From: Candidatus Stahliibacteriota bacterium
GTDB lineage: Bacteria > Hydrothermota > Tepidihabitantia > SM23-42
Length of the DNA: 33,316 bases
Direction of reading: 5' to 3'
Assembly (NCBI GenBank): GCA_030613445.1
Contig: JAUWLY010000003.1
Span: 1 to 33,316 of the forward strand
The number at the start of each line of letters is the position of its first letter. Within the stretch, counting starts at the first letter, position 1. Position numbers and translations under genes: made by a program. The notes under the pieces are model-generated. The model was not told the origin of the DNA, did not search any database, and saw only the letters and a program-made list of their open reading frames with translations. Below, piece by piece: positions 1 to 33,316 of this stretch.

Positions 1-2
1 TT

Positions 3-1685
3 AATCCTGAATATATTGAACAATGGAGCCCCATAGTAAACGAATGCGTACGACAAATGAGCATAAGCAAAAATGGTCGGGTTTTTGATAATCCTGAATA
101 TGCTATAATGGTTGATGATACGTATGCATCATATTTCGAGCCCCTGAAAGAATGGAAAACAAGAAAAGGGGTTGCCACTGAAATATTCCTCGAAAGTTGG
201 ATTCTAGCCAACTACTCTGGTGCAACCAATGAAGACAGAATCAGAAACTTCATCATTGATTATAATACAAATCATGGAACCTTCTACTTTCTGTGTGGAG
301 GTGACTGGGGCATTTTCCCGATGGAAGCAGTGACCACGGTTGATGACCCTAATACACCCAGTGATTTCTGGTATGCTGATTATGACGACGATCTATACAC
401 TGAGGCATATATTGGAAGGGCTTCAATAGGTAGTGCTGCTGAAGCAGCAACCTTTGTAAATAAGGTCCTCAAATACGAAAAAGAAACACCGACAACATGT
501 TTCCATGAAAAAATATTCCTTCCCGCTTATCTGCTGTGGAGCGGTTATGGTTGTCCGGTCAACGATACTATTGCCTTATATGATCCAATATCATGGCTTG
601 ATGCTAAGCGTTACGACGAGTTAGACCCGTTATCAACAGCCGAAATAAGTGATTCATTCAATGTCGGCTATGGTTATACAAATATCGCGGCTCACGGCGC
701 ATGGAATCAGTGGGGCGGTACCGTCTATCACACAAACTCAGATGCTGATGCCTTGACAAATGCACCGCCATTAACTGGTATTGTAACTGCAATATGCTGC
801 AATATTGGCGAGCTTGACTATAGCAGTGACTGCTATATAGAACACATGATGAATAATCCCAATGGTGGTACCGCAGCATTCTGGGGTAATAGCCGGCATG
901 GCTATGGTCAGATCGACTCTTATGGACGTTCTGAATGGCAATGCATCTGGTTCTATGATGAGTTAACCAATAATGATACATATAATATTGGTAGGACTGT
1001 TGGCGCTGTTAATGACCGGTGTGCACCTTATGCACCAGGCGATGACTATGCCTTCCACTGCATGAATTGTTGTGTGCTCTTTGGTGATCCGGAATTATGT
1101 CAATATTCCTACTATCCTGACGAGTTGACTGGCACGCACAATTCAGCCATCCCATTGGGCGCAGGGACCTTTGATGTAACCGTGACTGACACAAGAGCGC
1201 CAGTTGAGAATGCTATGGTGTGTCTATGTTGTAAGACCGACACTATGTATCGCGTCGGCTATACCAATGCATCAGGCGTTGCCAGTTTCAGTACTGATCT
1301 ATCGATAGAAGGTGATACGGTTTTCATTACTGTGACGAAAAAAGACTATAGACAGTATGAGGGTTATGCGATAGTCACGCTGGTCGGTGTCAAGGAGTGG
1401 GTTAATACTGGAATGTATGTATTCGGGCTAATGTTACCGAATCCAAATCCAGCTAAGGATCGATTAGACATTACTTACACGATTGCCAGGGATCAAAACA
1501 TTTCGCTCAGACTGTTTAATACTGCTGGCCAACTCGTAGCGACACTTGCTAGCGGTAGGAAAACTGCTGGAAAACACACGATAACTTGGCAACGTCACAC
1601 GGCGCTTTCATCTGGTATCTACTTCTTAAAACTGACCGCCGGAAAAGAGTCGGCAGTACAGAAAGTAATTTTCATTAAAGACTAA
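3..1685 (+). CDS. Gingipain-like (peptidase family C25) secreted protease with C-terminal T9SS type A-like sorting domain; 5' truncated by window edge
   Basis: The frame is open from base 3 through the listed ATG at 57 (NPEYIEQWSPIVNECVRQMSIS...), so the true start is upstream of the window. Catalytic-like His and Cys contexts: NIAAHGAWNQW and TAICCNIGELDY. C-terminal tail LPNPNPAKDRLDITYTIARDQNISLRLFNTAGQLV...GIYFLKLTAGKESAVQKVIFIKD. Confidence 0.85.
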   Translation, partial: NPEYIEQWSPIVNECVRQMSISKNGRVFDNPEYAIMVDDTYASYFEPLKEWKTRKGVATEIFLESWILANYSGATNEDRIRNFIIDYNTNHGTFYFLCGGDWGIFPMEAVTTVDDPNTPSDFWYADYDDDLYTEAYIGRASIGSAAEAATFVNKVLKYEKETPTTCFHEKIFLPAYLLWSGYGCPVNDTIALYDPISWLDAKRYDELDPLSTAEISDSFNVGYGYTNIAAHGAWNQWGGTVYHTNSDADALTNAPPLTGIVTAICCNIGELDYSSDCYIEHMMNNPNGGTAAFWGNSRHGYGQIDSYGRSEWQCIWFYDELTNNDTYNIGRTVGAVNDRCAPYAPGDDYAFHCMNCCVLFGDPELCQYSYYPDELTGTHNSAIPLGAGTFDVTVTDTRAPVENAMVCLCCKTDTMYRVGYTNASGVASFSTDLSIEGDTVFITVTKKDYRQYEGYAIVTLVGVKEWVNTGMYVFGLMLPNPNPAKDRLDITYTIARDQNISLRLFNTAGQLVATLASGRKTAGKHTITWQRHTALSSGIYFLKLTAGKESAVQKVIFIKD

Positions 1686-1692
1686 CCAAGAG

Positions 1693-1725
1693 AAGTCCCG
1701 CCCTTATCAGGGCGGGACTTTTTTT
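1693..1725 (+). terminator. Rho-independent terminator
   Basis: Perfect 11-bp stem AAGTCCCGCCC / GGGCGGGACTT, 6-nt loop TTATCA, followed by a T run, 7 bp after the C25 stop codon. Confidence 0.93.
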
Positions 1726-1760
1726 ATCAAGTAACATAAGGTCCAGCACCCCTGCTTCCT

Positions 1761-2285
1761 GTGAAAACAGCAATCAGAAACTTTACCGCCAGTCTAATCA
1801 TTATCATCTTGTCTATTTGTGCAGTTTACCTTTCCTTTTCTTCAAAACATCAAGAAATCGAAATTTCGTATCCTGCAGACACCTATTTCAAAAAAGGTCT
1901 TGGTTTCTTGTCTCTTAACTCTCTACCCCCTGCAGCAAGGGCTTTCAAATCAGCCATTGTCTATCAACCGTCTTTTGCCCCATTCCATTATTATCTTGCT
2001 CTTGTATACGAAAGACAAAATAGATATGAACAAGCACTAAATGAATACCATAAGGTCACAGAAATCGACCCTGAATTCTACCGGGCATTCCACAACCTCG
2101 GTAAGATGCTCGGGAATGCTAAAGAATATCATTCTGCCATTACTGCACTTAGACGGGCAGTACAACTTAACCCCTATTATGTTAGCGCATTCAATGATCT
2201 GGCCAAAATGTATGTTAAAATTGGAGATTCTGAAAGTGCAGAAAAGATCTATGATTACCTGAAAAGGCTTAGCCTGGATGAATAA
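1761..2285 (+). CDS. TPR-repeat protein with N-terminal membrane anchor (GTG start)
   Basis: TPR-like repeats (YYLALVYERQNRYEQALNEYHKVTEIDPEFYRAFHNLGKMLGNAKEYHSAITALRRAVQLNP); hydrophobic N-terminus; overlaps the next CDS by 8 nt. Confidence 0.8.
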   Translation: MKTAIRNFTASLIIIILSICAVYLSFSSKHQEIEISYPADTYFKKGLGFLSLNSLPPAARAFKSAIVYQPSFAPFHYYLALVYERQNRYEQALNEYHKVTEIDPEFYRAFHNLGKMLGNAKEYHSAITALRRAVQLNPYYVSAFNDLAKMYVKIGDSESAEKIYDYLKRLSLDE

Positions 2286-4137
2286 GATCATCACAAAAGA
2301 ACGGGTACTCCTTGTTCTCATTTTTCTGTTTATGGTAGGGTTCAAGGTGCAGGCTATTTACCGTGGTCAAAATTTCAATCTAAAAGACGATACCGGGTTT
2401 TTTTGGACCGAGTCAGCGCTCCAGCAAAGAACTGCCAGATTAATAGCGACCAATGGTCGGCTGCCGACATCAGACAAAAAAGCTCAATACCCTGAAGGAT
2501 TAGAATATCAAACTCGGTTGACTGTTCTCATGGAGATTACTTCGGGCTATATCTATAGATTGTTTATTCCAAAAACCGTGCCCTTTCACTTTTATCTCAT
2601 TATTTTTATATCAATCTGGTCTTCTTTGTCGATCATACCTCTTTATTTGTCAATAGATTTATTGACCAGAAATAAGATCTCGAGTTTGTTTGGATGCATG
2701 TTCTATGCTTTAACACCTGCTGTTTTTATCACAGTAACCGCACCCGCTTTTGAATTACAGGATTTTGCTCTGCCTTTAATTTTTACCCATTTATATCTCT
2801 TCGCACGTGCCATGAAGACAAATAAAACTGTGAGGTATTCTTATGCAGCTCTATCAGGTGCGTTCTTGTTTGTTGCACTGATTTCATGGCACCTTGCCCA
2901 GTTTTACTACGCGCTATTCGTGCTGTTTATTATTATCCTCGCATTCTTTACGCCAGCAACAGATATAAAATCATTTTACGTGATCGCGGGCATGAGTACC
3001 TTAGCCGGTTTGCTGGTCCCAGTACTCCAAACAGCCGGTTTCTTGTTTTCTTTTTCCATGCTCATGTCTTATGGCGTTATTGTCAGTTTGTTAATCCCAG
3101 GCAAAAATGTTCTGTTAAGAAGAATATCCTTATTAGTATTCGTCGGCATAGCAGTTGTTTTAACAATACTTGTTGCAACCGTAAGAATCCCAGAATACAG
3201 CTATGTCTATGGTCTAATGCTCGAAAAAATAAAACATTTCGGCATAAGACCTGGTGACCCAGCAAAGCTATCATGGGAAACTCTCGTCATGTGGGTTTCG
3301 CCATTTACAAGTCCTTCGATCAAGGAAATATTTTTATTTATTGGTATGCTTTTAGTTGTCGGACTTGGCGGGATGGTTATAAATCTAAAAAACCTTTTCA
3401 AGAAAATGATCAATACCTACGATGGGCTTTTTCTTTTCTTCACCGCGGCATTTCTTCCCTTGTATCTTTTGCTCATTAGGTTGGATGCTTTCCTCATCTG
3501 GTTTTTGTCATTACAAGCTGCATATGTGTTCCGATTTCAAAAAAAGGGTCTTCGTCTTGTCCTTTTATTATCTTTGTGTATCAATGCTCTTCTCCTCTTT
3601 AACCAACCACTAAAAATACTTGGGCCAGAGCACAATTATTTGCTCGGAGTTATTAAGTATATCAGAAATACAACACCAGCAGATGCGGTCGTGCTGACCA
3701 GTTTTGCCTACGGACCATCAATAATTACTTATGCAGAACGATCAATAATACTCCATCCTAAATTTGAAGCCAAGAATATGACTGCAAAAGTAAAGTCGTT
3801 CGAGCACAGCATCTTCGAGTCTGAAGCTGAGTTCTATGAATACTGTATGACTTATGGAGCACATTATTTTATATATCAGGCTGACATGCTATTGGCGCAC
3901 GGTTCTGAATCTATTAGATATCGTACTCACAACCTGATTCTAAATAGAGACTGTATTGCCTATAAATTGCATTTTCAACCAAGGCACCTGGACCATTTTG
4001 AACTAATATACTCAAACCCGCATTATAGGGTATACCGCATTCTGAAGCCGGGTGATTGGCGACACGACAGATCAAGTGAGTATTTCAGAATCTATGATGA
4101 AAAAATAGTTGATTTAAGCACCTTGGGAATATCGTAA
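2278..4137 (+). CDS. Polytopic membrane protein, probable GT-C type glycosyltransferase (STT3/PMT-like)
   Basis: Many transmembrane stretches; N-terminal acidic loop motif KDDTGFFWTESALQQR; C-terminal soluble part PADAVVLTSFAYGPSIITYAERSIILHPKFE resembling STT3-like enzymes. Fold-level guess. Confidence 0.6.
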   Translation: MNKIITKERVLLVLIFLFMVGFKVQAIYRGQNFNLKDDTGFFWTESALQQRTARLIATNGRLPTSDKKAQYPEGLEYQTRLTVLMEITSGYIYRLFIPKTVPFHFYLIIFISIWSSLSIIPLYLSIDLLTRNKISSLFGCMFYALTPAVFITVTAPAFELQDFALPLIFTHLYLFARAMKTNKTVRYSYAALSGAFLFVALISWHLAQFYYALFVLFIIILAFFTPATDIKSFYVIAGMSTLAGLLVPVLQTAGFLFSFSMLMSYGVIVSLLIPGKNVLLRRISLLVFVGIAVVLTILVATVRIPEYSYVYGLMLEKIKHFGIRPGDPAKLSWETLVMWVSPFTSPSIKEIFLFIGMLLVVGLGGMVINLKNLFKKMINTYDGLFLFFTAAFLPLYLLLIRLDAFLIWFLSLQAAYVFRFQKKGLRLVLLLSLCINALLLFNQPLKILGPEHNYLLGVIKYIRNTTPADAVVLTSFAYGPSIITYAERSIILHPKFEAKNMTAKVKSFEHSIFESEAEFYEYCMTYGAHYFIYQADMLLAHGSESIRYRTHNLILNRDCIAYKLHFQPRHLDHFELIYSNPHYRVYRILKPGDWRHDRSSEYFRIYDEKIVDLSTLGIS

Positions 4138-4147
4138 AGAGTTCTTT

Positions 4148-5020
4148 GTGGAAAGATTGAAATATTATTTTAAATCCGTGCGCTGGTTTGAAATCGCTGT
4201 GCGCATGGGTGCACCGGCTATTGCAATCCTTATCGCTCTACAAGAATTCAATCTGGTCACGGGTTTCAAAACACTGCATGCTTTCATTGCCTTTTTTCTT
4301 TTATGGGCACATGGTTACGCATTCAATGAATGGGGTGGATATAGTTTTGACAAACTGGATGCGTCAAAAGCAAAAACGCCACTCCTTGCCGGGCATGTGT
4401 CTTCCAATGAATTTCTGATTCTTTCAATTACCTTTGCTGCGATCAGCGTTGTCCTATATGCAATGCTGGATACGAAGTTTCTTATTATTGTCTTCTTTGA
4501 TATTATTATGGGGATTTTATATGTGCATCCAAAGATACTCTTAAAGAATGTACCGATAGCCTCTTTTGTGATCCTCTTTATCGTCTCGGTAAATGATTTC
4601 TTGCTCGGCTGGTTAGTTTTCTCGCCGAGTATTACACAAGGATTGTTGATTGGAATGTATTTTGGCCTATTAGGTATCACTGGACAGCATTTTCATGAGG
4701 CAGGCGATTGTGATTCTGATAAGAAAGCAAATATCAGGACTAATGCAGTAAGATTTGGTAAGAAAAATATCTTTATCATGGGGTTCACCTTCTATACACT
4801 TTCCTGCATATATTTTATACTTCTTTCACTCCTCAAAATCATCCCGCAATATTTATACATTGTGCTCTTAATAACCTACCCGGTTTATTTTGTCATCTTC
4901 TACAAATGTTTGAAATCCAGTATGGGCTCTTCAGATATACACTGCTTTGTTAAAAGATATCGACAACTCTATGGATTTATTGGACTATGTTTTATACTCC
5001 AGTTGCTTTTTGGGATTTAA
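4148..5020 (+). CDS. UbiA-family prenyltransferase
   Basis: Two Asp-rich motifs in a polytopic protein: FNEWGGYSFDKLDASKAKTPLLAG and DCDSDKKANIRTNAVRFG. GTG start, 10 nt after the preceding stop codon. Confidence 0.75.
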   Translation: MERLKYYFKSVRWFEIAVRMGAPAIAILIALQEFNLVTGFKTLHAFIAFFLLWAHGYAFNEWGGYSFDKLDASKAKTPLLAGHVSSNEFLILSITFAAISVVLYAMLDTKFLIIVFFDIIMGILYVHPKILLKNVPIASFVILFIVSVNDFLLGWLVFSPSITQGLLIGMYFGLLGITGQHFHEAGDCDSDKKANIRTNAVRFGKKNIFIMGFTFYTLSCIYFILLSLLKIIPQYLYIVLLITYPVYFVIFYKCLKSSMGSSDIHCFVKRYRQLYGFIGLCFILQLLFGI

Positions 5021-5075
5021 ATATCGAATAAAGATTTATCTCCATTAGTGATATAATATTAGATTGTATGAAATT

Positions 5076-6014
5076 TTATTCTGAACTGAGATCATCAGTC
5101 CATTCAGGCACTGCAGCCCTGAATATCGTATCTATGGTCTGTCTGAAACCCTCATCAAGTCCGCATCTTTCTAACTCGGTCAAAGCGTATCTGTATTCTT
5201 TAGTAGTGATACGCCGGTTTATCTCAGGAGCCTGACTGGCTTTATAGGTTGGATAGTACTGGGCCATAACGTTTACAACAGTATGGGCTGAGAGGTGTTG
5301 ACTGACAAACTTAAAGCATATCCTACTGCCGGCGATATCGTTGGGCAATACAAGATGTCTTATCAGAAGACCTCGTTGGGCAATGCCATTTTTTACTTTC
5401 AAATCACCTACCTGTCGATACATCTCTCGCAGCGCTGGTCTCACAATATCCCAGTAATCTGGCACTATTGAATATTTTTCAGCGTGTTTATTATCAGCAT
5501 ACTTAATATCCGGCATATAGATATCAATGACCCCTTCAAGCAGCTTAAGGGTTTCAAGAGATTCATAACCACCGCAATTATAGACGATGGGGATGTTCAA
5601 TCCCTTGTCTTGTGCAATCGCTAGCGCCTTCACGATCTGCGGTACCCATGGCGTCGGTGTCACAAAATTTATGTTGTGGCAACCCAGATTCTGTAACTTA
5701 ATCATCATTTCGCCAAGCTCTTCCAGTGTCCTCTCTCGACCCATGCCGAGTTGACTGATTTGATGATTTTGGCAGAATACGCAATGCAAATTGCAGTTAG
5801 TGAAAAAAATCGTTCCCGAACCATATCTTCCTACAAGTGGCGGCTCTTCTCCAAAATGTTGATGAAATGATGAAATTTTAACTTTTATCCCGGCACTGCA
5901 ATTACCGCTTTCGCCATCCAACCTTTTAACCTTGCATGCGCGTGGACAAATCCGACAAGGCGAAAGCAACTCATATAATTCGTCAACCAGTTCCTTGGTG
6001 ACCTTTTTTCCCAT
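5076..6014 (-). CDS. Radical SAM protein, COG1313 / PflX-like
   Basis: N-terminal CRICPRAC, GSGTIFFTNCNLHCVFCQNHQIS (CxxxCxxC), NINFVTPTPWVPQI, DIYMPDIKY, RGLLIRHLVLPND. Confidence 0.85.
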   Translation of the reverse strand: MGKKVTKELVDELYELLSPCRICPRACKVKRLDGESGNCSAGIKVKISSFHQHFGEEPPLVGRYGSGTIFFTNCNLHCVFCQNHQISQLGMGRERTLEELGEMMIKLQNLGCHNINFVTPTPWVPQIVKALAIAQDKGLNIPIVYNCGGYESLETLKLLEGVIDIYMPDIKYADNKHAEKYSIVPDYWDIVRPALREMYRQVGDLKVKNGIAQRGLLIRHLVLPNDIAGSRICFKFVSQHLSAHTVVNVMAQYYPTYKASQAPEINRRITTKEYRYALTELERCGLDEGFRQTIDTIFRAAVPEWTDDLSSE

Positions 6015-7131
6015 TTTTGCCTTCTTGCTTTACCCCTTGTCGCCTTCTCTTCACCCTCTTTAAGCCCTCTTTCCGCCCTCTGTTGTTGTATCCATATTTG
6101 TAGTAAGCGGCACAGGAACCTTCAGATGACACCATGCAAGGACCAACCGGGGTCAATGGAGTACATTTCTTGCCATACAATTTGCACTCGACTGGCAGAC
6201 TTATCCCCAGCAGAACTTTGCCGCAAATACATCCCTTGGGGATAACCGATTTCGGTACTTCTACTGAAAATCTTTTCAATGCATCATATTTGCGATATCG
6301 GATCTTGAAAGCCAATCCTGATTTGCTAATCAAACCAATACCACGCCAGTTTGCATCGCATGGTTCACAGACTGTATATAATATCTCAAGCGCCTTCTGG
6401 TTGCCTTCTGGTTTGACAACCTTGCTATACTCAATAGTGATTTCTGCCTTCTTATCTGTCAGTTGCTTTACGAGATTCAAAATGCCGCGCAGGATATCGA
6501 CCGGTTCAAACCCCGTAACACAAGCAGGCATATGGTATTGTCTCGACAGAAACTCATAAGGTTTAGTACCGATTATCGCGGATACGTGACCAGGTAAAAT
6601 AAATCCTTGAACATTTATACGCGGTGAACTAGCAATGAAATCTAAAGCTGGTGGTATCAGTTTAAGAGCCGGCAAAACATAAAAGTTACTGATCCCCCTT
6701 GTTTCAGCAGCCAAGATAGTTGCAGCAATTGTTGGCGACGTGGTCTCAAAACCGACGCCGATAAAAACAATATCTTTGCTCTTATTGCCTTCGGCAATAC
6801 TCAAAGCATCCAGAGGTGAATATACTAGTTTTGGCGCATAAGGTTCTAAGCTCGATACAGTACCAGGTACGCGTACCATATCACCAAAAGTTACGATAAG
6901 AATATTCTTGTCTTGAGCAAGTTTGATGGCATAATCTATGGTTTCCTGAGCAGTAACACAGACTGGACAACCAGGACCTGATAATAATTTCAATTGTTCA
7001 GGCATCATTGTTCTGATACCAGAACGGGCAATTGACATGGTGTGAGTACCACAGACTTCCATTAGACTAATTTGCTCAGCGCTCAAATCGGATATTGTCC
7101 GAACGATCTTTGAGATAATATTATCCATCAA
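5983..7131 (-). CDS. hypD: Hydrogenase maturation protein HypD, with an extra basic low-complexity C-terminal tail
   Basis: MEVCGTHTMSIARSGIR, LLSGPGCPVCVT, FGDMVRVPG, GFETTSPTIA, and C-terminal Cys cluster KGCICGKVLLG...ECKLYGKKC...GPCMVSSEGSCAAYYKY. Confidence 0.93.
   Translation of the reverse strand: MMDNIISKIVRTISDLSAEQISLMEVCGTHTMSIARSGIRTMMPEQLKLLSGPGCPVCVTAQETIDYAIKLAQDKNILIVTFGDMVRVPGTVSSLEPYAPKLVYSPLDALSIAEGNKSKDIVFIGVGFETTSPTIAATILAAETRGISNFYVLPALKLIPPALDFIASSPRINVQGFILPGHVSAIIGTKPYEFLSRQYHMPACVTGFEPVDILRGILNLVKQLTDKKAEITIEYSKVVKPEGNQKALEILYTVCEPCDANWRGIGLISKSGLAFKIRYRKYDALKRFSVEVPKSVIPKGCICGKVLLGISLPVECKLYGKKCTPLTPVGPCMVSSEGSCAAYYKYGYNNRGRKEGLKRVKRRRQGVKQEGKNGKKGHQGTG
6024..6081 (-). 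repeat. Degenerate ~11-nt tandem repeat inside the hypD 3' end
   Basis: Minus strand: GGGCGGAAAGA / GGGCTTAAAGA / GGGTGAAGAGA / AGGCGACAAG / GGGTAAAGCAAG. Confidence 0.6.
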
Positions 7132-7158
7132 TCTACTAATTCGGCTTGTGCTAAATGA

Positions 7159-8364
7159 TTATATCTTTTCAATTTTTGGATGGTGTAGCTTGACTGTATT
7201 TCGACCTGCTCCCTTTGCGTCATAGAGCGCGGCGTCTGCTAATCTAATAAGCTCTACAGCTGATGTTGCATCATCCGGATAAGAGGAAACACCTGCCGAG
7301 AAAGTCACCTGCACTTTTTGTTTGCCGCGTGCGAAATCGTACATCTCGAGGTCATGGAGTAGATTTCCAAGAATTCTGGCGGCTTCTTGCTTTTTTATTT
7401 CAGGACACATAACAATGAATTCATCACCACCGTATCGAGCAACTGTATCAGTTTCTGAAAAATGCTTTTCGAAAATCTTAGCTAACTGGATCAGAAGGTG
7501 GTCTCCGGCCTGGTGCCCGTAGGTATCGTTGTATTCCTTGAATTTATCAAGGTCGATAATAGCCACTGAAAGATGGTGTTGAAATCTCTTGGAACGTTCT
7601 AATTCGTTGATCAATAATTCTTTGAAGTAGCCGATGTTGTATATTTTTGTCAGTGGATCAGTATGTGCGGTAAATGTGATATCTGCAAAACTCCTGGTAT
7701 TATTAAGAGCAACACCAGCAATACTTGCAACAACACCTAATAGGTTCTTCTCGCGTTCATCCAGGTCCTTCTTACGAATAATGGCAATAACTCCAAACCT
7801 TTTCTCTTGAAAGAAAATAGGGTAACAGATATCAGGTTCGAATACAGGAAAGGGCTCGGTCAAACCTAGTATGGCAAATTCATGTCTGGTAATAGTATGT
7901 TTTTCCTTGAAACTAACACCCACCTTACCCATTCTTTTTTTATCATCCAGTTCATAGACGAGTTTGGGCAACCAATTATCATTGAGCCCTTGGTGCGCAA
8001 CAACAGTAAGCCTTTTATTTCGCTGATCAGCAAGGAATACAGCCGTTCCTTTTGGATCAAGGCAATTGATCAACAAATCTTTGATTTCTTCTGCAATTTC
8101 TTCTGGATTAAGTCTTGAAGTAAGCCTTATCATTGATGCAAAGAATAAGTTATCCACAGAGCCTATCCGCCTTAGTTCTTCACGTAGATGAAGATTCTCT
8201 TTCTTGTGCCGATCCAGTTCATCAGCAAGAATTTCAACGCTATTCAGGGCCGATGTTTTCTTCCTTGTTTTAGACAAAACAACAATGAGAATTATAACAA
8301 TACTCAGAGAAAAAACGGCAATGATTAGTTGAACAAAGAGTCCTATGTCCATATTTATGTCCAT
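7159..8364 (-). CDS. Diguanylate cyclase: N-terminal TM, GAF-like middle, GGDEF domain
   Basis: DPLTKIYNIGYFKELL..., IDLDKFKEYNDTYGHQAGD, RYGGDEFIVMCPE, FSAGVSSYPDDA, ADAALYDAKGAGRNTV. Confidence 0.92.
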   Translation of the reverse strand: MDINMDIGLFVQLIIAVFSLSIVIILIVVLSKTRKKTSALNSVEILADELDRHKKENLHLREELRRIGSVDNLFFASMIRLTSRLNPEEIAEEIKDLLINCLDPKGTAVFLADQRNKRLTVVAHQGLNDNWLPKLVYELDDKKRMGKVGVSFKEKHTITRHEFAILGLTEPFPVFEPDICYPIFFQEKRFGVIAIIRKKDLDEREKNLLGVVASIAGVALNNTRSFADITFTAHTDPLTKIYNIGYFKELLINELERSKRFQHHLSVAIIDLDKFKEYNDTYGHQAGDHLLIQLAKIFEKHFSETDTVARYGGDEFIVMCPEIKKQEAARILGNLLHDLEMYDFARGKQKVQVTFSAGVSSYPDDATSAVELIRLADAALYDAKGAGRNTVKLHHPKIEKI

Positions 8365-8369
8365 ATTTA

Positions 8370-8397
8370 ATTCTATTTATTTTACCTCTTGTGTCAA
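8370..8397 (-). promoter_or_regulatory. Sigma70-like promoter for the GGDEF gene, predicted leaderless
   Basis: On the minus strand: TTGACA, 16 nt, TAGAAT, TAAAT, then ATG (8364). Confidence 0.7.
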
Positions 8398-8402
8398 TAT
8401 TA

Positions 8403-8430
8403 TTGACAATTTTTACCCCCGGTGTATAAT
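8403..8430 (+). promoter_or_regulatory. Sigma70-like promoter for the M55 peptidase gene, predicted leaderless
   Basis: TTGACA (8403-8408), 16-nt spacer, TATAAT (8425-8430), GGAAA, then ATG (8436). Confidence 0.78.
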
Positions 8431-8435
8431 GGAAA

Positions 8436-9278
8436 ATGGTTAAGTATTTCAATGCCTTTATTTCCTTTGATATGGAGGGAGTGGGTTGCCTGACTTCGTG
8501 GCAAGAACTGAAAAAAGAGTCACCGTCATTGGCACAGATAAGAGAACTTGCTACTGAAGAAGTTAATGCAGCAATCCGTGGTATAAAAAACGCCCGTCAG
8601 GATATTGGTGAAATAATTGTCTGCGATTCACACGCTGGAGGTGAAAATCTCCTGATCGATATGCTTGAAACTGGAATCCATTTGGTAAAAGGAACACCAC
8701 GCAGTTATTATATGGTTGAAGGAATAGATCAGCAGTTCGATATCCTGTTCTTTATCGGATATCATGCAATGATCGGAACCAAAGGTGCAGGCATGGACCA
8801 TTCATACTCTTCTTCGTCAATCTACAATATCAAATTAAATGGCAAGTATGTCGGAGAAACTGAAATAAATGCTGCGGTCGCAGGCCACTACAAAGTACCC
8901 TTAGCTCTTGTATCGGGTGATGATAAATTGGCTAAGGAAGTCAGGAAATTCTTTGGGCAAGAAATAGAAGTCATCATTACCAAATACGGTATCTCGCGTT
9001 TTGCCGCAAAATGCCGACATCCCCACGATATCCAACAGGAAATAGAGAAGAAAGCTGAACTAGCAGTGAAAAAGGTAAAAAAATTGAACCCCTTTATTTT
9101 CCGGCCACCAATAAATGCAGAAATTGAGGTTATTAATACCGTAATCGGCGATGTTATTGAACCAGTACCTGGTTTGAAAAGGGTATCGGCACGGAAAGTA
9201 ACTTTCCAGACAAAAAATATTATTGAGTTCTATCGCCTGCTTAGAGTAATTTGTAACCTTGCATATACTGTAAAATAA
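8436..9278 (+). CDS. M55-family D-aminopeptidase (DppA-like)
   Basis: ISFDMEGVGCLTSW, IIVCDSHAGGENLL, FFIGYHAMIGTKGAGMDHSYSSSS, GETEINAAVAGHY, LVSGDDKLAKE match the M55 metal-binding layout. Confidence 0.9.
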   Translation: MVKYFNAFISFDMEGVGCLTSWQELKKESPSLAQIRELATEEVNAAIRGIKNARQDIGEIIVCDSHAGGENLLIDMLETGIHLVKGTPRSYYMVEGIDQQFDILFFIGYHAMIGTKGAGMDHSYSSSSIYNIKLNGKYVGETEINAAVAGHYKVPLALVSGDDKLAKEVRKFFGQEIEVIITKYGISRFAAKCRHPHDIQQEIEKKAELAVKKVKKLNPFIFRPPINAEIEVINTVIGDVIEPVPGLKRVSARKVTFQTKNIIEFYRLLRVICNLAYTVK

Positions 9279-9373
9279 TACCTACCTTACCGAATTTACC
9301 CCGTATGAAACCCATGATTTATTTATTCTTCAGCAGCTATGCCTCAAAGGACGATATTTCCCAACGGGGTTTA

Positions 9374-10663
9374 CTATTCTATTGGTTGAAGTTCGAATTC
9401 ACAAACTGCAGTCCGCTCTTTATTACTTAGTAAATCTACGGTCCGTAAAGTAATAATATAAAAACCAGGTTCAAGATCCATGGGGTGATATAGAGCTGCT
9501 AAATAGGCAACATCGCCCGCCTCTATTTGATCTTTGATCACCACATCGACAATTTCTCTTTTCATCTTCACTTTATTGGTGACTTCATAAGTCATCTTCA
9601 ATTGATGCATACCGTTCTTAGTTTCAAGGTTATAGACCTCGGCGTAGAAGTAAAAAGGCGTATGGATCAATAATATTGGTCGGGTCATCGGGATGACCCG
9701 ACCCACTGGTTTGTTGAATTTTTCGTGCGAAAAAGTGTTATCGATCAACCGCATCGGAATCAGATCACTAATCTCTTTGGCATCATCCTGATAATCGAGC
9801 AGGTTAACCCGAAGTGTTTTCTTAGCTACGGTTCGGTTCTTGATATCGCTCATTGTGATTTCTAACCGATATTCAGCAGGATCGAGCCAGAAATTAACTT
9901 CATCAAAGAAAACCCCATGGTCACTATCTATGGGGATTAGAATACTATTCTTTTCTTTAACGATATTATCCTGGTTATCAAACACCTTCACCTTTCTTGA
10001 AAAAGAAATCCCGGTTGTGTCATTAACAAATACGGATAAATATATTTCAAGACGGGTCAGATTCTTCTTTTGTCGAAATCTCCCGGTAGTCATAGCAAAC
10101 TCGAGCAACGATGTCGATTCAACTTCTATAAAGCTATCCTGATGCACTTCTTTCAAATGAGGTACTTTCACATGTTCGCCGAATTCTGACTGGGCAATCA
10201 TCTTATAGGCGCGCGCGTACCTGACAAAATCAAAAATCAAACCTTCTCGTTTATATGTCCATATTTCGGCAGGCTTCACTGATTCTTTGACTTTCAAGGC
10301 AATTTTCTTTTGGGGCCAGATTTCTTCTCTTTTTGAAGGTTCGCCGTATTTCATGAATACCTGTATGCGCTCATCACTTATTGGCGAATGCTTACCATAG
10401 TGGTGAAAGGCATACTCAATCCTCTCTTCAAATTGCTCGCGGTCTTCGGCAGTCTTACCTTCCCAAAATGCATCATAGTACCTGGCGCGTTCAGATGCTG
10501 ATGGTAAATTGATATACTCTTCTGCAGCTATAACGTCTATTCCTTTCAGACCAAGGAATATCTTTCTTTCAAATTCAAGCAGACGATAGTAACGTGCGGC
10601 AAATATGTTTACTGCAGTACAGTAGATAATAAGAAGTGCAAAAATAATCGCCGCTGTTTTCAC
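9374..10663 (-). CDS. GWxTD-like domain protein: N-terminal anchor, GWxTD-like module, C-terminal Ig/beta-sandwich region
   Basis: YYDAFWEGKTAEDREQFEERIEYAFHHYGKHSPISDERIQVFMKYGEPSKREE...PAEIWTYKREGLIFDFVRY. The start is placed at GTG 10663 (VKTAAIIFALLIIYC), just after the upstream stop codon, rather than at the ORF-track ATG 10768. Confidence 0.7.
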   Translation of the reverse strand: MKTAAIIFALLIIYCTAVNIFAARYYRLLEFERKIFLGLKGIDVIAAEEYINLPSASERARYYDAFWEGKTAEDREQFEERIEYAFHHYGKHSPISDERIQVFMKYGEPSKREEIWPQKKIALKVKESVKPAEIWTYKREGLIFDFVRYARAYKMIAQSEFGEHVKVPHLKEVHQDSFIEVESTSLLEFAMTTGRFRQKKNLTRLEIYLSVFVNDTTGISFSRKVKVFDNQDNIVKEKNSILIPIDSDHGVFFDEVNFWLDPAEYRLEITMSDIKNRTVAKKTLRVNLLDYQDDAKEISDLIPMRLIDNTFSHEKFNKPVGRVIPMTRPILLIHTPFYFYAEVYNLETKNGMHQLKMTYEVTNKVKMKREIVDVVIKDQIEAGDVAYLAALYHPMDLEPGFYIITLRTVDLLSNKERTAVCEFELQPIE

Positions 10664-10667
10664 TATT

Positions 10668-11912
10668 TTATTCTTCTTCAATTTGTTTCTCCAATTGTAT
10701 CCTGTCTTCTCTTCGGTATGTTCCCGGAGCAATATCATACAACCATTGATCATCTCCAATATCATCACCAGCTCTGAAGATTTTCACCAGCTCAGGATTG
10801 CCGTCACTCATCTTGTCACAGAACACTACGCGGTAACCCAATGTGTAATAATGCCATATCTCAAATGGTCTACCCCAACTAGTTATTGGTTTATCTTCGA
10901 TTTTGTCGGGCGGCCCATTTCTTAGATAATATTTCCCTCTTTCTGAATCCCTGCCCTGTAGAGCGTGCGTTGAAAATTCAGCATCCGCCTCAAGGAGTCT
11001 TCTTTCAAACAACCAGTAGTTTTCCTTTGACCAGAATTTCTTGAGATAACCTCTCTTTTCAAAGTGGCTGAGGCGACTGAAACTTTCATAATCACCAATG
11101 CTAACCAAATATTGAATATCCCAGTAAAACGGCATTAGCGACGTCTCATCATATAGATATTCAATGCGAAACTTCTTAGTTGATGAAAAAGACCCACCAG
11201 ATGCCGGGTCTTGAACCGTGATTCTGTACGAGTACGTGCCTTCAATAAGATCAACCAACAATATACCCACTGTATCGACCTGGATATAATCATATTTCAA
11301 TCGTTGTTCGCTCTTTGCGAACACGGTATGCTCAAGACTATCAATAACCTGATACTCTACTTGATAATAAAGACTGTCTGGAATCAAACCATAGATCTCC
11401 AGATATACGAGCAGGGTATCTTGATCAGAAAAAGTAGACTGGACTATGGGGATAAGAGGGAAATCATGGAAAAGGATACCTTCGCGGTCTGGTTTTCTAC
11501 CAAATACCATATCACTGCTCCATAAAACAGCGGTATCTGGCAGGATCTCAAAAGTGTCAATGAAAGAGGTATCATATTCACTGTTATTTATGGAAAACGA
11601 ATAGTGGAAATTACCAGAATACAAAGATGCTGAAATATAATCGATCAAGGAATTGTCTTCTTGCTCAGCAGTAATATAGGTTCCTTTTGTCCCTTCAATG
11701 TGTGCTGAATCATTATTTGACACATCATAGATATCAAATTGATATTTGAATGATACAAAAACTGAATCACCTAACCGTAATGTTTCTTGTTCATCTTTTG
11801 ATAATACCAAACTTATCGGTATTTGATACCAGAGTTCTATGTAATCATCGTCAAAACAATACAATTCAACGACTGGCGTCGATGAAAAAAATAAGAATGT
11901 CAAAAGTAACAT
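10668..11912 (-). CDS. GWxTD-like domain protein: signal peptide, Ig-like region, C-terminal GWxTD-like module
   Basis: FSRLSHFEKRGYLKKFWSKENYWLFERRLLEADAEFSTHALQGRDSERGKYYLRNGPPDKIEDKPITSWGRPFEIWHYYTLGYRVVFCD. The start is placed at ATG 11912 (MLLLTFLFFSS), preceded by GAGGAG and downstream of a strong promoter; the ORF-track ATG 11945 lies upstream of the -10 box. Confidence 0.75.
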   Translation of the reverse strand: MLLLTFLFFSSTPVVELYCFDDDYIELWYQIPISLVLSKDEQETLRLGDSVFVSFKYQFDIYDVSNNDSAHIEGTKGTYITAEQEDNSLIDYISASLYSGNFHYSFSINNSEYDTSFIDTFEILPDTAVLWSSDMVFGRKPDREGILFHDFPLIPIVQSTFSDQDTLLVYLEIYGLIPDSLYYQVEYQVIDSLEHTVFAKSEQRLKYDYIQVDTVGILLVDLIEGTYSYRITVQDPASGGSFSSTKKFRIEYLYDETSLMPFYWDIQYLVSIGDYESFSRLSHFEKRGYLKKFWSKENYWLFERRLLEADAEFSTHALQGRDSERGKYYLRNGPPDKIEDKPITSWGRPFEIWHYYTLGYRVVFCDKMSDGNPELVKIFRAGDDIGDDQWLYDIAPGTYRREDRIQLEKQIEEE

Positions 11913-11930
11913 AACTCCTCGTCTAAAATC

Positions 11931-11958
11931 ATTATAACAACACAATGTGTGATGTCAA
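11931..11958 (-). promoter_or_regulatory. Sigma70-like promoter for the GWxTD-like gene pair
   Basis: Minus strand: TTGACA (11958-11953), 16 nt, TATAAT (11936-11931); GAGGAG SD and ATG 11912 downstream. Confidence 0.8.
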
Positions 11959-11968
11959 GGTTAAGCAA

Positions 11969-12153
11969 GGTGACCGAGAATGTCGAAATTTGTAGGAGTA
12001 GAGCCTTTAGGCTCGGCTCGTTAAATATGGAGTACAACGAGTCCCCTCGTTGCATGCAATGTCAGGAGACAGTGCACTCCCAAAATACGGACGTACGTTT
12101 CGTCCCGAGCTCAACATCGAGGGAAACGCCCTACTCCTAATTCTTGGTCAACC
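11969..12153. repeat. Dispersed inverted-repeat element (MITE/REP-like), copy 1
   Basis: Imperfect ends GGTGACCGAGAAT / ATTCTTGGTCAACC. Left ~45 bp (TGACCGAGAATGTCGAAATTTGTAGGAGTAGAGCCTTTAGGCTCG) matches copy 2 at 20649-20693 with one mismatch. Internal hairpins GAGCCTTTAGGCTC and CAACGAG-TCCC-CTCGTTG. Confidence 0.8.
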
Positions 12154-12231
12154 AGTAGAGCTGCGAAGCCAGTTCTGACGAATGGACTCTTCTTCTTATT
12201 TTTATGAATTTATAATCTAAGCCATCTACAT

Positions 12232-15200
12232 CTATCGCACCAGTATTATCTTCTCTGTTTTTTCGTAACCTGAAGTTTCTAATCGTATAAAATAAACACC
12301 GGCAGCTAGATCTTTCGGCATTATCAGGAACTCGTTCATGCCGATTTTTGCTTTACCATCAAATATCGTTTCAGCCAATCTTCCCACAACGTCATACATC
12401 TTTACCGTAACCTTGCGTTCGTCTGGTGAATTGAAGCGAATTTTTAGCATCCCTTTTGTCGGATTTGGGTACATACTTTCAAAGAAAAAGCGTTTAATGG
12501 GTTGAACTCCGGCACTCTGTGGACCCCCACCACCCACTTCGTGCATCTCAATCTCTAAACCGCTGAGTACGGCAATCGTGCCGCTGAGTCTTTTGATTTT
12601 TATTGTTATTTCATTGTCATTAAGACACGCCTGTGGTATCCAGGTATCTTCTGTCACTATTTCACCTGGCTCCACCCAGCGATTATGGTGTAATATGTCG
12701 TCTATATTAAACTGCAGCTTTAGTTTACCCGGTTCCTCATGATAATAGGTCCATCTAATCTTGTATTTTTTGTGCGGCGAGTGTAGGGTCATATGGTATA
12801 TTAATTCTGTAGAATCATAATCAAAAGTCTGAAAATCCTCTGGTCCAAGTGTCAGATAACCATCCCTCTGTACTATGACTGGAACCGGTGTTTCAGTACC
12901 CATGTCGAAAGCATAAGTTGGTGCCGGTTCTTCAATTGGTAGATTAAGATGATATATATAACCCAGACTATCTAAATAACTATACTCAGTCCAGACCAGA
13001 TCTATTGAAGCAGGTTCATTGTTCTTTTCTGGATTGTATAGAATCTGAGGATAGGCAATCAAATCCGTTGAATATTCGATCTCAATCGGCTCGATCATGC
13101 CGCTCCCTGGGATCTCGCCATAGTATAAATGCGATAACATTCCATCCTGTTTAGTCCAGGTAAGATAAGGACCACTTGAAAATGGACTCTCGCATTCGGC
13201 AATTGTTTGTGTACCACTTAGATTTGGCGAACCAGTCCAGCCATAACGATGTTTGATTACTTCTTGTTCACACCAGAAATGGTCAATTTGATCTTCGCTC
13301 ATAGTAATAAGAGGATAATCGATCATCACACCATGGGATGTCTGTTTGGTTATGAGAGTATCTTCAATCTGATAATAGTATAAAGAATCACCAAAACCTT
13401 CCCAGAGAACATGCACCACTGCTTCAGGATCAAGGGTTATTGACGGCGAGATAAGCTTGGCAACGACTGAATCTGCATACATAGCAGTATCAATGGGAAC
13501 TGGGATGGGATGTAATGGTACTGAATCAAGCACCTGCCACTGACCATCTGCTGGTGAAGCAAGCGGAAATTCGCCATATATAAGAGCATAGCCTCGAAAG
13601 GTAATTATCATAGGCATAGTATTGCCAGGTGCCGGATGATATGTTGGTCCGTAGCTGGTTTCGAATATGAAATACCCTGTCGTATCATCAACTGCAAATG
13701 ATGGAGCACCTATTCCCCAGAAATAGGAATCATACGTATGCATTAAAGGAACTTGTGGTGACCAGTTATGGTCATTGAACGTACTTACCCTCAATTCTTC
13801 GAGAAAATCAGGTGAACCTTCATTATATGCATAAATCGAATGGAGTTTGTTGTCAGCGCCTAATGACAGCGATGGATATTTACCTGTGCCAACCAAGATC
13901 GGCTCAGACCAGGTTGTGTCCTGCAGGAACGTATGATACACATTGCCACTACTGGTAAATGCAAGATGCAGCACATTATTTGCATCCCGAAGCAAGCGTT
14001 GACTATTATTATAACCCGTCGCCTCAGGAGGAATATCTGGCCCAGGTCCATCAATGATTGCATACCAGGGAGTATTTATAGTTACTGCCTTCACTGCGTC
14101 TTTTTTCTTGTAGTTATACCCTGCATATGAAGTCACCAAGACAACTTTTTGCGACCCCATTTGCGCTGAAGATTTAGGGGTAACTTCTAATCTTAAGTTC
14201 GTAGCCTGACCTGGATTTAGAATTTCCCAGTAATAACCACCGACAACACCATCTGTTATGTCCTGACCTCCTGAAAGAGCATCATAATACTTAACTGTCC
14301 ATTGAGTATCACTACCATTACCGGTTATAACAACAACATCCCAGGTTTCACCATCATTTTCTACCTTTATATCATAAATTCTCTTACGCCAACTCCAGGT
14401 TTTTTGGCTTTTTGTTTGTCCTTGGCCTGTTGCATTATAGATATTATTTCCTGTATAAACAGATTCATTCCTATTTTTAATAAGATTGTCGGGCTGAAGA
14501 TAATTACACTGCGTATCCATATAAACAACATCAATTTTTTCACCCAATGGAGACTGTGTACGTGAAGTTATCGTAACTCGTCTCACTAATCCATTCATAT
14601 TTGATCCAGGCTTTACTTCAACCCGAAGATATTGAATACTACCTGGCTCGAGGTTAATTTCCCATCCACTGGCAGATTTAATCTGATTTGTTATATCATT
14701 ACCTCCTGAAAGGGCATCATAGTACTGCGTCCACCATGTGCCAGTGCCTGACTCTTGTGCGTAGATTCGAAAAGTATCATATATTGCCCCATCATTTTCA
14801 ATTCTTACATGGTATGTCGCCCATTGATTAGGGTCAGCAAACTGGAGTACATATTGTCCTGAACCAGTTGAATTATAGATGTTGTCGCCGATATACTCAG
14901 TGCCCCACCACGGCTTAACATGGTTATCTGGTTGAAAAGGAATATGAGATAATGCTGCATGGCAGTCCAGGCGTCCCCAACCATAATCGTTGTTTGGATA
15001 TGAACCACCTTGACATGGTCTGTCGGCTGTATTCAATAGAATGTTGTAAACAATCTGTGGTGAAAATGTAGGGTATTTCTGTAAGAAAAGGGCGACTGCA
15101 CCTGTAATATGAGGTGCAGCCATTGATGTTCCGCTAAAGGTTCTATAGCTCCAGCCTGAAGAAGAACGAACAGCTATACCAGGCGCTGAAATATCGGGTC

Positions 15201-16290
15201 CTATTCGATTCCAATCGTGACGTAGCCAATATTGAGGATCATTCCAAGGTGGCCAATCCCTAACTGGACCTCGTGAAGAGAAAACCGCTATATTATCATC
15301 CACATCTGTTGCGCCAACACCTGTAACCATTGGGTAGTTAGCTGGTTGATTTGTAGTGTAGATGCCAGGTCCTTCATTTCCAATGGCAGCTAACACATAA
15401 ATACCCAACTCTAGCAAGTTTTGACAATCATCCCAAAACTCAGGTGGTAAGGGATCACCCCATCCCCAAGAATTGTTTATTACATCCACAGTCTGATTTG
15501 CAAACCATTGAAAGCAATTGTGCACCCAGGAGGCGTAAGCGTTACCAAGCATATTGAAACCCTTTGCACATATAAACTTAGCACCAGGAGCGACACCAAT
15601 ATCATCTTCTAACGGCCCGTTGCCATCACCACCGCAAATTGTACCCATGGTATGTGTTCCGTGATAAACAGGGATATTGTCATCATATGGATCAGGTAAA
15701 CCATTTACTGCATCATACCATCCACCACTAATCCACTTTCCAACCAAGGCTGGATGATTTACATTTACACCAGTATCCATGTTGCCGACTACTACATTCG
15801 TACCGTCATAACCTAGATTCCAACAATTAGGTGCTTTTACTTTTATGATATTCCATTCTGGTGCTGGTGACAGTAGATCATCTCTGGTTACTTCTGCTAT
15901 CTCAGTGTCAAGTGTGATAGTAAAATCATCAATTACATATTCTACATCGTGTCGTACTGCAACTTGGTCAATTATATTCTTTGATGCCCTAAATGTTAAT
16001 CCATTGAAAATCCACCACGTCTGCAAGTCTGATATTTCATCCTCAAAACTGGCTAAATGATTTAAGATATCTGCTTGATCATCCAAAGAATATTCCTGGA
16101 GATAAAGAATCTTTTCGGTTTTTGAAATACCTCTGTCTAGTTGAGACAAGTCAGCCTGATTTTTCATATGGACTATTACTTGAATCCTCTCGTCTTCTTC
16201 AAGTAAAGCCATCTTATTGGCTAACCCAGGGAGAATAATACCTGCGTTAACTAGAATAGCATTCATCAACAATAATAATACATACCGCAT
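12232..16290 (-). CDS. Secreted S8 (subtilisin-like) protease with propeptide, tandem duplicated beta-rich domains and T9SS-type C-terminal domain
   Basis: Catalytic triad contexts GNMDTGVNVNHP, YHGTHTMGTICGG, SFSGTSMAAPHITGAVALF. C-terminus SMYPNPTKGMLKIRFNSPDERKVTVKMYDVVGRLAE...GVYFIRLETSGYEKTEKIILVR. Start at ATG 16290 with an adjacent GGAGG SD. Confidence 0.9.
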   Translation of the reverse strand: MRYVLLLLMNAILVNAGIILPGLANKMALLEEDERIQVIVHMKNQADLSQLDRGISKTEKILYLQEYSLDDQADILNHLASFEDEISDLQTWWIFNGLTFRASKNIIDQVAVRHDVEYVIDDFTITLDTEIAEVTRDDLLSPAPEWNIIKVKAPNCWNLGYDGTNVVVGNMDTGVNVNHPALVGKWISGGWYDAVNGLPDPYDDNIPVYHGTHTMGTICGGDGNGPLEDDIGVAPGAKFICAKGFNMLGNAYASWVHNCFQWFANQTVDVINNSWGWGDPLPPEFWDDCQNLLELGIYVLAAIGNEGPGIYTTNQPANYPMVTGVGATDVDDNIAVFSSRGPVRDWPPWNDPQYWLRHDWNRIGPDISAPGIAVRSSSGWSYRTFSGTSMAAPHITGAVALFLQKYPTFSPQIVYNILLNTADRPCQGGSYPNNDYGWGRLDCHAALSHIPFQPDNHVKPWWGTEYIGDNIYNSTGSGQYVLQFADPNQWATYHVRIENDGAIYDTFRIYAQESGTGTWWTQYYDALSGGNDITNQIKSASGWEINLEPGSIQYLRVEVKPGSNMNGLVRRVTITSRTQSPLGEKIDVVYMDTQCNYLQPDNLIKNRNESVYTGNNIYNATGQGQTKSQKTWSWRKRIYDIKVENDGETWDVVVITGNGSDTQWTVKYYDALSGGQDITDGVVGGYYWEILNPGQATNLRLEVTPKSSAQMGSQKVVLVTSYAGYNYKKKDAVKAVTINTPWYAIIDGPGPDIPPEATGYNNSQRLLRDANNVLHLAFTSSGNVYHTFLQDTTWSEPILVGTGKYPSLSLGADNKLHSIYAYNEGSPDFLEELRVSTFNDHNWSPQVPLMHTYDSYFWGIGAPSFAVDDTTGYFIFETSYGPTYHPAPGNTMPMIITFRGYALIYGEFPLASPADGQWQVLDSVPLHPIPVPIDTAMYADSVVAKLISPSITLDPEAVVHVLWEGFGDSLYYYQIEDTLITKQTSHGVMIDYPLITMSEDQIDHFWCEQEVIKHRYGWTGSPNLSGTQTIAECESPFSSGPYLTWTKQDGMLSHLYYGEIPGSGMIEPIEIEYSTDLIAYPQILYNPEKNNEPASIDLVWTEYSYLDSLGYIYHLNLPIEEPAPTYAFDMGTETPVPVIVQRDGYLTLGPEDFQTFDYDSTELIYHMTLHSPHKKYKIRWTYYHEEPGKLKLQFNIDDILHHNRWVEPGEIVTEDTWIPQACLNDNEITIKIKRLSGTIAVLSGLEIEMHEVGGGGPQSAGVQPIKRFFFESMYPNPTKGMLKIRFNSPDERKVTVKMYDVVGRLAETIFDGKAKIGMNEFLIMPKDLAAGVYFIRLETSGYEKTEKIILVR

Positions 16291-16338
16291 TTTTACCTCC
16301 TTATTTTTTAGAATATTCAAGAGTAAGAATCTTAAAAC

Positions 16339-16364
16339 CCAAATTGACTTATAAATCAATTTGG
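16339..16364 (-). terminator. Probable low-GC terminator/hairpin after the beta-propeller gene
   Basis: Perfect 9-bp inverted repeat CCAAATTGA-N8-TCAATTTGG followed on the minus strand by GGTTTTAAG; lies between the stop at 16374 and the S8 gene start. Confidence 0.45.
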
Positions 16365-16373
16365 CAAAACCAA

Positions 16374-17843
16374 TTAGGGAGATACCCTTCCTGTATGGCG
16401 GGCATCATGTTGATACATTGGCCAAGGACAATTATTTAAACGGCTACTCCCTTCCAGAGCAAAGACGAAACCATGAGTGACTGTGTGGCCAACAGTGAAT
16501 ATTGTACCATTGTCTGCAATCACTGGTGCATAAGCAGCCACTAATAACTCTCTAGTTTTTGCCTTAGGAGTACCATTCGTTTTTATTTTATAAATTTCCC
16601 CATACATTGGTACTACAATCGCATCATCTGCTGTAATTGCAGGAATTTCACCCGGTTTATTGTAATTCCATAAAATAGTGCCGTTTGGTGAAATTGCATA
16701 AAACATTGAATCGCTACCAGTGTATATTGTACCATCTGGACCAATCACAGGTTCATGCAAAAGAGAACCTAGAGTGAGATACCACTCAATTTGTCCTCCT
16801 GAAGTTACAGCATATAGATTCCCAGACCTTTCGCTGATAAGAATCGTTTCATCAGCTGCGAGTGCAGCCGTAGCTCCAGAATGTGGAGACGACGATAGTA
16901 ATGGTAACTTCCAAGACAATGTCCCAGCGGGTGCGATGGCATAATAATAACCATCCTTCGGGCCAACATAAATCTTCCCGCTCTGCCCGATTATTGGCGG
17001 ATAATATAATTCACCCCCGCTTTCATAAATCCACTTTAGACTACCATCTGGATTCAGCGCATAGAGACAGGAATCCGTGCTACCAAAGTATATTGTACCA
17101 TCACCCCCAATTGCACAACCAGTAGGATATTGACTTGCAGGATAAGTCCATTTTATTGAGCCATTAGGGTTTAAGGCAACAAACTCACCGCTCGAAACAC
17201 TTACATAAATTGTGCCATCGTCTGCAATAGCTGGACTAGATGAAATATTGTCACTAAAATTGTAAGACCATAGAGTGACCGCATCAGAGTCGAGAGCAAA
17301 AAGCACCTCATTAAAACAAACATAAATTGTTCCATTATCTGCTAGTGCTGGTGACCAAGGAATAGGATCGCCACCTGGGGCATAACTAAATTCCCATTTC
17401 TTATATATCTCGGAAAATATTGCGATGTCATGAGGTTCTGACCATACAGATGTATCACCGCTAATATCTTCAGATAAAGCACGAATTGAATAAATACTTT
17501 CAGTGGCGAATTTGTGAAAGAATTGGATAGTATCGCCACAGATATAATAAGTTGACCAACGCGTAAAATTGCCATCACCCCAATCAATAAAATACGACAG
17601 AGAATCTCCATCAGGATCCGTGCCACTGACAAAAAATGTGTCTTGTTCCCCACGCCATCCTTCCGTAGGACCATCTATCCATGGAACCTCAGGATCTTCA
17701 TTCTTGCCGCAATAACAAAAAAGACAGAACAATGTAAGACAAACAAAAGTAGCTGAGTGTAATAAAATGTTGAATGATTTTCTTACGTTTCCTCCTTGCG
17801 ACAACATTTTACGTAACAGTTTAGCTATCCTAAAAATCTTCAT
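16374..17843 (-). CDS. PQQ-like beta-propeller protein, probable lipoprotein with PKD-like N-terminal domain
   Basis: Repeated DGTIY blade motifs (ADNGTIYVCFNEVLFALDSD, ADDGTIYVSVSSGEFVALNPNGSIKWTY, GGDGTIYFGSTDSCLYALNPDGSLKWIY...); hydrophobic N-terminal segment ending FCYCGKN; PWPMYQHDARHTGR tail. Confidence 0.82.
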   Translation of the reverse strand: MKIFRIAKLLRKMLSQGGNVRKSFNILLHSATFVCLTLFCLFCYCGKNEDPEVPWIDGPTEGWRGEQDTFFVSGTDPDGDSLSYFIDWGDGNFTRWSTYYICGDTIQFFHKFATESIYSIRALSEDISGDTSVWSEPHDIAIFSEIYKKWEFSYAPGGDPIPWSPALADNGTIYVCFNEVLFALDSDAVTLWSYNFSDNISSSPAIADDGTIYVSVSSGEFVALNPNGSIKWTYPASQYPTGCAIGGDGTIYFGSTDSCLYALNPDGSLKWIYESGGELYYPPIIGQSGKIYVGPKDGYYYAIAPAGTLSWKLPLLSSSPHSGATAALAADETILISERSGNLYAVTSGGQIEWYLTLGSLLHEPVIGPDGTIYTGSDSMFYAISPNGTILWNYNKPGEIPAITADDAIVVPMYGEIYKIKTNGTPKAKTRELLVAAYAPVIADNGTIFTVGHTVTHGFVFALEGSSRLNNCPWPMYQHDARHTGRVSP

Positions 17844-17864
17844 AATAATATATTCTTATAATAT

Positions 17865-17892
17865 ATTATACTAATGATTTAAGGTCTGTCAA
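17865..17892 (-). promoter_or_regulatory. Sigma70-like promoter for the beta-propeller / S8 genes
   Basis: Minus strand: TTGACA, 16-nt spacer, TATAAT. Confidence 0.75.
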
Positions 17893-18120
17893 TATCTAAA
17901 ATGCGTTTTTTTGACGCGCTATTCGTCTATAAAATTTTGCCAGAAAAATCGAAAGTAAATCAATTCATTAATAGACAATAAGTTTTGAGCAGCGTTTAAA
18001 CTTTTTCCAGATTTTTTAAACAAAAGATGAAGGTAATGGGATTAAATTTTTACTGATCCCGCATTCCCGGTTGAGTGTCCCAAGTACCTATGTCTTTGCT
18101 CAATGCCACAGCAATTGGTA

Positions 18121-18148
18121 TTGACCGTTGGCAATATATATATAGAAT
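18121..18148 (+). promoter_or_regulatory. Sigma70-like promoter for the GH57 gene, predicted leaderless
   Basis: TTGACC, 16 nt, TAGAAT, ATCAT, then ATG (18154). Same geometry as the 8403 promoter. Confidence 0.6.
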
Positions 18149-18153
18149 ATCAT

Positions 18154-19851
18154 ATGATCAAGGCGTATTTATCTTTTACCTTGCATTCCCACCTGCCCTG
18201 GGTCTTAGGCCATGGCCGGTGGCCTCATGGTACCGACTGGTTGAGCGAGGCAGCTGCTGAATGCTATATCCCGATCTTAAATCAGTTAAACAGGTTAATC
18301 GAACAAAGCTACTCTCCCCGTATTAATATCGGTATTACACCGATCTTACAGGAGCAGTTGAAGTCGCACCACTTTCACGACGAGTTTGAATTTTATTTAG
18401 AACACAAGATTGAAGCAGCTGAAAATGATATTAATGAATTCAAGCGTAAGGGGCAAAAAGAATATCTCATTGTGGCGAAGATGTGGCGCGATTTTTATGT
18501 AAATATTGAACATGATTTCGTTGATAAATTCAAAAGGGATTTGACTAATGCGTTCAGCCGCCTGCAAAAGCAAGGCTGTATTGAAATCATTACTTCGGCT
18601 GCAACCCATGGTTATTTGCCCCTGCTTAAACACGACCGTTCAGTCAATGCCCAGATCAAACTCGGGGTGCAGACTTACAAAAAGAATTTCAATAAACCAC
18701 CGGGTGGCATCTGGCTGCCAGAATGTGCTTACCGACCGTCTTATGAATGGGCGCCGGTCATTGGTTCAGACAAGAATGCCTATGCACGACAAGGTATTGA
18801 TGAGTTCCTCAGCAAAAACAATATTGATTATTTTATTGTTGATACTCATCTCTTGAAAGGCGGTAAGGCGATCGGCGCTTATTTAGCAAGGTTTAAAGCC
18901 CTGGCAAATCTTTGGCAGCATTTTAAAAAGGAATTCGTTGAGATCAAAGAAGATTTTGATAAAACCCCTTATGAGGTTTACTTGGTTTGCTCAAACCCTC
19001 AATTTAAGCCCGTCGCTATATTTACCCGCGATCCTCAAACCGCACTCCAGGTCTGGAGCGGTGGAATCGGCTATCCTGGAGAATCATTGTATCTTGATTT
19101 TCACAAAAAGAAATTTCCCAGTGGCTTAAGATACTGGCGCGTCACTGATCCTAAGGTTGATTTGGCAATGAAGCAACATTATGATCCAGATATCGTTGAA
19201 AATAAAATAGAAGAACATGCCCAGCATTTTCTATCCTTGATAAAAGAGTTGTCAAGTCGATATTATGCGAAGACTAACAAACCTGCTCTGATATGTACAC
19301 CGTTTGATACCGAACTATTCGGACACTGGTGGTTTGAGGGTCCTCAATGGCTGTACCATATCCTAAAGGCGGTTGAGCAAGATCCTGATATTGAACTGGC
19401 TACTGGTAATATGCTCCTTAAAGAATATGATCCTGAAAAGATCATATCTTTACCTGAAGGCTCATGGGGAGAGGGAGGTTTTCATTATATCTGGTTGAAC
19501 AAATGGACTGATTGGACATGGGAGAAAATCTATCAGGCTGAGGATAAATTCTATAGATTATATGACCGTTTCTTAAATACGCAAGACAAAAATAAATTAG
19601 CTTTGCTCAAGCAACTTGGGCGTGAGCTCTTACTCCTGCAATCCTCTGACTGGCAGTTCCTCATATCTACATGGAGTGCACGAGATTACGCAGAACTACG
19701 CTTCAGTCGTCATTTTGAGAACTTCATGTATTTGGCAAAAGCCCTTGAGAGAAAAAAACCAAGTGAAGAGGAAATGAACTTTTTAAAAGATGTAGCTGAG
19801 CAGGATTCCTGTTTTGCGGATTTGGATTTATCAATATTTGCAAAAATATAA
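18154..19851 (+). CDS. Glycoside hydrolase family 57 protein (1,4-alpha-glucan branching enzyme type)
   Basis: LSFTLHSHLPWVLGHGRWPHGTDWLSEAAAECYIPIL, GGIWLPECAYRP, CTPFDTELFGHWWFEGPQWL. Start at ATG 18154 (MIKAYLSF) rather than the ORF-track 18103. Confidence 0.9.
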   Translation: MIKAYLSFTLHSHLPWVLGHGRWPHGTDWLSEAAAECYIPILNQLNRLIEQSYSPRINIGITPILQEQLKSHHFHDEFEFYLEHKIEAAENDINEFKRKGQKEYLIVAKMWRDFYVNIEHDFVDKFKRDLTNAFSRLQKQGCIEIITSAATHGYLPLLKHDRSVNAQIKLGVQTYKKNFNKPPGGIWLPECAYRPSYEWAPVIGSDKNAYARQGIDEFLSKNNIDYFIVDTHLLKGGKAIGAYLARFKALANLWQHFKKEFVEIKEDFDKTPYEVYLVCSNPQFKPVAIFTRDPQTALQVWSGGIGYPGESLYLDFHKKKFPSGLRYWRVTDPKVDLAMKQHYDPDIVENKIEEHAQHFLSLIKELSSRYYAKTNKPALICTPFDTELFGHWWFEGPQWLYHILKAVEQDPDIELATGNMLLKEYDPEKIISLPEGSWGEGGFHYIWLNKWTDWTWEKIYQAEDKFYRLYDRFLNTQDKNKLALLKQLGRELLLLQSSDWQFLISTWSARDYAELRFSRHFENFMYLAKALERKKPSEEEMNFLKDVAEQDSCFADLDLSIFAKI

Positions 19852-19859
19852 CCACTGTC

Positions 19860-19936
19860 TGTCATCTGATATCCGTTATCTGTCATCCGTTATCTGTCAT
19901 CTGATATCCGTCATCTGTCATCCGTTATCTGTCATA
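19860..19936. repeat. Heptanucleotide tandem repeat, 11 contiguous units of consensus YGWYATC
   Basis: TGTCATC TGATATC CGTTATC TGTCATC CGTTATC TGTCATC TGATATC CGTCATC TGTCATC CGTTATC TGTCATA, uninterrupted 7-nt phase. Confidence 0.95.
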
Positions 19937-19970
19937 TTGACTTTTCAACCTTTTTAAATATCCTAATATA

Positions 19971-20621
19971 ATGATCGAGGTCAGTGAATGGAAGCACGAG
20001 CGAGAACGTATGGTAGAAGAACAGATCGTGAAGCGTGGCGTTAAAGACACAAGGGTTATTCAAGCAATGAAGAAGGTTCCCCGACATCTCTTTATCGATA
20101 AAACATACTATCATCAGGCATATAATGATTATCCCTTACCTATCGGGCAGAGCCAGACCATATCTCAACCCTATATGGTTGCTTCCATGACTGAGCTACT
20201 TGAACTGAAGGGTGATGAAAGGGTTCTTGAAATCGGAACAGGGTCAGGTTATCAAACAGCTATTTTGGCACTTTTGTGCTCAAAAGTTTACTCCGTGGAA
20301 CGGATTTCCGAACTAACCAAAAAAGCACGACTGACTCTCGAGCAATTGGGTTTTAGTAATATCAATCTAATTGTCAGAGACGGATCCTTAGGATGGCCTG
20401 AGTTCGCGCCGTATAATGGTATCATCGTTACTGCTGGCGCTCCAGAAATACCAGATGCATTGATCGAACAGCTCGCCAATAACGGTCGAATGACCATCCC
20501 AGTCGGTAATGAAGCTTGCCAGACCCTTAATTACGTGGAAAAACATAAGGGACGTATCTATCGCAAAGAATTCTTTGGCTGTGCATTCGTCCCTTTAGTA
20601 GGCAAAGGCGGGTGGAAGTGA
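19971..20621 (+). CDS. pcm: Protein-L-isoaspartate O-methyltransferase
   Basis: MVEEQIVKRGVKDTRVIQAMKKVPRHLFI, PLPIGQSQTISQPYMVASMTELLEL, VLEIGTGSGYQTAILA. Confidence 0.95.
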   Translation: MIEVSEWKHERERMVEEQIVKRGVKDTRVIQAMKKVPRHLFIDKTYYHQAYNDYPLPIGQSQTISQPYMVASMTELLELKGDERVLEIGTGSGYQTAILALLCSKVYSVERISELTKKARLTLEQLGFSNINLIVRDGSLGWPEFAPYNGIIVTAGAPEIPDALIEQLANNGRMTIPVGNEACQTLNYVEKHKGRIYRKEFFGCAFVPLVGKGGWK

Positions 20622-20642
20622 AATTAAGGAAAGCACATGTGA

Positions 20643-20769
20643 TCAGGCTGACCGAGAATGTCGAAATTTGTAGAAGTAGAGCCTTTAGGCTCGTCCCGTT
20701 AAATGTGATTAAATTTCGACATATTTTCACGGGCGTAAACGCCCTACTCCTAATTCTCGGTCAGCCTGA
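20643..20769. repeat. Dispersed inverted-repeat element (MITE/REP-like), copy 2
   Basis: Perfect 17-bp terminal inverted repeat TCAGGCTGACCGAGAAT / ATTCTCGGTCAGCCTGA; internal 10-bp inverted repeat GTCGAAATTT (20660) / AAATTTCGAC (20711); hairpins GAGCCTTTAGGCTC (20679-20692) and GGGCGTAAACGCCC (20731-20744). Confidence 0.9.
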
Positions 20770-20777
20770 AACCCCTC

Positions 20778-20851
20778 CGGGGCGTAGCGCAGCGGTTTAG
20801 CGCGCATGGTTCGGGACCATGAGGTCGTGGGTTCAAATCCCACCGCCCCGA
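20778..20851 (+). tRNA. tRNA-Pro (anticodon CGG)
   Basis: Acceptor CGGGGCG/CGCCCCG; D arm GCGC...GCGC; anticodon stem CATGG-TTCGGGA-CCATG (anticodon CGG); T arm GTGGG-TTCAAAT-CCCAC. No encoded CCA. Confidence 0.95.
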
Positions 20852-20903
20852 TTATTAGGGAATAGGGAACAGGATACAGGGAGCAATAATGGCAAAGAAA
20901 ATA
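20834..20903 (+). repeat. 70-bp perfect direct repeat, copy A (3' end of tRNA-Pro plus spacer plus duplicated gene start)
   Basis: CAAATCCCACCGCCCCGATTATTAGGGAATAGGGAACAGGATACAGGGAGCAATAATGGCAAAGAAAATA, identical to 21011-21080 (offset 177). Confidence 0.96.
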
Positions 20904-21010
20904 GTTATGATAAAGGTAGTCGTGGGTTTCCCGTTTCTATCATAAATTTTTTCTTGAAGGAAACGGGATCCCGATTCCTTGAAATTAAAATATATAATGG
21001 GAAATCGGGA

Positions 21011-21080
21011 CAAATCCCACCGCCCCGATTATTAGGGAATAGGGAACAGGATACAGGGAGCAATAATGGCAAAGAAAATA
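21011..21080 (+). repeat. 70-bp perfect direct repeat, copy B (tRNA 3' remnant plus start of the 21066 CDS)
   Basis: Identical to 20834-20903. Confidence 0.96.
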
Positions 21081-21524
21081 ATAGCGGTGATTGGCGGTTC
21101 AGAGCCTGACGAAAAAAGTCTAAAAATCGCTGAAGAGGTTGGCTCTTTGATTGCTCAAAGAGGAGCCGTACTTATCACCGGCGGCATGGGCGGCGTCATG
21201 AATGCCGCTTCAAAAGGAGCAAAGAGCGCCAATGGTCTGGTTATTGGGATCCTGCCAAGTGGCAATAAAGCACATGCCAACCCTTATGTTGATATACCGA
21301 TTGTCACTGGTATGAGCGAGGCAAGGAACATCATTATCGCCCGAACCTGCGATTGTGCCGTAGCGATCAACGGCAAATATGGTACGCTTTCTGAAATAGC
21401 ATACTGTCTAATGTTCAATGTCCCGGTCATTGGTATCAATACCTGGGACATTGACGCGCCCATTAAAAAAGCGAAGAATGCAACCCAGGCAATGAAAATG
21501 ATCTTCGAGGAACTTCTGACATGA
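21066..21524 (+). CDS. TIGR00725-like / SLOG-superfamily (LOG-like) protein
   Basis: IIAVIGGSEPDEKSLKIAEEVGSLIAQRGAVLITGGMGGVMNAASKGAKSANGLVIGILP...VTGMSEARNIIIARTCDCAVAINGKYGTLSEIAYCL. Confidence 0.85.
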   Translation: MAKKIIAVIGGSEPDEKSLKIAEEVGSLIAQRGAVLITGGMGGVMNAASKGAKSANGLVIGILPSGNKAHANPYVDIPIVTGMSEARNIIIARTCDCAVAINGKYGTLSEIAYCLMFNVPVIGINTWDIDAPIKKAKNATQAMKMIFEELLT

Positions 21525-21790
21525 AGGCTCAAATAATTGTCCAGGGTATAGTCCAGGGTGTTAACTATCGATTCTTCACTGTCAATATGGCAGAGCAATA
21601 CAATATTAGAGGTTATTGCCTTAATCTTCCTGATGGCAATGTTGAGGTCGTTGCCGAAGGTGATAAAGGCATGTTGAATGAATTCATCGAGCGACTGAAG
21701 ATCGGTCCCCCTTCTGCTCATGTTACAGGTATCGATGTAAAGTGGGATAATACTGACTCTGGATTTGACGATTTTGGTATAAGATACTAA
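21521..21790 (+). CDS. acyP: Acylphosphatase
   Basis: IVQGIVQGVNYRFFT and GYCLNLPDGNVEVVAEGDKGMLNEFIERLKIGPPSAHV. Catalytic Arg and Asn contexts present; start overlaps the upstream stop. Confidence 0.9.
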   Translation: MKAQIIVQGIVQGVNYRFFTVNMAEQYNIRGYCLNLPDGNVEVVAEGDKGMLNEFIERLKIGPPSAHVTGIDVKWDNTDSGFDDFGIRY

Positions 21791-21875
21791 AAGATGGATA
21801 ACTAGGTTAGGGTTTGGATGCTGGATTCTAGCTTCCTAACCCAACCCCAATAACCATTTGTTCACAGGAGATTAT

Positions 21876-22388
21876 ATGGACCTAAAACAATATATCCGCG
21901 ATATCCCGGATTTCCCAAAAAAGGGAATCATTTTCAAAGATATTACAACCCTGCTAAAAGAACCTGCGCCATTTAAATATGCAATTGATTCAATCGTCAG
22001 CAAATACAAAGACAAGAATATCAACAAAGTAGTTTCGGTTGAAGCGCGCGGTTATATATTTGGTGGTGTTCTGGCGTATAATCTCAATTGCGGCTTTGTG
22101 CCGGTTCGTAAACCAGGCAAATTGCCTTCAGAGACACTCGCCATGGAGTATACGCTTGAATACGGCACAAATACTATTGAAATACATAAAGATGCACTCA
22201 AGATAGACGAAAGAGTCTTGATATTCGATGATCTCTTGGCAACTGGCGGGACGGTCCAAGCCACGTGTCAACTTGTAGAAAAACTAGGCGCGAAAATTAT
22301 TGGCTGCGCCTTTCTCATCAACCTCACATTTTTAAAAGGTTCCGAAAAACTAAAGGGCTATGACATCTTCTCCTTGATAGAGTATTAA
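21876..22388 (+). CDS. apt: Adenine phosphoribosyltransferase
   Basis: MDLKQYIRDIPDFPKKGIIFKDITTLLK, VSVEARGYIFGG, VPVRKPGKLPSETLAMEYTLEYGT, VLIFDDLLATGGTVQATCQLVEKLGA. CAGGAG SD just before ATG 21876. Confidence 0.95.
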   Translation: MDLKQYIRDIPDFPKKGIIFKDITTLLKEPAPFKYAIDSIVSKYKDKNINKVVSVEARGYIFGGVLAYNLNCGFVPVRKPGKLPSETLAMEYTLEYGTNTIEIHKDALKIDERVLIFDDLLATGGTVQATCQLVEKLGAKIIGCAFLINLTFLKGSEKLKGYDIFSLIEY

Positions 22389-22511
22389 CCTTAAAGAAAA
22401 GATAAAGTCATTAAAGGACGTTAGAATCGTTTAAAGCGTTTAGATCGTTAATAATGTTTAAAACGCTGGAAATTCAGGAACCGTGCGCAGCACTCATAAC
22501 CGCTACATTTC

Positions 22512-22546
22512 TCCAAGCTCCAAATCCCAAGAGCCAAGAAACAAGT
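22512..22546. repeat. Heptanucleotide tandem repeat, five degenerate units
   Basis: TCCAAGC TCCAAAT CCCAAGA GCCAAGA AACAAGT. Confidence 0.75.
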
Positions 22547-22653
22547 ATTTCTTAATTGGAATTTGGTTCTTGTCCCGATTTATCATTTTGGATTATAATA
22601 TATAGGAAAATCGTGGATCCCGCAAAGCGGGAGAACTTGGATCTTGATGCGTA

Positions 22654-23511
22654 TTATTGAATTACTATTTCTATTTTTGAATATTTTGGCTGGAGACCAG
22701 GGATAAACCTCGGTGCTGTCTTGATCGCCACTTCCGGCAAAACAACTCGTTCAATTAATGCGTTCATCACTGCATTACCCCGGGATCTGGCAAGAGCTTC
22801 AGATTCTGAATAAGAATAAACAACGACCTCTCTTTTGAAATTTTCTTTCACAATATTAGCAGCCTCATCAAGATATCCTCGTGCATCATGAGAAAATGTT
22901 GATGTCTTTTCATTGAAGAGCTCGCTGGAAGCAACCGCTACGATCTTCGTGTCCTTTTCATCGTAGATTACGCCGTTGAACTGATAGGAATGACCAGCAA
23001 TTCTCGTTGGGTTACCCACCGCATCAAAGGCTGTGAACACATAATCATATGTCTCGCCCATATTGCTCATATCACCATTCTCTGTTCTACCATCCCAGGA
23101 AATAGACGAAGGTGGTAAACCCCGTTCAGCAAATTTTCGCGCAATGTTACCTTTTGTATCAGTGATGATCAACTCCCAGGAAGAAATTGTCTTCTCAAAC
23201 CTTGGGATAAATAACGCAATGGTTCCATACATAAACCTGCTTAATAGGGGAACGCGTAAATATTCACTATGCAAATACAGAATAGGTGTGTTTAATTCAT
23301 CGATTGTTAAGTAGAGTTTCTCATCAAATAAGTATTTCTCCTGAGATATGACTGAATCCAATGGCGCAAAGGGTTTTAATTCTGGCCAAAGAAGTATCTT
23401 TCTATCCTGAATTTTGAGCTCTGCTTCACCTTTTATTACCTCTTCACCAATCTCATGCTCACTTGTTTTTGCTCCCTGCATGAAAAGAAAGGCTATCAAT
23501 ATAACGTACAT
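22654..23511 (-). CDS. Periplasmic/envelope protein with FlgD-like segment and OmpA-like C-terminal domain
   Basis: WDGRTENGDMSNMGETYDYVFTAFDAVGNP; C-terminal DARGYLDEAANIVKENFKREVVVYSYSESEALARSRGNAVMNALIERVVLPEVAIKT...KIEIVIQ. AGGAG SD before ATG. Confidence 0.65.
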   Translation of the reverse strand: MYVILIAFLFMQGAKTSEHEIGEEVIKGEAELKIQDRKILLWPELKPFAPLDSVISQEKYLFDEKLYLTIDELNTPILYLHSEYLRVPLLSRFMYGTIALFIPRFEKTISSWELIITDTKGNIARKFAERGLPPSSISWDGRTENGDMSNMGETYDYVFTAFDAVGNPTRIAGHSYQFNGVIYDEKDTKIVAVASSELFNEKTSTFSHDARGYLDEAANIVKENFKREVVVYSYSESEALARSRGNAVMNALIERVVLPEVAIKTAPRFIPGLQPKYSKIEIVIQ

Positions 23512-23537
23512 TACACACTCCTAATATTTCTCATCGA

Positions 23538-24443
23538 CTAACCACATACGAATCTGAAGGTAATTATCCCCCATTGGTTTTCTTGAACGACATTTGATGG
23601 CAGCGGTGCAAATTTCCACGATTTCAATGCCTTGATCACTGCCTGATCCAAATCTGGAAAACCTGACGAAATCTCGATCAGGATGCCTTCTCGAACTGAA
23701 CCTGATGCCTCAACCCATATCCGGATTTTTACAACACCTGATATCCCCTGACGTAAACACCAACCAGGATACTTGGGCAGGATTTTGCTGAGTATCTGGC
23801 GACCGGCAATAGGTCCAGCAAGAGATATCTGGGTCTTGCCACCTTCAACCTTCAGTTTCTGTTCGACTCTCTGCTCTAATTTTTTGGCAATCGCTGAAGT
23901 TTTTGGTGATGGTGGTTTCTTATCTATCTTTATGGTTGGAACTTGTTTCTTGACACCAATGCCCCCTGAACTACCGATCCCAACCCCACCTTCACCACCG
24001 GCTCCCCTTGGAAGATTCTTTGCCAGGGATATAGGTTTTTCAGCAAGTATTTCAGCTGTGCTTTTCATTGAACCATCTTTACTGCTTCCTATCTTTATCA
24101 CATCACCAGCGCCGCCATCATTTATCATATATCGATCAAGATCAATCGTAGCTTGGCTTCGGTCAAGCTTTGCATCAAGGTCTATTGCCGGCGTAACGAT
24201 GTCGCTACCATAGCCACTTGGGTCGGCATCTGAATATGTCTCCTGAATTTCACTCCAGACTGAACCCTTTGAGATCACCTTAGCAACTTCAGGACGATAT
24301 GATTGATCAATCAAGGTGATCTCCTTGATGTCATCATAACTGAAATCAGACGTCTTGCTTGAACCTGATAAAAGTATGAATAATCCAACATGGATGACGA
24401 TCGAAATCACTATACCGATATCCAGTCTTTTATCTTTTAACAT
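23538..24443 (-). CDS. TonB-family (energy transducer) protein
   Basis: N-terminal TM; C-terminal ILSKILPKYPGWCLRQGISGVVKIRIWVEASGSVREGILIEISSGFPDLDQAVIKALKSWKFAPL. ATG overlaps the ExbD2 stop (TAATG). Confidence 0.88.
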   Translation of the reverse strand: MLKDKRLDIGIVISIVIHVGLFILLSGSSKTSDFSYDDIKEITLIDQSYRPEVAKVISKGSVWSEIQETYSDADPSGYGSDIVTPAIDLDAKLDRSQATIDLDRYMINDGGAGDVIKIGSSKDGSMKSTAEILAEKPISLAKNLPRGAGGEGGVGIGSSGGIGVKKQVPTIKIDKKPPSPKTSAIAKKLEQRVEQKLKVEGGKTQISLAGPIAGRQILSKILPKYPGWCLRQGISGVVKIRIWVEASGSVREGILIEISSGFPDLDQAVIKALKSWKFAPLPSNVVQENQWGIITFRFVCG

Positions 24444-24835
24444 TAATCACCCTTTGGTCTTTTGGTAGCGCAAGCGATACGCTTGGCACCAACTTTTTTC
24501 ACGCTGGCAAGAATTTCAAGAACGTCATTATGCAGAACACCTTTATCAGCCCGAACAATAACAAGCTGATAGGGGTCTCTTTCCAGTTCCTCAGCGACTA
24601 CCTGACCTAATTCTTCACCCAGGATTTCGATGTCATTGACCAGCAACCGGCCTTCAATCGTGTAGGTTATCGTAAGGTTTTCTTCAGTCTTGATCTCTGA
24701 AGTATGTGCTCTGGGTACATCAACCTGGGTCTGGGTGTGGGTCATAACTAATGGTGCGAGGATCATCATCGCCAAAACTAAGATCAAGCCGACACAGGCC
24801 ATTGGCAAAATATCGATATTTGCCATTCTTTTCAT
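24443..24835 (-). CDS. ExbD/TolR-family protein, divergent (TM Asp replaced by Cys)
   Basis: NIDILPMACVGLILVLAMMILAPLV aligns without gaps to the ExbD TM; C-terminal LVIVRADKGVLHNDVLEILASVKKVGAKRI typical of ExbD. Confidence 0.8.
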   Translation of the reverse strand: MKRMANIDILPMACVGLILVLAMMILAPLVMTHTQTQVDVPRAHTSEIKTEENLTITYTIEGRLLVNDIEILGEELGQVVAEELERDPYQLVIVRADKGVLHNDVLEILASVKKVGAKRIACATKRPKGD

Positions 24836-25245
24836 CTTCTACTCCTTAACAGAGCAAGCTGCCCAGCGCCTTTTTGTTTTGCGAGATCAAGGACTGTAAT
24901 AACTTGCTCATACTTAACATTTGGGTCAGTTGATATGATCACTTTTCGCGCCACGCTGCGCGCTAAGAGTTCGGGCAGCAGTTCGGTAAGCCCTTCATAC
25001 GTAACGATTTCTTCATTGAGCAATATCGCACCATCATCGAGTAAGTGAATATTGACCTTTATATCGCTAACATCAGCAGCTCCAGCTTTAGCAACACCTG
25101 GCGCATTGACGAAAATGCCGGATTCAAAAAACAACGGTATTGTCACGATAAAACCGATGACTAATGATAAAGCGATATCAACGAGCGAATTCATGATCAG
25201 CGCTTCCGGCTCGTTTTCAAACCTCAGGCGTTTGCGTCGTCTCAT
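24832..25245 (-). CDS. ExbD/TolR-family protein with canonical TM Asp
   Basis: MRRRKRLRFENEPEALIMNSLVDIALSLVIGFIVTIPLF...KVIISTDPNVKYEQVITVLDLAKQKGAGQLALL. Start at ATG 25245, just after the ExbB stop; the ORF-track start 25329 lies inside exbB. Confidence 0.88.
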   Translation of the reverse strand: MRRRKRLRFENEPEALIMNSLVDIALSLVIGFIVTIPLFFESGIFVNAPGVAKAGAADVSDIKVNIHLLDDGAILLNEEIVTYEGLTELLPELLARSVARKVIISTDPNVKYEQVITVLDLAKQKGAGQLALLRSRR

Positions 25246-25246
25246 A

Positions 25247-25969
25247 TTAGAATTTCCATTCAGCCCCGGCTTCAGGTGTATTGAACTGCTGGGGCGCAGG
25301 CTTTGCCCCTGGTGTTGGGGCGGGTGCATCTTTGCTACCAGCTGATTTCTTCTTCAACCTGTCAAACATAACCACAACCCGATCGCTTACGCCATCGAGC
25401 GCCATCGCCATTTCACTGCTTTTCTTGGTAAAATAGTTGTAGAAAAAAAGCGTTGGGATACCAATGAATAGACCGAATGCCGTGGTCATAAGTGCCTCGG
25501 CAATACCTCCTGAAATTACCGCTGGGCCGCCTGAGCCGGTAATTGCGATATTGTGAAAGGACTTAATTAAACCCATTACAGTACCGAGCAGGCCAAGTAA
25601 TGTTGCGGCATTCGCTAAAGTTCCCATGCCGCCAAGGTACCGATCAAATTTCACTTTTTCCTCTATTATAAAACTTGAAAGAATTTCAAATAGATTGTCT
25701 GATTCTAAATGTCGATTATTAAGCGCAACTGTGAATAAGCCGTTCAAGGTGTCTTTCTTCTGCGCGGCATAGTTAAGGGCAGCACTGACACCTTGATTTC
25801 TCAATGTCTGACCGAATTGAATAAATCCCTTGCGTGCATTAAATCCATACTTTCTGAAATATATGAACCTTTCAATAATCAGCGCTAAAGCAACAACCGA
25901 GCAGACGAGTAATATAACCATTACAATACTTCCTTTGAAGATTTCAATAAGTGGTTGCCCTAATATCAT
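25247..25969 (-). CDS. MotA/TolQ/ExbB proton channel family protein
   Basis: IIERFIYFRK; GGMGTLANAATLLGLLGTVMGLIKSF; GGIAEALMTTAFGLFIGIPTLFFYNYF. Confidence 0.93.
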   Translation of the reverse strand: MILGQPLIEIFKGSIVMVILLVCSVVALALIIERFIYFRKYGFNARKGFIQFGQTLRNQGVSAALNYAAQKKDTLNGLFTVALNNRHLESDNLFEILSSFIIEEKVKFDRYLGGMGTLANAATLLGLLGTVMGLIKSFHNIAITGSGGPAVISGGIAEALMTTAFGLFIGIPTLFFYNYFTKKSSEMAMALDGVSDRVVVMFDRLKKKSAGSKDAPAPTPGAKPAPQQFNTPEAGAEWKF

Positions 25970-26010
25970 TCAACCTCCTTTTTTAGCCAAATACTAATAT
26001 TTTTTTCTCA

Positions 26011-28467
26011 TTAAAGGCTATCGGCAATTGCCTCTTCAGTAACTGGCGCGGTGGGTGCAACACCACCTTCACCCAGTAGTTTACTACACATGTCAACGTT
26101 GTGACGAGCATTCTGAAGGTTTGCAGAATTCGGGAATGAGTCAATTACCGCCTGGAAATTAACCAATGCCTCACCGTAATCTTTTAATTTATAGTAGACT
26201 GTCCCAAGGTTGAAATAAACGCCATCCTTTTGTTTCGCCTTAGGGAAATATGATAGATATCTTTTATATAACTCTGACGCCTTTTTCCAGTTCTCAATGT
26301 TCACTGCGGATTCAGCTGCATAGATCAAGGCATCTGGAGCATAGGAAGATGTCGGGAAGTTAATTGTAACCTTGAGGAACTCATCAATTGCTCTAATATA
26401 ATTCTCTTCATCAAAATAATTACGTGCAATCTGGTACTGACCGTCTGCGGCAAGTTCATCATGGGGAAATTTGGCGACAAATAACTTCATATCATCGATA
26501 GATTCAAGACCTTTTCGATAATAGCACATCGCCATACTCTTCCGTGCACTCGTCGCCTCATCTGATGTTGGAAAAAGATCCAGAAATTTTTGGAATTCGC
26601 GAATTGCGTCATCAAAAACCTGTTCATTATAATAACTCTGCCCAATAGCTAATTGACTGGAACGAGCATACTCACTTAACGGATGATTCTCCACTGCCCA
26701 CCTGAACAGAGCACGCGCTTTCTCGTATTCCATGGCTTTGAAATAAGTGTCACCAGCTCGGAAACCAGCCTCGGCTGATTTCGTGCTCAGCGGAAAAGCT
26801 CCCAACAGTTTTTCCCATGCTTCAATCGCCTGACCATAGTATTCAAGTTTATAATAGCTCATGCCGTCATAAAATAAAGCAGGGACCGCACTTCTTTCAT
26901 CTTTCGGATAGGTATTATACACTGCTTCAAAGTCATCAAGTGCCGATGCATAATCGCCTTGATTGTAGTGTGTATAACCAATGCCCAGATGAGCCGCAAT
27001 TATTAATGAAGAATCATCAAAAGGTGTTTCGCTCATACTATTGAAAATCTCAAAAGCTTCTTTTGTCCGATCTTGATTATAGACCGCATAAGCAAGTCCC
27101 AATCTGGCATAAGGAGTTACTTCGATACCGGAAAACCCCTTACTTACTTTTAGATAGTGCTTCTCGGCATCCGCAAAGTTATCTCGGTAGTAACAAGCTT
27201 CACCCAAGAAATACAGCGTTCTACCACGCCATGGATTTTCATCAACTGGAAAGTCTATAATGTACCGACTGCCAAAGGTTATTGTGCGGTCATACTGCTT
27301 CAATTTGTTCAATGAGCACAGTAACATAGCTGCTGCCGGTTCACGCAAACTAGAATTCGGATAATACTGAAGGAGTAATTCGAAATTAGTGGCGGCATGA
27401 TAGTAGTCATCTTTTTGAAAGTATATCATACCGGTCAAATATTCACCGACACTCGAAAGCTCCCCTGACGAGAACATCGTGGCAAGTTGGGATGCAGAAA
27501 CAAGCGCCTGCAAAGTATCTCCGGAAACCAATAAAGCATTGGTTAATTGAAGATTAGCAAAAGACGCGATCTGGGTATTGGGATAATTCGCTCTCACCCT
27601 TTGGAAAGCACTGACCGAACCCAGCCCATCGCCCAGATACATGCGGCAGATGCCGAGAAAATAACTGCTGTGTGCAGCAAGAAGATTATCCGCATGGCGT
27701 GTCAAAGGCAATAGATGTTCTGATGCCGCAGCATAATCCTCTGCATGAACCAAAGATGCCGCAAGGAAATAGTGAGCATAATCATTGAGCGGCGAAAGCG
27801 GATAGTCAAGGATAAAATCCCTGAATTTAATACGAGCACCATCGAAATCCCGGTTAAAGAAAAGAGCCTCCGCTCTTGAAAATTCTGCCAGTACGGCAAT
27901 CGGTGTATTGGAAGCCTGATCGATTATTTCCTTGAACGTAGCTAATGCCTCAAGAGGATCCCCCAATCTTGAAACGGCTTTACCGTAGTAGAATTTCGCT
28001 TCCAAGAGGTCTATACCCTTCAGCTTCTCTTTTGCTTCCTCATAGCTACCACGGAAATAATGAAGCACTCCAAGCGCGAAATTGGCGCGGTTTTCTTCTT
28101 GATATGCGGGATTCTTAAGCAAAGTCTGCAGAATATCCTCTGCTTCAATAAAATTATTCTGCAGGATGTCGATTAACCCGACTGCATAAAGACATTCTGG
28201 CTCAAGATAGCTTAGTTTTCCACGCTCCAGTACTTTCTGGAAATTCTTCTTGGCACTATAGTAATCATTAAGGTTGAAATAACACTCGGCAAGACGGAAT
28301 CGGATCTCATCCACAAACTCACTGCCTGAGTATTTTCCAACCATTGCCTTGAAATAATCCTTTGCATCAAGATAATTTTCCTGGAGGAACAATTGGTGGC
28401 CGATTTCATAATCAGTCACCAATTGATCATAGTCTACCGCGAACAGAAATGCAATCAATAACACCAT
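26011..28467 (-). CDS. Long TPR-repeat envelope protein (YbgF/BamD-like TPR architecture)
   Basis: Signal-like N-terminus and many TPR/Sel1-like repeats (AEDILQTLLKNPAYQEENRANFALGVLHYFRGSYEEAKEKL etc.). Confidence 0.85.
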   Translation of the reverse strand: MVLLIAFLFAVDYDQLVTDYEIGHQLFLQENYLDAKDYFKAMVGKYSGSEFVDEIRFRLAECYFNLNDYYSAKKNFQKVLERGKLSYLEPECLYAVGLIDILQNNFIEAEDILQTLLKNPAYQEENRANFALGVLHYFRGSYEEAKEKLKGIDLLEAKFYYGKAVSRLGDPLEALATFKEIIDQASNTPIAVLAEFSRAEALFFNRDFDGARIKFRDFILDYPLSPLNDYAHYFLAASLVHAEDYAAASEHLLPLTRHADNLLAAHSSYFLGICRMYLGDGLGSVSAFQRVRANYPNTQIASFANLQLTNALLVSGDTLQALVSASQLATMFSSGELSSVGEYLTGMIYFQKDDYYHAATNFELLLQYYPNSSLREPAAAMLLCSLNKLKQYDRTITFGSRYIIDFPVDENPWRGRTLYFLGEACYYRDNFADAEKHYLKVSKGFSGIEVTPYARLGLAYAVYNQDRTKEAFEIFNSMSETPFDDSSLIIAAHLGIGYTHYNQGDYASALDDFEAVYNTYPKDERSAVPALFYDGMSYYKLEYYGQAIEAWEKLLGAFPLSTKSAEAGFRAGDTYFKAMEYEKARALFRWAVENHPLSEYARSSQLAIGQSYYNEQVFDDAIREFQKFLDLFPTSDEATSARKSMAMCYYRKGLESIDDMKLFVAKFPHDELAADGQYQIARNYFDEENYIRAIDEFLKVTINFPTSSYAPDALIYAAESAVNIENWKKASELYKRYLSYFPKAKQKDGVYFNLGTVYYKLKDYGEALVNFQAVIDSFPNSANLQNARHNVDMCSKLLGEGGVAPTAPVTEEAIADSL

Positions 28468-28537
28468 AAGTTATCCCTTCTCTGTATTCATCTGGTTCCA
28501 TCTATGGCGGGTTGTTTTATGTAGAACACGCGCGAAT

Positions 28538-29842
28538 CTATTCTTGCGGAAGGAATTCAATCTCACCTTCCGGACCTAAGGTGGCTACCCTTGTTAGATA
28601 GTCGCGGAAACTCAATGTTTCGCCCATTTCATCGATCAATAGCATTTCATAATAGTATTTGCCATCAGCAACGACTCGACCGATATCATCGAGTCCGTCC
28701 CAGGAGAGTCTCAGAGGCGGAGCTTCCCATCCCGCATAAGTCCTGACGACTTCTCCATACTGATTCTTTATCAGAAGCTGCCAGCGTTCAATTGGTCTTT
28801 TTGCATTATAATGGACATCCATCCAGGCTATATTCTCCTTCCGACCTGGGGTCGGAGAAAACTGCTTGGGTGAAGCCTCAACCCAGGTTCTAAAACCTGA
28901 GAAATTCACAGAAATCCCCATTTTATGTCTCAGCGGTACCAAATAACTTGAGGCATAATGCAATTCTATGGCATAGTCCAAGCCGACTGAGAATTTATTC
29001 CAGTCCTTTCTTAGACCCAAACCAGCACCGATATGGTTGCGATCAATGCCACCGCGGAGAGTCACCATTGGGTTTATCGGGATAAATTCCATCCCTACAT
29101 GATAATCAACTGCTGTGTAATCCAGAACATTTTTAACAATATCTACAGCAATAATCACTCTCTTCCTATACAATTTCAGCGCTACGCCACCGCGAAAAGT
29201 AATGGGAATCTCATCAGTCTGCGTGTCGTGGGTAAGTTTTGGACCGAGTATATTCTGACAGGTAAGACCGATCGTCAGATTACCGCGCGGGAACAACAGA
29301 ATACCTAGATCACCGCCCATTCCCAACGCACCATATTGGGCTATCTTGCTCGCCATCACCTTAACATTTATACCCACACCAAGCGGTCGCCACGGCTGGT
29401 ATGCATAAGAAAATAAAAAACAATCCTGGTAAAACTTAAACGTACCAAAGGGGTTACCATTTGCGTCCCATGAATCAACGTCACCTGAACCATGATATAT
29501 CAATCCAAAACCCAAGGAGCCGTATTTTCTCGTCGGCAGAGCATAGCCAAGATAGCCGAGTTGAGTGCCCAAAAGTGATAAATAGGATGATTTGATGTTA
29601 TGGGACAAGAGTTGTACTAAACCTGCTGGGTTAAAGTACACTGCTTCTTGATCGTCTGCAAGACCCGTGAATGCTTTGCCCATCGCAATCGTCCTCGGCG
29701 TCATACCATAATTAAGGAGAGCACCGGGAACACCACCATCCTGGGCTTCAACAATAGCAGGCAGTAAGCAGTAGGCAGTAAGCAGCAAAAATAATATTAT
29801 ACGCTCTACGCTCAACGCCTTACGCCTTACGCTCTTTACCAT
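28538..29842 (-). CDS. PorV/PorQ-like outer-membrane beta-barrel protein with C-terminal FlgD-like domain
   Basis: NYGMTPRTIAMGKAFTGLADDQEAVYFNPAGLVQL; barrel-like strands; C-terminal WQLLIKNQYGEVVRTYAGWEAPPLRLSWDGLDDIGRVVADGKYYYEMLLIDEMGE. Confidence 0.85.
   Translation of the reverse strand: MVKSVRRKALSVERIILFLLLTAYCLLPAIVEAQDGGVPGALLNYGMTPRTIAMGKAFTGLADDQEAVYFNPAGLVQLLSHNIKSSYLSLLGTQLGYLGYALPTRKYGSLGFGLIYHGSGDVDSWDANGNPFGTFKFYQDCFLFSYAYQPWRPLGVGINVKVMASKIAQYGALGMGGDLGILLFPRGNLTIGLTCQNILGPKLTHDTQTDEIPITFRGGVALKLYRKRVIIAVDIVKNVLDYTAVDYHVGMEFIPINPMVTLRGGIDRNHIGAGLGLRKDWNKFSVGLDYAIELHYASSYLVPLRHKMGISVNFSGFRTWVEASPKQFSPTPGRKENIAWMDVHYNAKRPIERWQLLIKNQYGEVVRTYAGWEAPPLRLSWDGLDDIGRVVADGKYYYEMLLIDEMGETLSFRDYLTRVATLGPEGEIEFLPQE
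29758..29834 (-). repeat. Two in-phase heptanucleotide arrays inside the PorV-like signal-peptide coding region
   Basis: Minus strand: GAGCGTA AGGCGTA AGGCGTT GAGCGTA GAGCGTA | TAATATT ATTTTTG | CTGCTTA CTGCCTA CTGCTTA CTGCCTG (11 x 7 = 77 nt). Confidence 0.95.
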
Positions 29843-31203
29843 ACCACACCTACCTTCATTCTCTTCTCAAATATTGTTGCCGTATGAGTCCACCCTTTTA
29901 TTATGGCATAGTACAGTCCAGTAGCAACTCGTTCGCCTTCATTATTACGGCCGTTCCATGTTATCCTATTGAGACCGCTATGTGCTCCCTCGCTACCCGG
30001 TACGATATCTTCTTTATAGACCAGATTACCAAAGGGATCATAAATCGCGAAAATAACATCACACGAACCACTGAGATAATAGGCGAAATATATCCTATTA
30101 CCTACCATACCCATAGGATTGGGGTAAGCGATAAAAGAATCCGGTACGACTGTTGTATCGATATAGGCCAATATATCGAGATAGCTTCGATACGATACAA
30201 TACTATTTACATTATCTTCTACCCAAAGTGGTGTATTGTCTTCTGCCTGGAAAAACCTCACGGTGAATTGTGCTTCACCATTATTTAGATTTTCAGATGG
30301 GGGGCTGGAAAATGCGAAATCTGAATGTATATCTATTGAGTATCCAGTAGCCGATGTCTTATTCCACATCGAATCTGTTGCATAGACCAATACATCAAAG
30401 TCTTCGTTCACGTATTTATCCTGGGCTTCTCCATCTTTGCCAGGCGTGGCTGAAGTAGCACTTGTTGTATCACCAGGCAGATGTGTTTCACCATCAAGAA
30501 TAACAAGTAGTGCGCCATAAGAACCAGGGCTTATTGCTAGCTGTGACGAAGCATCTGGGGTTATCGAACCGGATGTCACATCATCGAAAAATAAGCGGTG
30601 CTGCAGCCCTGCAGTTCTAAAAGCAAAGGGTAATATCACCGTACCGTTCACCAACTGAACCTGTGCCTGTACAGCAAAAGAATCAGTTGAACTGTAGCTA
30701 ACTGTATGATTTACAGTATCCACGATATTGAACCAATTATCAGTTATAAACACAGTGATGTTGAATTGCCCGCCTGCGGTTTGAGGAGCAGGAGGATTTA
30801 CTCTGCCTGGGGATAATCCAGGTGTGTACATCTGACCTGGAAGCACTGATAATAGTTGAGTTGGGATATTTGATCTAACCTGAAACTGATTTGAAGAACC
30901 TGTATGCCCGCCCCGATCATCACATATCAATGACATAGTATCAGCAGCAAGAGACACGCTTACATTACCTGTCCAAACACCATTGCTGAATTGCACAGTT
31001 TCATTACAATATCTGGGGTTTGCTGGGTCATCCCAGGATGTGTAGATATTAGCCCAGCCACCATAAGGATAGTTACCACCACCAGAATCATAAGCGTTAA
31101 CAGTTATCAGGAAAGATGCTCCAGCGGTCTGCGGTGAGGTAATTGTAGTAAACCCAAAATGATCTAATTGGCTAAAGAGAAGAATTGCGATTAGGCTAAT
31201 CAA
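29836..31203 (-). CDS. Secreted protein with Ig-like repeats and C-terminal FlgD/T9SS-type domain (TTG start)
   Basis: Signal-like N-terminus; YPNPMGMVGNRIYFAYYLSGSCDVIFAIYDPFGNLVYKEDIVPG...WNGRNNEGERVATGLYYAIIKG. GGAGG SD upstream of TTG 31203. Confidence 0.8.
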   Translation of the reverse strand: MISLIAILLFSQLDHFGFTTITSPQTAGASFLITVNAYDSGGGNYPYGGWANIYTSWDDPANPRYCNETVQFSNGVWTGNVSVSLAADTMSLICDDRGGHTGSSNQFQVRSNIPTQLLSVLPGQMYTPGLSPGRVNPPAPQTAGGQFNITVFITDNWFNIVDTVNHTVSYSSTDSFAVQAQVQLVNGTVILPFAFRTAGLQHRLFFDDVTSGSITPDASSQLAISPGSYGALLVILDGETHLPGDTTSATSATPGKDGEAQDKYVNEDFDVLVYATDSMWNKTSATGYSIDIHSDFAFSSPPSENLNNGEAQFTVRFFQAEDNTPLWVEDNVNSIVSYRSYLDILAYIDTTVVPDSFIAYPNPMGMVGNRIYFAYYLSGSCDVIFAIYDPFGNLVYKEDIVPGSEGAHSGLNRITWNGRNNEGERVATGLYYAIIKGWTHTATIFEKRMKVGVVW

Positions 31204-31303
31204 TTTGCCTCCTTTCTTTTCTTTTATTCTACTAAAATAAAAATAGAGAGCACATCTCCTAATGATTTAGTCTCTCTTATTTCATAATATTTCCAATGCG
31301 AAA

Positions 31304-31331
31304 AGTATAGTCATTATTCAATCCGTGTCAA
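31304..31331 (-). promoter_or_regulatory. Sigma70-like promoter for the envelope operon
   Basis: Minus strand: TTGACA (31331-31326), 16 nt, TATACT (31309-31304); predicted leader of ~95 nt. Confidence 0.7.
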
Positions 31332-31666
31332 TAAGAAAAATCCAGTTCATTATAATATATTCGTTAAATGCAAAACTCATGCCAGAAACACTCAATTCAA
31401 GTTTTGAAAAACCATGACAATTTCGATGTTTCATTTTGAACAGTTATATAATAGTATAATATGTTGTCTAAAAAGATAATATAAATAACATCTTTTTCTC
31501 TATAAATTTTTTTGAAATCAAGTTACAGTTTAACAGCTCACCTTTTTCTCATGAATTTTGGAGAAATTTGTTGTAGAATCGTTACATTTGATTCAATCTT
31601 ATGCCTAAAATATACATAACTTTTTTTGCTTTTGACGGTCTAAATTACGTATATAAATTATTGTAG

Positions 31667-31694
31667 TTGACATTATAAGAGGTATGAATATAAT
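31667..31694 (+). promoter_or_regulatory. Sigma70-like promoter for the DUF2723 gene
   Basis: TTGACA (31667-31672), 16 nt, TATAAT (31689-31694), then AGGAGG (31702-31707) and ATG 31712. Confidence 0.85.
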
Positions 31695-31711
31695 AAGGTT
31701 CAGGAGGCTTA

Positions 31712-33316
31712 ATGGATAGCAAAAAATTAGAAAAAACTCTTCTTTTTGTTCTAATTGGAATTACTGCTGGGGTTTATCTCTATACAGTTGCCCCAACTTT
31801 GTCATTCTGGGACTGCGGTGAATTTATTGCCTCGGCATACACCCTTGCCGTTCCTCATCCGCCCGGCACGCCTTTCTATCTTTTACTGGGTAAAGTCTGG
31901 TTATTGCTCTTGGGTATTGTATCAGCTGTTCTGCCAATATCCAAAGAAGTTGCCTGGCATATGAACCTACTGGGCTTGGGTTTTTCCGTACTTACGCTGG
32001 TGCTCATTTACAAAATGATGCTGAAAATCTTCCGCATGTTTCATAAAGGTAATGACCAACGTACACTCATTATTATTGCCTTTGCCTCTTGCCTGTCCAT
32101 TGCCTTTTATTATACCTACTGGCAGAATGCAATTGAAACAGAGGTTTATGCGGCGGCCACATTTGTCTTTATCTTAATACACTATTTAGCCATTCTCTGG
32201 TACGATACGGTGAAACAAGGCACTCCGCATAATCAGTATCTGCTTTTTGCCTTTTATCTGATTTTCCTATCTACTGGCATACATCTAACGCCATTTCTTA
32301 TATTTGTGCCTTTCTATATTTTTGTCTTTGCAGTAGAACGGCGGTACTTAAAAGATGTATTGTTTATCTTACTTGGTATATTCCAACTCGTTTTCTTTGC
32401 CCTTACTTTCTTGCTCCCCGCACAATACCAACAATATACCCTATATCTACTTGGTTTTGTTCTCTTGGTGGCACTCATCTTACCGATCAATAACCCCCGG
32501 AAATATCGTAACTGGCGTTTTTTCTGGGCAGCGATTTTTCTCATTGTTCTCGGTATCTCGACTGAACTATACCTCTATATCCGCGCCAAGAAACTAACCG
32601 TACTGTATAAAGACAAAGCAGTGACTGAACAGTATCTTGCCGGCAAAAACATTGCCCCCCGGATAAATGAATGTAATCCAGGTGCGGGTTTTACCGGGTT
32701 CAACAATGTGCTCCATCGAGTCCAGTATGGCCCTCCCCGTATAATCCCGCGGCAGACTCAGGATAATACTGGTTTTGGTCTGATCCAAGGTTATTTCTGG
32801 CAGATGCATCTTTTTGTCAGATATCTTTTCTGGCAGCCTGCACATGAAGGGATCAATTCGTTTGTTAGGGCGTTGATTCTCGTACTCTTCAGTTTATTCA
32901 GTATCTGGGGTTCGGTAGTCTTATTCCGAAAAGAGAAAAAGCTGTTTCTCTTGATGATGATGATAATGTTCATGCTCTCTTTTGCTATGATCAGCTATTT
33001 GAATTTAAAATTCTCACCGAGTGATGATAACCCCACTCATCAAAAACGTGAGGTTCGGGAACGGGATTATTTCTTCCATACTGCACATGTATACTTCGGT
33101 ATTTTGATTGGTTTTGGATTTCTTGGTTTTACAGACTTTCTCAAAGATGAAACCAAGAACAGAAAAGTCGTGAATATTACCGGTTTGGGTGGTATCTTGG
33201 TATTCTCCATTGCACCGTTCTTCGCCAATATTCAAGTGAATAATCGTTTTGGCAATTTTATCCCCAAGGATTATGGTTATAATATGCTTGCGTCATGTGA
33301 TGATCGTGCAGTGATC
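31712..33316 (+). CDS. DUF2723-family polytopic membrane protein (TMEM260-like), 3' truncated by window end; missing from the ORF track
   Basis: Hand translation is open to the window end (535 codons): MDSKKLEKTLLFVLIGITAGVYLYTVAPTLSFWDCGEFIASAYTLAVPHPPGTPFYLLLGKVW...REVRERDYFFHTAHVYFGILIGFG. AGGAGG SD. Confidence 0.92.
   Translation, partial: MDSKKLEKTLLFVLIGITAGVYLYTVAPTLSFWDCGEFIASAYTLAVPHPPGTPFYLLLGKVWLLLLGIVSAVLPISKEVAWHMNLLGLGFSVLTLVLIYKMMLKIFRMFHKGNDQRTLIIIAFASCLSIAFYYTYWQNAIETEVYAAATFVFILIHYLAILWYDTVKQGTPHNQYLLFAFYLIFLSTGIHLTPFLIFVPFYIFVFAVERRYLKDVLFILLGIFQLVFFALTFLLPAQYQQYTLYLLGFVLLVALILPINNPRKYRNWRFFWAAIFLIVLGISTELYLYIRAKKLTVLYKDKAVTEQYLAGKNIAPRINECNPGAGFTGFNNVLHRVQYGPPRIIPRQTQDNTGFGLIQGYFWQMHLFVRYLFWQPAHEGINSFVRALILVLFSLFSIWGSVVLFRKEKKLFLLMMMIMFMLSFAMISYLNLKFSPSDDNPTHQKREVRERDYFFHTAHVYFGILIGFGFLGFTDFLKDETKNRKVVNITGLGGILVFSIAPFFANIQVNNRFGNFIPKDYGYNMLASCDDRAVI

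Follow-up and report, generated by a model that had tools for sequence, protein, structure and literature searches.

Heptanucleotide arrays at the start of a PorV-like gene of Stahlbacteria: a predicted signal peptide with fixed borders and changing repeat words

The PorV-like gene and its arrays

The window analyzed here, that is, the whole stretch of 33,316 nt from Candidatus Stahliibacteriota, carries on its minus strand a PorV-like gene (porV hereafter), the start of which overlaps the stop codon of the gene upstream. The features of this junction, and one further array in the window, are the following.

28538 to 29842, minus strand: PorV/PorQ-family outer-membrane protein gene, 434 aa, with a C-terminal FlgD_ig-like domain (NCBIfam, Pfam)
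29836 to 31203, minus strand: upstream gene with a C-terminal FlgD_ig-type domain, overlapping the porV start (ORF, domain search)
29836 to 29842, minus strand: overlap ATGGTAA, formed by the porV start ATG and the upstream gene's stop TAA; conserved in orthologs
29744 to 29842, minus strand: predicted signal-peptide-coding DNA, MVKSVRRKALSVERIILFLLLTAYCLLPAIVEA; n-region with charge +4, h-region, VEA at positions -3 to -1, A/G-QDGG junction
29800 to 29834, minus strand: five (A/G)(A/G)GCGT(A/T) heptamers encoding the basic n-region; in-frame TAG avoided via TTG
29786 to 29799, minus strand: two AT-rich heptamers, TAATATT ATTTTTG, at the start of the h-region; weak match to the period
29758 to 29785, minus strand: four CTGCYTR heptamers encoding the hydrophobic core LLTAYCLLP; two 14-mer copies, the final base varying
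19858 to 19935, no strand assigned: intergenic heptamer array of ATCTGTC/ATCCGTT words; two 35-mer copies, 6 nt past one gene and 35 nt ahead of the next

Membership of the PorV family is indicated by a score of 111.5 bits against the NCBIfam model NF033709 (PorV_fam, cut-off 90), and the C terminus matches Pfam FlgD_ig. The protein reaches only 22.7 of the 250 bits required by the equivalog model NF033710 (PorV) and 86.4 of the 220 bits required by NF033711 (PorQ). A sequence search of the PDB returned no relatives; the best PDB fold matches of an AlphaFold model, which is of low confidence (mean pLDDT 52), are the T9SS translocon chains 8gl6_F and 6h3i_F, together with FadL-type barrels. Since the organism's own genome contains at least 150 matches to the sorting domain Por_Secre_tail, it very likely has a type IX system. 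In family and genomic setting, and tentatively in fold, the protein resembles T9SS PorV, from which it differs by missing the equivalog cut-offs and by its extra FlgD_ig-like domain, and its T9SS role is putative. Several genomes of the same family (G007, G011, G014 and G017-G022), mostly from one genus (g5), have no close porV ortholog.

From 29834 down to 29758 on the minus strand, the start of the gene consists of 11 heptamers in register: GAGCGTA AGGCGTA AGGCGTT GAGCGTA GAGCGTA, then TAATATT ATTTTTG, then CTGCTTA CTGCCTA CTGCTTA CTGCCTG. The block falls inside codons 1-33, and both its units and its translation are identical to those given in a preliminary description of this DNA. TRF independently detects 29761-29785 and 29800-29835, each with period 7, while the two AT-rich units in between count only weakly as heptamers, through their register rather than their sequence. 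Within the 99 nt of signal-peptide DNA, 52 of 92 comparisons match at lag 7, a number that neither 100,000 shuffles of codon order (maximum 42) nor 50,000 versions of the same peptide written in synonymous codons (mean 29.7, maximum 48) ever attain. Consequently, the period belongs to the DNA and does not simply follow from the amino-acid sequence.

The two main words behave differently when translated. A pure CTGCYTR array is open in all three frames, while in a pure GAGCGTA array every frame runs into a stop (ERRA*SV), and the sole in-frame junction expected to give TAG reads TTG (Leu10), as it does alike in G000, G002 and G003. As evidence of translation, this avoidance is partly circular because genes are recognized only where frames are open, which is not true of the conserved borders described below. 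The resulting peptide has the shape of a Sec signal peptide, with a mean hydropathy of 2.76 in its h-region IILFLLLTAYCL, and would presumably be exported by Sec and cleaved between VEA and Q.

Fixed borders and changing words among orthologs

In all 16 order-level orthologs, and in class-level outgroups, the gene starts at an ATGGTRA-type overlap with the upstream stop (the start being GTG in one ortholog). A AAGGTAGG-like ribosome site is conserved as well. The far border is equally constant, with an A/G-Q-D/E/G-GG junction common to the 16 orthologs, the mature start of PorV being typically QDGG. Between these borders, the segment varies from 19 to 72 codons, and it is open and in frame in every ortholog. 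By simple scoring, each of the 16 combines a net-positive n-region, a hydrophobic core and a small residue (A or G) at -1 with the conserved mature start. With start, frame and mature N terminus all conserved, translation of the arrays is very probable, and with it their role as n- and h-regions of the predicted signal peptide. This agrees with the preliminary description, which had also named a conserved start downstream of residue 30 as the finding that would tell against it; such a start was looked for in the orthologs and not found, and two of them (G023 and G025) offer no alternative ATG, GTG or TTG up to codon 90 of their open frame. The further suggestion that an intergenic repeat had been exapted as a secretion signal finds no support, because outgroup orthologs with ordinary signal peptides (e.g., L019, L021 and L022) begin at the same ATGGTRA overlap. 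The site therefore already coded for a signal peptide, which the heptamers overwrote.

What lies between the borders differs from genome to genome. Nine of the 16 orthologs (G000, G001, G002, G003, G004, G005, G006, G010 and G016) exhibit a period of 7 with z scores of 4.1-8.2 relative to codon shuffling; control lags of 4, 5, 8, 10, 11 and 13 average near zero, lag 14 being the exception. The other seven fail this statistic, so arrays are not required, and one of these seven, G023, has TACTTTC units discernible by eye in its h-region only. The words themselves differ among genera, and include GAGCGTA, GGCGTAG, CTGCYTA, ATAACCG/ACAGATA-like units and, in G016, five perfect copies of CTTACTT. 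On the tree, well-supported branches require heptamer coding to have been gained or lost at least four times. A replacement can be polarized in one case: G001 has kept the CTGCYTA array and carries, in place of the GCGTA heptamers, a 128-nt dispersed repeat of which mostly partial copies are found across the genus and in G005. Since the GCGTA array is present both in its sister G003 (support 100/98) and in G000 and G002, which fall outside the pair, the replacement is derived in G001. The G023 ortholog (L014) is also peculiar in its 54-residue n-region, unusually long for a signal peptide and coded partly by three copies of a 17-mer, TTCGCAGGATCATTTCA.

Heptamers across the genomes

Array densities were estimated in sampled stretches of four genomes, ~1.3 Mb in all, using a simple ORF caller and a detector suited to degenerate units; a strict detector picks up hardly any arrays, owing to this degeneracy. 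Two porV segments, deliberately placed in the sample and counted separately, hold five period-7 arrays in 294 bases. Elsewhere, period-7 arrays reach 151 per Mb in intergenic DNA, 3.5 per Mb in ordinary coding DNA and 486 per Mb in type IX sorting domains (seven in 14.4 kb), the last figure being three times the intergenic one. Lags 5, 10 and 11 are rare, and lag 8 displays a smaller excess, chiefly intergenic. No link was found between intergenic arrays and neighboring sorting-domain genes. Other repeats in the window include a direct duplication of ~65 bp at 20841-21080, which runs from within the 3′ end of tRNA-Pro(CGG) to the start of the next gene with copies ~175 bp apart, and, at 5983-6090, the basic low-complexity tail of a HypD-like gene (GRKEGLKRVKRRRQGVKQEGKNGKK), coded partly by AGAGGGCTTAA-type 11-nt repeats at the overlap with the next gene.

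The porV words recur well beyond this locus, the same unit being found in many separate arrays, above chance, and period 7 exceeding the shuffled expectation. In the organism's own genome, three consecutive units match 33 times for RRGCGTA and 12 times for CTGCYTA (overlapping matches counted), while the backwards-read control matches 0 times. Triple arrays of RRGCGTA occur in all five genomes searched; among 80 genomes of the phylum, 19 contain triple CTGCYTA arrays. Some members of another family (G051, G053, G057-G060, G062 and G064) match the backwards-read control and apparently have a heptamer word of their own, ATYCGTC. Where RRGCGTA arrays lie within open frames, some of which are doubtful, 11 of 12 are antisense and thus read as stop-free TACGCYY; in porV the array lies in the orientation that bears stops, and a single substitution avoids the in-frame one.

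Heptamer-derived N termini, which the preliminary description expected to be enriched in related genomes, are met again in porV orthologs, but other genes show no enrichment of them. Only one of 164 sampled signal-peptide-like N termini has period 7, namely that of the PorV-like gene, and a general heptamer strategy for signal peptides is thus rejected. An apparent N-terminal enrichment in a first count was set aside, all four arrays being porV and the G001 porV contig having been chosen deliberately. A pattern search placed CTGCYTA also in the N termini of the paralogous, apparently secreted C194 and C338 of the organism's own genome and of one protein in G027, as well as in sorting domains, where it lies in the stretch from GRLVK to WDG. 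At least four words occupy recurring places in these domains: CAGATAT (TDIRYQIPD), CAGTAGA (SRQKSV), CTGCCTA (LLPTAYSLLPT) and TACGCYC (TPDALRPT). The places include the strand TDIRYQIP, SRQKSV and the loop from GRLVK to WDG, and examples are found at L039:16816-16878, L044:1627-1653 and L218:7216-7252, and in L224, L229, L246, L249, L309 and L314.

Origin and persistence of the arrays

The explanation that we favor, and consider likely, is that heptamers made by slippage persist where it is mainly composition that is constrained. The many dispersed, degenerate arrays of Stahlbacteria/WOR-3 genomes probably grew by replication slippage and would be mostly confined to weakly constrained DNA. 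Because the porV start overlaps the upstream stop, loosely constrained DNA at this junction would be limited to the signal-peptide segment, and arrays may repeatedly have expanded within it or replaced it. A seven-base array yields one repeating seven-residue peptide whichever frame is used, so a unit without a stop on one strand is open there in every frame, and array orientation then decides whether life inside a gene is possible. CTGCYTA and related words supply the hydrophobic core, and GCGTA words the basic n-region. Arrays would then persist because the peptide is independent of frame, the words are suitable, and signal peptides are recognized by composition more than by exact sequence. 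We infer that neutral tolerance, rather than benefit, keeps them. These data suggest that a secretion signal tolerates being overwritten by repeats provided that a basic-then-greasy reading remains. With a period in only one of the sampled N termini, permissive signal peptides cannot by themselves account for the frequent hits at porV; we conjecture that its targeting, compared with other signal peptides, reflects the absence of a spacer at the overlapping junction. The density in sorting domains is likewise not predicted by pure permissiveness.

As a variant of this explanation, a single array in the ancestral porV of the order could have been inherited, and have decayed or been re-homogenized into different words. 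The h-region core words are indeed alike (TACTGCY, TACTTCT and TACTTTC), yet we hold this variant to be doubtful, given the gains or losses forced by the tree (possibly losses after one gain), the unrelated repeat in the G001 n-region, and the genera with ordinary signal peptides interspersed among the others.

That arrays are instead selected in type IX genes, in the signal peptide of porV and the sorting domains of the cargo, to diversify or tune secretion is unlikely. Coding arrays do cluster in exactly these places, often at the same positions of the domain and mostly in the stop-free orientation. However, relaxed constraint equally predicts clustering in tolerant loops and strands, the shared descent of the domains inflates the array counts, intergenic arrays unlinked to sorting-domain genes are abundant as well, and most signal peptides have no array.

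Phase variation, in which slippage by one heptamer would shift the frame and toggle PorV and PorV-dependent secretion, has a precedent in Neisseria opa, where an outer-membrane protein has CTCTT coding repeats in the same gene part, its leader peptide (PMC3960869). The unit here is likewise not a multiple of three and lies within a coding region; an array longer or shorter by a single unit leaves the window's protein truncated at 33 or 44 aa, a change of three units brings the frame back, and G016 has its five perfect CTTACTT units. Against this, the arrays of the window are short and imperfect, the 16 orthologs include no off state, and the equally long segments of G000, G002 and G003 differ by substitutions within units, making phase variation decidedly unlikely. 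We regard as more improbable still an active, perhaps dedicated diversification process preferentially rewriting type IX genes, namely the PorV signal peptide and the cargo sorting domains; if it were real, microsatellite growth would shape which proteins reach the cell surface. An outer-membrane barrel requires a signal peptide, which already counts against an untranslated array. The reading that translation really begins beyond residue 30, leaving the repeat as an intergenic, perhaps regulatory leader, is extremely improbable, since the conserved ATG, overlap and ribosome site, the open segments of variable length and the two orthologs with no other start all contradict it, even though most heptamer arrays of these genomes lie between genes and Beggiatoaceae heptamers upstream of starts are proposed to be regulatory (PMC4679880).

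The porV case combines elements known separately. The resemblance to opa (PMC3960869) lies in a short tandem repeat, with a unit not divisible by three, in the 5′ leader-peptide-coding region; unlike in opa, the porV repeats are heptamers, present in few and degenerate copies, the n- and h-regions come from two successive words, the words turn over between species, and frame switching is not seen in the 16 orthologs. Heptamers are over-represented among bacterial simple repeats, and dispersed, mostly intergenic heptamer arrays like those seen here include the STRRs of cyanobacteria, the GGGAATC-type repeats of Xanthomonas and Nostoc, and TAACTGA of Beggiatoaceae (excerpts of PMC4679880 and PMC4692102). 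The cyanobacterial parallel drawn in the preliminary description stands as an analogy and nothing more, the host being a member of WOR-3/Stahlbacteria. As far as those excerpts go, the known arrays are mainly intergenic, whereas the Stahlbacteria arrays cross signal-peptide- and sorting-domain-coding DNA, and many heptamer words coexist in one genome. A literature search of partial coverage located no paper on heptamer-coded signal peptides or on WOR-3 repeats. Kaiser et al. in 1987 reportedly found that random sequences act as secretion signals for yeast invertase, very diverse sequence being accepted; the porV case differs in being natural and bacterial, with the sequence supplied by repetitive DNA. 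What is new is the combination of leader-peptide coding repeats with dispersed heptamers, the words being replaced between species within fixed borders.

The PorV-like gene of Stahlbacteria thus provides a clear natural case in which repetitive DNA supplies apparently working protein sequence, the borders staying fixed while the interior is rewritten in other heptamer words between species. With close relatives, two old questions become testable: what minimum of sequence information suffices for a bacterial signal peptide, and whether simple repeats within genes amount to noise that is tolerated or generate variation that is of use. Since the same words are concentrated in type IX sorting domains, the question widens to the whole secretion system.
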